Part shown: piece after piece, positions 1-64,000 of the stretch
Numbering within the stretch: the first letter of the stretch is position 1
How the letters are laid out: each line of letters opens with the position of its first letter
Origin: Bacillus sp. Cs-700
GTDB taxonomy: Bacteria > Bacillota > Bacilli > Bacillales > Guptibacillaceae
Direction: 5' to 3'
Length of the DNA stretch: 64,000 nucleotides
Assembly (NCBI RefSeq): GCF_011082085.1
Contig: NZ_CP041063.1
Span: 3,954,001 to 4,018,000, forward strand
Notes under the pieces: model-generated
Told to the model about the DNA's origin: nothing
Seen by the model: only the letters and a program-made list of their open reading frames with translations
Databases searched by the model: none
Position numbers and translations under genes: made by a program

Positions 1-182
1 CGGTTTCTCCCTTTACGTATACTCGGAGCCACTATGAAAAATCCACATATAAAGCCTCCAATGGAAGAACCAGTTAAAACACTCCATGTAGGAAGGTCGC
101 CACCTAATAGTAAAGCCATCAAAATCCATACAATCGGATAGATCAATATACCTAAGAATCCCCATAGAAACCGGTTTTTCAT
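1..182 (-). CDS. Partial small membrane protein, cut by the window edge
   Basis: An open frame starts at 182 (MKNRFLWGFLGILIYPIVWI) and runs off the left edge after about 60 codons. The ribosome site AGGAG lies 7 bases before the ATG. The visible part holds two hydrophobic stretches separated by a Gly/Asp turn (LLLGGDLPTW) and then a basic run (SIRKGRN). This suggests a small integral membrane protein. I do not recognise the family. It is divergent from the HIT gene at 304. Confidence 0.6.
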   Translation of the reverse strand, partial: MKNRFLWGFLGILIYPIVWILMALLLGGDLPTWSVLTGSSIGGFICGFFIVAPSIRKGRN

Positions 183-303
183 ATCCAACACTCCTATTTT
201 TTCTTCTTACATACTAGTAGCCTTCTTGATAAAGGATTAAACGAAACATAGAGTTAAACGGTCCTATACAGGAATGCTTTTTAAAAAGAAAGGTGGAATT
301 TTA

Positions 304-714
304 TTGACTTACAAGGAGAACTGTCCATTTTGTAATCCTGAAAAGGACGAGAAACAAAAGATCCTATTTGAAAATGAATCTTGCTATTTCTTACAGCATG
401 ACGATCAACAAGATGTTTTAGAAGGCTGCGGAGTGATTGTTCCCAAGAAGCATCACGCTAACGCATTTGAATTATCGAAAGAAGAGTGGAACGACACCTA
501 TGAACTTTTACAGCATGCAAAGACATTCCTCGATCAAACGTTTTCTCCAGATGGTTATACACTTGGTTGGAATGTGGGAGAAGTCTCCAATCAATTCATT
601 TTTCATAGTCATCTGCATGTTATACCAAGATATAATGACGAGCCTTTGGCAGGAAAGGGATTGCGTTATTGGTTAAAGCAGCCTGAAAATAAAAGGAAAA
701 AACCACATCAGTAG
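304..714 (+). CDS. HIT family nucleotide-binding hydrolase
   Basis: Small cytosolic protein of the histidine triad superfamily, which hydrolyses or transfers nucleotidyl groups. The catalytic triad HSHLHVIPR is present (His101, His103, His105 from this start). An N-terminal CPFC pair (Cys7, Cys10) is typical of the zinc-bearing bacterial HIT branch. The frame is open from an ATG at 274, but the TTG at 304 has a much better ribosome site (AGGTGG, 7 bases away) and gives the usual family length of about 136 residues. It stands alone and its true substrate cannot be read from sequence. Confidence 0.85.
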   Translation: MTYKENCPFCNPEKDEKQKILFENESCYFLQHDDQQDVLEGCGVIVPKKHHANAFELSKEEWNDTYELLQHAKTFLDQTFSPDGYTLGWNVGEVSNQFIFHSHLHVIPRYNDEPLAGKGLRYWLKQPENKRKKPHQ

Positions 715-829
715 TACTTTCATTGTAAGAGGTTCGTTTATTCATAAGAGGAAGGCGTGTTTCAGTTTCAAATCCTGTTGCTGGATAGTAGAAATCCTGT
801 CGCTGTGCCAATTAAGTTTCAATTAGATG

Positions 830-870
830 AAAAGAAGTGCTAGTGAAGTTTCCACTAGCACTTCTTTTTG
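830..870. terminator. Bidirectional Rho-independent terminator
   Basis: AGAAGTGCTAGTG pairs with CACTAGCACTTCT around a short loop, with an A run on one side and T5 on the other. It sits just past the hrtA stop and can also end transcription from the HIT gene side. Confidence 0.85.
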
Positions 871-872
871 TC

Positions 873-1571
873 TTACATGGATTTCGCAGCATGATTCTTC
901 AGGATCTTTCCATCACTCATCGTCACAACACGATCCGCATAAGCTAACATTTCTTCATCATGAGTCACCGTTAATGTGGTCATCCCTAGCGATTTCGTTA
1001 CATGCTGAATCAGCGCCATGGTGTCTTTTGACCTTTTTGAATCAAGGCTTGCTGTTGGCTCGTCTGCAAACAGAACTTTGGGGTTGTGGATAATGGCGCG
1101 TGCAACGGCGACCCGCTGTTTTTCTCCGCCTGATAAGGAGGAAGGGTAGGCTGTTAACCGATGCGTCATTCCCACTTTTTCTAATACGTCCGCTATCTGT
1201 TTTCGCTTATCGCGTTTGTTTATTTTCATTTCAGCCACGTCCATCATCATCGAAAGTTGTTCTTCCACTGTCAGAAAAGGAACGAGGTGGGATGACTGAA
1301 ACACAAAACCGAAGTGATGTGCTCGGATGTTTCGCACCTGTTCTGATCGCAATTCTGCTAAATTCTGATTGTTAAAAAGGACGCGACCGCTTGAGAGAGG
1401 TTGAAGACCGGCAGCGATTGTCAGCAACGTGCTTTTTCCTGAACCTGAAGCACCGATTAACGCGGTTACTTCCCCTTTTTGAAGGGATAAATCCACCCCT
1501 TTTAACACTTCTTCTTCGACTTCTCCATTTATGAACGATTTTCTTATTTGTTCTAATTGTAGTTGCCTCAT
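873..1571 (-). CDS. hrtA: Heme export ABC transporter ATPase HrtA
   Basis: Nucleotide-binding subunit of the HrtAB exporter that relieves heme toxicity at the cytoplasmic membrane. It has Walker A GASGSGKST, Q-loop FVFQSSHLVPFL, signature LSGGEKQR, Walker B VLFADEPTASLD and an H-loop TVTHD. The stretch FQSSHLVPFL is characteristic of HrtA rather than of FtsE or MacB relatives. Length (232 residues) is normal. The ATG lies one base after the hrtB stop, so the two genes are translationally coupled. The identification rests on remembered similarity to Staphylococcus aureus HrtA and on the adjacent HssRS-like pair. Confidence 0.85.
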   Translation of the reverse strand: MRQLQLEQIRKSFINGEVEEEVLKGVDLSLQKGEVTALIGASGSGKSTLLTIAAGLQPLSSGRVLFNNQNLAELRSEQVRNIRAHHFGFVFQSSHLVPFLTVEEQLSMMMDVAEMKINKRDKRKQIADVLEKVGMTHRLTAYPSSLSGGEKQRVAVARAIIHNPKVLFADEPTASLDSKRSKDTMALIQHVTKSLGMTTLTVTHDEEMLAYADRVVTMSDGKILKNHAAKSM

Positions 1572-1572
1572 G

Positions 1573-2601
1573 TTAAGCCTCTCCTTGTTGAATCGCCTGC
1601 AAAGGTTCTATTTTCCTAATTTGAAAGCCTGATAACGTCGATCCTAAGAAACCAACAATCACGAAGACGAAGGATAGTTGTATTGTTGTTGTAAGAGTTA
1701 AGTGATAAGGCATTGTATCAGGAGCAATGACTTGAAAAACTTGGCTCAGTAGTCCAGAAACGAAAAGAGCGAGTATCGTTATAAGAGCCATTTGACTCCA
1801 AATCATTTTAAACAAATCCCCCGTGCGAATCCCGAGTGCTTTAAGAATGCCATACATCCCGATTTTCTGGACATTCATCATATAAAAGAAAATCGCAAAC
1901 AGCATGCCGCTAATCACAACGAGAAACCAAACAATCATATTTAGCGTCATTTGTTCAGCTTGGTAACTTGGAATGGTAGAGAGAAATTTGTTCTTAGAAA
2001 AGGACTGCAACCCGCTGATCTCCTCGGTTGTATTGGGACGATAGATGAGCTGAGATTCATCCGTTCGGAACATGTTTTTAAATGAGTCCTGATTAATAAA
2101 CGCAACTGGCGAGTGGTTGAACTTTTTGTTATCAACAAAATCAATCACTTTAAATGTTCCGTCAAAGAGAGGGCTGGTTAGTTCATCACCAACCTTGATG
2201 CCTTCCGCTTTTAACGAGCGATCGAGAATCACTTCTCCTTTCTTTACCTGTTTAAATAGTTGTGTATCGGTAGAAGTGAGGAAGGCAACGCTTTGCTGAT
2301 TGTCTGCTTCGTTTTTGAGTGACCCCATTTGAAGGGAAAAGGCAAATGCGTTCTGGTCGCTCTCAAGGATTTCATCCTGTTTCTTCTCTTCAAGATGAGA
2401 TTGCGTGTAGGATTCATTAGAATCCTCACTCATGTAAAACGTGCCCTCTGGCATGTTTTTGATCAAGGAGACGTTGTCTTGAGATAAGCCATTTGCAAGA
2501 CCAGAAATGATAAACGTGACCAGACTAATGAGTAGCACAATGGAGCCAACGATAAGAAATTTCGGTTTGTTTTTCTTCATTTCTTTCCAAGCCATATTCA
2601 T
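1573..2601 (-). CDS. hrtB: Heme export ABC transporter permease HrtB
   Basis: FtsX/MacB-type permease of 342 residues: one N-terminal membrane segment, a large extracytoplasmic domain (about residues 40-215), then three C-terminal segments. Landmarks shared with staphylococcal HrtB are SYQAEQ..LNM before the second segment, QKIGMYGILKALGI, DTMPYHLT and the C-terminal KIEPLQAI. It lies directly downstream of hssS. A candidate HssR site lies in the 89-base gap, so it may be induced independently of the regulatory genes. The start at 2601 has AAGGA ten bases upstream; an in-frame ATG two codons later is possible. Confidence 0.85.
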   Translation of the reverse strand: MNMAWKEMKKNKPKFLIVGSIVLLISLVTFIISGLANGLSQDNVSLIKNMPEGTFYMSEDSNESYTQSHLEEKKQDEILESDQNAFAFSLQMGSLKNEADNQQSVAFLTSTDTQLFKQVKKGEVILDRSLKAEGIKVGDELTSPLFDGTFKVIDFVDNKKFNHSPVAFINQDSFKNMFRTDESQLIYRPNTTEEISGLQSFSKNKFLSTIPSYQAEQMTLNMIVWFLVVISGMLFAIFFYMMNVQKIGMYGILKALGIRTGDLFKMIWSQMALITILALFVSGLLSQVFQVIAPDTMPYHLTLTTTIQLSFVFVIVGFLGSTLSGFQIRKIEPLQAIQQGEA

Positions 2602-2663
2602 TTACCATCATTCCTTTCTATAAGAAAAACCTTTCGTTCCTGACACTGATTACTTTAAATCAG

Positions 2664-2684
2664 TTAAGTGAACAAAAGGTTAAT
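2664..2684 (-). promoter_or_regulatory. Candidate HssR direct-repeat site before hrtB
   Basis: Read on the minus strand the site is ATTAACCTTT-T-GTTCACTTAA, two 10-bp half sites with an 11-bp period. The second half is followed after 6 bases by TAAAGT, a possible -10. The same arrangement is found before hssR. Function is inferred by analogy with the tandem GTTCATATT-like HssR sites known in S. aureus. Confidence 0.6.
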
Positions 2685-2690
2685 GAATGA

Positions 2691-4064
2691 TTACAAATGT
2701 GGAAGAGTAATGCTAAATGTGGTGCCTTTTCCTACCTTACTATCGACGAGAATATCACCTTGATGGAGTTCAATGATTTCTTTTACAATGGATAACCCCA
2801 AGCCTGTGCCTTGTTGCGTTCTCGTTCGCGCTAGGTCGGCACGATAAAAGCGATCAAAGATTTGTTCTTTTTCATTCGGCTCTAAGCCGATGCCTGTATC
2901 TGTAAAGGTTAGTTGGACTTGGTCTTGAGCGTCTTCTAGCATAACTTCAATCGATCCACCTGGCTCGTTGTATTTTATTGCGTTCGTTAAAAGATTTTCC
3001 CAGACGGTATATAACAGCTCCGGATTCCCTTTAAATTGAACTTCGTCAAGAGTATAGGTTAAAGAAAGCTCCTTTTCATCGATACGCCAATAATAGCGAT
3101 GCAACAGACTTTTTAATTGAGCGGATAAATCGACCGCTTTTCTGGGGTAATCTTTCTCTTTTGGTTCAAGAGACGATAGCGTTAATAGCTGTTTGGATAA
3201 AATGGACATTCGTTCTGCTTCCTCTTGAATGACACGCAAGTATGCTTTTCTATCCTCTTCCGAAAGGGCATTGTTTTCTAATAAACGGCTGTACCCCTGT
3301 ATATTTAATAAAGGCGTCTGAATATCATGCGAGACATTTGAGACGAATGACTTCCGAAGCTTATCTAATTTACCGAGCCTTGCGATCATTTCTTTGAAAT
3401 TCTGTGCCAGCTGGCCAATCTCATCTCTTCGATGAATGTCTAAATGAACATCAAAGCCTTCTTCTCGCACTTTATTCGTTGCATGAGATAGCTTTCGAAT
3501 TGGGCGAATCAGCATCGCAGACCAAACGAGTTCTGCGAGTAAACTTAAGATAAAGATCACGAACACCATCCATCCTAAAAGGAGATGGATCTCGTTAAAT
3601 AAGAGCTTAATATCTGGTCGCAAAAATAGCGCATACTGTGTACCCTCGTAGGTCAACGGCACACCGACTGAATTTTTTAGCTCGTTGGCGAAGAATCCCG
3701 TTACAAATGTTTTCTTCGGAAATTCCTTCATACCATGATAGGGTTGTCCATTTAATACATCATCGATCGCTTCTTGCGATACGTTTTTTTCTTTAAATTC
3801 CCCTCCATAATAACGACTTTCCTCTTTGCTAACTAAAAAAAGCTGGTAGCCTGTTGCTGCTGTATGGCTAAGGTACTGATCGAGGTCGACTTGGGTTTCG
3901 GCGAACTCCGCTATGCTTGTCGCGATCCTCATGTTTTTCGCGTCATTTTCCGGTTTTAAATTGTTTTGGTAGTAAGCATTTGCAAATAAAAAGCCAATAA
4001 CGGAACTGACCAGCATAATGATTAGCGTTGTTACGATAAATTTCGAGTAAAGGGATTTCATCAT
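2691..4064 (-). CDS. hssS: Heme-responsive sensor histidine kinase HssS
   Basis: Membrane sensor kinase of 457 residues. Order: membrane segment (about 9-30), extracytoplasmic sensor, second segment (about 160-185), HAMP, HisKA with VSNVSHDIQTPL, then HATPase with NAIKYNEPGG, DTGIGL and GTGLGLSIV. The sensor contains YHGMKEFPKKTFVTGFFAN and LRPDI, which match the sensor of staphylococcal HssS. Its start overlaps the hssR stop by four bases (ATGA). Together with HssR it should switch on hrtAB when heme accumulates. Confidence 0.87.
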   Translation of the reverse strand: MMKSLYSKFIVTTLIIMLVSSVIGFLFANAYYQNNLKPENDAKNMRIATSIAEFAETQVDLDQYLSHTAATGYQLFLVSKEESRYYGGEFKEKNVSQEAIDDVLNGQPYHGMKEFPKKTFVTGFFANELKNSVGVPLTYEGTQYALFLRPDIKLLFNEIHLLLGWMVFVIFILSLLAELVWSAMLIRPIRKLSHATNKVREEGFDVHLDIHRRDEIGQLAQNFKEMIARLGKLDKLRKSFVSNVSHDIQTPLLNIQGYSRLLENNALSEEDRKAYLRVIQEEAERMSILSKQLLTLSSLEPKEKDYPRKAVDLSAQLKSLLHRYYWRIDEKELSLTYTLDEVQFKGNPELLYTVWENLLTNAIKYNEPGGSIEVMLEDAQDQVQLTFTDTGIGLEPNEKEQIFDRFYRADLARTRTQQGTGLGLSIVKEIIELHQGDILVDSKVGKGTTFSITLPHL

Positions 4065-4744
4065 GACGTGACCTCTAGCTTATAGCCAATACCGCGAACG
4101 GTCACTATTTTGATGCTTGAGGTAACTGCTCCAAGCCGTTCACGAACCCTTTTAATGTGAACATTTAACGTTCTCTCATCCCCTTCGAAATCAAGCCCCC
4201 ATATGTTTTCAATCAGATAATCTCGATTGAAAACTTGGTTCGGTCGAGAAGCCAATAGGGCTAGTAACTCAAACTCCTTTAAAGGCATAAGAAGGTGCTG
4301 TTTTCCAATTTGTACCTCATAATTTCTTTTATCAATTTTTACATCAGCAACCTGAATCGTATACTGACTCGGCTTATCATATCGTCTTAAAACAGCCTGG
4401 ACACGAAAAATCAGTTCCTTCGGTTCAAATGGTTTGACGATATAATCATCCGTTCCGGCGGTGTATCCCTGTTCTTTGTCATGGAGTTCGCCTTTGGCGG
4501 TTAATAAAATAACGGGAAGGTCGTACGTATCTCGGATTCTTTTGGTAAGTGTATATCCGTCTAGTCCTGGCATCATCACATCCACGATCGCGAGGTCAAT
4601 CGTAACTTCTTCTAATCGAGCTAAAGCTTCGGTGCCATTTCTTGATGTGAATGTATGAAATCCAGCATCTTGGAGCGTCACTTCGACAAGATTTAAAATG
4701 TGCGGATCGTCATCGATGATTAAAATGGAAATCACGCTTTTCAT
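4061..4744 (-). CDS. hssR: Heme response regulator HssR
   Basis: OmpR-type regulator of 227 residues. The receiver domain has acidic pocket DDD, phosphoacceptor Asp in VDVMMPGLDG, Thr in LLTAK and Lys in VKPF. The winged-helix output domain carries FEGDERTLNVHIKRVRERL, close to the HssR DNA-reading region. First gene of the hssR-hssS-hrtB-hrtA run. A direct repeat just upstream matches the one before hrtB, so autoregulation is likely (inference). Confidence 0.87.
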   Translation of the reverse strand: MKSVISILIIDDDPHILNLVEVTLQDAGFHTFTSRNGTEALARLEEVTIDLAIVDVMMPGLDGYTLTKRIRDTYDLPVILLTAKGELHDKEQGYTAGTDDYIVKPFEPKELIFRVQAVLRRYDKPSQYTIQVADVKIDKRNYEVQIGKQHLLMPLKEFELLALLASRPNQVFNRDYLIENIWGLDFEGDERTLNVHIKRVRERLGAVTSSIKIVTVRGIGYKLEVTS

Positions 4745-4783
4745 CCTTTCTGTACAGAATCTCTCCCACCTATCTTACAACGT

Positions 4784-4804
4784 AAAGGTGAACAAAAGAT
4801 TAAC
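4784..4804 (-). promoter_or_regulatory. Candidate HssR direct-repeat site before hssR
   Basis: On the minus strand: GTTAATCTTT-T-GTTCACCTTT, two half sites with 11-bp period, followed after 6 bases by TAAGAT. The core TTAAYCTTTTGTTCAC is common to this site and the one before hrtB. Confidence 0.6.
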
Positions 4805-4958
4805 GAGTAAGTGATCGTGCTGCATTTTATTTAACGGATTTGGCCCGTTCGTTTCACATGCCGTCTCATTCATTCTTTCTCAACAATGATTTGTTCAAGC
4901 TTTTTTTATCAAGTTTTTATAAAAAGAAAATTAAAGATGACTAAATGACAAATATATG

Positions 4959-4986
4959 TTGCAAAAAGACGTTGATATTATATAAT
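4959..4986 (+). promoter_or_regulatory. Sigma-A-type promoter of the ABC operon
   Basis: TTGCAA, a 16-bp spacer and TATAAT lie about 45 bases before the start of the ATPase gene at 5029. The rest of the 284-base gap from 4745 is A/T rich with no recognisable gene. Confidence 0.6.
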
Positions 4987-5028
4987 GGAAAAAGAAGGAT
5001 ATGGTTCATTTAAATGAGGGGGATGAAG

Positions 5029-5895
5029 ATGAGTATTGAGATGCGTGCACTATCAAAAACGTTCAATAAGAAGGAACGAGCACTTTCTGACGTTACCTTG
5101 TCGTTACAAAAAGGAGAGGTTGTTGGGCTAGTTGGTCCGAATGGTGCGGGCAAGACCACGTTAATGAAAATTATCGCTGGGATTATTGTGAAATATGACG
5201 GAGAGCTTACCTTTAGTGAGCAAGGTCGATCAGTTGGGAGTTTAATTGAGAAGCCGAAGTTCTTTCCGAATAAAAGCGGACGGTACAATATCCATTATTT
5301 TCGTTCCTTGTTTGGTGGAGACGATGAACGTTTCGATGAAATCATTCAGTCGCTTGGTATGGATTCGTACTTAAAGAAAAAGGTGAAGAACTATTCGCTT
5401 GGGATGAAGCAGCGTCTTGGGATTGCGCTTGCGCTTATTTCAAACCCAGATTATCTCGTATTGGATGAACCGACAAATGGCATGGACCCGGATGGAATAC
5501 GAAATATCCTTGGCTACTTAAAGAAGCTCGCAAAAGAAAGAGGCATCGGCATACTGATTTCCAGTCACATTTTAGAAGATATCGAGAATGTGAGTGATCG
5601 TGTTTATGTGATTAAAGAGGGACGGTTGATTAATGAGTTTGCAAGAGATCAGCACCAGGGTGAAGTTTTAGAGCTCACGTTTTCTCAAGGAGATCTCCAT
5701 CAAGCCGTGCATGTGTTAGGAGGGTACGAAGGGGTGACCCGAAGTGGAAATGTTCTTTCGATTCCATTTGATGGGGATATGAAACAGGTACTGAAGCACT
5801 TAGGTCAACACGATCTTTTCCCAGTTGATGTGAAACGGAAAAAGGATACGCTCGAGGACTTCTATTTTCAAAATATGGAGAGTGAAGCAAAATGA
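5029..5895 (+). CDS. ABC-2 transporter ATPase (BcrA/CcmA type)
   Basis: ATP-binding subunit of a drug- or peptide-type ABC exporter. Walker A GPNGAGKTT, signature YSLGMKQR, Walker B YLVLDEPTNGMDPDG and switch SSHIL are all present. The last ~80 residues form the accessory domain usual in this branch. Three in-frame ATGs occur (5014, 5023, 5029). GAGGGGG at 5016-5022 fits the third best, giving 288 residues starting MSIEMRALSK. It overlaps the permease gene by ATGA. The substrate is not predictable. Confidence 0.85.
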   Translation: MSIEMRALSKTFNKKERALSDVTLSLQKGEVVGLVGPNGAGKTTLMKIIAGIIVKYDGELTFSEQGRSVGSLIEKPKFFPNKSGRYNIHYFRSLFGGDDERFDEIIQSLGMDSYLKKKVKNYSLGMKQRLGIALALISNPDYLVLDEPTNGMDPDGIRNILGYLKKLAKERGIGILISSHILEDIENVSDRVYVIKEGRLINEFARDQHQGEVLELTFSQGDLHQAVHVLGGYEGVTRSGNVLSIPFDGDMKQVLKHLGQHDLFPVDVKRKKDTLEDFYFQNMESEAK

Positions 5896-6608
5896 ATTTT
5901 GGACAGTACATGAAGCTTGAGATAAAACGTAACCTTAGCCTGCCGCTGTTTCTATCGATTGCATTTGCCTTTTTGTTTGGTGGAGGAATTGTTTATTCCA
6001 TTTATGAGCTAGATGGTCCATTTCGGCCGGAGAATGTGTCAGGGTTATATGGGGGCGTCGCCACAGTGGCACTTGGCGTATTTTGTGCGAAAGTCGTGAT
6101 TGCTGATCTGCATTACGGTACGATCTATCTTCTTTTTACGTCTGCTCGCGATCGGATCAAGTTTTTGGTATCCCGGGTGCTCGTCATCAGCACAATGTCA
6201 CTTTTGTTCGGAATTGGGTGCGCGGCTTTACTTTTTGTGAATCATCAATTAAATGGTCAGGCTTTTTCAGCAGGAGATGTTGGAAAGGCGGTGCTTCAAT
6301 ATGTGCTATTCGGTGTTTTCTTCACTCTACTATTTCAAGTGATTTCATTGTATTACCAGAAGGCGATGCAGCTGTTAGCCCTTTCGCTTGTAACAATCTT
6401 GGTGCTGCCAGGGCTACTTGGCATCGTGTTTCAGGTCGATGCGATTCCTGAGTTTGTGAAAGATCTTGTTGCGTATGCACCAATTTACAGTTTGCCGAAC
6501 CAGCTGCCGTTTCTTGCGCTGGATGGAGTAGAAATAGGTGTCATTGCAGTTGTGAGTTTGCTATTGTTTGTGTTTGCGTATGAGCGGTTACCGAAGATTG
6601 ATTACTAG
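5892..6608 (+). CDS. ABC-2 type permease subunit
   Basis: Hydrophobic protein of 238 residues with about six membrane segments, the usual size for the permease partner of a BcrA-like ATPase. It overlaps the ATPase gene by four bases. A Glu-rich ribosome site (AGGAGGAGG) follows for the next gene, so the operon continues. No substrate clue is visible. Confidence 0.8.
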   Translation: MNFGQYMKLEIKRNLSLPLFLSIAFAFLFGGGIVYSIYELDGPFRPENVSGLYGGVATVALGVFCAKVVIADLHYGTIYLLFTSARDRIKFLVSRVLVISTMSLLFGIGCAALLFVNHQLNGQAFSAGDVGKAVLQYVLFGVFFTLLFQVISLYYQKAMQLLALSLVTILVLPGLLGIVFQVDAIPEFVKDLVAYAPIYSLPNQLPFLALDGVEIGVIAVVSLLLFVFAYERLPKIDY

Positions 6609-6628
6609 CAGGAGGAGGAAGAGGAACG

Positions 6629-7156
6629 ATGCGATTTGGTTTTCAAAGAAAGCAAAAAGATGAACGGGTGACCAATCTTCAAAATAAGATTTACCGGGAA
6701 ATGTACATTCTTATTGTGGCGATTTGTGCGTTGTCTGTTTTGTATAAGCAGTTTCTCGTTGAGGGGGGAACGCAGCATTTATGGACGGAGATCATTATTT
6801 TGGTTGCAAGTTCCTTGTTCTATCTTGTAAGGTCTACGATGCTTGGAATCTTTTCAGATGAAGTGGAGATGCATGATCAGGCGAGTAAGATGAGCTTTAA
6901 TAAACGGAATTTCTTGATCAGTCTTTTTTTGGGAGTGGGGTTTTCGCTGACTTTTGCAATTGTGAATTCTCAGAAGTATGCTGATAGTACACAGGAAGCC
7001 TATTCTTTCTTCTTTACCATTCTTTTCGCATGTTTAGTGTTCTATATTCCTGTCTTATTTGCCATAATGGTGTTACCCTTAGCAATTGCGAAGCGTAAAA
7101 GTGATCAGGTGAATGAGCAAGAGTTAGAAGAGATGGATGATGAAGATGTGCGGTGA
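6629..7156 (+). CDS. Membrane protein (DUF6773-like) in the ABC operon
   Basis: A 175-residue protein with a basic N-terminus, four hydrophobic segments (about 26-44, 52-70, 92-112, 122-148) and an acidic C-tail ending EELEEMDDEDV. It resembles small bacillar membrane proteins that are regularly encoded with a short Xre regulator, which is also the case here three bases downstream. The family name is from memory. The function is unknown; a sensory or immunity role for the transporter is a guess. Confidence 0.65.
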   Translation: MRFGFQRKQKDERVTNLQNKIYREMYILIVAICALSVLYKQFLVEGGTQHLWTEIIILVASSLFYLVRSTMLGIFSDEVEMHDQASKMSFNKRNFLISLFLGVGFSLTFAIVNSQKYADSTQEAYSFFFTILFACLVFYIPVLFAIMVLPLAIAKRKSDQVNEQELEEMDDEDVR

Positions 7157-7159
7157 TGA

Positions 7160-7363
7160 ATGGTGAAGAATGTTAGATTAAAAATGGCGAGAGTGGAGCA
7201 TGATCTCTCCCAGCAGGAGCTTGCCAAAAAAGTAGGCGTGTCGAGACAGACGATTGGACTGATTGAGCTTGGGAAATACAACCCATCGCTACAGTTATGT
7301 TTATCGATCTGTTGGGCGTTAAATAAATCGCTTGATGAATTGTTTTGGATGGATCCGGAATAG
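7160..7363 (+). CDS. Small Xre-family HTH regulator
   Basis: A 67-residue cytosolic protein that is almost entirely one helix-turn-helix: KMARVEHDLSQQELAKKVGVSRQTIGLIELGKYNPSLQLC, then a short tail DELFW. Such minimal YvaO/YgzD-like regulators usually act as repressors. It follows the DUF6773-like gene by three bases and ends the operon, so it probably controls this locus. Confidence 0.85.
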   Translation: MVKNVRLKMARVEHDLSQQELAKKVGVSRQTIGLIELGKYNPSLQLCLSICWALNKSLDELFWMDPE

Positions 7364-7368
7364 AAGAG

Positions 7369-7411
7369 AAGCTACGTCATTCTACGAGTTGTGGAGTGAG
7401 GTAGCTTTTTT
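7369..7411 (+). terminator. Rho-independent terminator of the ABC/HTH operon
   Basis: AAGCTAC pairs with GTAGCTT, supported by an inner CATTC/GAGTG helix, and is followed by T6. Confidence 0.75.
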
Positions 7412-7415
7412 CGTG

Positions 7416-7595
7416 TTATTTAGGTTGTTTTCCGAAGTTAAGCGCGATCGAAATAATGCCTATAAGGAAACATGGAAAACTAATGAGTAAGGCTTCAAGC
7501 CATGTATTTCCGATTGTTCGGTACAATACGATGGCTAAGATCGCGACGATAAAGTATGTAGGTATGAATTTTCTTGATAACAGTAATTTATTCAT
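7416..7595 (-). CDS. Small two-span membrane protein
   Basis: A 59-residue protein starting MNKLLLSRKFIPTYFI with two hydrophobic stretches separated by GNTWLEA. The ATG at 7595 has GGAG nine bases upstream; a TTG at 7610 would lengthen it by five residues. Convergent with the HTH gene. The family is not recognised. Confidence 0.55.
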   Translation of the reverse strand: MNKLLLSRKFIPTYFIVAILAIVLYRTIGNTWLEALLISFPCFLIGIISIALNFGKQPK

Positions 7596-7659
7596 AAGAT
7601 CCAGCTCCAACGCTACGAGACTTGTTTCAAAGTTTAAATGATTGTTTCGACATATTGCA

Positions 7660-7685
7660 ACATAAATCGGGTGGTGACAGGCACC
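7660..7685 (+). repeat. Family B repeat (CGGGTGGTGACAGGCACC), copy 1
   Basis: ACATAAAT followed by CGGGTGGTGACAGGCACC. It lies between the small membrane gene and the M14 peptidase gene. See the family B finding. Confidence 0.7.
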
Positions 7686-7724
7686 TACCTACAAAAGACC
7701 TACGCGTAATCAGGAAGTATGTCG

Positions 7725-7742
7725 TATACAAAATTTTGTATA
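7725..7742. promoter_or_regulatory. Perfect 18-bp palindrome upstream of the M14 peptidase
   Basis: TATACAAAA followed directly by its complement TTTTGTATA, 52 bases before the start codon. Its position and symmetry suggest a repressor operator. No regulator is assigned. Confidence 0.4.
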
Positions 7743-7793
7743 AGAGTTATAAAATAGAATTTAGACTATTTTGATAAATTTAGGGGGAATGGG

Positions 7794-10199
7794 ATGAAGA
7801 AGCAATTGATTGCTGGTGCTGTGATGCTTGGTTTATTTGCTACACCGATGGCGGGGTCTGCATCTGCAGAAACGAGCTGGAAGAATGTGAACTGGAACGA
7901 AACGTTACAGGAGGAAGATGGGAGTCCGTTCAATAGTGAAAACTATGATTTTGTGAAGTACTCTGAAGTCGATGAAAAGCTTCAGGAGATTGAGAAAAGC
8001 AGCAATCGAATTACCGTAGAGACGCCTGCTCAGTCATCAGACGGACAGGATCTTTATGTGGTCACCATTTCTGATCCAGAAGCAAAAGGGAAATATGGCT
8101 ACCAAAAAGCATTGAGAAAGAAGATGTTTAAGAGTCCTGATAAAGCAGACAAGTTTATCGAAAAGCATCCTGATTTTAAAGTGCCCGTGATGATCAACGC
8201 TTCGATTCATGGCACGGAGTTTGTTGGATCTGATGCAGCACTTCAACTGATTGAGCGATTTGCAACGGCGGATGATGCGAAGACAAAGGAGTTATTGGAG
8301 AATCACATTTTAATTTTTAACGTGGTGGCGAATCCGGATGGGCGTATTGATGCGACTCGCTTTAACTCAAACGGAATCGATTTGAATCGCGATTTTATTA
8401 CGCAATCTCAAGTTGAGACAAAGCATACGGTTAATTTGATTAAAGAATGGAATCCGATGGTGTTTCTTGATTTGCACGGATATGTGAAAGCGTATGGCGG
8501 AGAAACAAGTCCTGGTTTAATTGAACCGTGTACACCGCCACATAACCCGAATTATGAATATGATTTGTATTCAAAGTGGGCAATGGATCAGGCGGAATCA
8601 ATGGAAGGGAACATTGTTGATCATCGCAGCGAATACGACAACACGAACACAGATACATCTAATGTAAATTATCAAACGATGACGGGCACATACATACCGC
8701 AGCGTGACGACGAAGCTGGCTGGGATGATTATCCACCGATCTTCACACCAATGTATGCGATGTACCACGGTGCTTATGGCTACACGCTTGAAGCGCCAAC
8801 GAATGATTGGGACGGCGTGAAATGGCACTATGATGCGGTCATGGGAGCACTGGAGTTTTCAAATGATAATAAAGAAGAGATGATTAAAGACCAGATCGAA
8901 GTGTTTAAGCGTGGGATCCAATTTGACCACCCGTATCATACGGAAGGCTTTTTCCCGAAGGCTTATATTCTTCCAGTAGATGAAACAGATCCAACTGCGA
9001 CGGAAAAAGCAGTGGAGCACCTGATGTTCAATGATATTGACGTGTCACAAGTGAAAAAGTCATTTGCGTTTGATGGAGAAACGTATCCGGCAGGCACTTA
9101 CATCGTCGATATGAGTCAGGCAAAAGCGGGACTTGCGAATACGATGCTGTGGGATGGGGAAGACATCACAGATATTACGCCAGCCATGTATGATATTTCA
9201 GCATGGAATTTACCTGAACTTTGGGGCTTTGAGGCGATTGAAGTAGATGCAGATAGTTCCTTTAACGTTAAGACGTTTGATGTGAAGAAGGTCGATGGAG
9301 ATGGTCAATTAGTAGGGGATGGTCCTTATGTGATCCAAAATTCCTCTGTAAAAGCAGTGAACCTGGTGAATACGCTCCTTGATAAAGGGTTTGACGTTCA
9401 TTTGGGAGAAGATGGTGCGTTCTATCTAAATGAAGCACCGACGCCTGAGTTGAAGAAACTCGTAAAAGCATCTGGTATTGAGGTTACGACAGCCTCTCCA
9501 GTGGAAGGAAAGGAACTTACTTCTCAAAACGTAACGATTTTAAAAGATGGCGGATTTTATAAAGCGCAATCTCATGCTGGAACACGATTGGCTCTTGAGC
9601 GATTAGGTTTTAATGTTACGGAAATCACGCCACGAGAACTTGCAGAAAATGGTCTTGGCGATACGGATGTGTTTTTCTATAGTGGAACGTCTCGTTTGAT
9701 TTCCTACAACAATACCGAGGCGAATGCACCGTTTGGGTTGGCGAATGAAAGCCAATACGAAGCGTTTAAGCAGCAAATTCAATCGTATATAGATGGTGGC
9801 GGCAAGTACGTTGCAGTAGGAGCTGGTGCATCAGATGCAGCGAAAAAGCTTGGCGTAACCGATGTAACGGTGAACAAAGGCTACTCAAACAGCAACGGGA
9901 TTGTAAAAGTGGACTACGGTTCTGAACTCTTAACGTCCGGATATGGATTGGATGATTACGGCTTTGTGTATCAACCGGTTTGGTATTCGAATGTTGAAAA
10001 TGTAGACGTGCACGCTTCGTTTGATACTGGTGATTTCTTTGTCGCTGGTCACTGGGAGAACCGTGACGCTGCAGAAGGTCAACCGGTTATCGTGAAAGAA
10101 CGTGATCAAGACGTTACGTTGATTGGAATAGAAGCTGGTTTCCGTGATCATACAGATGAGTTGTTCCGACTTCTTTCGAATGCGGTGTTTAGTGAGTAA
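7794..10199 (+). CDS. Secreted M14 zinc carboxypeptidase with C-terminal domain
   Basis: An exported metallopeptidase of 801 residues. The signal peptide MKKQLIAGAVMLGLFATPMA ends at an ASA/E-type signal peptidase I site near residue 25. The M14 catalytic region carries zinc ligands HGTE (His139, Glu142) and His228 in FLDLHGY, the substrate-binding stretch NPDGRIDATRFNSNGIDLNRD, and the catalytic Glu333 in YTLEAP. Residues ~500-801 form a separate region containing a Rossmann-like stretch (DTDVFFYSGTSRLI, IDGGGKYVAVGAGA), found in large bacillar M14 proteins. AGGGGG precedes the ATG. It probably processes extracellular peptides. It shares an unusual leader with the M6 protease gene at 57253. 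Confidence 0.85.
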   Translation: MKKQLIAGAVMLGLFATPMAGSASAETSWKNVNWNETLQEEDGSPFNSENYDFVKYSEVDEKLQEIEKSSNRITVETPAQSSDGQDLYVVTISDPEAKGKYGYQKALRKKMFKSPDKADKFIEKHPDFKVPVMINASIHGTEFVGSDAALQLIERFATADDAKTKELLENHILIFNVVANPDGRIDATRFNSNGIDLNRDFITQSQVETKHTVNLIKEWNPMVFLDLHGYVKAYGGETSPGLIEPCTPPHNPNYEYDLYSKWAMDQAESMEGNIVDHRSEYDNTNTDTSNVNYQTMTGTYIPQRDDEAGWDDYPPIFTPMYAMYHGAYGYTLEAPTNDWDGVKWHYDAVMGALEFSNDNKEEMIKDQIEVFKRGIQFDHPYHTEGFFPKAYILPVDETDPTATEKAVEHLMFNDIDVSQVKKSFAFDGETYPAGTYIVDMSQAKAGLANTMLWDGEDITDITPAMYDISAWNLPELWGFEAIEVDADSSFNVKTFDVKKVDGDGQLVGDGPYVIQNSSVKAVNLVNTLLDKGFDVHLGEDGAFYLNEAPTPELKKLVKASGIEVTTASPVEGKELTSQNVTILKDGGFYKAQSHAGTRLALERLGFNVTEITPRELAENGLGDTDVFFYSGTSRLISYNNTEANAPFGLANESQYEAFKQQIQSYIDGGGKYVAVGAGASDAAKKLGVTDVTVNKGYSNSNGIVKVDYGSELLTSGYGLDDYGFVYQPVWYSNVENVDVHASFDTGDFFVAGHWENRDAAEGQPVIVKERDQDVTLIGIEAGFRDHTDELFRLLSNAVFSE

Positions 10200-10208
10200 A
10201 GCAGGAAT

Positions 10209-10238
10209 CAGTGAGGGGAGGCCCTCACTGGTTTTTGT
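10209..10238 (+). terminator. Terminator after the M14 peptidase
   Basis: CAGTGAGGG, loop GAGG, CCCTCACTG, then GTTTTTGTTTT. Confidence 0.85.
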
Positions 10239-10324
10239 TTTATCTAAATTAGCAGGAAGAAGGAAAATTCGTACCTAGCTGAGATTCGTGGATTTGCATT
10301 ATGCATGAAGCTCCTTATGGGCAT

Positions 10325-10357
10325 GATGAGCTTATACGTAAGAAAGAGGTGCTCATC
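10325..10357 (+). promoter_or_regulatory. Hairpin that loops out a ribosome site
   Basis: GATGAGC (10325-10331) pairs with GCTCATC (10351-10357), directly against the ATG at 10358, leaving AAGAGGT in the loop. An overlapping alternative helix (AAGCTC at 10307 with GAGCTT at 10329-10334) uses part of the left arm. Confidence 0.35.
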
Positions 10358-11080
10358 ATGGAAATAGTTATGGATGCCTTGAAGGTGATCTTTCGAATCG
10401 TGACGATCCTACCGTTCATGCTTGCGATCGGGCTTTACATGGGAAAGCGCTCGATCGGTGAACTTCCTGTGTTTGATTTTCTTGTCGTGCTTGTTTTTGG
10501 TGCGGTGGTAGGAGCGGATATTGCAGATCCGAACATTGACCATATTCACACGGTTGTTGCGATGATTGCGATTGCTCTGTTGCAGAAGCTCATTATTAAA
10601 ATAAAGCTTAAAAATCAGAAAGCTGGAAAGCTGTTTACATTCGAACCGACTGTGGTGATGTACCAAGGGAAATTCCTAAGGGACAATATGAAACACATTC
10701 AATACTCGATCGATAATATTCTTCAAATGCTTCGTGAAAAAGATGTCTTTCATACAGATGATGTGGAACTGGCAATCGTGGAGGCGAATGGAAGGCTTAG
10801 TGTGAAATTATACCCTAGTAAAGAAACGGTGTTGCGAGAAGATATGGCGATTTACAAGAAAGGGAATGATTATGAGATTCCCGTTATCTTGGATGGGCGC
10901 GTTCAGAAAGATTTGTTGAAACATATTGGACGAACCGAAGCATGGCTGATGGACGAGCTTCGGAAGGCTGGGGACATGAAGGCATCTTCTGTTTTTTACG
11001 CGGGTGTTACTGGCGATGGAAAGTTTGTTATTTCTCTGCAAAATCAGGCGTTACAAGATGTACCACCTGTTAACCATTGA
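10358..11080 (+). CDS. DUF421/YetF-type membrane protein
   Basis: A 240-residue protein with three N-terminal membrane segments (FRIVTILPFMLAIGLYMG, then FLVVLVFGAVVGADI, then TVVAMIAIALLQKLIIKI) and a cytosolic mixed domain ending in a hydrophilic tail. This is the layout of YetF-like DUF421 proteins, several of which are made in spores. The frame is open from 10301, but the ATG at 10358 has the ribosome site AAGAGGT and starts at the expected place for the family. It stands alone. Molecular function is unknown. Confidence 0.8.
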   Translation: MEIVMDALKVIFRIVTILPFMLAIGLYMGKRSIGELPVFDFLVVLVFGAVVGADIADPNIDHIHTVVAMIAIALLQKLIIKIKLKNQKAGKLFTFEPTVVMYQGKFLRDNMKHIQYSIDNILQMLREKDVFHTDDVELAIVEANGRLSVKLYPSKETVLREDMAIYKKGNDYEIPVILDGRVQKDLLKHIGRTEAWLMDELRKAGDMKASSVFYAGVTGDGKFVISLQNQALQDVPPVNH

Positions 11081-11114
11081 GATGGGGAAGCTATTTGGAC
11101 GCAGGGGGATAATG

Positions 11115-11146
11115 GCAAAGGCGTGTCAATGATGACACGCCTTTGC
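11115..11146. terminator. Strong stem-loop after the DUF421 gene
   Basis: GCAAAGGCGTGTCA, loop ATGA, TGACACGCCTTTGC: 14 perfect pairs. The T run is weak, so it may act as an mRNA end stabiliser or terminator. Confidence 0.6.
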
Positions 11147-11204
11147 ATATGTTTGATGATGAAAACAGGATAACTGATGCTCTTTCTCATCGTAGGATGA
11201 GAAA

Positions 11205-11372
11205 CTATTGCTTCTTATTTTTTCGGTGTTGATCTTCTTCTTTTGTTTCAAGCATGCCATAGTCACCATTCATTGCCTGTTCATCTTGATCGACACCAAG
11301 ATCCGCTTCATTGACGTATGACTTCTTGAGAGCAGTTGGCTGGTTTGCGAATTTTTTCTTGTTTAATTTCAT
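11205..11372 (-). CDS. Small hydrophilic protein (55 residues)
   Basis: A short frame with a good ribosome site (GAGGTGATTCTA before ATG) starts MKLNKKKFANQPTALKKSYV and ends EEDQHRKNKKQ. It is strongly charged, with a central acidic segment (NEADLGVDQDEQAMNGDYG) and no cysteine or membrane segment. It resembles the small conserved hypothetical proteins of Bacillaceae, several of which are spore-associated, but I cannot name the family. Confidence 0.6.
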   Translation of the reverse strand: MKLNKKKFANQPTALKKSYVNEADLGVDQDEQAMNGDYGMLETKEEDQHRKNKKQ

Positions 11373-11452
11373 TAGAATCACCTCTATTAATTAGGATGGC
11401 TTATTGGATCAGGGATATACGCGTTGATCGTCCATGCTGACGACATAATGTG

Positions 11453-11478
11453 ACATAAACCGGGTGGTGACAGGCACG
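11453..11478 (+). repeat. Family B repeat, copy 2
   Basis: ACATAAAC followed by CGGGTGGTGACAGGCACG, in the gap between the small minus-strand gene and the small membrane protein at 11549. Confidence 0.7.
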
Positions 11479-11548
11479 CGCTATGAGGTTTCATCAAGAA
11501 GCGATCGGGTATTCATTAATGGTATAACTTTCCATAGGTGGTGCTGTT

Positions 11549-11734
11549 ATGGCTAGAAAGATTGGATTAATTGTTCTATTCATTGTAGCCACAGTTGTGA
11601 TTCTTTGGATGGGGATAGCGGATTATCAAGAGGATGGGTCCTATAATCGGTTGATGAAAGGTATCATTGCGATCGCTGTGATCGGGATTGGACTTAGTCA
11701 AGTACCGACCAATCATAAGAATAGCTCTAGCTGA
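11549..11734 (+). CDS. Small two-span membrane protein
   Basis: 61 residues: MARKIGLIVLFIVATVVILW, a short polar stretch (GIADYQEDGSYNRLMKG), then IIAIAVIGIGLSQVP and a polar tail. A ribosome site GGTGG precedes the ATG. The family is not recognised. Confidence 0.55.
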   Translation: MARKIGLIVLFIVATVVILWMGIADYQEDGSYNRLMKGIIAIAVIGIGLSQVPTNHKNSSS

Positions 11735-11830
11735 GCTTCCTATTTCGGTTTATGAAAGTTATTGAGCAATTAGAAAAAAGGATTCTCTCTTTCATCCATC
11801 GAAGTAGGAGGTTTTGAAGGGGGATTTTAC

Positions 11831-12640
11831 GTGAATTACGCTGTGTCAGTAACTGATACGAAGAAAGTAGAAGAAATTGAACGAAGTGGGCGTGAGCTAT
11901 TAACGTATCTTAAAAAGTATGAGGCATCCTTGAACGACTTTACGTCGATTGAAGAACCGCCAAGAGGCATTGTTTTTCACGATTTAGAATCAGCGACAAA
12001 GCTGTATTCAACCATTCCGCTTCCAGCTTATACGTCGAGAGATCTGATTCATCTCACCCCATTATTGGAAACATGGAAAGCGATCTACTTAACAACGACG
12101 AATGGTGTGAAAGAAGCAGAGGAATATTACTGGAATCTTGAGATGGTTGATGTCGCTGAGATTGCGGCTCATGAAATGACTCACCATGCAGACTTCTTTC
12201 ACTCAGAATTTGAAGGTTGGGAAGAAGAGAATGGAAGTGAAATGTGGTTTGAAGAAGGGATTTGCTTTTATTTGCCGCGCAAGCTTTTGATGTCTTCAGA
12301 GCGGTTTGAGAAGGTGATGGAGGTAGAGCGACTTCTGATTGAAGCCTATAAAGAGGAATATGGTGAGTACTCGTTAGATGCCTTTGGTGAAGCAGGGTAT
12401 CGAGGTGGAGATAATATGGATTACTCTGCTGCATTTTATGATTATTGGAGGAGTACGAGAACAGTTACGAGGCTAATTGATGAGTATTGTGGAGGAGATG
12501 TGCAGAGGCTGATTGATTGCTATCGAAAGTGGCTAGATGGTGGAGAGAAAGGACGCCTTCAGGATTTCTTTGTTGAGAGATTTGAGATCTCCGAAGAAGT
12601 GGGGAGAGGTCTTTGGCTGCATAGTCGTGGGACGGATTAA
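11831..12640 (+). CDS. Putative cytosolic gluzincin-like metallopeptidase
   Basis: A 269-residue protein without signal peptide or membrane segment. It contains HEMTH (residues 114-118), and 20 residues later MWFEEG (138-143). This fits the peptidase MA-like pattern in which two His and a downstream Glu bind zinc and the first Glu is catalytic. The GTG start has GGGGG seven bases upstream. The C-terminal part is charged and helical. Likely a zinc peptidase or a degenerate relative; the substrate is unknown. Monocistronic, ending at the palindromic terminator at 12681. Confidence 0.65.
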   Translation: MNYAVSVTDTKKVEEIERSGRELLTYLKKYEASLNDFTSIEEPPRGIVFHDLESATKLYSTIPLPAYTSRDLIHLTPLLETWKAIYLTTTNGVKEAEEYYWNLEMVDVAEIAAHEMTHHADFFHSEFEGWEEENGSEMWFEEGICFYLPRKLLMSSERFEKVMEVERLLIEAYKEEYGEYSLDAFGEAGYRGGDNMDYSAAFYDYWRSTRTVTRLIDEYCGGDVQRLIDCYRKWLDGGEKGRLQDFFVERFEISEEVGRGLWLHSRGTD

Positions 12641-12680
12641 GTGATGGAGACACATACGGAATTTTGTCGACAAATTTAAA

Positions 12681-12720
12681 GAAAAATCGGGTGGTGCCTG
12701 GCACCGCCCGATTTTTCTTT
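12681..12720. terminator. Family B repeat in full palindromic form, acting as bidirectional terminator
   Basis: AAAAATCGGGTGGTGCC, T, GGCACCGCCCGATTTTT: 16 of 17 positions pair by Watson-Crick and one as G-T. A and T runs on the two sides suit both the upstream plus-strand gene and the convergent permease gene. It is the only fully symmetric member of family B in the window. Confidence 0.75.
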
Positions 12721-14665
12721 ATAGTGCTTCTCGGATAACTTTCTTGTAGTAGACGACGGATAGGCCGCCGAAGATGGAGTAGAGCAACGTATAGATTCCC
12801 ATCACGATCAGCATGGGTGTATAGAGTTCGGTTCCGAAGAAGAACCAGCCGGAACGAATGGCGAAGTAACCGTGTAGAATGCCAACGACAAGTGGGATGC
12901 CGAAGTTCACCATCTGCTTACCGCGAATGCCTCGAGAAAGGTCCGCTTGCGTGAAACCAAGCTTTCTAAGAACGGTATAATTCGGACGTTCTTCTTCTCC
13001 TTCATTCATCTGTTTAAAGTAGAGGATGCAGCCAGAAGTAATCAGGAACGTAAGACCGAGGAAGCCAACGATAAACATGATGAGGCCCATATTTTCCTTT
13101 TGCTCTTGGAAGGCTTCGTACTGGGAGCTTCTCCCCTGATCACCTTCAAAGGAAAGTGACTGGAATAAGTCGGTGGCTTCAGGTAACGTTGAGTCGTTTT
13201 CCACATTAAAGCCAGTATAGGTGAGAGGTTCATCTTGAATTTCTTCATCCATATCCTTCTGAAGCGCCACAAATGTCATTTCATCGATAACGACCGTCGG
13301 GAGCCCACCATTAGAATAAGTATAAGGAAGGATATAATCCTGTTTGAGACCAAGATAGTTCTGAGCGGTCACTTCTTCATTTCCTTTTAGTTGAATGATC
13401 CCCTCGTTTTCAAAGCTAATAACGGTATCAAGAATTTTACTAAAGCCAGTAAAAACCGCTTCATCAGGAGAAACATCAATGTCAGTAAGGGTTTCATCAC
13501 TAATTACAGGTAAGATCATTTCACTAGCATCAAATGCCGTGTTAGCCGGTTGTTTCGCAACAATGTCTTTAGTCAAAACCGTTACTTGAAGAACGTCCAA
13601 CTCATTGATTGTGAAGTCGTAGCCCTTTTCGTTCAGTTCCTTTTCAAATCGATTCACATTCTGCTCTTCCGCCAGTGAGAAATGGTCAGGAATATTTTGT
13701 TTAGCCGTTTTTTCAGCCGAATAATACGAAATATAGCTGAGCGAGGTAAGGGCAATCGCGAGTGCTGAAACAGTCGTAATGATTGTTAGGAGAAGCGAAT
13801 TTGATTTCATTCGGAACATGATTGATGATAGTGAAAGAACATCGTTAATGTTCAAGTAGCCTTCTTTTCGTTTTCGAAGCAGGTTAGCAACAAAACGAAT
13901 CGACCCTTTGTAGAAAAGGTATGTTCCAAGAATGACGCTTCCTAGAATAAAAATCATCACTAACAGAAGTTCATTCATAGCTGAAAAATCGCCATCAAAT
14001 AGTTTGCTTGATACATAATAGCCAGTGAGAATTAAGACGAGTCCAAGTAGGCCCATCGTGATTTCCCAAACGGAGATCCCTTTTATTCGCTCTTCCGTTT
14101 TTGACGTGACTCGGAAAAGCGAGAGAATGCTTTGGGCTTTAATAAAGATCCAATTTGTTAGCATAATGACACCGAAAATAGCGAAGAAAACGATAACTGT
14201 CTGCACGAAGGCCGCGGTGGAAAAGTTGAGACTCGCGACGCCATCAATCCCCGTCGCTTTAAAGAGAACCATTTGAATCAGCTTGGAAAATGAAAAGCCT
14301 ACGAAAATGCCAATGATCATAGAGCCAATATAGATAAGGAAATTTTCTACCGTTAAGATCCGAAAGATGCGTCCTTTTGTCATCCCTATTAATTGAAACA
14401 GTCCAATTTCTTTGCCGCGTCGCTTGATGAAAATGCTGTTCGCGTAGACGAGAAAAACAGTAACGATCACTACAAGCATGACAGAAGCTGCTCGGATCGC
14501 TGCGGCCATCTTAGCCGAGGTTTCCATGTTGTTGACGCCAGGGTCATATTGAAGAGTGACGAAGGAAAAGTAGAGCCCGACACTAAAGACAAGGGCAAAG
14601 ACGTACAGGTAATAGTTTTTCAGGTTCTTCTTTAAGTTCTTCAGGATCATGTGATTAATGTTCAT
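12719..14665 (-). CDS. Bce-type ABC permease (antimicrobial peptide sensing/resistance)
   Basis: About 648 residues with ten membrane segments and one large extracellular domain (about residues 310-520) between segments 7 and 8, followed by the FtsX-type end. This is the BceB/PsdB/YxdM architecture. The N-terminus [20 protein letters not shown] is typical. The start at 14665 overlaps the end of the ATPase gene by 11 bases. In known systems the permease both removes the peptide antibiotic from its lipid target and signals to the partner kinase. Which peptide is sensed here is not readable. Confidence 0.88.
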
Positions 14666-15419
14666 ATTGTACACCGCCGAGCACGCCCTGCGTTTTCATA
14701 ATGTCTTTTAAAAACGATTGGCGAGATTCAGTCCCTTTATTTAGCTGGGTGTAAATCCGGCCGTCTCGGATAAAAATGACACGACTACTGTAGCTAGCTG
14801 CAACGGGATCGTGGGTAACCATTGCGATCGTCGCTTCACGCGTCTGGTTTAAGTCGCTTAGCTTATTCAAAAGGTCCGATGCCGACTTTGAATCAAGTGC
14901 CCCGGTCGGCTCGTCAGCAAAGATGATGCTCGGATTGTGGACGAAGGCCCGAGCGGCTGAAGTACGCTGCTTTTGCCCTCCTGAAATTTCATTAGGGTAT
15001 TTGTCCTTGATGTCACGAATGCCAAGCTCATCGGCGAGCGTGTCAAATGCAGCGGTAGCCTCTTTTTTCGATACCTTCGCAATTGAAAGGGGAAGCAGTA
15101 CATTTTCCTTTACGGTTAACGTATCGAGTAGATTATACTCTTGAAAAATGAACCCAAGATGACGTTTTCGGAACTCCGCGAGCTGCTTTTCTTTTTGCTT
15201 CGTCATTTCCTGCCCTTCAATCTTAATCGATCCGCCACTCACACGATCGATAGAAGAAAGGACGTTCAATAGCGTTGTTTTCCCAGAGCCTGATGCGCCC
15301 ATGATGCTAATAAATTCCCCGCGTTCAATCGAAACATCGATCCCCATCAAGACATCTTGCTTCATAAACTTATTGCCATAGCTTTTTTGAATTTTACTTG
15401 CTTCAAGTACGTTGGTCAT
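14655..15419 (-). CDS. Bce-type ABC transporter ATPase
   Basis: 254 residues with Walker [11 protein letters not shown]-loop [14 protein letters not shown], signature ISGGQKQR, Walker [13 protein letters not shown] and MVTHD. It groups with BceA/PsdA ATPases by the long C-terminus (VLGGVQYE). It is separated from the kinase gene by 102 bases that hold its own promoter region and a candidate operator, so it can be induced separately from the two-component genes. Confidence 0.9.
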
Positions 15420-15503
15420 TACATTCCCTCCAATGAGTTGCTGATAAGTTTAGTATAAAGAGGGGCATTCCGCTTTTCCTTCGATTTGCCGAACAATAAG
15501 AGG

Positions 15504-15533
15504 AGGCGTGTGACATTGTTGTCACATGCCTCG
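15504..15533 (-). promoter_or_regulatory. Candidate BceR-like operator inside a stem-loop at the kinase stop
   Basis: TGTGACA-N4-TGTCACA (15509-15526), an exact inverted repeat, lies across the kinase stop codon about 95 bases upstream of the ATPase gene. The sequence resembles the inverted-repeat operator recalled for BceR-type regulators. Longer arms (GAGGC.TGTGAC) make it a stem-loop that could also reduce read-through from the kinase gene. Confidence 0.55.
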
Positions 15534-16523
15534 AATTTGGTCAAAATCATTTCGTTCTGGAAAGGAGAGGGTAAACGTAGATCCGTTTCCTGGTTCTGAG
15601 GTGACATCGATGGAGACTTTTAAATGATCTGCAATTTTTTTTGTGAGATAGAGCCCCATTCCTGTCGCAGCTGAATCCTGATGGTTCGTCGTTGACGTAA
15701 AGCCTTTCTCGAAAATACGAGGTAGGTCACGTGGCATAATTCCACGTCCGTGATCCTTGATAAGAAGGACAGGCTGATTGCCATTCATACTGCTTTCGAT
15801 CGTGATGTCACTGTTTTCGCTGTATTTCACAGCGTTTGTTAGCAATTGACGAAGGATAAAGGCTAGCCACTTGGCGTCACTTAGTAGCTCTGTTACGTTC
15901 AAATCAAGATCAAACCCAACGCCCCGCTGTTTGCACCATGTACGTAAAGGAGTGATTTCATCGACGAGTATTTTTTCGAGATTTACTTTTTCAATATACA
16001 GGTCATTTTCAATCGCTGGCATACGTTTTTGGTGAAGTTGCTGATCAAGTAGAAAGTGAATCCGAAGCCATTCGTACGTAAGCTGCTCATTTAGCTCTCG
16101 GTCCTGTACGCGATCAATAAGCAAATGAAGTGCTGTAAGAGGCGTTTTTACTTCATGAATCCACGTGATGAGATCGTCTTTTTCGACTTCAAGCTGGTGC
16201 TTCATGTGACTGGAGTCATCTTTCAGCTGTTCAATTTGTTCGGATGTCACTTGCTCCACCACTTTTTCAAACGGGCTTGTCGCCTGTGGGATGCTTGTGA
16301 TGTCAAAGTTTGTTTCTCGGTCTTCCAGCTCCTTATAGAATCTCGTTTCTTTAACGAATCGTACTATTAGAAAAAGAAAGAAGAGGAGAGAAGTTAGAAA
16401 AACAGCATATAGCATTGATGTGAAAGGGATTGTCGCATCAACATATGTAATCAGAAGAAAGCACGCTTCTATGAAAAGGATGAACAGGATCCAACTACGT
16501 CGTTCTTTCAAAAATCGCCACAT
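15522..16523 (-). CDS. BceS-type intramembrane-sensing histidine kinase
   Basis: 333 residues. Two N-terminal membrane segments with only a very short outside loop (about 10-28 and 36-54), then HisKA with WIHEVKTPLTA and HATPase with NAVKYS, DHGRGI and GMGLYLTKK. The lack of an extracellular sensor is the hallmark of kinases that receive the signal through a Bce-type permease, which is encoded next to it. The start overlaps the regulator stop by one base (TAATG). Confidence 0.9.
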   Translation of the reverse strand: MWRFLKERRSWILFILFIEACFLLITYVDATIPFTSMLYAVFLTSLLFFLFLIVRFVKETRFYKELEDRETNFDITSIPQATSPFEKVVEQVTSEQIEQLKDDSSHMKHQLEVEKDDLITWIHEVKTPLTALHLLIDRVQDRELNEQLTYEWLRIHFLLDQQLHQKRMPAIENDLYIEKVNLEKILVDEITPLRTWCKQRGVGFDLDLNVTELLSDAKWLAFILRQLLTNAVKYSENSDITIESSMNGNQPVLLIKDHGRGIMPRDLPRIFEKGFTSTTNHQDSAATGMGLYLTKKIADHLKVSIDVTSEPGNGSTFTLSFPERNDFDQIRGM

Positions 16524-17206
16524 TATTGCGTTTCCAGAGCCATATAGCCCTGGCCTACCTTCGTTTGAATGGCATCTCCGAGTTCAATATCTGCTAGTTT
16601 TTTTCGAAGGCGATTGACATTAACGGTAAGGGTATTGTCACTTACAAAGCGCTGATCGTCCCAGAGTCGATTGATTAGTTCATCTCGTGTGACGATTTTG
16701 TTTTTTCGTTCGATAAGCATCAAAAGAATGATCATCTCATTCTTCGTCAAGTCAAGGGCGTGATTATCCAATGTGACGCGGTTCCGCTCAGAATCGATGG
16801 TGGCACCATGCCAGGTTTTGAGCGTGTTCGTCTCAGTATTGTAATTGTAAACGCGCCTTAAGATCGCCTGGATTTTGGCGACAAGCACCTCGAAGTGGAA
16901 GGGCTTTTGGATAAAATCATCTGCCCCGAGGTTCATCGACATCACCATATCAGTAGGATGATCGCGTGAGGAGAGAAAGATAATCGGAACATTCGAATGA
17001 TCACGGATCATCCGGCACCAGTGAAAGCCATCAAATTTTGGGAGCTGGATATCAATGATGGTAAGGTCAGGTTTGACCGTAGAGAATTCTTGCATCACCT
17101 GACTAAAATCATGAATGCCATAAACCTCATATGACCACTGCTCCAATCGCTCCTTCATTTCCTTAAATAGTGATGTATCATCTTCAATTAATAGAATTTT
17201 AAACAT
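16523..17206 (-). CDS. BceR-type response regulator
   Basis: OmpR-family regulator of 227 residues. Receiver domain with EDD, Asp in IDIQLPKFDG, SS/RD and QKPF, then a winged-helix domain (NTLTVNVNRLRKKL, VGQGYM). The frame is open to 17218, but MFKILLIEDD at 17206 fits the family start and has GGTG six bases upstream. First gene of a co-directional regulator-kinase-ATPase-permease locus. Expected to activate the ATPase/permease genes through the inverted repeat at 15509. Confidence 0.9.
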   Translation of the reverse strand: MFKILLIEDDTSLFKEMKERLEQWSYEVYGIHDFSQVMQEFSTVKPDLTIIDIQLPKFDGFHWCRMIRDHSNVPIIFLSSRDHPTDMVMSMNLGADDFIQKPFHFEVLVAKIQAILRRVYNYNTETNTLKTWHGATIDSERNRVTLDNHALDLTKNEMIILLMLIERKNKIVTRDELINRLWDDQRFVSDNTLTVNVNRLRKKLADIELGDAIQTKVGQGYMALETQ

Positions 17207-17308
17207 TCTGTGCACCACACTTTGCTTCGTTATCTATGTTGATTATAGCAAATAATTGGAAAGCGGTAAGGAACGGGAATGAAGTCAGTTTCCATTCGAC
17301 AATTTCTA

Positions 17309-17334
17309 ACAAAAACCGGGTAGTGACAGGCACT
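17309..17334 (+). repeat. Family B repeat, copy 4
   Basis: ACAAAAAC then CGGGTAGTGACAGGCACT, between the Bce-like regulator and the membrane protein gene at 17405. Confidence 0.6.
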
Positions 17335-17404
17335 CGCGATAATCTCCACCCATTTCAATAATCTGGTAAACTAGTAAAGTTGGAAGAAGATTGGAGGAAA
17401 GAAA

Positions 17405-18520
17405 GTGAATGTTTATCAAAATCAAGATGACCTCGTTTTTTCTTATTTGCGATTAAAATCACATCGATTTATCCGGTGGAGCACAGTAGCGATCACGCTA
17501 GTATTTTTAGATCTCTTTGGTTTCATTCCATTATTAGATAATGATGGCTCACTGGTCGTGATGTTAACGTTGTTTAGTATTGTTGGGATATTGAACTTCT
17601 GGGCGTTTCAGTTGTTCTTAGAACCTTATGAGTATGAATCTGGCTATTATCTGTATCTTGGTGTATTAGGTGTCATTACGACTATTCTTTTTGTTTTCGT
17701 TCAAGAACAGGTTGTCTTTCAGTACGTTTCGGGAAATGAACGGATTTATCTATTAATCGGCAATGGACTATTGCTTCTCCTTCTGACGGGATGTTTTCAT
17801 TTGTTAAACCGGAATTTGTTGTATGGAAAAGAGTCCGATCAGACCAAAAATACAAGGGCGAATCGCAAGTTGAAAATTGTGATTGGTGGGCTAGCGGCTT
17901 TACACATACTGGGTCATGTTGGATTTCTTATGGTAGAAGAGGCTCCGATTCGTCATTTTATTGTTCTAACGTTGCTAACCTTTTTTACTGTGGTGACATC
18001 CTATCTGACCACCTTTTTTCATCGGTATCGTTTTCTTAGAAACCACGTTTCTGTTCTTGAAAAGCGAGATGCCTGTTTTGGTCTGCCGAAACGTCTTCGG
18101 ATTCCTGAGTATGAAGGAGATGCTTTTACGGTGGTCATCTTCAATGATGTTGAGATGGATGAGGAGCGTTTTATTGAACTCGCGGGAAGCTTTACTGAAA
18201 CGGCTGCTGAAGAAGTCCAGCTAATTGAAATGGGCGAAGATGGAAGATGTCAGCTAGAAGACCGTTTTCCACATCAATCGATTCAGCAAGAGGGGTTTGC
18301 TGTGATTAAAGTAAATCGCGAGCGTGTACTCAAAAACCTTCGCGAGCAAAAGAAAAGAACAATGCTGAAAAGTCTTTATCGCAACAATCCTCATCAGGTG
18401 TATGAAGAAGCGAAACATGAAGCGTTGTTTCATTTGGATGATGCGGTGTTTTATTCAACGAAGGAAGAAGAAGTGGTGGATTACTTAGCGAAGCAGGAAG
18501 GGGGTCAGGTACGTAGCTGA
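17405..18520 (+). CDS. Multi-span membrane protein with cytosolic C-terminus, paralogue of 23793
   Basis: 371 residues: about six membrane segments in residues 20-220 (two groups of three), then a soluble domain (about 225-370) with a ferredoxin-like stretch EGDAFTVVIFNDVEMDEERF and a charged helix. The gene at 23793 has the same layout and related segments (LFFIDFMGFLPSL vs LVFLDLFGFIPLL; EGIAVIKV vs EGFAVIKV), so they form a paralogous pair of unknown function. Its last residues GGQVRS and stop codon come from a family A palindrome. GAGGAAAGAAA precedes the GTG start. Confidence 0.7.
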   Translation: MNVYQNQDDLVFSYLRLKSHRFIRWSTVAITLVFLDLFGFIPLLDNDGSLVVMLTLFSIVGILNFWAFQLFLEPYEYESGYYLYLGVLGVITTILFVFVQEQVVFQYVSGNERIYLLIGNGLLLLLLTGCFHLLNRNLLYGKESDQTKNTRANRKLKIVIGGLAALHILGHVGFLMVEEAPIRHFIVLTLLTFFTVVTSYLTTFFHRYRFLRNHVSVLEKRDACFGLPKRLRIPEYEGDAFTVVIFNDVEMDEERFIELAGSFTETAAEEVQLIEMGEDGRCQLEDRFPHQSIQQEGFAVIKVNRERVLKNLREQKKRTMLKSLYRNNPHQVYEEAKHEALFHLDDAVFYSTKEEEVVDYLAKQEGGQVRS

Positions 18521-18524
18521 CCCC
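18501..18524. repeat. Family A palindrome, copy 1
   Basis: GGGGTCAGG-TACGTA-GCTGACCCC. It overlaps the 3' end of the preceding gene and provides its TGA stop. Confidence 0.85.
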
Positions 18525-18608
18525 CCTCATGGACATTTGTCTTTTTTACATAATTCTCCTATTTTGATCAATAATAAGGGAAAGACGGCCAAGTAAGGAG
18601 TTGATCCT

Positions 18609-18881
18609 ATGAATGAGATAAACCAGCAAGTGTTACGAGAAGCGCATGAGGCATGCGGAGATATTGAAACCATTCGTCAGCAGCTGTTAGATGCAAGACA
18701 ACGAGGCGATCTAGCGTTAGCTCAGCGGTTTGAGCAGGAATTAATGCGAGCGGAGCAAGTTGCAAAAGAGTGCCAGAGGAAGCTTCAACAAACGACGGCA
18801 GGTAGTCTTGAGGGAGAACAGATTCTACAGCAGATCACTCATGACTTACATACGTGCGGTCAAACGTTACGGCAACCATAG
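18609..18881 (+). CDS. Small helical hypothetical protein
   Basis: 90 residues, rich in Gln, Glu and Arg and predicted almost entirely alpha-helical (IETIRQQLLDARQRGDLALA; RFEQELMRAEQVAKECQRKL). Three cysteines. The ribosome site AAGGAG lies eight bases before the ATG and a terminator follows directly. No family recognised. Confidence 0.65.
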   Translation: MNEINQQVLREAHEACGDIETIRQQLLDARQRGDLALAQRFEQELMRAEQVAKECQRKLQQTTAGSLEGEQILQQITHDLHTCGQTLRQP

Positions 18882-18888
18882 CTCCATC

Positions 18889-18917
18889 AAAAAAGCTGAC
18901 TTGAGGTCAGCTTTTTT
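18889..18917. terminator. Bidirectional terminator
   Basis: AAAAAAGCTGAC, loop TTGAG, GTCAGCTTTTTT. It serves the 18609 gene and the convergent hydroxylase gene. Confidence 0.9.
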
Positions 18918-18920
18918 AAT

Positions 18921-19544
18921 TTAGATTGATTTATATTTTCGCTGCTCCAAATCTTTTGCTGTTTGGCTCATCTGCACATCTTTTTCCTTTTTTAAGGTGC
19001 CGAAAAGAACATCAACAAATGGTGTGGAAACCCCGTACCAATAGTTTTCATTTTTATAATGATGCAGGATATGCGTTTTTTTCAGCCACTGCCCGAACTT
19101 TGTTTTCGGTTTAAAGGGGCGATGGGCAATATAGTGTTTCCACTCATAGAAAAAGAACATGGCGAGCAATCCTGTACTAAACGCAAGTGTGAGAAGAAGA
19201 GAACCTGAAAGCCAGTAAAAAATGAAGCAGAGGAGAAACAGGTTCGGAAAGCTATACCAAATCGGCAGAAATAAAAGCTTTAAATCATTCGGCACTTTGT
19301 GATGGTCATAATGTAGCCGTTTAATTAACTTTAATAGATAGGGGTTTTGAGGTGTTTTTATATGAAATAAAAAGCGGTGGGTAAGGTATTCACTAAACAT
19401 GTAGGTCACGATCCCAATAAGAATAAAGAGGAGGACAATGGGAGAGAGCGTCATGGTCAGTAGAAAGCCAAGAACGATCAGAAACACACCAAACATGAGT
19501 AAGATATCCGTATGAAAGAAGAAGTCCCGATACAATTGTTTCAC
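18921..19544 (-). CDS. Fatty acid hydroxylase / sterol desaturase superfamily protein
   Basis: 207 residues, four membrane segments, with the clustered histidine motifs that hold a di-iron centre: HRFLFH, HYDHHK, HYIAHR and HILHHYKNENYWYG. The enzyme should oxidise a lipid chain at the membrane surface; the exact substrate (fatty acid, carotenoid or sterol-like) cannot be told. The GTG start has CGGAGG eight bases upstream, inside the end of the regulator gene, so it is coupled to the GntR gene. The pairing with a FadR-like regulator favours a fatty acid substrate. Confidence 0.8.
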   Translation of the reverse strand: MKQLYRDFFFHTDILLMFGVFLIVLGFLLTMTLSPIVLLFILIGIVTYMFSEYLTHRFLFHIKTPQNPYLLKLIKRLHYDHHKVPNDLKLLFLPIWYSFPNLFLLCFIFYWLSGSLLLTLAFSTGLLAMFFFYEWKHYIAHRPFKPKTKFGQWLKKTHILHHYKNENYWYGVSTPFVDVLFGTLKKEKDVQMSQTAKDLEQRKYKSI

Positions 19545-19545
19545 A

Positions 19546-20232
19546 TTACATGCCTCCGTTCATTTTCATTTTCCAAAGCTCTAAACTGGTTACCATCATC
19601 TGTTTCGTTAGCGTTTCAGCGCGATGGAGATCTCCTTTTAACGTCGCTTCCAGGAACTGTTCATAGTACTTCTTTGATGCTTTTCGATGAGAGGGTTCTA
19701 GAAAGTATTTCTCCGCCATTTTGCCATAGATGTTTTCGAAACTATTCAAGATGAGAAGAAAAACTGGGTTAGGGGAGAGCTCAGCAACGTTTTTTTGGAG
19801 CTTCCAGTCAAACTCAGCATATAATTTCGGATCGTCTGTTAGCTCTTGAAGAGGGATGAAAAGTGAAATCATTTGAAGTCTGTGATGAAGGAGAGCATCA
19901 CGGACGTAAGCAGGTGTTAACGTAATCCGAAGCTCAAGCATGTAAACAATGAATTCATCAGGAATGTCATCGTGGTGCTGAAGAATGTTCACGATCGTCA
20001 TTAAATTCCCGCGCTTCCAATAATCATTCACAACGGCTGGTGCCCCCTTCCGAATCGTAATCCACCCATCTCGTTCCAGGCGCTGCAGGGCTTCGCGAAT
20101 GGTAGGTCTGCCAACTTGATAGTGAGTAGCGAGTTCTCGTTCAGGAGGGAGCGGATCATTTGTGCGCCATTCTTTTTCTAAAATAGAACGAATGAGCTGT
20201 TTTGTAATCTTTTCGGAGGATCGTTCGATCAT
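19546..20232 (-). CDS. GntR regulator resembling FadR
   Basis: 228 residues. N-terminal winged helix (PPERELATHYQVGRPTIREA, LERDGWITIRKG) and an all-helical acyl-effector-type domain. Layout and several positions follow enterobacterial FadR: GWITIRKGAPAVVNDYWKRG against [20 protein letters not shown], and AEFDWKLQKNVA...NPVFLLILNSFENIYGKMAEKYF. This is unusual in a bacillar genome, where the named FadR is a TetR protein. Two TGGTAAKACCA palindromes at its own promoter strengthen the call. Co-transcribed with the hydroxylase gene. Likely a lipid-responsive autorepressor (inference). Confidence 0.75.
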   Translation of the reverse strand: MIERSSEKITKQLIRSILEKEWRTNDPLPPERELATHYQVGRPTIREALQRLERDGWITIRKGAPAVVNDYWKRGNLMTIVNILQHHDDIPDEFIVYMLELRITLTPAYVRDALLHHRLQMISLFIPLQELTDDPKLYAEFDWKLQKNVAELSPNPVFLLILNSFENIYGKMAEKYFLEPSHRKASKKYYEQFLEATLKGDLHRAETLTKQMMVTSLELWKMKMNGGM

Positions 20233-20251
20233 TGAATGGGATCACCTCGGT

Positions 20252-20285
20252 TCTGGTAAGACCAGATTTATTGTTGGTAATACCA
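20252..20285 (-). promoter_or_regulatory. Tandem FadR-like operators overlapping the promoter
   Basis: TCTGGTAAGACCAGA (20252-20266) and TGGTAATACCA (20275-20285), 21 bp apart centre to centre. The second abuts a minus-strand -10 TATAAT (20290-20285). The E. coli FadR operator core is TGGTCNGACCA. Confidence 0.7.
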
Positions 20286-20353
20286 TTATAAGATAATGGA
20301 GAGCGAAATTGCGATATTTTGTTCGAAAATTCTTTATTTTCATTTCGGAAATT

Positions 20354-20385
20354 AAAAAGCTCAACGAAGGAGATCTTCGATGAGC
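20354..20385 (-). terminator. Terminator of the YwqH/YwqI-like operon
   Basis: On the minus strand: GCTCATCGAAG, loop, CTTCGTTGAGC, then TTTTTAA. It ends the operon about 50 bases after the second gene. Confidence 0.75.
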
Positions 20386-20436
20386 AATAGAAAATGATGA
20401 AGTAATTCGGCATCTAACGTTTTCATTATAGCGTTC

Positions 20437-20715
20437 CTAACGTATCTGCATAGACGTAGAGAGCTCCTGGTCGGCATTCTCCAAATGCTGAACTGATTCC
20501 CGTACCGTCTGGTTATTCAAGGTAAGGATTTCTTTGTAGGCGTTTCCGACTTCCGTTAACATATGATTAATCTCATTTAATCGATTGACGACATCGAGCG
20601 TATTTCCTTCTCCGGTGTTCTTTGGTAGCTCGGCGTTAAAAGCGCTTAGACTTTTCTCGATTTGGCTGATCGATTGTTCGACGTCACTAAACTTCACGTG
20701 CATTTCGTTACTCAC
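20437..20715 (-). CDS. YwqI-like (DUF5344) small helical protein
   Basis: 92 residues, helical, with the diagnostic middle segment NTGEGNTLDVVNRLNEINHM. In B. subtilis such proteins (YwqI) are encoded between YwqH and an LXG-domain polymorphic toxin and are thought to help load the toxin into the type VII secretion system. The GTG start overlaps the upstream gene by four bases. No toxin follows: a terminator lies right after it. Confidence 0.75.
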   Translation of the reverse strand: MSNEMHVKFSDVEQSISQIEKSLSAFNAELPKNTGEGNTLDVVNRLNEINHMLTEVGNAYKEILTLNNQTVRESVQHLENADQELSTSMQIR

Positions 20716-21080
20716 TTCGCATTTCTCCTTTCTCTCGCTTCCTCTTCTAATCGATGAATTTCCTGAGTGATATTAAATTCAAGCGTCTGTATTTCACGAC
20801 GTAGGTCAGCTGCTTTATTTTCCATTGTATTGAGTGCTGAATTTACTTGGTTAATCGATAGATCCTGATATGACGCCTTCATATCTTCACGTATATTTTG
20901 GAAGGAGTTTGCTAATTCGCCAGCCCAAGTACTAGGCGTTAGCTCAGGTTGATCGACAAGCTGTTTATTTTGCATAAACTCTCCTTGTAAGCTATCTAAT
21001 TTCACTAAGCTAGATTGTAAGCGGACGAGCTGAGCTCGCTTTTCGGCTATTTCTGATTGTAGATAGGATAAATAGGACAT
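20712..21080 (-). CDS. YwqH-like (DUF5082-like) helical protein
   Basis: 122 residues of coiled-coil character: SYLQSEIAEKRAQLVRLQSS at the start, a central TPSTWAGELANSFQ (a W-x-G-like turn as in type VII partners) and a long Glu/Arg helix at the end. The frame is open to 21125, but the ATG at 21080 has AGGGG nine bases upstream. With the following YwqI-like gene it forms the two-protein set that normally precedes an LXG toxin. Confidence 0.7.
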   Translation of the reverse strand: MSYLSYLQSEIAEKRAQLVRLQSSLVKLDSLQGEFMQNKQLVDQPELTPSTWAGELANSFQNIREDMKASYQDLSINQVNSALNTMENKAADLRREIQTLEFNITQEIHRLEEEARERRNAK

Positions 21081-21125
21081 TTGCGCTATCCCCTTTGTAA
21101 TAGTCATTAGAAAAATCATACTCAA

Positions 21126-21503
21126 GCAGTAGTATATGGTACCAAATGGAAGAGGTCTGGTAAATAGGTTGTTCTACCTGTTCGTGAGACTGACGTACGG
21201 GGTATTTATACCTATACCCGGAATTTGAGTGATTTTAACCATATTATTGTAAAAATGGTAATGAGATCAACTGAAGTGGTTTTCCAACTATTTAGAACTT
21301 ACGAGTCTTTTAAACGAAAGGTTTCATTCTACTAAAAGGTTAAAATGATTATAATCGTCCTAAACGGGAACGTAATAAATAAGCTCGGTACCCTTTTCGA
21401 AAACGAATGTTCAAACTTTTGCCATAACAAAAACCACATTGGCGCTGTTATAATTAGGATAGAAGTCATGAATCAGTTCACCTAGAAAAGGAAAGAAGGA
21501 AAA
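21126..21503. other. Long intergenic region without a gene
   Basis: About 380 bases between divergent genes. A/T rich, with a TATAAT at 21449 before the 21504 gene and a short inverted repeat GGTATTTATACC near 21200. I see no open frame with a ribosome site and no RNA fold I can name. Confidence 0.4.
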
Positions 21504-21773
21504 ATGATGAGCACAGAATCTGAATCTAAACTTTTGTTTTCATTGAGCATTGTGCAGTTTATCCTATCTGCATTAATACTTTTACTTCCAGTTATGTATC
21601 TGATTACTCCTGAAGAGGAGAATTTACTACTATATGGCATTATGGGATTTGGCGTGATTAATCTACTTGCTGGTATTTCGAACCGGATCAAAGGCCAGCA
21701 GCGGTCTGGTATGTTTTATTCGATTTCAGGTGTCGTGCTATTTGCGATTGGTGTTAGTTTGCTATTGTTTTAG
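21504..21773 (+). CDS. Small three-span membrane protein
   Basis: 89 residues: a polar N-terminus (MMSTESESK), then LLFSLSIVQFILSALILLLP, LLLYGIMGFGVINLLAGI and MFYSISGVVLFAIGVSLLLF. AAGAAGGAAAA precedes two adjacent ATG codons. A strong terminator follows. Family not recognised. Confidence 0.6.
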   Translation: MMSTESESKLLFSLSIVQFILSALILLLPVMYLITPEEENLLLYGIMGFGVINLLAGISNRIKGQQRSGMFYSISGVVLFAIGVSLLLF

Positions 21774-21786
21774 TTTCATATATTAT

Positions 21787-21828
21787 CAAAGACAGACCTA
21801 TTCTCATCTGAGAGTAGGTCTGTCTTTG
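21787..21828. terminator. Bidirectional terminator
   Basis: CAAAGACAGACCTATTCTC pairs with GAGAGTAGGTCTGTCTTTG (one G-T pair). It lies between convergent genes 21504 and 21837. Confidence 0.85.
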
Positions 21829-21836
21829 CGTTTCGT

Positions 21837-22778
21837 CTAGATTTCTTCACTTAGCGTAAAATTCACTCGTGCCATCATGTTGAGCGTTTCTTTTCTCATT
21901 TCAAGGTAGAGTTGCTCAAATTCAGCACGGTTTGTTACAGGATCCTCAAATTGCCCGAGCTGTCCCCACATCGCTTGAACAGCTTGCATGTTCTCGAAAA
22001 GCTGAAGGTCCATTGCCGTTTGAGGGGCGGGAGGTAGGAGCGTTGGTGATCCAAGACTCTCTAATTCTTCTAAAAGGATTGGGAGTGCTTCATGATCGTA
22101 AGCCTGATTTTGGACGATATAATCGAGATCACCAAGTGATGGAGCGATAAGGTATGTTATCTTCGTGATGCCTCTTTCCAAATTCGTCGCTTCTTCATAA
22201 GTGCGGTAGGTTAATTCTTGACCTTGAAGTTGAGCTGGGGTTGCGCTAAGGATCAATTGGTATGCTTCATCGATCTGCTCCTGATCGGTAAGCTCATAGG
22301 CTTCCTCTTCTACTATTTCGATAAACGCATCACCATAATTTGTGATGTTGCGAATGTTTTCATTTTCTCCGCTTACAATGGTGCGAATTGGTTTCTCATC
22401 TAAAGGGAAATAAATGCGGCCATCCTCACCCATGTATTCATCGACAATTTCTTTTTGAGTATGTTCATAAGCGATATTTCCGTCTTCTCCGTACGGCGTT
22501 TCAATCGAGATGGTAGGAATTCGTAGGAACTTCTTTTCAGTATCCGTTAGGCTATTGGGTGATGAAGGTGAATCTGGGGTGGGCGTAGCTGAATTAGTTG
22601 TGGTAGTATCCTTTTTGTTTTTCTTAACTGAGGACGATTCTTCTGATGTGTTGGTATCGCTAGCCGCTGTTTCTTCAGTAGTAGCGGCTTTTGCTTCTTC
22701 ATTTTGAGTCGCATTTTGGTTGTTGTTACAGGCAGCTAATAACCCACAGGCAAGTAGGATAAGTAGGTACTTTTTCAT
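21837..22778 (-). CDS. Lipoprotein of unknown function
   Basis: 313 residues with a lipoprotein signal (MKKYLLILLACGLLAACNN, lipidation at Cys17), then a low-complexity Thr/Ser/Asn/Glu linker up to about residue 75 and a folded domain (about 85-313). The domain is acidic and repeats Tyr- and Glu-rich stretches (YGEDGNIAYEHTQKEIVDEY). Outer face of the membrane. No catalytic motif recognised. Confidence 0.7.
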   Translation of the reverse strand: MKKYLLILLACGLLAACNNNQNATQNEEAKAATTEETAASDTNTSEESSSVKKNKKDTTTTNSATPTPDSPSSPNSLTDTEKKFLRIPTISIETPYGEDGNIAYEHTQKEIVDEYMGEDGRIYFPLDEKPIRTIVSGENENIRNITNYGDAFIEIVEEEAYELTDQEQIDEAYQLILSATPAQLQGQELTYRTYEEATNLERGITKITYLIAPSLGDLDYIVQNQAYDHEALPILLEELESLGSPTLLPPAPQTAMDLQLFENMQAVQAMWGQLGQFEDPVTNRAEFEQLYLEMRKETLNMMARVNFTLSEEI

Positions 22779-22869
22779 TCGACTAACCTCACATTCGATT
22801 ATGTTGTATTTCCTTTAATACCCATATAATCCAATGCTAAACAATTGGGGAGTGGTTCGACAGGAAGTT

Positions 22870-22895
22870 ACATAAATCGGGTGGTGACAGGCACC
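22870..22895 (+). repeat. Family B repeat, copy 5
   Basis: ACATAAAT then CGGGTGGTGACAGGCACC, upstream of the lipoprotein gene and of comK. Confidence 0.7.
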
Positions 22896-23066
22896 GTATG
22901 GTCTTCCTGGGTCTTATCTACTAAAAAAAGCATTTGAATATTTCGGAACATTCATTATAATCAAGATTAAGGGTGGAAATATTTAGAAGATGAAAAAGAC
23001 GTGGTGAGACGTCATCTTGCTGATTGTGAGAGGAGGTGATGAAGAAAGTGAATAGCATACATAAAA

Positions 23067-23105
23067 GCCCCAGAATGTTTTGTCTTGGCGGACACATTCT
23101 GGGGC
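23067..23105. repeat. Inverted repeat upstream of comK
   Basis: GCCCCAGAATGT (23067-23078) and ACATTCTGGGGC (23094-23105) around a 15-base loop. On the minus strand TTTT follows, so it could be a terminator for an unseen minus transcript. A strong GAGGAGGTGATG lies 30 bases before it on the plus strand. A second small dyad GTACAAG/CTTGTAC is at 23132-23156. Confidence 0.4.
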
Positions 23106-23223
23106 AGTTGTTGGCGTCCAAACCAACAATAGTACAAGTATACCTTTTTCTTGTACAAAGGGGAACTGCAACGGAATCAGAAAGGGATCCATTGCCAATT
23201 GAAAACAGAAGGGAAAAGCAAAC

Positions 23224-23706
23224 ATGGTCAATATCGAGGCAGAAATCATGAATGACTATGAAATTAGTAAATCAACTCGGGCGATTGAAGTGGCGAAAGA
23301 AGTTGGATATAGTTCAAGGATTTACGATCGAAGCGGGATCTATTTATCAGAAACAACGCCAGTCGATTTAATTAGGCAGGCTTGTCTTGAAGCAGGCGTC
23401 ACGTATGAAGGACGAAGAAAAGCGGTCATCTATCATTTAAAGTACGAGCAGCAGACGCCGATTATTGTTTCGAATTGGAATGCGATTTCGGCCTTTCCGA
23501 CTGAATCACCCGAAAGCATTGATTGCTGCTGGGTATTTTATCAACACGTTCGAGATACGTATGCGATTACGAAAAATACAACGAAGATTTTGTTTCAGGA
23601 TGGCTTTGAATTAATGGTGCCGGTTTCGAAAGGAAGACTTCAAAAACAAATGGAGCGCACGGGGCGCTGGGTGAGTCATTATTCGAATAATCCGGTTTAT
23701 TGTTGA
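23224..23706 (+). CDS. comK: Competence transcription factor ComK homologue
   Basis: 160 residues (150 if the ATG at 23248 is used). It matches the central part of B. subtilis ComK: YEGRRKAVIYHLKYEQQTPI (ComK YAGRKAGTYEVTKISHKPPI), then NAISAFPTESPES, then CCWVFYQHV, then FQDGFELMVPVS and a terminal RTGRW. It lacks the longer C-terminal tail of B. subtilis ComK. ComK binds paired AT boxes and turns on DNA-uptake genes and itself. The first ATG has AGAAGGGA nine bases upstream and gives the same N-terminal length as ComK. No competence structural genes are nearby. Confidence 0.82.
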   Translation: MVNIEAEIMNDYEISKSTRAIEVAKEVGYSSRIYDRSGIYLSETTPVDLIRQACLEAGVTYEGRRKAVIYHLKYEQQTPIIVSNWNAISAFPTESPESIDCCWVFYQHVRDTYAITKNTTKILFQDGFELMVPVSKGRLQKQMERTGRWVSHYSNNPVYC

Positions 23707-23715
23707 GAGGGTCGA

Positions 23716-23739
23716 GGGGTCAGGCACGTGCTTGACTCC
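23716..23739. repeat. Family A palindrome, copy 2
   Basis: GGGGTCAGG-CACGTG-CTTGACTCC followed by T5. It lies just after the comK stop and can serve as its terminator. Confidence 0.75.
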
Positions 23740-23792
23740 TTTTTCTGTTAAACTATAGAAAAAATAGGATTTTTATGGAAGGTGGAGGATGA

Positions 23793-24887
23793 ATGGGTAA
23801 ACGAGAAATATCTGATAAAGAGATGTTAGCGTATTTACGTTTTAGAACCCCTGAAGACAATCGAGTTACTATGATTTTCATGGTTTTATTTTTTATCGAC
23901 TTCATGGGATTCTTACCTTCATTAATTGGTTCGTTCTCAAAACTGTTTTTTATTGCTGCACTTGTGCCTGCAATCATTCTTAATCTATGGACACTCGTTT
24001 ACATTCTTGCTCCTTTTAAACTGGAAAAGTCATTCCATCTTTTTATGGGGATTTTTTCAATAGTGAGTACCTATTTATATTGGCTTGGTATTGAAAAAAT
24101 AATTTATATAGATATTGGGATAAAGGGAAATGTTCCTTTTACGATTGGCCTGCTTACATTGGTTCTTTGCCTCACCTTTTTTTATTTCTATACTCGTTAT
24201 CGATTTCAGAGAGCAAAATATCCACAAACTAATAGGGAACGGGAAAAGCTAAGCGGCTTTGACATTTTGGTAAGCGCTGCGATTATTATAGGATCCAATC
24301 AGCTATGGGGGTTCATAAATATAACGGGAGTGATGGTATCGTATGTTCAAATAGGACTATTTTGTTTGATGTCGTTCATTACTCTACATATGATTGGAAG
24401 CCTTCATCATTATAATTTTATTAGAAAAAATATTAAAGTCGTTCAAAAGGTATACCCGGATTTTGAAGTAAGTAAAAAACAGAGAAAAGCGCAGGGGGAC
24501 ATCTACACAATTGCCCTATTAAAAAGAGATGAATTATCTGATCGAGATATTCAATCCGTCACAGACGAATTAGGTGATCTTCAAAATATCTCTTCTGTAA
24601 AAGAAGTAAGGATGGAGAATTTTGATGTAGGTGGGTTACAAAATGTCTTTCAAAAGGTTGATCCGACAGTAGAGGGGATCGCGGTTATAAAAGTGATGAG
24701 TCACGTCTTGAGGAAGAAAAAAAGAAGATGGAAAGAAAGAAACGATGGAAATATTTCTTTAAAAAAATTCCAGAAAAAGAGTATGAGAAGGTAGAGAATC
24801 GTGTGCTTCTTGACCCGAAGCAGAGTGAGTTTTATACAGAAAGACTGACGGAAGTTCGTGCTTTTTTGTTGAAAGAGAAAGGCTAGA
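23793..24887 (+). pseudogene. Frameshifted paralogue of the 17405 membrane protein
   Basis: The intact frame runs 23793-24794 (333 residues): six membrane segments and a soluble domain ending EGIAVIKVMSHVL. From about 24711 the reading continues in the -1 frame without a stop until 24887: EEEKKKMERKKRWKYFF, then EKEYEKVENRVLLDPKQSEF, ending LLKEKG. That matches the C-terminus of the paralogue (RVLKNLREQKKRTMLKSLYR...VDYLAKQEG). The switch lies at GAAGAAAAAAAGAAG, a seven-A run. It may be a real indel, a sequencing error or a programmed -1 shift on the A run. Without the shift the protein has a scrambled 28-residue tail. Confidence 0.7.
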
Positions 24888-24980
24888 GTGAGCGCAAACT
24901 ATTTTTCCAATGAATTGAAGGTGTGCAAGAAAGACAACGAGAAGTAGTGAGAATGCGAGTATCTAACTGGAGGTGTTTCA

Positions 24981-25160
24981 ATGGAAGATGTAGCGTTCTG
25001 GATTATGACAGGCGGTGGTTTGCTAACCCTCATTGCCTGGGGATGGTATTATGCCGCTCTTGGGAAAAGGATTTCGAAGGAAGAAGAAAAAGAAGGGCGA
25101 GATCTGACGTATGAAATCAATCCGTTTACAGGTAGCTCGCGCGGAGCTAAGGATGGGTAA
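24981..25160 (+). CDS. Small single-span membrane protein (59 residues)
   Basis: Starts MEDVAFWIMTGGGLLTLIAW, followed by GWYYAALGKRISKEEEKE and a polar tail ending SSRGAKDG. The ribosome site GGAGGTG lies six bases before the ATG, one of the strongest in the region. One membrane segment with the charged end probably inside. Family not recognised. Confidence 0.65.
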   Translation: MEDVAFWIMTGGGLLTLIAWGWYYAALGKRISKEEEKEGRDLTYEINPFTGSSRGAKDG

Positions 25161-25198
25161 AGGTAGGGTAACAGTTTTATTTGCTTGGGGAGGTACCC

Positions 25199-25387
25199 GT
25201 GAAGAATGAGCGTAACTTTATAAGGTTAGTTTATTTAGTTGTGGGGATCATAGGGCCTGTTGTAATCGGGGCTGCTTTTTTACGAATGGAGCTTGTACTT
25301 GGTGATGAAGCAGGAGCATTTTGGATGTTAATGGGTTTTTTCTTAATCCTATTCTATATTGAATTTTGGAAAAGAAAGCAGGATTAA
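25199..25387 (+). CDS. Small two-span membrane protein
   Basis: 62 residues from a GTG start (MKNERNFIRLVYLVVGIIGP) with two hydrophobic segments and a basic end WKRKQD. GGGGAGG lies five bases upstream. It follows the small gene at 24981 by 38 bases and is probably co-transcribed. Family not recognised. Confidence 0.6.
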   Translation: MKNERNFIRLVYLVVGIIGPVVIGAAFLRMELVLGDEAGAFWMLMGFFLILFYIEFWKRKQD

Positions 25388-25473
25388 GTGCTAAGTATCG
25401 ATGGACGAGAGCGATCACCTCAATGGTATTATTCGCAGGATTCTCGTTTTATTTCTATTTATTCTAAGGTATG

Positions 25474-25496
25474 GCTGCGTTAATACGCGGCTTTTT
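25474..25496 (+). terminator. Terminator after the two small membrane genes
   Basis: GCTGCG, loop TTAATA, CGCGGC, then T5 (one G-T pair). Confidence 0.7.
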
Positions 25497-25531
25497 AATG
25501 TTTTTTAGCTAGTAGTATAGGGGGCGACCAA

Positions 25532-26359
25532 TTGGAATTAAAACAGACTTTAGAAGAACTTAAACGAAATAAGTATCAAGGAGATCTGAATGATCTTCTT
25601 ATTCACATGCTTCACCAGATTGGTAGTACCGATCCAGTATTAAGGGACGATCTCATCTATCAAACGTTTGGAAAGCTGGTTACAGAAGATTTTTTAACGA
25701 AGGAACAGCTTACATCTCTATTATGTAAATGCCTCGATTATGAGCACCTTTTTTATCGTATCGGCGAAAGAGGCACAGACTCGGTTTTAACTCGGTCTTT
25801 CTCGGTTCTTGTCATTGCGCTTATTTTAGAAAAAGATCGTGAAGCGAGATTTCTTTCGGAGAATCGAATTGCAGCTGTAAGGGAAGCGTGTTTTCGGTAT
25901 TTACGAGAAGAGCAAGATACGCGAGGATATGTTGAGAATAAAGGTTGGGCGCATAGCATCGCACATGGGGCGGATGCCCTAATGGAAGTAATCAGGCATC
26001 CGCTTTTTGATATCGAAAAAATGGATGAATGTCTTGAAGTGATACAGGAGTGCCTTTTTAAAAAAGCCACAACGTATGTAGATGATGAGGACGAACGACT
26101 ATTGTATGCGCTCGAGGCCCTTTTGGATCAGGGGTTGAGTGAGGAACTCCTTAGTAATTGGATTGAGTCGCTCTCCACTGAATTAGAAGGAATGTTCCAG
26201 CAGAACGGATATAGTGTTGAATTCTTCCATACAAAAGGAAATGTACTGAGTTTTATGAAAAGCTGTTATTTCAGGTTAATTATGTTAGGAGAGTTTCCTG
26301 AAGCAAGGTCTATGATTGAAAAGGTTGTGGAGAGATGGACGAGGAAGATTTATGGGTGA
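25532..26359 (+). CDS. DUF2785 family protein
   Basis: 275 residues, cytosolic and helical, with the family signature around residues 130-150 (RGYVENKGWAHSIAHGADAL) and ERLLYALEALL. The TTG start has GGGGCG five bases before it. DUF2785 proteins occur singly in Bacilli; their role is not known to me. No partner is visible here. Confidence 0.75.
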   Translation: MELKQTLEELKRNKYQGDLNDLLIHMLHQIGSTDPVLRDDLIYQTFGKLVTEDFLTKEQLTSLLCKCLDYEHLFYRIGERGTDSVLTRSFSVLVIALILEKDREARFLSENRIAAVREACFRYLREEQDTRGYVENKGWAHSIAHGADALMEVIRHPLFDIEKMDECLEVIQECLFKKATTYVDDEDERLLYALEALLDQGLSEELLSNWIESLSTELEGMFQQNGYSVEFFHTKGNVLSFMKSCYFRLIMLGEFPEARSMIEKVVERWTRKIYG

Positions 26360-26386
26360 CTGTTTAAAGCGAAACTTCCCCGTAAA

Positions 26387-26923
26387 CTAGATCGACATCT
26401 CGTGTCCTCTTTTCCGATAGCTTCTCCTGGTCACTTCATCCCAGATAAAGAATAGGACGGAGCAAATACTTGCCCATAGAAAAAAGGCTGGTGCAAGGAA
26501 AAAGGTTGCGAAGCCAAATCCTAGATGAATGAAAGCAGAAAGGTATATTCGAAAACGGCTCGTTTTGACGGAAAGGTACTCAGCAAAAATGGAGACGGGT
26601 AGTCCGTATAGCAGATTTCCAAGCAAGCTATAGAGTAAAACAACGATAAAGGACATGACGTTAATAAACGAGAATGCCTCCATACCTGCCATTGGAAGTG
26701 AAGAGAAAAAGAGTCCGATTGAAAAAGTCACCGATGTAAGGAGAGCGACTTTAAGCTTCCTCATTTTATTTTGAAAAACATGTTTTCTAAAGGCAGGGAA
26801 TAAAAATGCTACCGCTAGAAGAGAGAGAAGCACTTTTAGAAAGGGTACCGTCTCGGAGATCGAGATGATTAGAATAAAAAGCAAAATCGATATATAAAGT
26901 ACAAAGCTGTTTTTCCTATGCAT
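26387..26923 (-). CDS. Membrane protein with about five spans
   Basis: 178 residues starting MHRKNSFVLYISILLFILII, with further hydrophobic segments at about 30-46, 58-78, 88-110 and 124-155, and a basic tail (RRSYRKRGHEMSI). The frame is open to 26950, but ATG 26923 has GAGGG ten bases upstream. Convergent with the DUF2785 gene. Family not recognised. Confidence 0.65.
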   Translation of the reverse strand: MHRKNSFVLYISILLFILIISISETVPFLKVLLSLLAVAFLFPAFRKHVFQNKMRKLKVALLTSVTFSIGLFFSSLPMAGMEAFSFINVMSFIVVLLYSLLGNLLYGLPVSIFAEYLSVKTSRFRIYLSAFIHLGFGFATFFLAPAFFLWASICSVLFFIWDEVTRRSYRKRGHEMSI

Positions 26924-26979
26924 ACCTTCACCGTCCCTCTTTGTCGGCAAGACATATTCTTCATTGCTTTAGCGCAGCG

Positions 26980-27003
26980 GGGGTCAGGTACGGACCTGAC
27001 CCC
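26980..27003. repeat. Family A palindrome, copy 3
   Basis: GGGGTCAGG-TACGGA-CCTGACCCC. Its last base is the first base (plus strand) of the stop triplet of the small gene at 27003, so repeat and stop codon touch. Confidence 0.8.
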
Positions 27004-27110
27004 TAATGCTCGTCCTCTTCATCCGTTTTCCACGAATAGCCGGATCTCCCCATATAATAGAGGAAACTTGCAGAAGATAAGATTGTGAGAATGGCAATAA
27101 ACAGTCCCAT
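27003..27110 (-). CDS. Very small membrane protein (35 residues)
   Basis: MGLFIAILTILSSASFLYYM followed by the polar tail GRSGYSWKTDEEDEH. The ribosome site AGGAGG lies eight bases before the ATG. One membrane segment with an acidic C-terminus. This pattern fits the tiny regulatory or spore-envelope membrane proteins common in Bacilli. Confidence 0.65.
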   Translation of the reverse strand: MGLFIAILTILSSASFLYYMGRSGYSWKTDEEDEH

Positions 27111-27436
27111 TTTCTACACCTCCTTAACGATTTGAGAAGTAAAGTGAAGAGCATGTTACTCTCGCTGTTGAATAATCGAGTTTGCTTTCAGCTTGAACAT
27201 TACTAACTTCCAGTGGGATTATCTTTATATTGAGAATGGTAACTTCATTTCTAAATTCTTCAAGAAGTTTCTCAAATTCCCTCTTTACATGTACTACGAA
27301 AGTGTTGGAAATAAGTTTCAGATTTAAGAGTGTTTTCGTGTTTTTACACAATAATCAACGCTACCGATTATCGAGTTCATTCCCTATAAATAGTATCAAT
27401 AGAAAGTGAGGTGACAGCTTATAGACAAACGAAAAA
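27111..27436. other. Intergenic stretch with a doubtful ORF
   Basis: A minus-strand frame of 75 codons (27124-27351) lies here, but it begins at a TTG with no ribosome site and shows no recognised motif. I see no RNA element. Confidence 0.35.
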
Positions 27437-27467
27437 GAGCGGCGAAGTGTCTGCGCATTCGCCGCTC
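27437..27467 (-). terminator. Terminator of the 27498 gene
   Basis: On the minus strand: GAGCGGCGAA, loop, TTCGCCGCTC, then T5. Confidence 0.85.
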
Positions 27468-27497
27468 ATTACTAATGGTGTAAAATCTTCACTCTGT

Positions 27498-27848
27498 TTA
27501 AGCTAGCTCGCGCTCATAAACAACTTCTTTCGTTTCGATGTCGATCGCGTCTACCTTCATTTTGATAACCTCGTTATTGTCATTTTTCTTGGCACCCCAG
27601 AGGCGGATGTAGTTCTCTGTTTTGTGATCTAGAAAATTTACTTGAACCGTTCTGACTTCGCCAATTTCCGCTTCTTTATCTTCAATCCAACACTCTTGAA
27701 ACACCATTGTTTCTCTCGGTTGGCTTAAAAGGTAATCTTGCATGATCTTTTCATATTCCGGGAAGTTCAGCTCTCCGTTTTCGATGCAGATCTCATGAAA
27801 ATCATTGAAGTCCGTAATATGGTAGCTTGCTTTTGATTCGTTCGTCAT
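27498..27848 (-). CDS. Hypothetical cytosolic protein
   Basis: 116 residues, acidic, mixed alpha/beta, no membrane segment. Segments such as YIRLWGAKKNDNNEVIKMKV suggest a small beta barrel or sheet. AGGAGG lies six bases before the ATG and a clean terminator follows, so it is a real single-gene unit. Family not recognised. Confidence 0.6.
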   Translation of the reverse strand: MTNESKASYHITDFNDFHEICIENGELNFPEYEKIMQDYLLSQPRETMVFQECWIEDKEAEIGEVRTVQVNFLDHKTENYIRLWGAKKNDNNEVIKMKVDAIDIETKEVVYERELA

Positions 27849-27950
27849 TGTTTTTCCTCCTACAAGTCTCGTGTGATAAAGTACTCTTTCCCCAAAAGTG
27901 AACCTTAAAAACGACGAAAATTTGTTAGAACCACTCAGGTGACGGTGGGT

Positions 27951-28814
27951 TTACCATTGATCCACAATTTCTCTCAACATCGGATCGCCTTTTTGATCAA
28001 TGCGATATGCGGCATATAATGTATTGTTAACGGAAAGGTGGGGGAAGAGTACTTCAGATTTCCCTTCTTTAATCGATTCTTCTATTAAGTAGGTAGGCAG
28101 AATACTTACGCCAATGCCTAACTCAATCGCTCTTAAAATTGATTGCAGGTTCGGAATGATGTGATGAGCCTGAATATCCGGACGCTTTTTAAAATGCTCG
28201 CGCCAGTATCGACGAATAATGGGAAGATCCAAACCGTAGCTTAACCATTTCTGTTGCCTCAGAAAGCTCTCGATTTCCTCCAATGATGAGGCTTGTTCGA
28301 GAGCACCTTTCTGAGCGGTTAACACAAACGTTTCTTCTTCAAGTTTTACATACTCTATCCCGGCAATCGACTGCTTTTTAGGTGTGAAAATCAGGTCGAC
28401 TTCTTCTTGAATGAGATCTTCTAAAAGAGTCGAAGCCGTTCCGAACTGGGTAATTAATCGCACATCCACACGTTGAACTTTTTGTAACAAACGACCTGTA
28501 AAATACTCAATAGGACTCCCAATTTTCAAAACGGGAGATAACGAGTCTTTTGAAGCCGTGTGTCTAATCTCGTGTGTTGCACTTTCTAAGTTCTCGATAA
28601 GAGGAACGAGCTTCGTATATAGCTCTTTTCCTTTATCTGTTGGAATCATTTTTCTAGGGGCACGGGTAAATAAGGGTTCTCCCACTTCTGCCTCTAAAGC
28701 GGATAGATGCTGGCTCATGGCAGGTTGAGTGAGGAATCGCGCTTTAGCGGCGGCGGAAACGGATCCATGCTTATAAATGCTAATAAAACTGCGGTACCAT
28801 TCGAAATCAATCAT
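27951..28814 (-). CDS. LysR family regulator
   Basis: 287 residues: N-terminal winged helix (SVSAAAKARFLTQPAMSQHL, LEAEVGEPLF) and a two-lobe effector domain. It follows the monooxygenase gene by 36 bases on the same strand and probably controls it and the DJ-1 gene. The effector is unknown; quinones or aldehydes would fit the neighbours (inference). Confidence 0.85.
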   Translation of the reverse strand: MIDFEWYRSFISIYKHGSVSAAAKARFLTQPAMSQHLSALEAEVGEPLFTRAPRKMIPTDKGKELYTKLVPLIENLESATHEIRHTASKDSLSPVLKIGSPIEYFTGRLLQKVQRVDVRLITQFGTASTLLEDLIQEEVDLIFTPKKQSIAGIEYVKLEEETFVLTAQKGALEQASSLEEIESFLRQQKWLSYGLDLPIIRRYWREHFKKRPDIQAHHIIPNLQSILRAIELGIGVSILPTYLIEESIKEGKSEVLFPHLSVNNTLYAAYRIDQKGDPMLREIVDQW

Positions 28815-28850
28815 TGTTCAACATCCTTTAATTGTGAAAAAACGGTTTTC

Positions 28851-29132
28851 CTATACTTTCTTCAGCTTATATACTTCCCTTGATTCTACCAGATCCTGAA
28901 TGGCATCGCGATATGCCTGGTAATGTGGAGAAGTGATGTGAGCTTGTAACGCTTCTTTGTCTTTCCACGTTTCATAAAATACAAATACGGAATCGTCTTC
29001 TAGTGAACGGTGGAGCGTATAATCAATACACCCATTTTCTTGTTGAGAGGGTTCAATTACTTTCATTAATTCTTGATAGAGCGCTTTTTCTTGTCCTAAT
29101 TTTGCTTTTAAAATGGCATTAATGGTGATCAT
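28851..29132 (-). CDS. ABM-domain putative quinol monooxygenase
   Basis: 93 residues, the normal length for the dimeric ferredoxin-like YgiN/ABM fold: MITINAILKAKLGQEKALYQ, then ENGCIDYTLHRSLEDDSVFV, then FYETWKDKEALQAHITSPHY. Members oxidise quinol-like compounds or act on small aromatic metabolites without cofactors. It sits between a DJ-1 family gene and a LysR gene. Confidence 0.8.
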   Translation of the reverse strand: MITINAILKAKLGQEKALYQELMKVIEPSQQENGCIDYTLHRSLEDDSVFVFYETWKDKEALQAHITSPHYQAYRDAIQDLVESREVYKLKKV

Positions 29133-29154
29133 GCTGATTTCTCCCTTCTATTTA

Positions 29155-29187
29155 AAAACCTGCAAGCCGATAAACGGACTTGCAGGT
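29155..29187 (-). terminator. Terminator of the DJ-1 family gene
   Basis: On the minus strand: AACCTGCAAG, loop, CTTGCAGGTT, then TTTAAA. Confidence 0.85.
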
Positions 29188-29201
29188 TCGAATCTTTCTG
29201 T

Positions 29202-29870
29202 TTAGTTATCAAGCTGAGCGATAACTTCTTTCGCAACACTGATTGTTGATTGTGGGTTTTGTCCAGTAACAAGCTTCCCTGAAACTTGAACGTGATCTGC
29301 CCAATTGTCTGCGCCTACAAAGTTTGCACCAAGTTCACGTAAGCGTGTTTCAAGAAGAAACGGCATATACTGATCAAGCGTTGTTGCACGTTCTTCTTCA
29401 TCTGTAAAGCCAGTAACGGTTTGGTTCTTTACTAGTGGCGTACCGTCAGATAGTGTTACGCCGACAAGTCCAGCTGGACCGTGGCAGACAGCCGCAACAA
29501 GTTTATCTGCTTCATACATATCACGAACTACTTCATGAAGCTTCACGTTTTCTGGAAGGTCGAACATTGTTCCGTGACCACCAGGCATGAAGATGGCATC
29601 AAATGTTGTGATGTCTTTTACTTCATCCAACTTCAATGTATTTTCAAGGTGTTTTGCTGTATCCAAAATTTCCTGAGGTGTATCTCCGGCTTCAAGGCTG
29701 CGATCATCGACAGGTGCTTTTCCACCTTTTGGACTTGCGACTGTGATTTCATAGCCTTTCTTTGCGAATTCAATATACGCTTCACCGAATTCAGAAAGCC
29801 ATAATCCTGTATCCAGCTCATTGTTCATTTTGTCAGCCGTCGTAACGACCATTAGTATATGTTTACTCAT
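29202..29870 (-). CDS. DJ-1/PfpI family protein, Hsp31-like
   Basis: 222 residues. The nucleophile elbow is AAVCHGPAGL (catalytic Cys) and the family landmarks TVASPKGGKAPVD, FMPGGHGTMFDL and VTGQNPQSTI are present. This branch includes glyoxalase III / Hsp31-like proteins that act on methylglyoxal and other reactive carbonyls. A 26-bp palindrome lies ~90 bases upstream of the start. Confidence 0.85.
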   Translation of the reverse strand: MSKHILMVVTTADKMNNELDTGLWLSEFGEAYIEFAKKGYEITVASPKGGKAPVDDRSLEAGDTPQEILDTAKHLENTLKLDEVKDITTFDAIFMPGGHGTMFDLPENVKLHEVVRDMYEADKLVAAVCHGPAGLVGVTLSDGTPLVKNQTVTGFTDEEERATTLDQYMPFLLETRLRELGANFVGADNWADHVQVSGKLVTGQNPQSTISVAKEVIAQLDN

Positions 29871-29957
29871 TATTTATTCCTCCTAAGGATTGTGTGTTGT
29901 CTTACGAGTTTTATTGTAGAACGGTTTTTCGTATAATACAAATTAGTAAATAATCTA

Positions 29958-29983
29958 TTATGTATAAATATATTTATACATAA
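29958..29983. promoter_or_regulatory. 26-bp perfect palindrome upstream of the DJ-1 gene
   Basis: TTATGTATAAATA directly followed by its complement. It lies upstream of the promoter region of the minus-strand gene at 29870. Size and A/T symmetry resemble operators of MarR/DUF24-type electrophile sensors, but no such regulator is encoded next to it. Confidence 0.45.
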
Positions 29984-30053
29984 GCTCTCGAAAAGAAAGT
30001 GGAAACGTAGTGGTGTTTATCGAAGTTTTGAAGCAAGAAGGAGGAGGTAGCGT

Positions 30054-30127
30054 ATGAGCAGTTGGCTTTCAACTCTGTGATTTGTGGGGGATGTTCCGAT
30101 TTGATCAGAGCATGGCGGCATCTTTTT
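30054..30127 (+). promoter_or_regulatory. Mini-ORF followed by a terminator-like hairpin
   Basis: A strong ribosome site (AAGGAGGAGG) leads into ATG...TGA encoding only MSSWLSTL (30054-30080). A hairpin GATGTTCC/GGCGGCATC with T5 follows (30090-30127), 75 bases before the next gene. This looks like a leader peptide with attenuator, or the stump of a broken gene. Confidence 0.4.
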
Positions 30128-30202
30128 AATGAAGGAAACTATTGGAATAGTTGAAACTTTATGGGCATTTGAACCGTATATAAGAAAAAGGGAGGAATGG
30201 AC

Positions 30203-30379
30203 ATGGAAGCATTGTTTGTCATTTTTCTAGTTATTTTATTTATCGCTCTTGGATCGGCAAAATCAAAATCTTTGAATTCTCGAAGCGGCGGAACCGATCA
30301 TTCTAGCTACTATAGCGGAAGTCATCATAGTTCGGGTTGTGATGGTGGAGATGGTGGTGGATGCGGAGGCGGGGAATAG
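30203..30379 (+). CDS. Small membrane protein with Gly/Cys/His-rich tail
   Basis: 58 residues: membrane segment EALFVIFLVILFIALG, a Ser-rich linker, and a tail SSGCDGGDGGGCGGGE with histidines just before it. Start 30203 is chosen over 30197 because GGGAGG then sits seven bases away. The tail resembles those of bacillar membrane proteins of unknown role; metal binding or redox chemistry by the two cysteines is conceivable. Confidence 0.6.
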   Translation: MEALFVIFLVILFIALGSAKSKSLNSRSGGTDHSSYYSGSHHSSGCDGGDGGGCGGGE

Positions 30380-30431
30380 CCGTTGTCTTCTCTTCTGGAG
30401 TGAATGAGTCAAGTTGAGGTGAGGTGATCCT

Positions 30432-30653
30432 TTGCTTAAAGCATTACGCATCATTGGCTCCATAATGACAGGCGCATTTGCGGTAGCCGTATTAACGGGA
30501 AGCATCTTTCTATTGCCATGGATGCTTCTTTCACTTGGTCTTTTCATGACTGTAACGGGTTTTGAGGAATTACATCGCGGCCAAAAAAGATCAGCGAAAC
30601 TAACATTTAGCGTTTCTGCCTTGATTATTTTTACTGTACTTTTTACTTTCTAG
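30432..30653 (+). CDS. Small membrane protein, DUF3953-like
   Basis: 73 residues with three hydrophobic segments and the central LHRGQKR turn. The pattern (MLKALRIIGSIMTGAF; LLPWMLLSLGLFMTVTGFEE) is like YczI-type DUF3953 proteins. The TTG start has GAGGTGAT four bases upstream. Downstream of the Gly/Cys-rich protein gene by 52 bases; probably one transcript. Confidence 0.6.
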   Translation: MLKALRIIGSIMTGAFAVAVLTGSIFLLPWMLLSLGLFMTVTGFEELHRGQKRSAKLTFSVSALIIFTVLFTF

Positions 30654-30781
30654 CACGATTAGTAAGAGTTTCAGAAAAAGAAAAAAGAACTATTAGAGCG
30701 TAAGTGGTAGAATAGAGAGAGTTCAATAAAAAACATACATAAGGTTGTGGGAAAGACTTGCCATACTGAAGGGAGCACCAT

Positions 30782-31303
30782 GTGAAGACGGAGATTGTCC
30801 AATTAACAAAACCAACTGCTCAATTTGTGGAAGTCCTGAATCGTTGGGAAAATGATCGGGAATTGATACCGCTTATTCGTCCAAATAAAAGTCAGGAAGA
30901 ATTAGATCGACGCGAAGCGATTACCTTGGAAGGGGTAAGAGATCGTCTGGAATACCAGCATATTTTCCAGATTTTTGTGAATCACGAAATGATTGGTGAA
31001 ATGAATTATATGGTCGATCCTCCGCACCTCTTTAAGCATGAACCAGGAACGGCGTGGATTGGGATTACGATCGGTGAACCTGAAGGTAGGGGCAAGGGAA
31101 TTGGCTTTGAAGCGATTCAATATTTAGAAGAACACATTTACCAGCAGGGCTTTAATCGGATTGAGCTTGGAGTGTTTGAGTTTAATACAAATGCGTATAA
31201 GCTTTATCAAAAGCTTGGCTATGAAGAAATTGGAAGGTTAGAAGATTTCACCTACTGGAACGGGAAAATGTGGTCGGATATTCGAATGGAAAAATATTTG
31301 TGA
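30782..31303 (+). CDS. GNAT family acetyltransferase
   Basis: 173 residues with the acetyl-CoA binding motif GEPEGRGKGIGFEAI, the following helix and a conserved NAYKLYQKLGYEEIGRLE end, as in RimJ/RimL-like N-acetyltransferases. The GTG start has GGGAG seven bases upstream. Substrate unknown. Confidence 0.85.
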   Translation: MKTEIVQLTKPTAQFVEVLNRWENDRELIPLIRPNKSQEELDRREAITLEGVRDRLEYQHIFQIFVNHEMIGEMNYMVDPPHLFKHEPGTAWIGITIGEPEGRGKGIGFEAIQYLEEHIYQQGFNRIELGVFEFNTNAYKLYQKLGYEEIGRLEDFTYWNGKMWSDIRMEKYL

Positions 31304-31319
31304 TGGCGTGCTATGAAAC

Positions 31320-31360
31320 GAAAAAGTGCTATTTAACCGAGTTGGTTAAGTAGCACTTTT
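31320..31360. terminator. Bidirectional terminator
   Basis: AAAAGTGCTATTTAACC, loop GAGTT, GGTTAAGTAGCACTTTT (one mismatch). It lies between the GNAT gene and a convergent lipoprotein gene. Confidence 0.85.
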
Positions 31361-31365
31361 GATGT

Positions 31366-31770
31366 TTAGGGAACTAGAGAAAGTGAGTTTGGAAGACGAT
31401 AGATTTGATTTTCTTCAAGTGAGAGGAAGACGTCGGTATCATGATTCTTGTCTTTTGGATAATAGCCGAGAGTTTGCACAATGTTGTTATCTTTTAAGAA
31501 GAGGACTTTGTAAGAAGGAAGAGCAAGGTCAGCGTTTTCGGTACTCTCAACGTCTGCTTTTTCGAGCGCGTGACGTACCTGATCGATGGTTTCCGTAGAG
31601 GACACTTCATGCATGAGTTTCCCCTCATGCTCATATTGTTCAGGAGAAGGGGACAAGTCGCTCACTTTGATAACGTTGATCTGTGTGGTTTGATCAAGAA
31701 ATTGAAATTCGTCATTTTGACAGCTTAAGACTAAAAGTAGGAAAGGGAATAAGATGAAGCATTTGCGCAC
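31366..31770 (-). CDS. Small lipoprotein
   Basis: 134 residues with lipobox LVLSC (lipidated Cys14 from this start) after MRKCFILFPFLLL. The mature domain is short and acidic. GTG 31770 is preferred over GTG 31779 because GAGGTG then lies six bases before it. Outer-face lipoprotein of unknown role. Confidence 0.6.
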   Translation of the reverse strand: MRKCFILFPFLLLVLSCQNDEFQFLDQTTQINVIKVSDLSPSPEQYEHEGKLMHEVSSTETIDQVRHALEKADVESTENADLALPSYKVLFLKDNNIVQTLGYYPKDKNHDTDVFLSLEENQIYRLPNSLSLVP

Positions 31771-31793
31771 TGGGTTCACCTCGATTTGTGAGC

Positions 31794-31817
31794 GGGGTCA
31801 GGTACGTGCCAGACCCC
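31794..31817. repeat. Family A palindrome, copy 4
   Basis: GGGGTCAGG-TACGTG-CCAGACCCC, extended by GC on both sides. It lies between the SMR genes and the small lipoprotein gene, all on the minus strand. Confidence 0.8.
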
Positions 31818-31831
31818 GCCCTACTTAAGAC

Positions 31832-32128
31832 CTATAATAGCACGACGCCAACCATAATGAGCGCGATGGAGAAGAATTTTCTCCTGGTCGCTTTTTCGTT
31901 GAATAAGAGGAGACCCGCAATGGTTGTGCCGGCGATGGAACCGCCTGACCATATGGCATAGGCAAGACCAATCTCGATGAATTGGACAGATAAGGTAAGA
32001 AAGTAGATGCAAAGTCCAAAAAGGAAGAAAGCGGCCAAGCCTGGTATTTTCTTTGTAAACCCGGCCGAACGTTTAACGGCGATACTTCCAATAATGGAAA
32101 ATGCAAGGGCAAGGATCAGGTAAATCAT
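31832..32128 (-). CDS. SMR family efflux subunit (second of pair)
   Basis: 98 residues, four membrane segments: MIYLILALAFSIIGSIAVKR ... LAYAIWSGGSIAGTTIAGLL ... KFFSIALIMVGVVLL. The first helix lacks the usual glutamate, whereas the paired subunit keeps it. Paired SMR proteins work as heterodimers exporting small cations or guanidinium-like compounds. Start overlaps the upstream subunit by ATGA. Confidence 0.8.
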   Translation of the reverse strand: MIYLILALAFSIIGSIAVKRSAGFTKKIPGLAAFFLFGLCIYFLTLSVQFIEIGLAYAIWSGGSIAGTTIAGLLLFNEKATRRKFFSIALIMVGVVLL

Positions 32129-32475
32129 GAAAGTTCCTCTCCTTTTTTCATATAGCGTGATTTTGTATTTAATCCAATAATCCCTATCACAATAAGAGAT
32201 ATGGCTAGTAATTTTATGAGCGATGTGGACTCCTGAAAGAGGAGAATGCCAGCAACGGCAATGATGACCGTACCCCCACCTGACCATAGAGCGTTAATGA
32301 TTCCTAGTTCATGATTTTTCGTGAGAAAAATATAAAAAAGGAGTGCAATGGCATAACTTAAGATCACGATAAGTGTGGGACCCCAGTTACTGAAACCATC
32401 AGTGTATTTCATGAATGTTGCGCCAATCACCTCAAATAAAATGGCGATTCCAAGCCATATATAGACGTTCTTCAT
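32125..32475 (-). CDS. SMR family efflux subunit (first of pair)
   Basis: 116 residues. It has the membrane glutamate in WLGIAILFEVIGATFMK and the conserved NALWSGGGTVIIAVAGILLF. The open frame extends to 32562, but ATG 32475 has AGGAGG six bases upstream. With the following gene it makes an EbrAB/YkkCD-like proton-coupled pump. Divergent from a LysR gene that likely controls it. Confidence 0.85.
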   Translation of the reverse strand: MKNVYIWLGIAILFEVIGATFMKYTDGFSNWGPTLIVILSYAIALLFYIFLTKNHELGIINALWSGGGTVIIAVAGILLFQESTSLIKLLAISLIVIGIIGLNTKSRYMKKGEELS

Positions 32476-32560
32476 TTTTATCCTCCTAGTATTGCTTTGA
32501 TCTAGGATTAGCATAACGTGTAGAAGAGGGATGTGGGTAATATCAAAAAATGATCGATCC

Positions 32561-32575
32561 ATAACTTCAGGTTAT
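32561..32575. promoter_or_regulatory. Candidate LysR box in the SMR/LysR divergent region
   Basis: ATAAC-TTCAG-GTTAT, a T-N11-A dyad overlapping TATAAT (32573-32578), the likely -10 of the LysR gene. The position fits autorepression together with control of the SMR pair. Confidence 0.5.
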
Positions 32576-32614
32576 AATAAAAGGAAGATTCGATCGTAAA
32601 GGAGGTTAAGCAGT

Positions 32615-33439
32615 ATGCTCCATCAATTAACGTATTTTATTAAAATTGCTGAGGAGAGAAGCTTCACAAGCGCAGCAAAAGCATTATTCATTTCCCAACC
32701 AGCTTTAAGCAAGCAAATGAAGAAACTTGAAGAGGAGATTGGTTTTTCTCTTTTTAACCGTTCAGTAAAAGGAGTGGAGCTAACGACAAAAGGAAAGGCG
32801 TTTTACGAGGACATCAGCCCGCTTTTTTCACAAATCAATCAAACGGTTGATCGGTATAAGAAATATGATCAAATTCGTTTTGGCTCAACGCCTATTTTGA
32901 GCACTTATTTTTTACCAGAATTTTATAAACAATTACAGTATTCCAACGTAAACGTAACGGCCATTCGTGAGGATAGTCTTGATTTAATTCCGCTGTTAAA
33001 AGCACATGAAATTGATGCGGCACTTGTTCAAAATACGCCTAAAATTGAAGGTATGTATTCGACCTTTCTATTCTCAGAACCATTTGTTGCAGCAATACCA
33101 ACCTCTATAACACTTAAGGGTAAGAAAGAGATAACGCTAGACGAATGCTTCAGCTACACGCAAATTATCCCTCCTACCGGCTACCTATCTGAGCAAGTAA
33201 GAGGGCTTTTAAGTGATCATTTATTTGAAGGGGATATGTTAGAAACACATTATCTTGGTATGGGTGGACTCGTTTCTCTTGGAATTGGGATTGCGTATTT
33301 ACCGAAAATGATGGCGGATGCGATTGAACAAAAAGGGGTCACGTTTCTTCCGCTTAAGGGAGAGCCGCTGCATAGAGAGATGTATCTCCATACAAGTAGT
33401 CCGGACCTTCTCAAGTTATTATCCCAATCCTTTACTTAA
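32615..33439 (+). CDS. LysR family regulator of the SMR pair
   Basis: 274 residues: helix-turn-helix SFTSAAKALFISQPALSKQM, EEEIGFSLFNR, then the effector domain with GMGGLVSLGIGIAYLPKMM. AGGAGG precedes the ATG. It is divergent from the SMR pair across 139 bases that contain a LysR-type dyad. It ends two bases before the convergent histidine kinase gene. Confidence 0.85.
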   Translation: MLHQLTYFIKIAEERSFTSAAKALFISQPALSKQMKKLEEEIGFSLFNRSVKGVELTTKGKAFYEDISPLFSQINQTVDRYKKYDQIRFGSTPILSTYFLPEFYKQLQYSNVNVTAIREDSLDLIPLLKAHEIDAALVQNTPKIEGMYSTFLFSEPFVAAIPTSITLKGKKEITLDECFSYTQIIPPTGYLSEQVRGLLSDHLFEGDMLETHYLGMGGLVSLGIGIAYLPKMMADAIEQKGVTFLPLKGEPLHREMYLHTSSPDLLKLLSQSFT

Positions 33440-33441
33440 CC

Positions 33442-35607
33442 TTAATGTTGTAGAGGTAAAGTAATGGTTACAACCGTTCCAACCCCTACCGTACTATCAA
33501 AGTGAATCGTGCCATGGTGTTCGTGTATAATTTTATAACAAACGACAAGGCCAAGTCCTGTTCCCGTATCTTTGTTAGAGAAAAATGGTTCGCCTAATCG
33601 TTCCAAACGATCTTTTGGTATCCCGACTCCTTTATCGGCAATTTCAATAAACAAATGGGTATCAGAGTTGCAGGTGGTGATTGAAAGCAGTCCACCATCC
33701 GGCATCGATTCAATCCCATTTTTGATCACGTTCATAAGAACCTGGGTAATCTGATTTTTTTCACAGTGCATCATAAGGGATGGTGTGTGAAAAGCGGTTC
33801 TTACATTGACTTTATTCAATAATAGTTCAGGATTCATAAGTGAAACAACGTTCCGTGTTAGCGCCATAATATCGATTTGTTGATACGTAACAGCCTGCGG
33901 TCTTGCGAGTGAGAGAAACTCGTTAATAATTCCTTCAATCCGATCCATTTCAGAAAGCATGAGCTCAAGAATTTCATCGTTAATGCGATCTTTGTAAAGT
34001 TGAATGAAGCCTTTGACAGATGTTAATGGGTTGCGCACTTCATGAGCGACAGCTGCTGCGAGCTGACCGATTGCAGAAAGTTTTTCAGAACGAAGAAGAA
34101 GCTCTTCGGTTTTCTTACGGTCACGAATATCTCTCGTAATAGCGGACATAGCGGTCACGTTTCCTTTGTGATCTTTGATAGGGGAGTAGGTGACGCTCAC
34201 ATCGATCGGTGTGCCATCTTTTTTTACTCTTACCGTTTCAAAATCAACCACTCCCTCACCATCAAGCACGGCTTTGATGATGCGGTTTGCTTCTTTTTTA
34301 TTTTGATCTGGATAGATGTCATGTAGATGAGTGATCATATCCTCATCGTTGTATCCGTAGAGTTTCTTAAAGGCTGGGTTAATCTGAATGATTTCTTTGT
34401 CTAGGTTACTAACGGAAATCGCATCCGCGTTATTGGTGAAGATGGATTCGATGAGCTCCTGCGTTTCGATAAGTTCTCGTTCAACTTCTTTTCGCTCAGA
34501 AATGTCTCTTCCAATCGCAATAAGGTATTTTCGCTTTCCATTGGAATGGAAAGTTGGTGCTTTAATGATTTCGAATGTGGCCATTTCGCCACTTGCGAGT
34601 TCGAGTTGATATTCATAATCGACTTTTGCTTGTTGCTTCCAGGCTAATAGGTCAGTATTCGCATTATTTTTCAGTAAATGATGGGCATCGATGTTGCTAC
34701 AGTTTAATTCTTCGCACGTTCTTCCTTTGTATTTTCCTTCTTCAATTCCAAAAATTCGTTTGGCGTATGCGTTCATTTCAATGATTTTCCCGTTCTCATC
34801 TTTGAAAATAATAAATTCAGGAATGGAATCAATAAGCGAGCGTAATTGTTCTGCCTGATCGAGGGCATCCAGTTGAGCGTCTTTAAATTCAGTAATGTCT
34901 TTAACAATTTTATAAGCGCCGCGAAACCGTCCGTTCGTATGAATCGGGATGGTTTTGATAAGAAGATGCACGCAATTTCCGTGGACATCGCTCGCTTCAA
35001 TTTCATATGGACGCTGATCACCGTGGAGTGCTAATTCAAAGTGTCTTCCGATCGTTTGAATGGTTTGCACGTCAACAACCTCTATTGGAGCATGACGTAA
35101 GTCATCAAGAGAATAACCGAGCATGTGATGAAGTGATCGATTGATGAGCGTAAGGTGAAGGCGTTCATTAATAAAAGCGATGCCGTCTGGATTCTCATCA
35201 ATTAAAGAATGAATTTGCTGCTGAAGCTCTTCCGACTTTTCATCAAAGGGAGTTTCCATATCTTTCTGCTGGCTTTTTTTATAAATCGCTTCTTTATCTT
35301 CAACGATGATGAACGTAATCAGTTCGTCGTTAATCGGGGAGAGCCGAATCATTTCGTCTGTATGAGGGAGAGGAATGGAAATATACTCTCCCGGCTGCAC
35401 GGTCAATGCTTTATTTAAGTAGGGGGTTAGTTCGTTCTCTTGTATCCTTAATATGCTTTCATAGGATTGTATGAAATCCATTTGTTCATAGGATGAAAAT
35501 CTTGAAATGGCATATTCATTACGATGGGCAATGCGACCGTTCCTATCCAAAATAAAGAGGGACAAGGGAATGGCATCGTAATGAGCAAAAAAGGAAGCTG
35601 TCATCAT
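33442..35607 (-). CDS. Multi-PAS sensor histidine kinase (sporulation-kinase type)
   Basis: 721 residues, no membrane segment. A degenerate N-terminal PAS-like region (about 8-110), three PAS domains (about 135-250, 270-380, 395-510), HisKA with VAHEVRNPLTSVKGFIQLY and HATPase with NGIESMPDGG, DKGVGIP and GTGLGLVVC. Soluble PAS kinases with this HisKA type feed the Spo0A phosphorelay in Bacilli (KinA/KinE-like). The open frame runs to 35829 through a palindromic repeat, but ATG 35607 has GGAGGG eight bases upstream. No response regulator neighbours it. Confidence 0.82.
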   Translation of the reverse strand: MMTASFFAHYDAIPLSLFILDRNGRIAHRNEYAISRFSSYEQMDFIQSYESILRIQENELTPYLNKALTVQPGEYISIPLPHTDEMIRLSPINDELITFIIVEDKEAIYKKSQQKDMETPFDEKSEELQQQIHSLIDENPDGIAFINERLHLTLINRSLHHMLGYSLDDLRHAPIEVVDVQTIQTIGRHFELALHGDQRPYEIEASDVHGNCVHLLIKTIPIHTNGRFRGAYKIVKDITEFKDAQLDALDQAEQLRSLIDSIPEFIIFKDENGKIIEMNAYAKRIFGIEEGKYKGRTCEELNCSNIDAHHLLKNNANTDLLAWKQQAKVDYEYQLELASGEMATFEIIKAPTFHSNGKRKYLIAIGRDISERKEVERELIETQELIESIFTNNADAISVSNLDKEIIQINPAFKKLYGYNDEDMITHLHDIYPDQNKKEANRIIKAVLDGEGVVDFETVRVKKDGTPIDVSVTYSPIKDHKGNVTAMSAITRDIRDRKKTEELLLRSEKLSAIGQLAAAVAHEVRNPLTSVKGFIQLYKDRINDEILELMLSEMDRIEGIINEFLSLARPQAVTYQQIDIMALTRNVVSLMNPELLLNKVNVRTAFHTPSLMMHCEKNQITQVLMNVIKNGIESMPDGGLLSITTCNSDTHLFIEIADKGVGIPKDRLERLGEPFFSNKDTGTGLGLVVCYKIIHEHHGTIHFDSTVGVGTVVTITLPLQH

Positions 35608-35677
35608 TAGGTGTACCCTCCACATCTCATTAGCTATCAATCTATTATAACAAATGAATAAGGGGGAATGGGCAGGG

Positions 35678-35701
35678 GGGGTCAGGTTCGTACCTGACCC
35701 C
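35678..35701. repeat. Family A palindrome, copy 5
   Basis: GGGGTCAGG-TTCGTA-CCTGACCCC, with flanks GGCAGG/CCTGCC extending the symmetry to 35671-35706. It lies between the divergent kinase and PadR genes. Confidence 0.85.
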
Positions 35702-35750
35702 CTGCCTCTTTCGCAATTATCGAGAAAATCATATTGTTGTATCACACATA

Positions 35751-35794
35751 ATACTGTATGATACATAGTATAAATGGTGTACGACATACAGTAT
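35751..35794 (+). promoter_or_regulatory. Candidate PadR operator overlapping the start codon
   Basis: ATACTGTATG (35751-35760) and its exact complement CATACAGTAT (35785-35794), plus an inner ATACATAGTAT. The right arm includes the ATG at 35793. Confidence 0.6.
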
Positions 35795-36155
35795 GGAAGT
35801 TGGTGTAGATGTGACGCTGTTACAGTCATTAATTACGGAGCTTAGAAGAGGAACGTTAACGCTTGCGGTACTCAGCCAATTAAGGTCTCCTCAATATGGG
35901 TATTCACTTGTTCAGTCGCTTGAAAAGTCAGGGATTTCTATTGAACAGAGCACGCTATACCCGCTCCTTCGCAGATTAGAAAAGCAGGAACTTGTGACGA
36001 GTAGTTGGGATACGACGGAAAGCAGACCGCGTAAGTATTACGTTTTAAGTGTATATGGTCGTGACATTTTCGAGCAGCTAAAGGCGGAGTGGGAAAAAAC
36101 ATCAACCGAGCTAAGGTCCTTATTGAAAGGAGAGGAAGAGCGTGAATCTGATTGA
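35793..36155 (+). CDS. PadR family repressor
   Basis: 120 residues with the PadR winged helix: LTLAVLSQLRSPQYGYSLVQ, EQSTLYPLLRRLEKQELV and SRPRKYYVLS. The ATG has no ribosome site; it may be translated leaderless or from the GTG at 35811. The operator dyad reaches into the start codon. It overlaps the next gene by 14 bases, the usual PadR/HAAS pairing. Confidence 0.82.
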   Translation: MEVGVDVTLLQSLITELRRGTLTLAVLSQLRSPQYGYSLVQSLEKSGISIEQSTLYPLLRRLEKQELVTSSWDTTESRPRKYYVLSVYGRDIFEQLKAEWEKTSTELRSLLKGEEERESD

Positions 36156-37095
36156 GGTTTACATTGGAGAAGTGACAAGAAGGCTTCCTGAATCGAATCG
36201 CGAGGACATTGCGCTAGAGTTAAGGTCGACAATTGAGGATATGCTTCCAGAAAACCCAACGGAAGATGACGTGAAGGGAGTACTAAATGAACTTGGCAAT
36301 CCAGTGCAGATGGCGAACGGATTTCGAGATTGGCCAATGTATTTAATCGGTCCACAATATTTCGAGCACTATGTTAAATTATTAAAAACTGTGATGCCAA
36401 TCGCTTTGACCGTCACCTTTATCTTGTTTATGACAGCGAATGTTATAGGTTACAACGGGACTGAAACGATAGGAACTGTTTTCTTTCATTTACTTGGGGA
36501 TGCCATTAGTGGTTTATGGAATACCTTCATCCAAACCCTCTTCTGGATTACGCTCGTTTTTGTTGTCTTAGAACGAACCAATTTGAAAGTAACGGATAGT
36601 TGTCATACGTGGTCAGCAGATGAATTGACGAAAGGAACCCCGCTGCCGAAGAAAAAGAAAATTTCTAAATTTGAACTGTTTAGCGATCTTCTCTTTGCAG
36701 CGGTATGGGCAACGCTATACTATAACGCTGAGCATTTGCTTGGCATCATAAGAAATGGCGAAATCGATGTCCCTTTCTTTAACAATGAGGTGCTGCTCTC
36801 TTATTGGCCGCTTGTTAGTCTAGCTCTTCTAACAGCGGTATTGCTTGCGCTTTATAAAATACTTGTCGGCTATTGGACGAAACGGTTAGCCATTGCGAAC
36901 GCCGTTCATCATGTCTTTGCAACCGTTGTGATTGTGATTATGCTTTTAAATGATCGTCTCATTCATGACGATTTCACGAAGTTATTATCCCTATCAGAAA
37001 TCGTTCAAAACACCTTATTAGCGGCGATTGGACTCTTCTTTGTCATCAGTGCTGGTATCGATATTATCAAAGGATTTTGGAAAGCGAAATTGTGA
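36142..37095 (+). CDS. HAAS-domain membrane protein, PadR partner
   Basis: 317 residues. N-terminal cytosolic HAAS-type helical domain (YIGEVTRRLPESNREDIALE ... VLNELGNPVQMANGF), followed by about six membrane segments. Proteins of this kind are encoded next to PadR regulators and are thought to sense envelope conditions. The GTG start lies after AGGAGAGG inside the padR gene. Confidence 0.75.
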   Translation: MNLIEVYIGEVTRRLPESNREDIALELRSTIEDMLPENPTEDDVKGVLNELGNPVQMANGFRDWPMYLIGPQYFEHYVKLLKTVMPIALTVTFILFMTANVIGYNGTETIGTVFFHLLGDAISGLWNTFIQTLFWITLVFVVLERTNLKVTDSCHTWSADELTKGTPLPKKKKISKFELFSDLLFAAVWATLYYNAEHLLGIIRNGEIDVPFFNNEVLLSYWPLVSLALLTAVLLALYKILVGYWTKRLAIANAVHHVFATVVIVIMLLNDRLIHDDFTKLLSLSEIVQNTLLAAIGLFFVISAGIDIIKGFWKAKL

Positions 37096-37192
37096 GTTAC
37101 CAAAAGAAGTAGAACAGTCGCTTCTATTTGTTGAATATTTAAAAATGGCGCTTGGAATTGGAGAGAACTAATTAACTGAAAAAATAAATTTT

Positions 37193-37223
37193 AAAAGAAT
37201 CGCAGATATTGTGATTCTTTTTT
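37193..37223 (+). terminator. Terminator after the PadR/HAAS operon
   Basis: AAAAGAATC, loop, GATTCTTTT followed by further T. Confidence 0.75.
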
Positions 37224-37309
37224 TCATTCTTATAAACCTTGATATAAAAGGATTTTTGGGATTTTTCTATCTATGAAATTAGGCGAAAGGAAATTCTTCA
37301 GAAAAAATT

Positions 37310-37352
37310 TTTAAACGTTTTCATTGATTTATGAAATAATAATTCCTATAAT
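37310..37352 (+). promoter_or_regulatory. cre-like site and sigma-A promoter of gntP
   Basis: TTTAAACGTTTTCA (37310-37323) matches the CcpA cre consensus TGWAANCGNTNWCA with one mismatch. TTGATT (37324-37329), 17 bases and TATAAT (37347-37352) follow immediately. Confidence 0.65.
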
Positions 37353-37422
37353 GAAGAAAGTTGGAAGGGTTTTCAGAGATTCATTGAAAAGATCCTTTAT
37401 TTCAGAAGAGGTGGGAGTTATC

Positions 37423-38754
37423 ATGGAAATTTATCTTTTAGCAATAACAGTCATATCGATTGCAATTGTCATTGTCGGCGTTTCCGTTTTTCAATGGCAT
37501 GCGTTTATCGGTTTAACGGTAGCGGCTTTGTTCCTGGCAGTTATGTCTGGTATGGAATGGGTCAATATCATAGGTTCGTATGAAACTGGTGTTGGTGGCG
37601 TTCTTGGTCACTTAGTTGGTATCCTAGCACTTGGTACAATTCTGGGGAAACTTTTATCTGAATCTGGTGCAGGTTTACAGATTGCGAATTTCTTTATTCG
37701 CGTTTTTGGAGAGAAGAAGCTCCCGTGGGCGATGTTCTTCTCAGGATTTATTATCGGTATTCCAGTATTCTTTGAAGTTGGTATTCTCATTTTATTACCG
37801 CTTGTTATTTCGATTCAAAAAGCAACGAAGAAAAACATTCTATTGATTGCGCTACCAGCTGTGGCTGGTTTATCGATTGTGCACGGATTGATTCCGCCAC
37901 ATCCAGGTGCGGTTGCAGCGATTGGAATTTATGAAGCCGATCTTGGTAAGGTTCTTTTATACTCACTCATAATAGCGCTTCCAGCAGGTATTCTTGGCGG
38001 TCCGGTATTCGCGAAGTGGATTAATAAACGCGTTGTTCCTGTAGGTGAGCCTGATTTGATCAAGGTAGAAGATGAGCGCGATCCTTCTACGCTACCTGGA
38101 ACAGGCATTTCATTTACAACGATTATTATGCCAGTCTTGCTTCTTGTCTTAGGAACATTCGCACCGTTTCTACCTTTACCAGGTGATGCGGTAGGAATTT
38201 TAGAATTTATCGGTAGCCCACTCGTGGCATTGTTACTTTCTTGTTTCTTTGCTTTCTATTTCCTTGGTTTCCGTCAGGGATTAGACAAAAAACAAATTAA
38301 AAAATACGTGGAAGAATGTATTCTACCTGTAGGTTCTATCATCTTGATCATTGGTGCAGGTGGCGGTTTTAAACAAATCTTGATTGATAGCGGGATTGGT
38401 ACGATTATCGGGAACCTTTCACAGGATCTCTCTTTGTCACCGCTTGTTCTCGCATTTATGATCGCAGGTCTGATCCGAATTGCAACAGGTTCAGCAACGG
38501 TAGCCCTTACAACAGCGGCTGGTATTGTTTCACCGATTATTGCAACAATGTCAGGGGTAAACCTGGAATTGCTCGTTATTGTAACAGGTGCAGGTTCACT
38601 TATGTTCTCACACGTGAACGATGCTGGGTTCTGGATGGTGAAGGAATATCTAGGGTTAACGGTTAAAGAAACGTTTAAGACGTGGACTGTGTTGGAAACA
38701 GTACTTTCCTTTGCTGCTTTTGGTGGCGCTTTGATTTTGAATATGTTTGTATAA
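37423..38754 (+). CDS. gntP: GntP family gluconate:H+ symporter
   Basis: 443 residues with about 12-14 membrane segments, the length of B. subtilis GntP. Family landmarks: FFEVGILILLPLV, HGLIPPHPGAVAAI, TGSATVALTTAAGI and FSHVNDAGFWMVKEYLG. It imports gluconate or a related sugar acid. The frame opens at 37324, but ATG 37423 has GAGGTGGGAG upstream. No gluconate kinase gene is adjacent, which is unlike the B. subtilis gnt operon. A cre-like site suggests catabolite repression. Confidence 0.87.
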   Translation: MEIYLLAITVISIAIVIVGVSVFQWHAFIGLTVAALFLAVMSGMEWVNIIGSYETGVGGVLGHLVGILALGTILGKLLSESGAGLQIANFFIRVFGEKKLPWAMFFSGFIIGIPVFFEVGILILLPLVISIQKATKKNILLIALPAVAGLSIVHGLIPPHPGAVAAIGIYEADLGKVLLYSLIIALPAGILGGPVFAKWINKRVVPVGEPDLIKVEDERDPSTLPGTGISFTTIIMPVLLLVLGTFAPFLPLPGDAVGILEFIGSPLVALLLSCFFAFYFLGFRQGLDKKQIKKYVEECILPVGSIILIIGAGGGFKQILIDSGIGTIIGNLSQDLSLSPLVLAFMIAGLIRIATGSATVALTTAAGIVSPIIATMSGVNLELLVIVTGAGSLMFSHVNDAGFWMVKEYLGLTVKETFKTWTVLETVLSFAAFGGALILNMFV

Positions 38755-38768
38755 GAATGGAAAGAGAG

Positions 38769-38792
38769 GGGGTCAGGCACGTGCCTGACCCC
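38769..38792. repeat. Family A palindrome, copy 6
   Basis: GGGGTCAGG-CACGTG-CCTGACCCC, perfectly symmetric, with GAGAG/CTCTC flanks and a T run on the plus side. It works plausibly as terminator between the convergent gntP and CDF genes. Confidence 0.9.
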
Positions 38793-38804
38793 CTCTCTCT
38801 TTTT

Positions 38805-39716
38805 TTAATTGCAGTTATTTTCCTGATTCTTGATGTAAGATGTATTGCATTCCATTTGAATGGTGGTGTGGCTAAGCTCAAACTGATCATGTAGTTTTTG
38901 ATTTGCGAGTTGGAGAAGTTGATCACGGTCACAACCGTTATTGACGACTAAATGACACGTGAAAGCAGGAAAGTCAGAAGTGATGTTCCAAATATGCACG
39001 TCGTGGATCGAATGAACACCATCTAAACCAGTTAACATTTTCTTTACTTCTTCTAGGTCAATATTAGAAGGTGTTCCTTCCATTAAGACGTGGAAGGAAT
39101 CTTTTGTAACTCGAATTCCGCTAATTAAAACAAGGATAGCTACGATGGAGCTTGCGATCGGATCTGCGTAATTCCAACCGACGAACATGATGAGAAGGGC
39201 AGCGATAATAGCACCAATTGAACCTAATAAATCACCAAGTACATGAAGAAAAGCACTTCGTAAATTTAAGTTTTCTGATGTATCACCTTTCATCAAGATC
39301 CATGCCACTAGTACATTTACGATAAAACCGATTGTCGCAATGATCAGCATGCCTGTACTTGCTACATCAGGTGGATCGATAAATCGATTAATAGATTCCC
39401 ATAGGATATAGATAGAAATACCGATTAGCGCAAGACCATTTAAAAAAGCGGCTAAAATTTCAAATCGTTTGTATCCATAGGTTTTATCCTGATTCGATGC
39501 CTTTTCCCCAAGTTTAAATGCAAGAAGACTCATTCCAAGCGCAACAGCGTCGCTAAGCATATGTCCAGCATCTGATAAGAGTGCGAGACTATTTGTTACA
39601 AATCCTCCAATTACCTCAAGAATCATAAAAGACGAAATAAGTAGGAAACTAATAAAAAGCGCTTTTTTGTTAGCGGAATGTGTGTGTCCGTGATCATGAG
39701 AATGGTTATGTCCCAA
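38805..39716 (-). CDS. Cation diffusion facilitator (CzcD-like metal exporter)
   Basis: 303 residues: His-rich N-terminus (GHNHSHDHGHTH), six membrane segments, metal-site motifs SDAGHMLSDAVALGMS and HVLGDLLGS, and a C-terminal cytosolic domain with VHSIHDVHIWNI. It exports Zn2+ and related divalent ions. The frame is open to 39881, but TTG 39716 has GGAGG seven bases upstream and starts the protein right at the His-rich segment. Confidence 0.87.
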   Translation of the reverse strand: MGHNHSHDHGHTHSANKKALFISFLLISSFMILEVIGGFVTNSLALLSDAGHMLSDAVALGMSLLAFKLGEKASNQDKTYGYKRFEILAAFLNGLALIGISIYILWESINRFIDPPDVASTGMLIIATIGFIVNVLVAWILMKGDTSENLNLRSAFLHVLGDLLGSIGAIIAALLIMFVGWNYADPIASSIVAILVLISGIRVTKDSFHVLMEGTPSNIDLEEVKKMLTGLDGVHSIHDVHIWNITSDFPAFTCHLVVNNGCDRDQLLQLANQKLHDQFELSHTTIQMECNTSYIKNQENNCN

Positions 39717-39754
39717 AATAATTCCTCCAGTCTGTATGTCGTGTAAGTGATATA

Positions 39755-39768
39755 TGATTATGTGTTCA
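39755..39768 (-). promoter_or_regulatory. Candidate CzrA-type operator
   Basis: TGAT-TATGTG-TTCA matches the ArsR/SmtB-type 12-2-12 core TGAA-N6-TTCA with one mismatch. It lies about 40 bases before the CDF gene. The presumed ArsR regulator is not in the window. Confidence 0.4.
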
Positions 39769-39824
39769 TGTATTGATTGTACCACTTTTTGTAGAGAATT
39801 AAACGGGGGAGAAGAGGGGAGAAG

Positions 39825-39848
39825 GGGGTCAGGTTCGAACCTGACCCC
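39825..39848. repeat. Family A palindrome, copy 7
   Basis: GGGGTCAGG-TTCGAA-CCTGACCCC, perfectly symmetric, upstream of the CDF gene. Confidence 0.9.
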
Positions 39849-39967
39849 CTCAAAAGACAATTGTCTTTTGAAAGCGTACACTTAGTAGAAAGGTAATGAA
39901 TACAATTGAATTTTCATGTATGGAAGCTTTATTTTCGGAAACAGTATTAGGATAGAGGAGGTTATGG

Positions 39968-40459
39968 ATGGTGTCAAAAGATCGTGGACTACTCTACATC
40001 ATTTGGATTGTTACTGGTGTATTATTATATCGATTTGTTCCAAAAACTAAAATTAGACATGTGATTGTTGTCATGTTTTTCAAGCAATTTGTTACCTGGT
40101 TTTTAGGGTTATGGGTGGTTGAGAAAGGGTTGATTAAGTATCCAGTACGATTTATGAAGAAATCTAATAAAAGTAGCTTTACATTTGAATACTTCATATA
40201 TCCCTCGTTCTGTGCGATTTTTAATTTAAATTATCCTGAGAAGCGAAATAAGGTTATCCAATTTCTTTACTATCTTTTTCATGTTGGTTTGATTACTGGT
40301 GGCGAAGTATTGGCGGAGCGGTATACGAATCTCATTAAGTATGTAAAGTGGAAATGGTACTATAGTTTTGTTTCACTTGGAATAACGAATTACGTATCGA
40401 GACGTTTCTATAAATGGTTTTATAAAAATGAATTTGAAGAAAGTGAAACAAGTGGATGA
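39968..40459 (+). CDS. CBO0543-like membrane protein
   Basis: 163 residues with about four membrane segments, many aromatic and basic residues, and the motifs FFKQFVTWFLGLWVVEKGLI and PSFCAIFNLNYPEKRNK, typical of CBO0543-type proteins of spore formers. AGGAGG lies six bases before the ATG. Function unknown; a role in spore germination has been suggested for relatives, which I cannot confirm. Confidence 0.7.
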   Translation: MVSKDRGLLYIIWIVTGVLLYRFVPKTKIRHVIVVMFFKQFVTWFLGLWVVEKGLIKYPVRFMKKSNKSSFTFEYFIYPSFCAIFNLNYPEKRNKVIQFLYYLFHVGLITGGEVLAERYTNLIKYVKWKWYYSFVSLGITNYVSRRFYKWFYKNEFEESETSG

Positions 40460-40569
40460 ATCGCCAGATAGGTTGTACACACTTTCCTACTAAATAACAG
40501 ACTGCACTTTACACCTTTCTTTGTGATATCTTTTTTATGGTTCTAGTGAAATCAGTGAAGGGTGTTTAA

Positions 40570-41220
40570 ATGAGTAAAAAAATAAAAGTGACGCTTCCTA
40601 AAATTCCGACGGTATTGGAAGAAGGAAGCTTTCGTGATATCTATCGTGATGAAGATTTTTCGTTAATGAATTGTGAGATTACGGGAGAAACAATTGAAGA
40701 TATTGAACTAGATCAGGCCATTGTTTCAAAAGTTGTATTTCGAAATGTGACGTTAACAAATGCGATGCTACCTCGCGTAGATCTAACGGATGTGATCTTT
40801 GATAATTGCAATCTTTCAAATGTGAACTTCAATGAAGGCATCATTCATCGTGTAAAGTTTATTGATTGCAAACTCATGGGAACAGATTTTACTGAAGCAA
40901 ATCTCGGAAACGTTCTATTTGAAAATAGCCGCGCGCATTTCAGTAGTTACGTGGATACGCGCTTAAAACAAGTGGAGTTTACGTCCACTTCACTACAAAA
41001 TGCAAACTACCACGGCTGTCAGTTTACAAAGACGGCTTTCGTTCAGTGTGATCTAAACGAAGCGAATTTTGTGCAAACGCGCTTAAATGGTGTAGATATT
41101 AGCACGTGTCATTTCGAGCGAATTCACGTTGATTTCGAAACGCTTGAGGGTTGTGTAGTATCACAGGAGCAGGCGATCGGGTTTGCGAAGTTATTAGGAT
41201 TGAACGTTGCGGATGAATAG
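40570..41220 (+). CDS. Pentapeptide-repeat protein
   Basis: 216 residues, nearly all pentapeptide repeats of the A(D/N)LXX kind (VDLTDVIFDNCNLSNVNFNE, then CKLMGTDFTEANLGNVLFEN), forming a right-handed quadrilateral beta helix. The C-terminus ends with a helical cap (QAIGFAKLLGLNVADE). Some family members (Qnr, MfpA) mimic DNA and protect gyrase; most, including this branch, have no proven role. Single gene with its own terminator. Confidence 0.85.
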   Translation: MSKKIKVTLPKIPTVLEEGSFRDIYRDEDFSLMNCEITGETIEDIELDQAIVSKVVFRNVTLTNAMLPRVDLTDVIFDNCNLSNVNFNEGIIHRVKFIDCKLMGTDFTEANLGNVLFENSRAHFSSYVDTRLKQVEFTSTSLQNANYHGCQFTKTAFVQCDLNEANFVQTRLNGVDISTCHFERIHVDFETLEGCVVSQEQAIGFAKLLGLNVADE

Positions 41221-41225
41221 AAAGT

Positions 41226-41259
41226 GGCGAGGCAGGTGCATTTCTGCCTCGCCTTTTTT
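41226..41259 (+). terminator. Terminator of the pentapeptide-repeat gene
   Basis: GGCGAGGCAG, loop, CTGCCTCGCC, T6. Confidence 0.9.
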
Positions 41260-41434
41260 CATTGAAGATAACTCGTAACGTCATGCAGCGGAGCAGGAGC
41301 GTTTACCCAGAGCTGAGTGAGTAAAGAAGTCATTGAGGAATAGGTGATAATTTGAAATAATTGAGAGTAGAGCAGGTTACATAGACGAAGAAGCGTAAGG
41401 AAGACGAAATAAGCTCTTACGATTGGAGGGTTTT

Positions 41435-41905
41435 ATGAACATTCGACATGTAAAGCAGTCAGACTACTATGTCATTGCGCCACAAATCAATGAATGGTGG
41501 AATGGCAGACAAATGGCCGACAGGCTACCTAAATTGTTTTTTGATCACTTTACGAATACGAGTTTTGTCGCAGAACAAGATGGTGAAATTATTGGCTTTC
41601 TCATAGGTTTTCTTTCTCAATCGCATCTTCAGGAAGGGTATATTCATTTTGTTGGTGTCCACCCTACGCATCGTGGCAGCCACATTGGACGCCAACTCTA
41701 TGAGTCTTTCTATCAAACAATGAAAGCTTATGGCCGAAATTTGGTGAGGTGCGTTACCTCTCCAGTAAATAAGAATTCAATTGCTTACCACATTCGAATG
41801 GGGTTTGAAATTGAAGGTGGTAATCGTGTCGTAAATGGAATTGCGGTGCACTCAAATTATGACGGACCAGGAGAAGAGCGGGTAGTGTTTGTGAAGCGCA
41901 TATAA
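41435..41905 (+). CDS. GNAT family acetyltransferase
   Basis: 156 residues with the acetyl-CoA motif VGVHPTHRGSHIGRQLYESF and the end VNKNSIAYHIRMGFEIEGG. The ATG at 41435 has GGAGGG four bases upstream. A family A palindrome follows the stop by twelve bases. Substrate unknown. Confidence 0.82.
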   Translation: MNIRHVKQSDYYVIAPQINEWWNGRQMADRLPKLFFDHFTNTSFVAEQDGEIIGFLIGFLSQSHLQEGYIHFVGVHPTHRGSHIGRQLYESFYQTMKAYGRNLVRCVTSPVNKNSIAYHIRMGFEIEGGNRVVNGIAVHSNYDGPGEERVVFVKRI

Positions 41906-41917
41906 ATGTCCACGGGA

Positions 41918-41941
41918 GGGGTCAGGCTCGAGCCTGACCCC
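41918..41941. repeat. Family A palindrome, copy 8
   Basis: GGGGTCAGG-CTCGAG-CCTGACCCC, perfectly symmetric; flanks GGGA/TCCC extend it to 41914-41945. It lies between the GNAT gene and spo0M. Confidence 0.9.
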
Positions 41942-42024
41942 TCCCTGCCCAGCAGGAATCCACAATCCACCTGCCGAACTATATTTCTTGAGAATGATGC
42001 ACATAATCAAAGGAGCGGTGACAA

Positions 42025-42789
42025 ATGTCATTTATGAAGAAAATGATGGCGCGTGTAGGTGTTGGAAGTTCAGAAGTTGATACGATCTTGAATCGAAATG
42101 TCCTTGTTCCAGGTGAAACGGTCGATGGTGTGATTAATATAAGAGCAGGTAGCGTTGAACAAACGATTGAAAAGATCGATCTCACCCTTCACACAACTTA
42201 CGTGCAAAAGAAAGATGACAGCAAGGTAACCAAATCGGCTCAAATTGCGCGGCACGCGGTTGCGAATCAGTTTACTATTCAACCAAATGATGAGAGGGAA
42301 TTCCCTTTCTCGTTTACGTTGCCACTTGATGCCCCGATCAGTAAAGGGAAGAGCAAAGTTTGGCTTCAAACTGGACTCGATATTAAAAGTGCAGTGGATC
42401 CGCAAGATAAGGATATGATTCAAATTGCACCTCATCCGTATATCAATGCTTTCCTTCAAGCAGTCGATGGACTTGGTTTTAAGCTTCGAGAGGTTGAAAA
42501 TGAAGAAGCTCACGGTTTTGGCCGACTGCCGTTTATTCAGGAATTTGAGTTCCACGCCACACACGGTGCGTTTCGCAGTCGCCTTGATGAGCTAGAAGCC
42601 GTGTTTCAGCCGGTTTCAGAAGACAACATTCGCGTGATCCTTGAGATCGATCGAAAAGCACGAGGCTTTTCTGGATTCTTATCTGAAATGCTTGAAACGG
42701 ATGAATCCAAAGTGCAGTTTATGTTAACGACAGACGATGTTAACGAGATCCAGCGCCAGCTTATTGATGTTCTTAACCAATACGCATAA
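42025..42789 (+). CDS. spo0M: Sporulation control protein Spo0M
   Basis: 254 residues, arrestin-like beta sandwich family. N-terminus MSFMKKMMARVGVGSSEVDT and FPFSFTLPLDAPIS, KSKVWLQTGLDIKSAVDP are as in B. subtilis Spo0M (about 258 residues). It modulates early sporulation and cell-cycle events by an unclear mechanism. GGAGCGG precedes the ATG. Monocistronic with its own terminator. Confidence 0.88.
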   Translation: MSFMKKMMARVGVGSSEVDTILNRNVLVPGETVDGVINIRAGSVEQTIEKIDLTLHTTYVQKKDDSKVTKSAQIARHAVANQFTIQPNDEREFPFSFTLPLDAPISKGKSKVWLQTGLDIKSAVDPQDKDMIQIAPHPYINAFLQAVDGLGFKLREVENEEAHGFGRLPFIQEFEFHATHGAFRSRLDELEAVFQPVSEDNIRVILEIDRKARGFSGFLSEMLETDESKVQFMLTTDDVNEIQRQLIDVLNQYA

Positions 42790-42821
42790 AAAGTTAACCG
42801 CGCGCTCGAGCGTAGCTGGTA

Positions 42822-42856
42822 AAAACGCACTTATTTAGGTAAGTGCGTTTTATTTT
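42822..42856 (+). terminator. Terminator of spo0M
   Basis: AAAACGCACTTA, loop TTTAGG, TAAGTGCGTTTTATTTT. Confidence 0.88.
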
Positions 42857-42950
42857 GAAACAAATCTCATTTTAATTCGTATGTATTCTTACAGATAGAA
42901 TCTTCTGACCGTTTCGTTCAAGCGAATAAATATGTAATGAGGTGACCAAT

Positions 42951-43022
42951 TTGGAAGAGGGATTGTTCTTATTGTTGATCGTCTTAACGACAGTCATTAT
43001 TCTTCGTAAAAAGAAAAAGTGA
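42951..43022 (+). CDS. Tiny single-span membrane peptide (23 residues)
   Basis: TTG start after GAGGTGACCAA; product MEEGLFLLLIVLTTVIILRK followed by KKK. A hydrophobic helix with a basic end and an acidic start. Too short for ordinary gene finders. The ribosome site makes translation credible; the role is unknown. Confidence 0.45.
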   Translation: MEEGLFLLLIVLTTVIILRKKKK

Positions 43023-43137
43023 TTATTTCAATGCAAGCTTTCTCTTCTTACTTATTGCCTAGCGCTTCAGCAGGAATTTATTCCCTTTTATCGAAGAGAT
43101 ATGAGTAGTGGATCAATCCATGAAATGGGGGATGAGA

Positions 43138-43335
43138 ATGCTTGAAGCGAATTGTTTTTTCTGTAAAAAGAAGTTCAGGGTAAAGCCATCTGATTCGCAA
43201 TTTCGGAAATTAAAGCAGAATCCAAAGGCGAGCTATGTGTGTCAGTCATGCAACCAATCAATGCAAAGAGAAGCGCAGCAAAGCACGGGTCTTCATCCCG
43301 ATCAAATCGACCAATATGATAAGTTTGTTCGCTAA
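43138..43335 (+). CDS. DUF2197/YlaI-like zinc-ribbon protein
   Basis: 65 residues with two CxxC pairs (CFFCKKKF and CQSCNQSM) separated by a basic stretch, as in YlaI-type proteins. The zinc ribbon suggests nucleic acid or protein binding. ATG 43138 is chosen because GGGGG lies six bases before it; ATG 43132 is also possible. Confidence 0.72.
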   Translation: MLEANCFFCKKKFRVKPSDSQFRKLKQNPKASYVCQSCNQSMQREAQQSTGLHPDQIDQYDKFVR

Positions 43336-43351
43336 AAGGAGCTGAAAACAA

Positions 43352-43810
43352 ATGAAGAATTGGTTAAAAATGGTGCCGCTGCTTCTCCTCATATTAGTGG
43401 GATGTAGTGATAAAGAAGAGGCAGGGGCTAAGCAAGTTGTACATAAGGGTTCCGACTTAAAAGTAAGTGACACATTTACATCAGGATCCTATAAAATGCT
43501 CGGTGATGAAGGGCGACTGGGCTTCATTTATGATGAAGCGACAATATTGAAAGCAGGAAAGCCAAACAAGTATATGTGGCATTTTTGGGGAGCGGAAGAG
43601 GAATTAGATGGGAGATTTAAAGTGATCGGCACAAATCAAGATACTAAGGAAGAAGTGGTCGTTTTTGAAACGGATGAATTGGCAGGTGCTCATAATGGTG
43701 CAGATGCTCATACCCCGTCTTCCATGCAGCTTCCTTCAAGCGGAAAGTGGAAGCTCGATGCTTATGTCGGCGGTGATTTATTTGGAACGATTGTTGTGGA
43801 GGTGGAGTAA
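43352..43810 (+). CDS. Lipoprotein, DUF4871-like
   Basis: 152 residues. Lipobox LVGC (Cys18) after MKNWLKMVPLLLL. The mature domain has the family-like stretches LGFIYDEATILKAGKPNKYM, WHFWG, AHTPSSMQLPSSGKWKLDAY and GTIVVEVE, remembered from YhfM-type DUF4871 proteins. It follows the zinc-ribbon gene by 16 bases and is probably co-transcribed. Function unknown. Confidence 0.72.
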   Translation: MKNWLKMVPLLLLILVGCSDKEEAGAKQVVHKGSDLKVSDTFTSGSYKMLGDEGRLGFIYDEATILKAGKPNKYMWHFWGAEEELDGRFKVIGTNQDTKEEVVVFETDELAGAHNGADAHTPSSMQLPSSGKWKLDAYVGGDLFGTIVVEVE

Positions 43811-44034
43811 GTCTATGCACCATATGGGCTACATGATTTGTTTGGATTGATTGCCCGTCCGAACAAGCTCTTGATTTACCCGTGATGTGTATGAAGCGAA
43901 AGTGGGCAAGTCACGTTGTGGCCGGAGTTTGAGGTCATCTCGTGGGATGAAAGATGACGAAATGAAAACCACTCCTCTCAAGGATGTGGTTGTCCATAAG
44001 TTTTGCGAGAGTTAAAAATAAAGTGAGGTTAGGA

Positions 44035-44244
44035 ATGAAAGCCAAAACGTTTTTACACATACTCGGATGGGTCATTCTTGGATCGTGGCTCATCCATTTT
44101 CTAGCGTTCTATTTTATTGATTCAGAAAGAAAAGTCTATAGTATCGAAAAAATAATAGAGGGTGTCGTCTTTATCGTTCTCGTAGTACCTGTCTATTTTA
44201 GCGGTGTTACGCTGTATTACAAATTCTTTGATCGCGAAGGATAG
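44035..44244 (+). CDS. Small two-span membrane protein
   Basis: 69 residues: MKAKTFLHILGWVILGSWLI, HFLAFYFIDSERK, then VVFIVLVVPVYFSGVTLYYK. GAGG and AGGA precede the ATG. Family not recognised. The 224 bases before it (43811-44034) hold no gene I can support. Confidence 0.55.
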   Translation: MKAKTFLHILGWVILGSWLIHFLAFYFIDSERKVYSIEKIIEGVVFIVLVVPVYFSGVTLYYKFFDREG

Positions 44245-44382
44245 GAAGTCAGGGTGGGGTGATGAAAAGCAAGCTGGGCGCAGTGCCACTCATGGCAGAG
44301 ACAAAACTCCTTTCATCAATAAATAAAGGATCAGTACTATAGTCGAATTGGTGACCTTATTAGTAATCTCGGGAAGTGATCT

Positions 44383-44420
44383 TCACCGGGATCTTTTTAG
44401 ATACAAAAAGATCTCGGTGA
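44383..44420. repeat. Long stem-loop upstream of the kinase-like gene
   Basis: TCACCGGGATCTTTTT pairs with AAAAAGATCTCGGTGA across a short loop (15 of 16 positions). The T and A runs are inside the stem, so it is not a standard terminator; it may be a leader structure for the gene at 44492. Confidence 0.45.
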
Positions 44421-44491
44421 TTGACACGAAAATTAAATGAAAAGCTATTAGTTAAAGGAGAGTGTACAGCATCGCACCTTTACGATGGAAG

Positions 44492-45049
44492 ATGTCGAAT
44501 TTGGATCTCACAAAAGTATTGCCTCAAGCTTCGTTAAAAACACCTTTTGTGCTGGGGGTTGACGGGCTAAGTCGTTCAGGTAAAACGACCTTTGTCACAA
44601 AACTGGAGAATTATTTTAAAACGCTGGGATATCGTGCGGATACGTTTCACATCGATGATTACATAGAACCGCGCAATAGACGCTATGATACGGGGCATGA
44701 AGAATGGTTTGAATACTACTTTTTGCAGTGGGATATTGAAAAGCTAAAGGAAGAACTATTTGAAAAAGCGAAAGAGGGAGTAAAAGCTGATCAAGAATCT
44801 TCTAATGGTGAAAGCCCCCTTTCGGATGTAGTGATCATTGAAGGTGTTTTCCTCCAACGAAAGGAATGGCGCGGAGTTTTTAATCGAATGCTTTATTTAG
44901 ATTGTGCGAAAGCGGTGCGATTTCAACGAGAAAGCAAAGAAACACAGCAAAAGGTAAAGAAATTTGAAGACCGTTACTGGAAGGCAGAGGCGTATTACTT
45001 GGAGAATGTTCGACCGGGAGAAAAGGCGGATATTGTGATTGAATCTTAA
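44492..45049 (+). CDS. Uridine-kinase-like P-loop protein
   Basis: 185 residues with Walker A GVDGLSRSGKTT, the nucleoside-kinase-like HIDDYIEPRNRRYDTG and VVIIEGVFLQRKEW. It probably phosphorylates a nucleoside or small alcohol, but substrate residues are not diagnostic. The start is uncertain: GTG 44462 follows AAAGGAG too closely (one base), and ATG 44492 has only a weak GGAAG. Upstream of a Nudix gene by 54 bases. Confidence 0.7.
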   Translation: MSNLDLTKVLPQASLKTPFVLGVDGLSRSGKTTFVTKLENYFKTLGYRADTFHIDDYIEPRNRRYDTGHEEWFEYYFLQWDIEKLKEELFEKAKEGVKADQESSNGESPLSDVVIIEGVFLQRKEWRGVFNRMLYLDCAKAVRFQRESKETQQKVKKFEDRYWKAEAYYLENVRPGEKADIVIES

Positions 45050-45103
45050 GATTCTTTTGGTGAGGTGGACTAAGTTGCGTAGGTTAATGGAGGGTAGATT
45101 CGT

Positions 45104-45598
45104 ATGACGATCGCATATGTTCAATGGGATGCACAGAAAGTGAAATTAAGCTGGAGCGGCAATACCGCTCCAGATGGAATGGTGACAAGCACTCATGGAT
45201 TCTGTTTCAATCGAAATCAACTTCTTCTCGTGAATTTGAAAGAAAGAGGTTGGGACTTTCCGGGAGGGCATGTTGAAGCAGGAGAATTACCTGAAGCTTG
45301 TTTGGCGCGTGAAGCAATGGAAGAAGGGTATGTGAAAGGCGTTAGTCAATTGCTCGGTTCTTTAACGGTCGATCATAGCGAAAATCCGAACTGGAACGAA
45401 CAGAGCGCTTATCCTAAAGTAGGGTATCAACTTTTCTATCGAATGGAAATTAGAAAGGTACTACCGTTCAAGGCAGAACATGAATCAATTGATCGCATGT
45501 TTGTCGACCCCTATCAAGTGAGCGCCTACTTCAAGGGATGGAATGAGGTGTACCAGGCAATTTTAGAAGCTGCACTAAAATTGGAGGAGAAGAAGTGA
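45104..45598 (+). CDS. Nudix hydrolase
   Basis: 164 residues with a Nudix box starting at GGHVEAGELPEACLAREAME and continuing EGY, i.e. GX5EX7REXXEEG. Such enzymes cleave nucleoside diphosphates linked to another group. The lipoprotein gene overlaps its end by GTGA. Confidence 0.87.
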   Translation: MTIAYVQWDAQKVKLSWSGNTAPDGMVTSTHGFCFNRNQLLLVNLKERGWDFPGGHVEAGELPEACLAREAMEEGYVKGVSQLLGSLTVDHSENPNWNEQSAYPKVGYQLFYRMEIRKVLPFKAEHESIDRMFVDPYQVSAYFKGWNEVYQAILEAALKLEEKK

Positions 45599-46212
45599 AG
45601 AAAAGATGGTGGCTCTCATTCATTCTAGCAACCGTTCTTCTTTCGAGCTGCTCTGCTAATGAAAACAAGGTGGCCGAAATAGAACCAGCGCCTGAGTCAG
45701 AATATGCGAAGACATTTGATGAGTTAGTACTTGGTACCCTATTTGATTTTAAGCTTGAAGTACAAAATGCGGATCAAAGATGGGTGAAGCTGTGGGTTGA
45801 GCGTTATCAAGATGGGAAGAAAGATGATGATTCCGTTGTGGATCTTATCTATGGTGAAAGTTTAGATGAGACGGATGAAGGTCATGTAGGATTCGGAATC
45901 ATCAATTCAGAAAAAGATGAACCATTGTACTTTTTATATGCTCCAGATATAAAATTAAATCCCCAAAAAAGCAGTAAGAAAGCTAATTTAGAAAGTTCGA
46001 TGGCTACTTGGGAATATGCGTTTAAAGATGAAAAAGTATCATTAGCATTAGATGAAGAAAAAGTACTTGCGGCCTATCGGAGTACAACGTCAAACGAGAT
46101 GAGAACGGTTGATATGAGTGACCCGAATGATTTGAAAAAAATGATTCAGGAAGACAGCGAAGTGTTACTACTCAAAATCCTCATCACTGAAAATAAAGAC
46201 GCTCTTCATTAA
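45595..46212 (+). CDS. Lipoprotein of unknown function
   Basis: 205 residues. Signal MKKRWWLSFILATVLLSSC with lipobox LSSC (Cys19). The mature part is acidic with no catalytic motif. GTG start overlapping the Nudix stop by four bases, so it is translationally coupled to it. A terminator follows. Confidence 0.7.
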   Translation: MKKRWWLSFILATVLLSSCSANENKVAEIEPAPESEYAKTFDELVLGTLFDFKLEVQNADQRWVKLWVERYQDGKKDDDSVVDLIYGESLDETDEGHVGFGIINSEKDEPLYFLYAPDIKLNPQKSSKKANLESSMATWEYAFKDEKVSLALDEEKVLAAYRSTTSNEMRTVDMSDPNDLKKMIQEDSEVLLLKILITENKDALH

Positions 46213-46242
46213 GGAGCGGAGGCTGATTTATTAGCCCTAACG

Positions 46243-46271
46243 AAAAGCTGCTGGAAATCCGGCGGCTTTTT
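46243..46271 (+). terminator. Terminator of the Nudix/lipoprotein unit
   Basis: AAAAGCTGCTGG, loop AAAT, CCGGCGGCTTTTT (G-T pairs inside). Confidence 0.8.
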
Positions 46272-46302
46272 CTCTGTTATTTTCCAATTCATGGTTGCAC
46301 GC

Positions 46303-46346
46303 TATATCATTATCTGATATATTACATTTAATGATATATCATTAAA
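46303..46346 (+). promoter_or_regulatory. Candidate PadR operators
   Basis: TATATCA-TTATC-TGATATA (46303-46321) and the perfect 20-bp palindrome TTTAATGATA/TATCATTAAA (46327-46346), followed by another GATATA at 46348. They lie just before the PadR gene at 46370. Confidence 0.6.
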
Positions 46347-46369
46347 CGATATAAGTTTGGAGGAATCTC

Positions 46370-46699
46370 ATGCCAAGGAATGATTCTCTTGATGTAGGAG
46401 AGCTAACGGACACGTCTTATTATATTCTTTTATCGCTCATGGAGCCGAAACATGGCTATTTAATTATGAAGTCAATTGAAGAGTTAACAAATCATAGCGT
46501 TGTCATCGGACCGGCGTCTATGTATACGACCATAAAAAAACTTCTTGCGGCCGGGTTGATTGAGCTCTTCGATAAAAGCGAGAAGAAAAAAGTGTATGTA
46601 ACAACAGAAAAAGGTGTCGAGCTAGTAAGGAAAGAAATTGAACGGAAACGTATCATGATTGAACACGGGGAAGCGATACTTGCAAACAAGGGAGAGTGA
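46370..46699 (+). CDS. PadR family repressor
   Basis: 109 residues: SYYILLSLMEPKHGYLIMKS, IGPASMYTTIKKLLAAGLIE and KKKVYVTTEKG. First gene of an operon with DUF2812 and an ABC-2 exporter, the usual arrangement for a PadR that represses its own transporter. The start overlaps none of the operator dyads. Confidence 0.87.
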   Translation: MPRNDSLDVGELTDTSYYILLSLMEPKHGYLIMKSIEELTNHSVVIGPASMYTTIKKLLAAGLIELFDKSEKKKVYVTTEKGVELVRKEIERKRIMIEHGEAILANKGE

Positions 46700-47250
46700 G
46701 AGATGTGGGAAAGACAAAATACGTAATGAGCAGTGGATTAGCTTTTTCAGAAGAGAAAGAGATGAAAAAGCTAAGCGAATACGCGCGAAAAGGGTGGCTA
46801 TTTGAGAAGTTTGCGTTTCTAGGATTTGTATTACGACAAGGAGAACCGCAGAATCTTATCTATTCTCTAGACTATCAAAAAGAACCTGATGAGGAGTATT
46901 TTAGTTATTTTGAAGAAGCGGGGTGGACGATTGTTTGTTCGGTTGGAGATGAAATGCACGTATTTTCAGCAGCTCAAGGAACACCTCCGATCTATTCTGA
47001 TAAAGAATCAACGAAAGAGAAATATGAGCGGGAACGTCAGTCGATGAAAAAAGTCGCTATCCCAGCGCTTTTGCTTACACTTGTTTTCATCGTGTTGTCA
47101 CTTAGTAGTCAGAATGGCCATCTACCATTAATTGTTGGCCAAATCAGTGAGTTTAGTAGTTACGCTACTTTAATTGTGTTGATATTTTCTGGAATGCCGT
47201 ACCTTGCTTATTGCTATAAATTGAAGAAATTAGAGAAACAGGATTTCTAA
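46696..47250 (+). CDS. DUF2812 membrane-anchored protein
   Basis: 184 residues: a soluble N-terminal DUF2812 domain (KYVMSSGLAFSEEKEMKKLS, YARKGWLFEKFAFLGF, PDEEYFSYFEEAGWTIV) and two C-terminal membrane segments. GTG 46696 overlaps the PadR stop (GTGA); GTG 46705 has better spacing to GGGAG and may be the real start. DUF2812 proteins accompany PadR regulators of ABC exporters. Confidence 0.78.
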   Translation: MRDVGKTKYVMSSGLAFSEEKEMKKLSEYARKGWLFEKFAFLGFVLRQGEPQNLIYSLDYQKEPDEEYFSYFEEAGWTIVCSVGDEMHVFSAAQGTPPIYSDKESTKEKYERERQSMKKVAIPALLLTLVFIVLSLSSQNGHLPLIVGQISEFSSYATLIVLIFSGMPYLAYCYKLKKLEKQDF

Positions 47251-47270
47251 TCAAGGAGAGGAGCCTGCTG

Positions 47271-48191
47271 ATGGCTAACGTGCTAGAGGTAAAAGGACTT
47301 GGGAAGCGATTTAAACATGGAGCGATCATTGAGAACCTTTCTTTTCACGTTAAGAAAGGCGAAATCATGGCGATTCTTGGACCAAATGGAGCTGGAAAAT
47401 CTACGACAATTCGTTCAGTGTTGGGTATTTTATATCCCGATGAAGGAGAGATTCTTTATCAAGGAGAGTCTATTAAAAAAATCCCTCCGAAGCGGATTGG
47501 TTATTTACCTGAAGAGCGTGGGCTTTATAAAAATGTAAATGTAATCGATATCCTCCTCTATTTTGCAGATTTAAAAGATTATCCTATACGAAAAGCCAAA
47601 CAACGTGCCAGGTTTTATTTAAAGAAGTTTGGTCTGGAAGATAAAGAGAAAGTGAGAATGGAAGAATTATCGAAAGGGATGGGGCAAAAAATTCAGTTCA
47701 TCGCTTCCATCATTCATGAGCCAGAAATCCTCATTCTTGATGAACCATTTTCAGGTCTGGACCCTGTTAGTCAGGAACTTTTCCAAAAAGAAATCAAAGA
47801 ATTGGCCGACCAAGGGACTGCGATTTTACTTTCCTCTCATCAAATGAATCTGATCGAAACGTTAGGAGACCGGCTTTTATTTATACATAAAGGAAAAGAG
47901 GTAGTGACGGGATCAATCCATGATGTAAAAGCACAGTTTTCGAATTACAAATGCACAATTCGTGGAGAAAATGCCCGCTCCCTACTAGAAACGATTCCTA
48001 TGGTTGACCGAATTGAGCAAAAAAACAAGACGTCGATCCTATTCCTTGAAAAGGAGGTAGAGTTGACCAGGTGGTTGAGCACTCTGCCAAAAAAACTAGA
48101 CATTCAAGAGCTTCGTCTTGATCGAATCTCTCTTCATGACATTTTCGTCAGCATCGCAAGTGACAGAAAGGACCTAGCCTATGAAAAATAG
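47271..48191 (+). CDS. ABC-2 exporter ATPase (YhaQ/NatA-like)
   Basis: 306 residues with Walker A GPNGAGKST, signature LSKGMGQK, Walker B ILILDEPFSGLDP and SSHQM, followed by an accessory C-terminal domain of the DUF4162 kind. Overlaps the permease gene by 11 bases. The substrate may be sodium, a drug or a peptide; sequence does not decide. Confidence 0.87.
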   Translation: MANVLEVKGLGKRFKHGAIIENLSFHVKKGEIMAILGPNGAGKSTTIRSVLGILYPDEGEILYQGESIKKIPPKRIGYLPEERGLYKNVNVIDILLYFADLKDYPIRKAKQRARFYLKKFGLEDKEKVRMEELSKGMGQKIQFIASIIHEPEILILDEPFSGLDPVSQELFQKEIKELADQGTAILLSSHQMNLIETLGDRLLFIHKGKEVVTGSIHDVKAQFSNYKCTIRGENARSLLETIPMVDRIEQKNKTSILFLEKEVELTRWLSTLPKKLDIQELRLDRISLHDIFVSIASDRKDLAYEK

Positions 48192-49029
48192 TTTGAAAGT
48201 TGCGAAATGGGAGTTTAAGCGGAACATGACCAATAAGTCTTTTTTGATCTCCGTATTTATGACACCGATCATGATCCTATTGTTTAGTTTTTTACCTTCG
48301 ATGATTTCTGGGGGATCGACCTCCAATGGAATGATTTCATTGTTGAACCCTCGTTTGCTGCCTGGAATTGTTTCCGGTAGTATCTTTCTCTCACTTCTAT
48401 TAACAGGCATGCTGATTTTTCAAAGTGCTTCTCAAGAGAAGAAAGAAAAAGTGGCTGAAATTATTTTATCGTCAATGGAACCACACGAATTAATGCAAGG
48501 AAAAATCATCGGCTATTTTTTGCTTGGAGTTTCACAGGTGTTCATTTGGCTGTTCTGTGCTCTTCCATTTTTAACGTGGAAATTAGGACTGGATATTCTG
48601 AAATACTTGTTTGTACCAAAAACGATCGTATTGGTTTTCATTGCACTGCTTGGTTACTTTTTATTTGCAGCGTTACTCATTGGTTTAGGAGCAACAGTTG
48701 AAGATGTAACCTCATCAAGTAATTTTCAAGGAACGATTATGATGTTACCTTTCTCTTTTTCGCTTTTCATTCTTCCTGTATTAGAAGAGCCGAATGGATT
48801 GGCCGCAACGATTGGTTCGTACCTTCCATTTACGGCAACTGGAACATTAATCTTCCGTCTTTCTCTACTGGAAGTATGGCCATGGGGAGAGATCATTGGG
48901 GCAATTTGTCTCTTACTTCTAACTTCCTGGGTATGCATGAAAGTGGCAGGTAAAATCTTTAAAGTTGGGATCTTAATGTATGGAAAGAATGCAAGTCCAC
49001 GAGAGATTTGGAAGTGGATGAGGGCTTAA
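48181..49029 (+). CDS. ABC-2 permease (YhaP/NatB-like, short)
   Basis: 282 residues with about six membrane segments; KVAKWEFKRNMTNKSFLISV at the start and ASQEKKEKVAEIILSSMEPH between segments are typical of YhaP/NatB permeases. At about 280 residues it is shorter than YhaP (about 420), lacking most of the extracellular domain. Confidence 0.8.
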   Translation: MKNSLKVAKWEFKRNMTNKSFLISVFMTPIMILLFSFLPSMISGGSTSNGMISLLNPRLLPGIVSGSIFLSLLLTGMLIFQSASQEKKEKVAEIILSSMEPHELMQGKIIGYFLLGVSQVFIWLFCALPFLTWKLGLDILKYLFVPKTIVLVFIALLGYFLFAALLIGLGATVEDVTSSSNFQGTIMMLPFSFSLFILPVLEEPNGLAATIGSYLPFTATGTLIFRLSLLEVWPWGEIIGAICLLLLTSWVCMKVAGKIFKVGILMYGKNASPREIWKWMRA

Positions 49030-49112
49030 GGAGCGGAGGGTGGTTTATTTCCCACCCTTGCTTAAGCAACATATATATGGTGTCCGTTGTAGAGGGACAG
49101 TTGTTTGTAAGG

Positions 49113-49136
49113 GGGGTCAGGTACGAACCTGACCCC
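49113..49136. repeat. Family A palindrome, copy 9
   Basis: GGGGTCAGG-TACGAA-CCTGACCCC. It overlaps the mprF stop codon and encodes its last residues on the minus strand. Confidence 0.88.
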
Positions 49137-51663
49137 TTTTAAGCCCCTTCTTACTTATCAATCGCGAGACCTGCGCCATTGTAAAGGGGAGGGAGGATTT
49201 TTTGCGGTAAGCGAGGTATTTGCGTTCCCAAGTGTGAGCGTATTTTCCTTTGAACTTCCGCAGGCCCTGGAAGTGATAGAAGATATGGCCATGTAGGAAA
49301 ATTTGAGCCGCGATTCGTTCACTTAGGAATGAAAATTTGGATTGACCCACATTTGCAAGTGGCGCCATGCCAAGGTTAAAAGACTGATAGCCTTCTGCTT
49401 TGGCCCATTCAAATAAGGATAGAAACATAACGTCCATTGTGCCAGACGGGGCACCGTGGATGAAGCGCATTAAATCGACAGAAATGGTTTTGTTTCCATC
49501 GTAGACTGGCATAAGACTTGTAAAGGCAATAATTGTATCATTTTCTTTCATGATGGCGATCTCAGACTTATTCAAATAATCAACGTCAAAGAATCCTAAC
49601 GAAAACCCCTTTTCATTCCTTCCTTGTAGCCATTCATCCGATACATTTTTCAAGTTATTCAATAGCGCTTCACTATGAGGAGGTGTTGCGATTTCAAACA
49701 GATAATGTTCTCGTTCAAATTTGTTTTTAACTGCGCGCAGCGCCTTCATTTTCTTACCTGATAAGGTGAATTGCCCTAAGTCAACGAATGCTTCTTCACC
49801 AAGTTTAAAAAAGCCAAACCCTTTTTCGTGTAAGAGTGGAAGCAAATCATTGCTCACTTCATAGAAGACTGGCGTAAAGCCTTGAATATCGGCAAGCTGT
49901 TGAAACTCATCAATTGCATTTGAAAAGTCGTTTTCCTCTCCGACCGGATCACCAAGGACGACAAGTTTATCAGACGATTGTTGGAAGCTTAGGAATACCG
50001 TACGCTTTGCATTCCAGAACAGCGATTTATCATGTAAGAATACTAAATGCGTTAATGTATTGCCGCGAAAGGTTGTTAAGTGCTCTAGAATGTGAGGATC
50101 ATCCTTGGGCTCGGAATTTTGGATTGGATTTTTAGGTTTAATCACGGCGTTTCCAATGAGAAAGACGAGTAGCGCAATCAATAATCCAATTAAGGCACTG
50201 TAAAACAACGTGTGGTAATCCGTAATCAGATAGGGCAATACTTGCGACGGAATCGCGTTCGTTGAAGACGGCAAGCTCATGTACCCAATTAAGACATACA
50301 TCGACGTAATGAAAAGAATAACCAGTCCATCAATAATCGTTTTGCTCCATGTTAACACATAGCTTTCACGATAAAAGCGCGTTCTTGATAGATAGAGTAT
50401 GAATGCCACAATTAATAGGAAAATGGCTTCCTCATAATCAATCCCTTTTGAAAATGTAAATGCAGCCGCGCAGAAAAGGACAACGATCGTCAGGTAATAG
50501 GCTCGTTTCACTTTGTATTCAATGCCTCTCGATAAGCCGAGTAGCGCAAAGCCGGCTCCGACAGAAAGCTGGTGTGAGAGATTCACAAGAAACGGAATCG
50601 AGTGCATTTCCTCAAGGATTTTTAGTCGGTCAATGATTCCGGGTAAAGCAGCAGATAAGAGTAGGATTAATCCTGATACAAAGACTAACAAAGTGATGAA
50701 TACGTGGCTCAGTCTTTGTACGAGTGCGATCGGGAGATTATCCCAGTTCGCATTCCACTTTTCCCAATAGTCTCTGACGAACAGAATCATCGCTAGTAAA
50801 AATGGGAAGAAAAAGTAACCAACGCGAAATAAAATGAGCAGGAAAAGCACCTTTTCATTTTGTAAACCAATCAGCTGACTGCCCCAGATGAAAGTGAGAT
50901 CAAATGAACCGAGACCTCCGGGGATCATACTAACAATGCCAACACATGCAGCAATCACAAAAAGTGGGAAAAGGTCATGAAATGAAATGTTTAAGTCAAG
51001 CATTGTTGCTAATAGCCAGATCGCTAGAAACGCAAATGTCCATTCCAGGAATGATACGGCAATGAGCTGGAGCCTCGTTTTCGTGCCAAAAGAGCGCGTC
51101 CGGTAGTTGTTCCACAAGAACGAAAAAATGAGAACAGGTAAATAAAGTCCAACGATCATTACAACCAAATAGAGCCATGGAATTTCTTTTAGTAAGGGAC
51201 TTTCTCTGTAAGTGACCATCGTGATTAGCGCAAGAAGAGATAGACCAGTTAAATAAAAATAGGTCATGTTTCCAATACTTTTTGTTAGTTTACTGTGATC
51301 GTCCTGCTCCGTTTGATAAAAGTACTTTCGAAGCATGCTGCTAACGATTCCACCAGAACCAATTAAGTTCGAAACGGCATTCACGATAAACGATTGCTTC
51401 AGAAGTTGTTTCATTGGAAATGTTTTTTGCAATGATTTCAAAATCAAAGAATCATATAAAAACATTGGACTAACTGCCCCCATTGTAATGAGTAACACGA
51501 GAAAAAGTTTTCCTATATTAAATTGATTTACTTCATTTAATAAAAGACTTACATGAACGTCTGATAGAAATGACGTGATTTGAATGGCAGAGAGTACAAA
51601 AAGAAAAGCTGGTAAGAGTAATTTTAAATAGTGAAATAAAATGGTGTGTAAAATTGGTTTCAT
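49117..51663 (-). CDS. mprF: Phosphatidylglycerol lysyltransferase MprF
   Basis: 848 residues (B. subtilis MprF about 856). About 14 N-terminal membrane segments form the flippase, including GSGGIVSSMLRKYF and IPGGLGSFDLTFIWGSQLIG. The C-terminal cytosolic GNAT-like synthase domain (from about 520) has FFKLGEEAFVDL, RNEKGFSLGFFD and GTMDVMFLSLFEWAKAEGYQ, then SFNLGMAPLANVG. It adds lysine (or alanine) to phosphatidylglycerol and flips it outward, lowering the negative surface charge and protecting against cationic peptides. The last residues GQVRT and the stop are repeat-derived. Confidence 0.92.
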   Translation of the reverse strand: MKPILHTILFHYLKLLLPAFLFVLSAIQITSFLSDVHVSLLLNEVNQFNIGKLFLVLLITMGAVSPMFLYDSLILKSLQKTFPMKQLLKQSFIVNAVSNLIGSGGIVSSMLRKYFYQTEQDDHSKLTKSIGNMTYFYLTGLSLLALITMVTYRESPLLKEIPWLYLVVMIVGLYLPVLIFSFLWNNYRTRSFGTKTRLQLIAVSFLEWTFAFLAIWLLATMLDLNISFHDLFPLFVIAACVGIVSMIPGGLGSFDLTFIWGSQLIGLQNEKVLFLLILFRVGYFFFPFLLAMILFVRDYWEKWNANWDNLPIALVQRLSHVFITLLVFVSGLILLLSAALPGIIDRLKILEEMHSIPFLVNLSHQLSVGAGFALLGLSRGIEYKVKRAYYLTIVVLFCAAAFTFSKGIDYEEAIFLLIVAFILYLSRTRFYRESYVLTWSKTIIDGLVILFITSMYVLIGYMSLPSSTNAIPSQVLPYLITDYHTLFYSALIGLLIALLVFLIGNAVIKPKNPIQNSEPKDDPHILEHLTTFRGNTLTHLVFLHDKSLFWNAKRTVFLSFQQSSDKLVVLGDPVGEENDFSNAIDEFQQLADIQGFTPVFYEVSNDLLPLLHEKGFGFFKLGEEAFVDLGQFTLSGKKMKALRAVKNKFEREHYLFEIATPPHSEALLNNLKNVSDEWLQGRNEKGFSLGFFDVDYLNKSEIAIMKENDTIIAFTSLMPVYDGNKTISVDLMRFIHGAPSGTMDVMFLSLFEWAKAEGYQSFNLGMAPLANVGQSKFSFLSERIAAQIFLHGHIFYHFQGLRKFKGKYAHTWERKYLAYRKKSSLPFTMAQVSRLISKKGLKRGQVRT

Positions 51664-51756
51664 AGTTCACTCCTTTCATATGATTTTACATTATTTTTAT
51701 GAAGATCATGCAAAAAAATGAAAAAAGGTGATCGGTAGTCTTAGTTCTATCATACA

Positions 51757-51791
51757 AAAAACCGCTCAGAGGAGTTCCTCTGAACGGCTTT
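51757..51791 (-). terminator. Terminator of swrC
   Basis: On the minus strand: AAGCCGTTCAGAGGA, loop, TCCTCTGAGCGGTT followed by TTTT. Confidence 0.85.
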
Positions 51792-51793
51792 CT

Positions 51794-54700
51794 TTACATC
51801 TCTTCTTGCGTTGGTTTCTTTCTTCTAAATCGATAGAACACAAGGTAAAGCATCGGTACCATAATCAGTGTTAAGACAGCTGAGAAGAGGATACCTGAAA
51901 TGATTGTAACCGCAAGTGGTGTAAAGAGCGCATCGCCACTTACAGCAACTGGGATTAAAGCAACGATCGATGTGATGGCTGTAAGAATAATTGGGCGCAG
52001 ACGTACACGTCCAGATTCAATGACAGCTTCTTTCACATCCATGCCTTTCTTAATGGCTTGTTCAATAAACTCAATAAGCACGACCGAGTTCCTTACAACA
52101 ATACCTGTGAGTGAGACCATACCCATCACACCAAGGAAGCTGATCGGCGTTTGCGTTACGAATAGACCAAGGATGGCACCTGCAATCGCAAGGTATACGG
52201 CAACGAGTACAAGGAACGGTAGCGATAGTGAATTAAATTGTAGCGCGATTAACAGATACACTAAGAACAGAACGATAATGAAGAGAACCGTAATTTCCGC
52301 AAAGAAATCATTTTGTGCTTCATTTTCACCGCCAAGAGTCATGCTGTAATCCGCATCATCAAGCTGATCACGCTGATCTTCCACAATCTTCGTTACATTT
52401 TCTTTATAATTCTCCTCGTCTTTAGGGAAGGCACGAAGCGTAATCGCGCGTTCGCCATCGATGTGAGGAATCTTTTGAATTTGTTCACTTTCTTCTGTTG
52501 TCACAAGCTCATCTAACGAAATCAGTTCAGGAGGTCCGCCTGCAGATGCGGCCGGTAGCTCAAGGCTTGAAAGATCAACTTCATCTTCGCTTCCTTCAAG
52601 CACGATGTTCATGTCGCGTTTCACGACGCCGTTATCAAATGCTTTTAGTGGAATGCCTGCTGTTGCTAGACGAATTTGCTGACTAACTTGATTCACTGTA
52701 ATGCCGTTTTCTTCAAGCGCATCACGGTCTGGAACGTATTCAACAGAAGGTTCAAAATCACCGACGTCATCGACGACAAGGTCCGTTTCAAGTCCTTCAA
52801 TTTCATTTTTAAGGTTATCTCGAAGTTCAATTAGTTTATCAATTTCTGGTCCAGAGACGGTGACGGTCACAGGTGCACCTGCTGGAGGACCCTGCTGGAT
52901 TGTTTCCATAAAGATCTCTGCATCTGGATATTCATTTCTTAATTTATCTGTCCAATCGTCAATGAGACCTTGCGTTGTTTGGTTCTCACGATCAACGCGA
53001 GCGACGATTTGGCCAGTATTTTCACCAGTGCTCGTTAGGGAACTATTAAAGAGTCCTGGCGTACCTGTACCTGTAAAGACGCTTGTTTCATAAACGTCGT
53101 CATCTGTTTTCAATCTTTCTTCGATTTCTTGAAGCGTATCGTGTGTTTCTTCAATTGGCGTTCCGATCGGAAGCGTAATATCGACCGTTACTTCTTCCTT
53201 ATCTGCTGCTGGGAAGAATTCAAACGGTGTTAAGACGACTAATCCAAAAATGGCGGTTGTAAGAACTAGTCCAAGAATAGACACAAGGATCGGTTTTTTA
53301 GAAAAATTCTTTAGAAGCTTATCGGCATAAACATCAGCAAGCTTGTTTAACGGTTTTCCTAATAATCCAGGTGCATCTGACATTGGCTTCTTCGATCGTT
53401 TGCTTAAGAAGTAGCGCAAAATCGGTACAAAGATTAGTGCGACAAGCGTTGATGCAATGATTGTTGTAATCAAAACTGTAGGCAAGGCACGAATAAAGGC
53501 TCCGTTTCCACCTGATAAGAAGATAAGCGGAAGGAACGTAAAGACAATCGCAAGAGAAGAGGTGACGATCGAAACCCAAATCTCTTTAACGCCATTGACA
53601 GCTCCCATCATACCTTTGTCGCCCAGTTTGTATCTTCGCTGGATGTTATCGTTGATTACGATAGAGTCATCGACGATAATCCCGAGTGCGATAATTAACC
53701 CGATTACGGAAATCTGGTTAAGGTCCACATCTGCGAACGGCAGAGGGATAAAGCCCATAAGGACAGAAATTGGAACTGCTAGTGCAACAACAAGTGCACC
53801 AGATCCAGAAAGTCCAAGGGACGTTGCTACAATAACGGCTAGAACAGAAATCGCTAGTGATAAGAACAAGCCATCAAAAATATCCGTTACGATCGAGGCT
53901 TGTGAATAATAAGGCTCAAGTTCAACGTTAGAAGGGAGGCCTTCCGATAATTCATCCACCTTATCACTTACACGCTCATCAACAGTAGGAATGTCCTCAC
54001 CTGATTTAACATAAGCCGTGAAGGAAACAGAAGGCTTTCCTTCAAATGTGATGATATCTTCAAGTTCTTTTGGAGTCACTTCGACTTTCGCGATGTCTTT
54101 TAAGTAAACCGAGTCGCCATCAGGGTTTTTCCCAACAAACAGCTCTTCCATCTCATCAAGAGAGTCATAATTTTCGACAGAAAGCTGAACGACTTTATCG
54201 TCCATTTCTTGTTTTCCTAAAGGTGTTGGGTAGTACTCATTGTTAATCGCACTTTGAACGTCTGTTACGTTCAGTCCAGAATCCTTTAGTTCATCTTGCT
54301 TTAATTCAATTAAAATTTGTTCTTCAGGCAGTCCTTTGATTGTTACGCCGGAAACGCCTGATAATTCTTCTACTTCATCCTTCCAGCGGTTTAACTCTTC
54401 CTGTAGGGAGAAGAGATTGTCACGGTTGTCGCTTGTCAGATGATAGGAAACAATCGGCATTTTCGCTGTTGATTCATTTACATCCGGTTCGAAAGCTTCT
54501 TCTGGGAAAGAAGTAGAGGCATCGGAAACAGCCTGGCGAACGTCACCAAATACTTCTTTTTTACTTTCGCCTTCTGCGACTTCAACCACAATGTTTGAAA
54601 AGCCGGCTGCAGAAGATGATGAGACCTCTGCAATGCCATCGATCGAACTAAGTGATGACTCGATGGGGTTCGTTATTGATCGTTCAACCGTATCTACCGT

Positions 54701-54856
54701 AGCACCAGGGTAAACCGTGCTAATCGTTCCGATATTTACCGTTGTTTCTGGAATCTCACGTTGTGGAAGTTGAATAAATGTAAACACTCCAACAATGACA
54801 AATAATAGGATGAAGATAATGAAAAGCTTGGAGCGTTGTAAAATCCATTTCAGCAT
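51794..54856 (-). CDS. swrC: RND efflux transporter SwrC (AcrB type)
   Basis: 1020 residues, 12 membrane segments with two large extracytoplasmic loops, as in the RND superfamily. Landmarks: MLKWILQRSKLFIIFILLFV, DLNQISVIGLIIALGIIVDD (segment 4 acidic relay), GIVVRNSVVLIEFIEQAIK and TAITSIVALIPVAVSG. In B. subtilis SwrC (YerP) exports surfactin and other amphiphiles and is needed for swarming. The open frame reaches 54895, but ATG 54856 has GAGGAGG seven bases upstream. Confidence 0.85.
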   Translation of the reverse strand: MLKWILQRSKLFIIFILLFVIVGVFTFIQLPQREIPETTVNIGTISTVYPGATVDTVERSITNPIESSLSSIDGIAEVSSSSAAGFSNIVVEVAEGESKKEVFGDVRQAVSDASTSFPEEAFEPDVNESTAKMPIVSYHLTSDNRDNLFSLQEELNRWKDEVEELSGVSGVTIKGLPEEQILIELKQDELKDSGLNVTDVQSAINNEYYPTPLGKQEMDDKVVQLSVENYDSLDEMEELFVGKNPDGDSVYLKDIAKVEVTPKELEDIITFEGKPSVSFTAYVKSGEDIPTVDERVSDKVDELSEGLPSNVELEPYYSQASIVTDIFDGLFLSLAISVLAVIVATSLGLSGSGALVVALAVPISVLMGFIPLPFADVDLNQISVIGLIIALGIIVDDSIVINDNIQRRYKLGDKGMMGAVNGVKEIWVSIVTSSLAIVFTFLPLIFLSGGNGAFIRALPTVLITTIIASTLVALIFVPILRYFLSKRSKKPMSDAPGLLGKPLNKLADVYADKLLKNFSKKPILVSILGLVLTTAIFGLVVLTPFEFFPAADKEEVTVDITLPIGTPIEETHDTLQEIEERLKTDDDVYETSVFTGTGTPGLFNSSLTSTGENTGQIVARVDRENQTTQGLIDDWTDKLRNEYPDAEIFMETIQQGPPAGAPVTVTVSGPEIDKLIELRDNLKNEIEGLETDLVVDDVGDFEPSVEYVPDRDALEENGITVNQVSQQIRLATAGIPLKAFDNGVVKRDMNIVLEGSEDEVDLSSLELPAASAGGPPELISLDELVTTEESEQIQKIPHIDGERAITLRAFPKDEENYKENVTKIVEDQRDQLDDADYSMTLGGENEAQNDFFAEITVLFIIVLFLVYLLIALQFNSLSLPFLVLVAVYLAIAGAILGLFVTQTPISFLGVMGMVSLTGIVVRNSVVLIEFIEQAIKKGMDVKEAVIESGRVRLRPIILTAITSIVALIPVAVSGDALFTPLAVTIISGILFSAVLTLIMVPMLYLVFYRFRRKKPTQEEM

Positions 54857-54878
54857 AGAAGAGCCTCCTCTGTTCGTA

Positions 54879-54895
54879 TTCGACTGGTCGGTCAA
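54879..54895. promoter_or_regulatory. Candidate TetR operator before swrC
   Basis: TTCGAC-TGGTCG-GTCAA (minus strand TTGAC-CGACCA-GTCGAA), a dyad of the TTGAC-N6-GTCAA kind common for AcrR/TetR regulators. It overlaps the swrC leader, 23 bases before its start codon. Confidence 0.5.
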
Positions 54896-55160
54896 TCTGA
54901 TGTCATTTATACCCCATATTTGTTGAAATATAAAGTTTTAATGTGTTTGACTCAATAGTCATTTTTACGGATATCAATTAAGAAGTCAAGAAATGAGTGT
55001 GCTTGAAAATGGATTTTGGGCAAAAATTGTGTCTAACGTATGATAGAGCAAGGTTTTACTAAAAATTAACAACGTAACTCTTATCACAGGACACACTGTG
55101 ACTATCATTTCACTTATGATGTAGTGTATTCTGTTGAAAGAAGACATCGAGGTGAACGAT
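54896..55160. other. Divergent promoter region between swrC and the TetR gene
   Basis: 265 A/T-rich bases without a gene. Near 55090-55115 there are TGTGACTATCA and TATGATGTAG. I see no further symmetric element besides the operator at 54879. Confidence 0.4.
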
Positions 55161-56042
55161 ATGGATAAACGAAAGGCAATATTAGAGGCGGCTGTTGAAT
55201 TGATCGCTGAGAAAGGCTATACCCACACGTCAATGCAGCAAATTGCGGATAGCGTCGGTGTGTCTAAAGGATCGCTTTATACATTTTTTCCGTCAAAAGA
55301 AGATTTAATCATTTCGATTTACGAACATTACCAACAGCTTGTATTTGAACGGGCTTTTGTCGTGGGATTAGATGGAAATCTACCCCCATATGAACGGTTC
55401 GCAAAACAGTTTCAAGTTCAATTTGAAGGTATATTAGAATATAAAGCGTATATGAAAATGCACATGCGGGGAGAGTCTGCCCAAAGCAGCGAGAAGTTAG
55501 AAGGAATGGGTCATCGCATGAGAGGACGCTTGTTTAGCTGGTTAGAGCGCAATTTAATCGATTTATATGGAAGCGAGATTGAACCATACAAATGGGATTT
55601 AATGTGGATGACGCAATCCATCTACACGTCCTATACCGGCTTAATGATTACTTCTGAAAACGAACTTGCCCCTGATCAACTTGGTAAACACATTGTCAGG
55701 CAGATTGATATTCTAGCAAAAGATTATCTCGCTGGAAAAAGTAATCCTCTTCTTGATGATGAGATGATGCGTCCGTTCTCTGTTGGAATGGATCGCGAAG
55801 GTGCGTTTACCTCATTTGAAAAAAGAGAAAACGCATGGAAAAGTCTTTATGAAAGCATTCATCAGCTCGATCAGTCGCACTACTATCTTGAAGTGACCGA
55901 TCGTATTTCTGAAGAATCCAGGAAATCAAATCCTGATGAAATTGTAATGAGAGGCTTGTTTCAGTTGTTGAAAGCGGATGAAGAACTAAATGAGAAAGCA
56001 CAACTATTAGAAAGGCAGCTCTTGTCTGGATCAAAACATTAG
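55161..56042 (+). CDS. TetR family regulator, likely of swrC (YerO-like)
   Basis: 293 residues with an N-terminal TetR helix-turn-helix (SMQQIADSVGVSKGSLYTFF) and a long ligand domain. The divergent swrC arrangement and length (B. subtilis YerO about 289) suggest a YerO orthologue. ATG 55161 follows GAGGTGAACGAT; an in-frame TTG at 55134 is less likely. Confidence 0.8.
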   Translation: MDKRKAILEAAVELIAEKGYTHTSMQQIADSVGVSKGSLYTFFPSKEDLIISIYEHYQQLVFERAFVVGLDGNLPPYERFAKQFQVQFEGILEYKAYMKMHMRGESAQSSEKLEGMGHRMRGRLFSWLERNLIDLYGSEIEPYKWDLMWMTQSIYTSYTGLMITSENELAPDQLGKHIVRQIDILAKDYLAGKSNPLLDDEMMRPFSVGMDREGAFTSFEKRENAWKSLYESIHQLDQSHYYLEVTDRISEESRKSNPDEIVMRGLFQLLKADEELNEKAQLLERQLLSGSKH

Positions 56043-56116
56043 AAAGATTATCTTCATTTGGTTTCGGGTAACTAGTTAATAGAGAGACGCGTGACACCAA
56101 AGGAGAGAGCAACAGG

Positions 56117-56407
56117 ATGACGAAAACACCTACATCAATTAATGGAAGTAGCACATTTATATCAATTGTATCGATAGCGGCAGGCTTTCTTGCGGCAATC
56201 ATAGCTGGAAGCTTCCTTTCTGGAGCCATTGAACTTACGACGATCGAAATCTTCCCGATTTTTTTTCCTATCCTAATTTGTGCCGTCGGCATTGTTCTAG
56301 GAGCGATTGCGTATCGTTTATCCAAAAGAAAACTAGCTGTAGCGGGTATTGTTGTTAATGCGGTTGTGCTGTTATTGCCATTAACATTTATGGTCGTGGA
56401 ATGGTGA
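56117..56407 (+). CDS. Small membrane protein
   Basis: 96 residues with three hydrophobic segments (FISIVSIAAGFLAAIIAGSF; IEIFPIFFPILICAVGIVLG; LAVAGIVVNAVVLLLPLTFM). AGGAGAG lies upstream of the ATG. Family not recognised; it resembles DUF4190-like small membrane proteins by general pattern only. Confidence 0.6.
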   Translation: MTKTPTSINGSSTFISIVSIAAGFLAAIIAGSFLSGAIELTTIEIFPIFFPILICAVGIVLGAIAYRLSKRKLAVAGIVVNAVVLLLPLTFMVVEW

Positions 56408-56468
56408 TTAGGTAGAGAGGGGTTTTTTAGCTTTCTATCCTCCATATGCAAACTTTAAATACTTAGGG

Positions 56469-56504
56469 AAAACCCACCAAAACGTCATTTGGTGGGTTTT
56501 TTGT
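56469..56504 (+). terminator. Terminator after the small membrane protein
   Basis: AAAACCCACCAAA, loop ACGTCA, TTTGGTGGGTTTTTT. Confidence 0.9.
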
Positions 56505-56595
56505 TTTTATTGGCGTTTACTGGCCCTTTGTAACTTTTTTAAGGATCATCTCGTCTAGTATAGAAAGGTCGTATCAATGGAAGGAGAAAGACTCC

Positions 56596-56955
56596 ATGAA
56601 ACGTGAGAAAATCTTGTTCGTTCTATTGGTTGCCGCTTTACTAACTGGTTGTGGAAGTATGGAAGAGAAGGACTCTAACTCATCAAGTCAAAATTCGGAG
56701 CAAACGAGTCGAGAAGCAGAAGTGGAGAGTGATTTCTCTGCACAGATTAAGATGATCGCAAATGATGAGAAAATTATTGAAATGCTAAAGGATTCCGGTG
56801 AGATTCCGGACAACGCTAGCGGTACAGAAATCCACGAGGCGTTAGAAGATTATTTGAAGAAAAAAACAAAAAATGCTGAAATAAATGAGAAATCAAGTGA
56901 GAAGTATATCGAGGATTTAAAAAAGCAAATTCAGCAAAATCTTCAAAGAGAATAA
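56596..56955 (+). CDS. Lipoprotein resembling the propeptide of the adjacent M6 protease
   Basis: 119 residues. Signal MKREKILFVLLVAALLTGC with lipobox LTGC (Cys19), a Ser/Gln/Glu linker to about 48, then a helical domain. Residues 54-90 (IANDEKIIEMLKDSGEIPDN ... EALEDYLKKK) align without gaps to residues 55-91 of the M6 protease prepropeptide (IANEEKLIEMLKESGKISKN ... QALESFLEKK), with more than half of the positions identical. A stand-alone propeptide fixed to the membrane could bind the protease as chaperone or inhibitor (inference). It has its own ribosome site (GGAAGGAGA) and terminator. Confidence 0.72.
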   Translation: MKREKILFVLLVAALLTGCGSMEEKDSNSSSQNSEQTSREAEVESDFSAQIKMIANDEKIIEMLKDSGEIPDNASGTEIHEALEDYLKKKTKNAEINEKSSEKYIEDLKKQIQQNLQRE

Positions 56956-56979
56956 TTAATATACCTGCATAGTAAATAG

Positions 56980-57020
56980 AAAACCAAGGGTCAACGATTT
57001 ACGTTGACCCTTGGTTTTTT
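56980..57020 (+). terminator. Terminator of the propeptide-like lipoprotein
   Basis: AAACCAAGGGTCAAC, loop GATTTAC, GTTGACCCTTGGTTTTTT. Confidence 0.9.
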
Positions 57021-57210
57021 GAGTTTAATGTGTCGAAGCGTTATTGCGAAAAAATAATAGTAACGGTGAAACACAATACTTTAGAACCATTACTTTTGGT
57101 AGAATATTGTCATTTTTCTAGTAAAATACGTTTATTTTAAAGTTAATTGCCGAACGTCGTGACTTTCGAATCATTCAAATTTTTCAGATAAAGGGATATA
57201 GTGAGATTAT

Positions 57211-57227
57211 TGTAAAGTTATTGTAAA
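57211..57227 (+). promoter_or_regulatory. WalR/PhoP-like direct repeat before the M6 protease
   Basis: TGTAAA-GTTAT-TGTAAA: two hexamers with 11-bp period, matching the WalR consensus TGTWAH-N5-TGTWAH (PhoP boxes are similar on the other strand). It lies 25 bases before the TTG start, so it is close to or overlapping the transcript start. Confidence 0.4.
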
Positions 57228-57252
57228 AAACATTTTTAGGGGGAATGGGATT

Positions 57253-59646
57253 TTGAAGGGGAAAAACGTATTGTCGATGGCGATGATTGCCGCGTTAACG
57301 CTAAGTGCATTTTCAACACCTAGCGCAAGCGCAGCGGTTCAAACTGACACAACTCCAGTAAAGCAGGAAGTGAAGAAAGAAGCAGTACATAAGGAAGGAC
57401 CATTTGATCTCGCGATTGCGAATGAAGAGAAATTGATTGAGATGCTAAAAGAGTCCGGCAAAATCTCAAAGAATGCTTCAGCAGAGGATGCCGAACAAGC
57501 ATTGGAAAGTTTTCTGGAAAAGAAATCAGAATCACTTCAAGAAAAGGATTCTAGTGGTGAATTAGAAGATGAAAAGCTTGAGATTGAAGATGATATTAAT
57601 GAAAAATTAAAAAATGGCAACAAGGATAAAGCGAAGGGGAAATATAGTAAAGGCGGTAAAAACCTTGCACCGGTTGTTGAAGAAGAATATGACGGAGACG
57701 TTCGATCAGATAACGTCCTCGTTCTACTTGTTGAATTCCCAGATTTTCCTCATAACAGCATCCAGCCAGAAGAATCGGACATGTACTATGAGGACTATGT
57801 GAAAGAACATTATCAAGATATGATTTTCGGTGAAGACGGGTATGAAGGGCCGAATGGGGAAAACCTCGTATCCATGAAGCAATTCTATGAAGAGCAAAGC
57901 AATGGCGCTTATACCGTGAATGGTGAGGTTGCTGGTTGGTATATGGCATCTAAAAATGCGGCTGAATACGGTGGGAACTATCCTACTGAAGATGATAGTG
58001 ATAAGGATGCACGTGGACTTGTGAAGGAAGCTCTTACTGCAGCTGCGGCAGACCCGGATTTAAATCTAGCAGACTATGATCAGGAAGATCGTTATGACCT
58101 TGATGGCGACGGAGACTTCCGTGAGCCGGACGGTTTAGTTGATCACTTAATGGTTGTTCACTCGGCAGTTGGGGAAGAAGCAGGCGGAGGCCAACTTGGA
58201 CCTGACGCAATCTGGTCTCACCGTTGGAATCTTGGAGGGATTTTCCCAATTGAAGGATCTCCAGAACCAGAAGTCGATTACTGGGGTGAAGGTTCAATGT
58301 ATGCGTACGACTACACAATCGAGCCTGCCGACGGCGCTGCCGGCGTATTTGCGCACGAATATGGTCATGATTTAGGTCTACCTGATGAATATGATACGCA
58401 GTACTCAGGTGAAGGAGAAGCGGTTGCTTACTGGTCCATTATGGCTAGCGGTAGCTGGGCAGGAAAAGTTCCAGGAACGGAACCAACTGGTTTTAGTGCA
58501 TGGTCGAAGGAGTTTCTACAAGCTTCTCAAGATGGAAACTGGTTGAAGTATGATGAAGTAGATTTAGAAGACATTGATAAAAAAGGTTTAGAAGTTTATC
58601 TTGATCAGGCGAATACGAAAGGGACAAACCTTGATGCGCTCCGTATTAACCTGCCAGATAAAGAAACGGTCATTAACGAACCATTCAGTGGGGAATTTGA
58701 GTATTTCAGTGGAAGCGACAATGATTTAGACAATTCGGCTGTCATGAATGTCGATCTCTCAAGTGCTACATCTGCAGAACTAACGTTTAAAACATGGTAC
58801 GACATTGAAGAAGACTGGGATTATGGTTCCGTTCAAGTGAGTGAAGACGGTGAGAATTGGAATACAATTCCTGGTAACATTACAACTCAAACGAATCCGC
58901 ACGATAGTAATCCGGGAGACGGCATTACGGGTAAATCAGACGGATGGATTGATGCTTCATTTGATTTAAGTGCTTATGCTGGTAAAGACGTTCAGGTGAA
59001 AATCAATTACTGGACTGATGGTGCGGCAATTAACCCTGGTTTTTATGTGGATGATGTTCGCGTAACGGCGGATGGCAATGAGCTTTTCTTTGATGATGCT
59101 GAAGGAGAGCCAAAGGTTGATCTACAAGGATTTACGAAAGATAATGGTATTAAAGTATCTGAACACTATTATCTTCTTGAATGGAGAAACCATCAGGGTG
59201 TTGATAAAGGGTTGGATCACATTTCACGCGGTGCAAGTCTGATGTCTTATGATCCAGGTCTAATTGTTTGGTATGCGGATAATAAATACTCGGATAACTG
59301 GACAGGCATTCACCCAGGAGAAGGCTACCTTGGCGTAGTTGATGCTGACCAACATGAATTGTTCTGGAGTGATGGCACTGTAGCGCAAACGCGTTATCAA
59401 ATCCACGATGCAGCGTTCAGTCTCCGTAAAGATGAAAAAATGTTCATTGATTACAGCGAGCTTCTAGGCCGTACTCTAACTGACAAGAAGAACCAATTTG
59501 TGAAAGAATTCAATGATAAGAAGAGTTACTTAAACGAAGCGATTCCAGATGCTGGCCGTAATGTGCCACAATACGGATTGAAGTTCAAAGTAACAGGCGA
59601 AGCGAAAGATCGTTCTGTTGGACGAGTTCTTATCACACAAAAATAA
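57253..59646 (+). CDS. Secreted M6 metalloprotease (immune inhibitor A type)
   Basis: 797 residues. Signal peptide (MKGKNVLSMAMIAALTLSAF, cleavage near SASA/A at 27), propeptide to about 150, catalytic domain with FAHEYGHDLGLPDEYD (HEYGH at 368-372, zinc), the M6 Met-turn WSIMASGSW, then a jelly-roll segment (about 480-620, FYVDDVRVTADGNELFFDDA) and a C-terminal beta region ending GEAKDRSVGRVLITQK. Relatives in Bacillus cereus cleave antibacterial peptides and host proteins. The TTG start has AGGGGG nine bases upstream. Monocistronic. Confidence 0.88.
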   Translation: MKGKNVLSMAMIAALTLSAFSTPSASAAVQTDTTPVKQEVKKEAVHKEGPFDLAIANEEKLIEMLKESGKISKNASAEDAEQALESFLEKKSESLQEKDSSGELEDEKLEIEDDINEKLKNGNKDKAKGKYSKGGKNLAPVVEEEYDGDVRSDNVLVLLVEFPDFPHNSIQPEESDMYYEDYVKEHYQDMIFGEDGYEGPNGENLVSMKQFYEEQSNGAYTVNGEVAGWYMASKNAAEYGGNYPTEDDSDKDARGLVKEALTAAAADPDLNLADYDQEDRYDLDGDGDFREPDGLVDHLMVVHSAVGEEAGGGQLGPDAIWSHRWNLGGIFPIEGSPEPEVDYWGEGSMYAYDYTIEPADGAAGVFAHEYGHDLGLPDEYDTQYSGEGEAVAYWSIMASGSWAGKVPGTEPTGFSAWSKEFLQASQDGNWLKYDEVDLEDIDKKGLEVYLDQANTKGTNLDALRINLPDKETVINEPFSGEFEYFSGSDNDLDNSAVMNVDLSSATSAELTFKTWYDIEEDWDYGSVQVSEDGENWNTIPGNITTQTNPHDSNPGDGITGKSDGWIDASFDLSAYAGKDVQVKINYWTDGAAINPGFYVDDVRVTADGNELFFDDAEGEPKVDLQGFTKDNGIKVSEHYYLLEWRNHQGVDKGLDHISRGASLMSYDPGLIVWYADNKYSDNWTGIHPGEGYLGVVDADQHELFWSDGTVAQTRYQIHDAAFSLRKDEKMFIDYSELLGRTLTDKKNQFVKEFNDKKSYLNEAIPDAGRNVPQYGLKFKVTGEAKDRSVGRVLITQK

Positions 59647-59648
59647 TA

Positions 59649-59683
59649 AAAAAAAGGAGCGGGAATTTTCGCTCCTTTTTTTA
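59649..59683. terminator. Bidirectional terminator after the M6 protease
   Basis: AAAAAAAGGAGCG, loop, CGCTCCTTTTTTT, between the convergent protease and DUF11-type genes. Confidence 0.88.
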
Positions 59684-59694
59684 TTGCATTCTGA

Positions 59695-61251
59695 TCATTG
59701 AGAAAAACGTCTGCACTGACCGCAGCCTGATTTCTTCTTCTGACACTTCTTACAACGTCCAATAAAGTTTACTGGCACACTTGGAATTGGAGGAAGCGGT
59801 GTTTGAACGAGCACGTCAACTTGATTACTAATACTAACTCCTTGAAACACAGGGCCTCCAGGGGTGCTCTCAAATTGGAAAAATAATTCAGTTGCATCAG
59901 ATAAGAGAGAAGTTTCTGGCTGAGAGGTTACTCGAATTTGAAAGGAAATATTAACTGATTGTCCTGGTTCAATCGTACCAAGTGAAATAGGAGATACCGT
60001 CGGGTCACCTGGATTTGGTTCGCCATCAACTATGAGGGTTCCTGGGACAAAGGTTCCTCCTGGTGTAATGAACACATCATCAAATAACACCACTTCTGCA
60101 GAAACTAGTCCTGTATTCACAATACCGACAGTGTACGTAATAACATCGCCAACATTTGCAGTGGCAGGAGTTGCTGTTTTAACAGATTCAAATACAGGTG
60201 CATTTACATCGAATTGAACACCTAAAGCATTTACGGCATAGCCATCTCCTGCGGTTCTTAATTGCACAACAGCAGAACTTTGGTTATTGATGAGGGCAAA
60301 AGAGACATCAACATTCGTAATATCCCACCCTTGCCGCCCTGCATTGATGTTGGTTGCAGTAAAAGGATTAGCGTTCCGATCGCCAAAAGTTCCCAAAGTG
60401 TCTAAGTTACCGGAATCATTATTAATTTGAGACCCGAAAAAGTTGTTTACAGGGTTATTCAGCCCAGAAATTGTCGTTAACATAGGAACGGTTGGACCAA
60501 ACAGAAGCTGATCACCCGTAATGGACGCATCTCCTTCACCAGCACTGACTAACAGTCGGCCATTAATGGGTCCGGAAACCGGCGTGTTAAAGCCCGTAAT
60601 GGTAATGTCTACGGCAGTACCGGTAGAAATAATCGCTTCAAGGCCGACAAAAAGAGTCATAAATCTTGGAGGCTGTGTCGGATCTTCATAAATAACAGCG
60701 AGCGTCCAGCCAGCATGATTGGAGTTCGAAGCTGGATCTAATAATGCAGGTACAGCTCCTGCAGAATAAGTGCCTTCTAATTGAGCAGCCACGATACTCG
60801 TTACATCCCGAGACCTTACATAATAACCTACTGTTTCAGAACCGTTATTAAAGACTTGCTCAAACGAGGTCGCTGGATCGGGGGGAATGCTATAAACATT
60901 GCCGGAAGGATCGACGAATTGAATGGGATTATCAATTAAACCAGAGATGTCCTGGTTATTAGTGAGATACTGTCCCTCCCATATTAATTCAGCATAGAGA
61001 ACTCTACTTAATCCGGCAACGTTGTTTATATGCAAAATAGCAGATGATAAACTCTCTGTATAATTTTGTGTCGTACCAGGAGGGGGAGTAGGGTAAGTAG
61101 GGACACCTGTGTTTTGCAATGTAATAAAAGAACCAATGGAGCCTTGTGTTCCTGCGGCTAATGTATTGTTTTGCTTACTTAATCCCAGTGTATTTCCCGT
61201 AAACGTCATCGAGCCATCAGTTGTCGTTGTAAAGCGTTGAATATATGGCAT
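59695..61251 (-). CDS. DUF11-type surface/spore protein with Cys-rich tail
   Basis: 518 residues starting MPYIQRFTTTTDGSMTFTGN, no signal peptide. Residues ~1-360 are Gly/Asn/Thr-rich beta-strand sequence (NTLGLSKQNNTLAAGTQGSI). A DUF11 immunoglobulin-like repeat follows (about 365-480, TPATANVGDVITYTVGIVNT). The C-terminus is GRCKKCQKKKSGCGQCRRFS. Similar bacillar DUF11 proteins are found in spores or exosporium without classical secretion. The open frame extends to 61296, but ATG 61251 has AAAGGA eight to nine bases upstream. Confidence 0.72.
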   Translation of the reverse strand: MPYIQRFTTTTDGSMTFTGNTLGLSKQNNTLAAGTQGSIGSFITLQNTGVPTYPTPPPGTTQNYTESLSSAILHINNVAGLSRVLYAELIWEGQYLTNNQDISGLIDNPIQFVDPSGNVYSIPPDPATSFEQVFNNGSETVGYYVRSRDVTSIVAAQLEGTYSAGAVPALLDPASNSNHAGWTLAVIYEDPTQPPRFMTLFVGLEAIISTGTAVDITITGFNTPVSGPINGRLLVSAGEGDASITGDQLLFGPTVPMLTTISGLNNPVNNFFGSQINNDSGNLDTLGTFGDRNANPFTATNINAGRQGWDITNVDVSFALINNQSSAVVQLRTAGDGYAVNALGVQFDVNAPVFESVKTATPATANVGDVITYTVGIVNTGLVSAEVVLFDDVFITPGGTFVPGTLIVDGEPNPGDPTVSPISLGTIEPGQSVNISFQIRVTSQPETSLLSDATELFFQFESTPGGPVFQGVSISNQVDVLVQTPLPPIPSVPVNFIGRCKKCQKKKSGCGQCRRFSQ

Positions 61252-61452
61252 TTCACATTTCCTTTCTTTAGACTTTTTGCTAGGCAGCTTGTACATAAAT
61301 TGTTAAAAGCTTTGCTTGTACTAATGTATGCAACACCATTATTTCCGTGATGAATGAAATGTTTGTTTTTTAACGCTGAGGGGCTTATCAAGTTTAATAG
61401 ATCTCTTCTGAGACTTGTTAAGTCTGTTCTTTAATGTGGCGATTGTTTGGTA
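61252..61452. other. Intergenic region upstream of the DUF11-type gene
   Basis: About 200 A/T-rich bases. They must hold the promoter of the minus-strand DUF11-type gene, but I see no clear -35/-10 and no gene. Confidence 0.3.
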
Positions 61453-61638
61453 TACACTGATCTCCTTGGTCGCACAATGACTGATAAGAAAAATAAATTC
61501 GTTAAGTTCTTTAACGCTTATAAGAAATATTTGAATGAAGCGCTCCGGGTGCAGGAAGAAATGTTCCTGAATATGACGTGCAATTAAAAGTAACTGGTGA
61601 AGCAACAGATCGTTCTGTTGGCCGCTTATCAATTTCAA
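61453..61638 (+). pseudogene. Decayed 3' end of a second M6 protease gene
   Basis: Translation from 61453 gives YTDLLGRTMTDKKNKFVKFF then NAYKKYLNEA, matching the adjacent protease (YSELLGRTLTDKKNQFVKEF...KKSYLNEA). One base is missing at about 61543. The -1 frame then reads PGAGRNVPEYDVQLKVTGEA and TDRSVGRLSIS, matching IPDAGRNVPQYGLKFKVTGE and AKDRSVGRVLIT. Upstream of 61440 no homology remains. It is a fragment of about 62 codons with its terminator still in place. Confidence 0.8.
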
Positions 61639-61670
61639 GGGAACGCTCATTAGAAGTGTTTCCTTTTTTT
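61639..61670 (+). terminator. Terminator of the M6 remnant
   Basis: GGGAACGCT, loop, AGTGTTTCC (two G-T pairs), then T7, placed directly after the remnant as the live terminator is after the intact gene. Confidence 0.7.
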
Positions 61671-61715
61671 GGTTTAAAACGCCTGACTTTTTTTGAAGAA
61701 AGTAGTAACGTAAGG

Positions 61716-61746
61716 TTGACCGGGTGGTGCACCCCATAGTTTAAGA
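61716..61746 (+). promoter_or_regulatory. MerR-type promoter with 19-bp spacer
   Basis: TTGACC (61716-61721), a 19-base spacer and TTAAGA (61741-61746). The spacer holds the dyad GGGTG-GTG-CACCC. Overlong spacers with a central dyad are characteristic of promoters activated by MerR proteins. Confidence 0.6.
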
Positions 61747-61763
61747 TGAAGTAGGAGGTAAAG

Positions 61764-62105
61764 ATGTACAAAATCGGTGAGTTCGCTTCATTAACGGGTT
61801 TGAGTAAGGAAACGCTTCGCTATTATGCAGAAGTGAATTTGTTAGAGCCTGCCTATATGGATCCTATCAACAAGTATAGATACTATGATGATGGTAGCTA
61901 TTTTCTAGCGCTTTTATTAGGGAAGCTTCGGCGCTTTGGATTTACTATTCAAGAAATGAAATCTGTGATGGAAGATGAGTCGTTTGCTCATTTAGAGGAT
62001 CTCTTGCGTCATAAAAAAGCGAACATCGAAAATAAAATCAATGAGCTTCAACTTCAAGTAACTGAGATTGATGAGTTTCTTAGATCAGGGAGGGAAAATG
62101 AATGA
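61764..62105 (+). CDS. MerR family regulator
   Basis: 113 residues: N-terminal MerR helix-turn-helix (MYKIGEFASLTGLSKETLRY, YYAEVNLLEP), wing NKYRYYDD, then a long coiled-coil dimer helix (HKKANIENKINELQLQVTEI). No metal-binding cysteines, so likely a drug/lipid-type member. AGGAGG lies six bases before the ATG. Overlaps the SRPBCC gene by ATGA. Confidence 0.87.
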   Translation: MYKIGEFASLTGLSKETLRYYAEVNLLEPAYMDPINKYRYYDDGSYFLALLLGKLRRFGFTIQEMKSVMEDESFAHLEDLLRHKKANIENKINELQLQVTEIDEFLRSGRENE

Positions 62106-62557
62106 TTCAATGGCAAGAAGAAAAGACGATTGAAGCACCGATCGAAACGGTTTGGGAATTATTTAAAGACGAGCATATTAAAGCGATTATGCCTAAGGTT
62201 GAAGAGCATGTGTTAATTGAAAAAGAAGAGCATGAAGTAGGCGCAAAGCATCGCCAAACGTATCGTGAAGGAAAAAGACTAGAAACGTACACGGTTGAAA
62301 CGCTTGCTTATGAAGATAACGAAACGTTTAAAGTGAAGCGCATTTGCTTTGTTTTAGGAAAAGCATTTGAAATCACGCTTGGCTTTACACTCCAAAAGGT
62401 GGGAGAAAACCAAACGAAATTCACTTATGAAGGACAAAATAAAGGAGTGAATTTTGTAGGTAGAGCGATGCTGAAGTTAAGTCGACCGAAGGATCAAATG
62501 AACGTTGTTCAGGAGTTTATGGACCGAGTGGAAAGCGAAGCAAAGAAGAGGGCTTAG
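62102..62557 (+). CDS. SRPBCC family protein
   Basis: 151 residues with the START-like fold pattern: KTIEAPIETVWELFKDEHIK at the start, paired beta strands (VGAKHRQTYREGKRLETYTV) and a final helix (VVQEFMDRVESEAKKRA). Such proteins bind hydrophobic ligands. Coupling to a MerR regulator suggests that the pair senses and handles the same small molecule (inference). Confidence 0.8.
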   Translation: MIQWQEEKTIEAPIETVWELFKDEHIKAIMPKVEEHVLIEKEEHEVGAKHRQTYREGKRLETYTVETLAYEDNETFKVKRICFVLGKAFEITLGFTLQKVGENQTKFTYEGQNKGVNFVGRAMLKLSRPKDQMNVVQEFMDRVESEAKKRA

Positions 62558-62576
62558 ACGCGAAGCCCTCTTTTTC
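62547..62576. terminator. Bidirectional terminator overlapping the SRPBCC stop
   Basis: AGAGGGCTT, loop AGACGCG, AAGCCCTCT, T5. The left arm contains the end of the coding sequence. Confidence 0.85.
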
Positions 62577-62578
62577 TT

Positions 62579-63442
62579 TTACTTAAAATAGTTGCAAACT
62601 AACTCATCAAGCTGTTTAACAGTTGTTTGATCAAGCTTCGGATCATCTCTTAGTGAACAAAGAACACTTTCAATGAGGAACTTTCGGGATTTCTTGGAAT
62701 GAAGAAGCTCATCCTTTACAAAATCTAATCGTTCAATTGCTTCATTATTTGATTCTGATAGATCAGATTTTAATGAACGGATGGTACTAACGAGGTTTGT
62801 TTGAAACAACTGGTTACCTTCTGGAAACCAGTCGTCCATTTGCTCTGGCTTGTTTAGTTGTTGATCTGTGATTGAAGCATCTTCCACGACCGTAACCATC
62901 CGATCCACGCTGTATTCCACAACTGGATAAATATCTGCACTTGCTCCATTCGCGATCGAATAATACTTTACATTATGGTGAAGTATCCCCAAAAACATGA
63001 TGGCCCCATCCAATAAGTACGGTTGTTTTTCTTCGCCAAATAGCTCAAGAAAGCGGTTGTAAACCCATCGAAGCATTCGTTTCTGACCTTCTCGTAGGAA
63101 ATGTTTTAAGTCTTCATCATTTGAAACAAACACTTCCTCAAACAGCGTAATGAGCTTGTTTTTTTTATTTGTATTCATTTGCAGTTCGATTTGTTTCTTG
63201 AATATCGTAAGGTCTGATGGGTCCTGACCGATAAGCAGTTCATCTCGTTTCTGCTCCATCGATTCATATAGTGCTTTAAACAGAGCGATTAAAAGTTCGT
63301 TTTTAGAAGAAAAGTAATTGTAAAACGTTCCTTTTGAAATCCCGCTATACTCTAAAATGTCTTGTATGGAAGTAGACTGAAAGCCTCTTTCTATAAAAAG
63401 CTGATGCGCCATCTTAATAACATGCTGTTTGCGATCGTTCAT
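62579..63442 (-). CDS. TetR family regulator of the MFS exporter
   Basis: 287 residues: helix-turn-helix STSIQDILEYSGISKGTFYN, YFSSKNELL and a long all-helical ligand domain. The open frame runs to 63574, but ATG 63442 follows AAAGGTGATACG. Divergent from the MFS exporter gene across 214 bases that hold an inverted repeat and three direct repeats ending in GGTATA. Confidence 0.82.
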   Translation of the reverse strand: MNDRKQHVIKMAHQLFIERGFQSTSIQDILEYSGISKGTFYNYFSSKNELLIALFKALYESMEQKRDELLIGQDPSDLTIFKKQIELQMNTNKKNKLITLFEEVFVSNDEDLKHFLREGQKRMLRWVYNRFLELFGEEKQPYLLDGAIMFLGILHHNVKYYSIANGASADIYPVVEYSVDRMVTVVEDASITDQQLNKPEQMDDWFPEGNQLFQTNLVSTIRSLKSDLSESNNEAIERLDFVKDELLHSKKSRKFLIESVLCSLRDDPKLDQTTVKQLDELVCNYFK

Positions 63443-63490
63443 CGTATCACCTTTTACTTCTTTATAGTTATAAGTTGTTCTCATCACTTT

Positions 63491-63505
63491 TATACTGTCG
63501 GTATA
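63491..63505 (-). promoter_or_regulatory. Candidate operator at the TetR promoter
   Basis: TATAC-TGTCG-GTATA, an inverted repeat sharing the GGTATA half site with the repeats near the MFS gene. Confidence 0.45.
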
Positions 63506-63577
63506 AATCTGATCATACCTTACTTTTAGTATTGAAACAAATCCTTTTGAATTGGGAAGAAATAATGATTGCAAAAA

Positions 63578-63643
63578 TTGAACTCATGGTATATGATATG
63601 AGAGATTTGAACCGATGGTATAAATAATTGAACTGAAGGTATA
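63578..63643 (+). promoter_or_regulatory. Three direct repeats before the MFS exporter gene
   Basis: TTGAACTCATGGTATA (63578), TTGAACCGATGGTATA (63607) and TTGAACTGAAGGTATA (63628), consensus TTGAACNSAWGGTATA, with periods 29 and 21 bp. The last ends two bases before the GGAGGT ribosome site. Confidence 0.6.
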
Positions 63644-63656
63644 TGGAGGTATGATG

Positions 63657-64000
63657 ATGAATCAATCAGGAAAAGAGACGCCTCGTCCAAAGTACGGTAT
63701 TCTTGCGATTTTAATTGTTGGCGCGTTTATCGCGTTTCTAAATAATACGCTACTTAATATTGCACTACCGTCGATTATGGCGGATTTACAAATAGAAACC
63801 GCAACGGTTCAGTGGCTTACGACAGGTTTTATGCTTGTAAACGGAATCATGATTCCAGCTACGGCCTTTTTAATTGAAAAATATTCGGTGCGCCGCCTCT
63901 TTCTTGTGGCGATTGGACTATTTACGCTTGGTACCGTGATTGCCGGAATGGCTCAGATTTTCCCTGTCCTACTTGGAGGGAGAATGTTACAGGCTTCAGG
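63657..64000 (+). CDS. DHA2-type MFS drug exporter, 3' part outside the window
   Basis: The first 114 residues are visible: MNQSGKETPRPKYGILAILI, NNTLLNIALPSIMADLQIET, VQWLTTGFMLVNGIMIPATA, FLIEKYSVRRLFLVAIGLFT and LLGGRMLQASG. The LNIALP motif, WLTTGFML and GGRMLQASG identify the 14-segment DHA2 (EmrB/QacA/LmrB) family. Three ATGs follow each other; 63657 is best spaced from GGAGGT. Likely repressed by the divergent TetR. Confidence 0.85.
   Translation, partial: MNQSGKETPRPKYGILAILIVGAFIAFLNNTLLNIALPSIMADLQIETATVQWLTTGFMLVNGIMIPATAFLIEKYSVRRLFLVAIGLFTLGTVIAGMAQIFPVLLGGRMLQAS

Follow-up and report, generated by a model that had tools for sequence, protein, structure and literature searches.

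A predicted lipoprotein related to the M6 protease prodomain and encoded beside an InhA-type protease: a candidate stress-induced partner at the membrane

The locus and its two genes

The window, i.e. the whole 64,000-nucleotide stretch of Bacillus sp. Cs-700 that was analyzed, contains two adjoining forward-strand genes, one for a small prodomain-like lipoprotein (56596..56955; 119 aa, stop counted in the coordinates) and the other for an InhA-type M6 metalloprotease (57253..59646; 797 aa, stop likewise counted). The first product has the signal peptide with a lipobox cysteine that characterizes bacterial lipoproteins: its lipobox L-T-G-C (56641..56652, forward strand) supplies Cys19, which is unchanged in all 38 aligned members of the family. 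The Pfam LPAM_1 model scores 17 bits on this protein, under the cut-off of 20, and the lipobox is poor in the copy from genus g8. Searches against Pfam and NCBIfam recovered sub-threshold matches only, mostly to lipoprotein families at the signal peptide. In the structural model (mean pLDDT 71) a linker with pLDDT below 50 (residues 23-47) precedes a helix (55-67) and a long helix (76-118). Alignment and model together delineate a prodomain core made up of helix 1, the turn and the start of helix 2 (residues 54-90; 56755..56865, forward strand), followed by the charged C-terminal part of the long helix with the family motif K..YI..LK..I (56866..56952, forward strand).

The neighboring protease combines the M6 catalytic, InhA-like MAM and InhA-like VEG domains recognized by Pfam with an HEXXH motif, the set of features that defines the InhA-type M6 enzymes, and matches the structure 4yu5 with E = 5e-173. 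The catalytic domain spans residues 145-431 (57685..58545, forward strand), with the motif read from the translation as HEYGH at 368. The prodomain core, defined by alignment to the lipoprotein (residues 55-91; 57415..57525, forward strand), lies immediately downstream of a GPFDL segment (57397..57411, forward strand). For the protease, the AlphaFold prediction averages a pLDDT of 49; only its prodomain helices were used, which lie at residues 54-67, 77-100 and 103-122.

In agreement with the first-pass annotation, which had given each gene its own terminator, terminator-like hairpins are found 3' of the lipoprotein gene (56977..57021, forward strand, 20 pairs) and, by hairpin scan, 3' of the protease gene (59649..59682; no strand assigned, listed on the minus strand). 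A further one (56467-56502) lies 3' of the gene upstream of the lipoprotein, and the 5-kb region has nine such sites in all, as against a shuffle mean of 3.6.

A lipoprotein family related to M6 prodomains

The first-pass annotation had reported a gapless match between residues 54-90 of the lipoprotein and 55-91 of the protease. We were able to confirm this: 22 of the 37 residues are identical, and the mature lipoprotein scores 141 against the propeptide region, a value that none of 5000 shuffles reached (maximum 89; z 12.5). Among the 282 reading frames of the window the best score after the lipoprotein itself and the protease is 46, while BLASTP on the single pair gives E = 2e-12. Chance similarity was rejected on the basis of the shuffle test. 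Both the lipoprotein and the protease prodomain have a match in the N-terminal domain of Vibrio PrtV, the structure of which is solved; a phmmer comparison of the lipoprotein with 5abk (E 1.6e-4) indicates that the helical core is homologous to this domain, and 5abk is also the top Foldseek match, at non-significant values (E 0.57, probability 0.63). The rest of the lipoprotein had been described as lipobox, linker and charged helix; these are all present, but weak homology runs on past residues 54-90 into the C-terminal helix, so the protein is comparable to a prodomain from which the N-terminal segment and the final part, next to the cleavage site, are missing.

The lipoproteins constitute a real family, with representatives in 38 genomes from five genera of the order. 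In the tree, a single branch with support of 100/99 separates them from the protease prodomains. The core DNA of lipoprotein and protease is identical at only 58-74 of 111 bases across 26 pairs, which excludes recent copying; on these two grounds a recent duplicate or gene conversion was rejected. Across seven genomes of the window genus, core dN is lower than linker dN in all 21 lipoprotein pairs, two of which have nearly equal values. Counting over 33 distinct lipoprotein and 39 distinct prodomain rows, the polar positions N, E, K and K are common to both classes; position 25 is fixed by class as Ile in 33/33 lipoproteins versus Ala in 36/39 prodomains, and position 6 as Ile in 32/33 versus Leu in 39/39. 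In one genome, G239, an otherwise invariant N gives way to H in the stand-alone copy as well as in the adjacent protease (1/33 and 1/39 distinct rows); this case is suggestive only, with the leader-like stretch of the stand-alone copy lying in another frame.

The two classes also differ just upstream of the core: GPFDL is present there in all 26 partner proteases, whereas none of the 38 lipoproteins has it within the nine residues preceding the core. The window protein accordingly lacks the [G/T]P[F/I]DL segment that precedes the core in M6 prodomains with the PrtV N-domain fold. A P-x-D triplet occurs within the fourteen residues before the core in 2 of 38 lipoproteins, and a shifted hydrophobic-Asp pair is still present in those of genera g28 and g50. 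Thus, as a new feature read from the sequences, the lipoproteins retain the helical module and are devoid of the GPFDL segment directly before it. The earlier view of the protein as a propeptide on a lipid anchor is essentially right, but the absence of GPFDL weakens the picture of a plain copy. Work by Arolas from 2016 reportedly showed the zinc to be blocked by the N-terminal stretch of the propeptide of InhA; if so, the lipoprotein may dock without inhibiting.

We found an InhA-type protease in 38/38 genomes with the lipoprotein as opposed to 131 of the 359 other genomes, a statistic that rests on five genera rather than 38 independent events. This co-occurrence with M6 genes in other genomes, one half of the test proposed by the first-pass annotation, came out in its favor. 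Its description of the protease as a neighbor holds for 25 of 38 genomes, that of the window among them; these come from three genera and show two gene orders. In the other 13 (12 genomes of g28 and one of g8) the lipoprotein gene has no M6 gene next to it. Conversely, our search found no lipoprotein in 131 of the 169 genomes with an InhA-type protease. Two genus-mates are without both genes while keeping the flanking TetR and efflux genes, and the lipoprotein and protease are the sole pair of gene families common to the 12 genus neighborhoods and two Fictibacillus-type ones that were compared. A spread of the module through the class was rejected: in a sample of 398 genomes, lipoprotein-sized stand-alone frames were found only in G000 and G059, a count that leaves aside two other short frames in G704 and G540.

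An ECF-type promoter motif

Upstream of the lipoprotein gene lies a putative ECF-sigma-type promoter motif, TGTAAC-N17-CGTCTA (56529..56557, forward strand), which emerged only from aligned upstream regions, the sigma-70 scan being blind to ECF promoters. It recurs in all 12 genomes of the window genus with the lipoprotein gene (strictly in 9, with a single mismatch in 3) and also in three lipoprotein genomes of another family; in the form TGTAAC-N16/17-CGWC it precedes 15/15 lipoprotein genes of three genera, with 11 strict sites and 4 that deviate at one position. It is found before 0/26 partner proteases and is absent before all 24 lipoprotein copies of g28 (0/13) and g47 (0/11). The window motif fits the SigX consensus, tgtAACnww / CGwCww, as given in an excerpt of PMC8024623. 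Hence, judging by sequence, the lipoprotein gene in three genera carries a SigX-like ECF motif that is absent before the 26 proteases, which is a new observation. In the window the two genes are separated by a terminator-like hairpin and the lipoprotein has its own predicted promoter motif; on sequence grounds, both features weigh against joint transcription with the protease. The earlier proposal that the dose of each protein could be set separately is made clearer by an ECF-type motif at the lipoprotein with none at the protease, and this probably applies to the window pair.

Strict motif sites number 35 in 14 genomes of the genus, 9 of them before this lipoprotein, as against 18 for reversed-pattern controls; in all 21 genomes searched they number 47 against 27, so single sites can be chance occurrences. 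The downstream genes were listed for the forward sites alone; they include lipoprotein genes, one type of which encodes a BsuPI proteinase-inhibitor domain, a LytR-type gene and, in a single genome, a gene for an ECF-type sigma factor. The window organism encodes several ECF-type factors, and the best ECF-sigma match in its own genome (L226) is without such a motif.

Possible functions and known parallels

Our preferred reading, to which we give a probability of about 0.4, is that a lipid-anchored prodomain module, induced by envelope stress, binds the M6 protease of the same organism at the membrane and most probably restrains it. The lipoprotein would correspond to the helical docking module of an InhA-type prodomain, existing on its own with a lipid anchor and displayed on the external side of the cell membrane by a disordered linker. 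In the window genus it would be made under envelope stress via an ECF sigma factor rather than together with the protease, and would bind the catalytic domain of the latter at the site of its own prodomain. The most likely purpose would be to keep newly secreted enzyme near the membrane off the cell's own surface proteins while the envelope is stressed. The combination of an envelope-stress-like signal before the gene with a prodomain copy suggests that the lipoprotein probably holds or restrains the enzyme at the surface. A lipoprotein containing a proteinase-inhibitor domain has this motif before its gene as well, which suggests an ECF envelope-stress response that guards or arms the surface against the protease that the cell itself secretes; this putative regulon companion points to restraint. 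The functions of the propeptide would thereby be split in two, with docking seemingly kept by the lipoprotein and blocking seemingly lost.

The main rival, which we regard as rather unlikely, is that the lipoprotein captures active protease after its prodomain is gone, yielding a membrane-held, stress-induced shield, e.g. against antimicrobial peptides. Retention of the helical core with loss of GPFDL and the ECF motif before the gene would fit such a tether, as would the degradation of attacins and cecropins by inhibitor A of B. thuringiensis, stated in the title of a paper that PMC2613228 cites; the proteinase-inhibitor domain of the regulon companion, however, favors restraint. A fuller version that might be called "dock without a plug", and which appears unlikely, would have stress-installed modules recapture active protease and line the membrane with it, converting a diffusible enzyme into a surface-bound one on demand. 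We consider it quite unlikely that prodomain and lipoprotein share a third partner to which the module binds, or that the module was reused for an unrelated envelope function: the location away from M6 genes in g28 and g8 and the class-fixed residues at positions 25 and 6 would be accounted for, but not the presence of an InhA-type protease in every lipoprotein genome or the adjacency in two gene orders.

Propeptides are often intramolecular chaperones, and a membrane location would suit a helper that folds the protease or pulls off its own prodomain to activate it. Yet all 26 partner proteases retain their own GPFDL and prodomain core, most genomes with an InhA-type protease gave no lipoprotein in our search and the protease does not have the ECF motif, which together make this role distinctly improbable. 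The adjoining position of the genes could suggest an accidental similarity, or a partial duplicate of the protease gene that is recent and without function, but the shuffle test, the five genera with a separate branch, the constraint on the core and its low DNA identity render this practically negligible.

If the preferred reading is true, the lipoprotein would be without precedent as a separate prodomain partner of an M6 protease in the literature searched, where most subscription papers were outside the scope and no paper on a stand-alone M6 prodomain was found. Propeptide-type domains of the PepSY, I9 and I29 kinds likewise occur as proteins in their own right; neither these nor BsuPI are among the five Pfam models listed for the lipoprotein (E up to 1). 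The prodomains of PrtV (5abk) and the InhA zymogen (4yu5/4yu6) share the homologous helical module but are joined to the protease, whereas the lipoprotein has a lipobox but neither [GT]P[FI]DL nor the part next to the cleavage site.

The closest parallel in organization is Spi of S. pyogenes, described in excerpts of PMC2873492 as a propeptide analogue encoded beside speB. As in that system, a small separate protein homologous to the propeptide of its partner is encoded next to the protease gene. Spi is believed to protect the producing cell from toxicity (PMC2873492, PMC3462683) and, according to parts of PMC3462683, to act in the cytoplasm, with transcriptional coupling to speB. In contrast, the window protein is predicted to be lipid-anchored, a terminator-like hairpin lies between the genes and the lipoprotein has its own ECF-type motif in three genera; moreover, SpeB is a C10 protease as opposed to M6, and inhibition is here only putative. 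Bfi and Bti, staphostatin-like lipoprotein inhibitors beside C10 proteases of Bacteroides with a proposed role in envelope protection (excerpts of PMC2873492 and PMC3462683), are likewise small predicted lipoproteins adjoining protease genes; unlike the helical prodomain homologue described here, they are reported there as predicted beta-sheet proteins with no significant propeptide identity. Finally, the SigX-type ECF regulons of B. subtilis offer a parallel on the regulatory side, as the motif fits their consensus (PMC8024623, in part) and a LytR-type gene carries it too.

A lipoprotein family related to M6 protease prodomains

In the 4.3 Mb genome containing the window, a gene at 56596-56955 encodes a 119-residue lipoprotein, and the gene for an InhA-type M6 protease of 797 residues (57253-59646) starts 297 bases past its stop codon. 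The first-pass annotation had aligned lipoprotein residues 54-90 with protease residues 55-91, and this gapless alignment is correct, with 22 identities in 37 positions. The lipoprotein scores 141 against the propeptide region, while the highest-scoring of 5000 shuffles reaches 89, and the next best of the 282 frames in the window scores 46. Among PDB sequences, the top match of the lipoprotein is 5abk (E 1.6e-4), titled 'Structure of the N-terminal domain of the metalloprotease PrtV from Vibrio cholerae', which the protease also matches along with the InhA entry 4yu5. Both the 81-kDa and the 73-kDa form of PrtV begin at residue 106 (PMC2613228), so its N-terminal domain is removed like a propeptide. 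Besides the protease, the window's genome contains a 914-residue open frame with another M6-like match, a distant one (G000:C1:2357187-2357804 (-), L002).

Stand-alone lipoproteins of this family are present in at least 38 of 397 genomes of the order, a lower bound because the candidate list ended at weak matches and at most 11 candidates per genome were scored. The window's genus (g1) has 12 of them, g47 has 11, g28 has 12, g50 has two and g8 has one. A 39th stand-alone copy (G239 of g28; L140:4172-4420) is without an in-frame lipobox, with a leader-like stretch in another frame. It sits directly before an M6 gene, and both it and the adjacent prodomain carry H at a position that is N in 32 of 33 lipoproteins and in 38 of 39 prodomains. 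A class-wide scan of 398 genomes (E up to 1e-6) recovered lipoprotein-sized stand-alone frames only in the window's own genome (G000) and G059, besides two other short frames (G704, 213 aa; G540, 228 aa). The lipoprotein represents a family and not a one-off.

Thirteen positions are invariant across the 38 aligned lipoproteins, namely C19, A55, N56, D57, E58, I61, L64, K65, G68, A74, I79, Y86 and K90. In a tree of the core (39 residues; 33 distinct lipoproteins and 39 distinct prodomains), a single branch separates lipoproteins from prodomains with support of 100/99, in an alignment of few columns and with one very long branch (G239); this clustering was matched by none of 500 shuffles. Across 7 of the 12 genus genomes, dN was lower in the core than in the linker in 21 of 21 pairs, though nearly equal in two; between G000 and G004, for instance, it was 0.12 in the core and 0.47 in the linker, with dS >2. 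The core and the linker evolve differently.

An AlphaFold model of the lipoprotein (mean pLDDT 71) has a disordered linker (23-47), a helix at 55-67 and a long helix at 76-118, with average pLDDT above 90 for blocks 61-90 and 76 for block 51-60. A GPFDL segment immediately precedes the core in all 26 partner proteases, and P[FIVL]D does so in 37 of 45 distinct protease prodomains from the fetched loci. Of the 38 lipoproteins, none has this triplet among the nine residues directly upstream of the core, and two have it within fourteen; those of g28 and g50 retain a hydrophobic-Asp pair one residue closer to the core. Arolas et al. (2016, Structure) reportedly trace the latency of the InhA2 zymogen to the N-terminal segment of its propeptide, in which the alpha-amino group binds zinc. 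If this mechanism applies here too, the absence of GPFDL would mean that the lipoproteins have kept the dock and lost the zinc-blocking plug. The core also has class-specific residues: Ile in lipoproteins against Leu in prodomains at position 6, Ile against Ala at position 25, and Tyr against Phe or Tyr at position 32. Such residues in the helices are consistent with a module now standing on its own.

Association with M6 protease genes

The InhA VEG domain is found in all 38 lipoprotein genomes as against 131 of 359 others (G239 counted among the latter), though the independent evidence for co-occurrence is smaller than these counts because the genomes belong to five genera. The only two g1 genomes that lack the InhA-type protease (G003 and G010) are missing the lipoprotein as well, and retain the flanking efflux and TetR genes, a joint absence that could be explained by one loss. 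In 25 of the 38 genomes the lipoprotein gene adjoins the protease gene on the same strand. The lipoprotein gene comes first in g1 (gap 271-645, stop codon included) and g50 (gap 194-195); the order is reversed in g47 (gap 81-98). The remaining flanks of the two g47 loci compared are unlike those of the g1 loci. In g28 and g8 the lipoprotein gene is located away from the protease gene; in G281 (L136), a second M6 gene lies about 1.2 kb from an otherwise unlinked lipoprotein, with one gene between. A DUF11-repeat protein with a Cys/Lys-rich C-terminus (59695-61296 (-) in the window) is next to the protease in 4 of the 12 genus neighbourhoods compared.

An ECF-type motif and the genes behind it

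Aligned g1 upstream regions share TGTAAC, 16-17 bases and CGTCTA, with the first base of the motif 60-69 bases upstream of the start codon (56529..56557 (+) in the window). This resembles the B. subtilis SigX consensus, tgtAACnww / CGwCww, as given in PMC8024623. The motif is strict in 9 of 12 g1 genomes and has one mismatch in three; both g50 copies are strict and the g8 copy has one mismatch. It was found upstream of 0 of 11 lipoprotein genes in g47, 0 of 13 in g28 (G239 included) and 0 of 26 partner protease genes. Eight genus-mates (G002, G004, G006, G007, G008, G011, G012 and G013) carry an inverted element (GGGTCAGGC..GTGCCTGACCC and variants of it) a short way upstream of the motif; none was seen in the window.

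Strict sites outnumber reversed-pattern controls by 47 to 27 in 21 genomes, 35 to 18 in 14 genus genomes and four to two in the window's genome. Each of the latter four has a same-strand gene behind it. At three sites this gene encodes a lipoprotein (the prodomain-like one, one with a BsuPI domain and one with DUF4349), and at the fourth, 156 bases on, a LytR-CpsA-Psr protein. We surveyed downstream genes for strict sites only, at the 30 of the 47 that were given as loci: in 27 of these, a frame of 80 residues or more, with a ribosome-site-like stretch, begins 49-144 bases from the motif start. Judged by eye, 23 of these 27 begin like lipoproteins (seven of the prodomain family, six of BsuPI type, six of DUF4349 type and four others), with Pfam confirming BsuPI in three frames and DUF4349 in two. 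Another of the 27 is an ECF-type sigma gene; a looser motif precedes 7 of 17 matches to its product (about 0.04 expected per stretch), and the best match in the window's genome (L226) is without it.

The BsuPI (intracellular proteinase inhibitor) lipoprotein (L183:2983-3450; motif at G000:C1:3327470-3327498 (-)) recurs in several genus-mates, as do relatives of the DUF4349 lipoprotein (L181:1586-2443), which are likewise preceded by the motif. The former may be another membrane-anchored inhibitor of proteases that shares this signal.

Proposed working and known counterparts

In g1, g50 and g8, the motif suggests that envelope stress switches on the lipoprotein gene apart from the protease. The product has a lipobox and, once processed, would be anchored on the outer face of the membrane. 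Homology and genomic association point to its helical core binding the M6 catalytic domain at the site of the enzyme's own prodomain. The outcome is the least certain step: the lipoprotein may hold back the enzyme near the membrane, or it may capture the active enzyme. The parallel with Spi and the BsuPI lipoprotein that follows the same motif speak for the first reading, the loss of GPFDL for the second.

Our literature search found no separate prodomain-like partner of an M6 protease. For other proteases, PMC2873492 and PMC3462683 describe Spi, a separate propeptide-like partner encoded next to speB in Streptococcus pyogenes, and predict lipoprotein inhibitors beside proteases in Bacteroides. 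Relative to known separate protease partners, three features are new here: anchoring by a lipid, the lack of GPFDL and the presence of an ECF motif.
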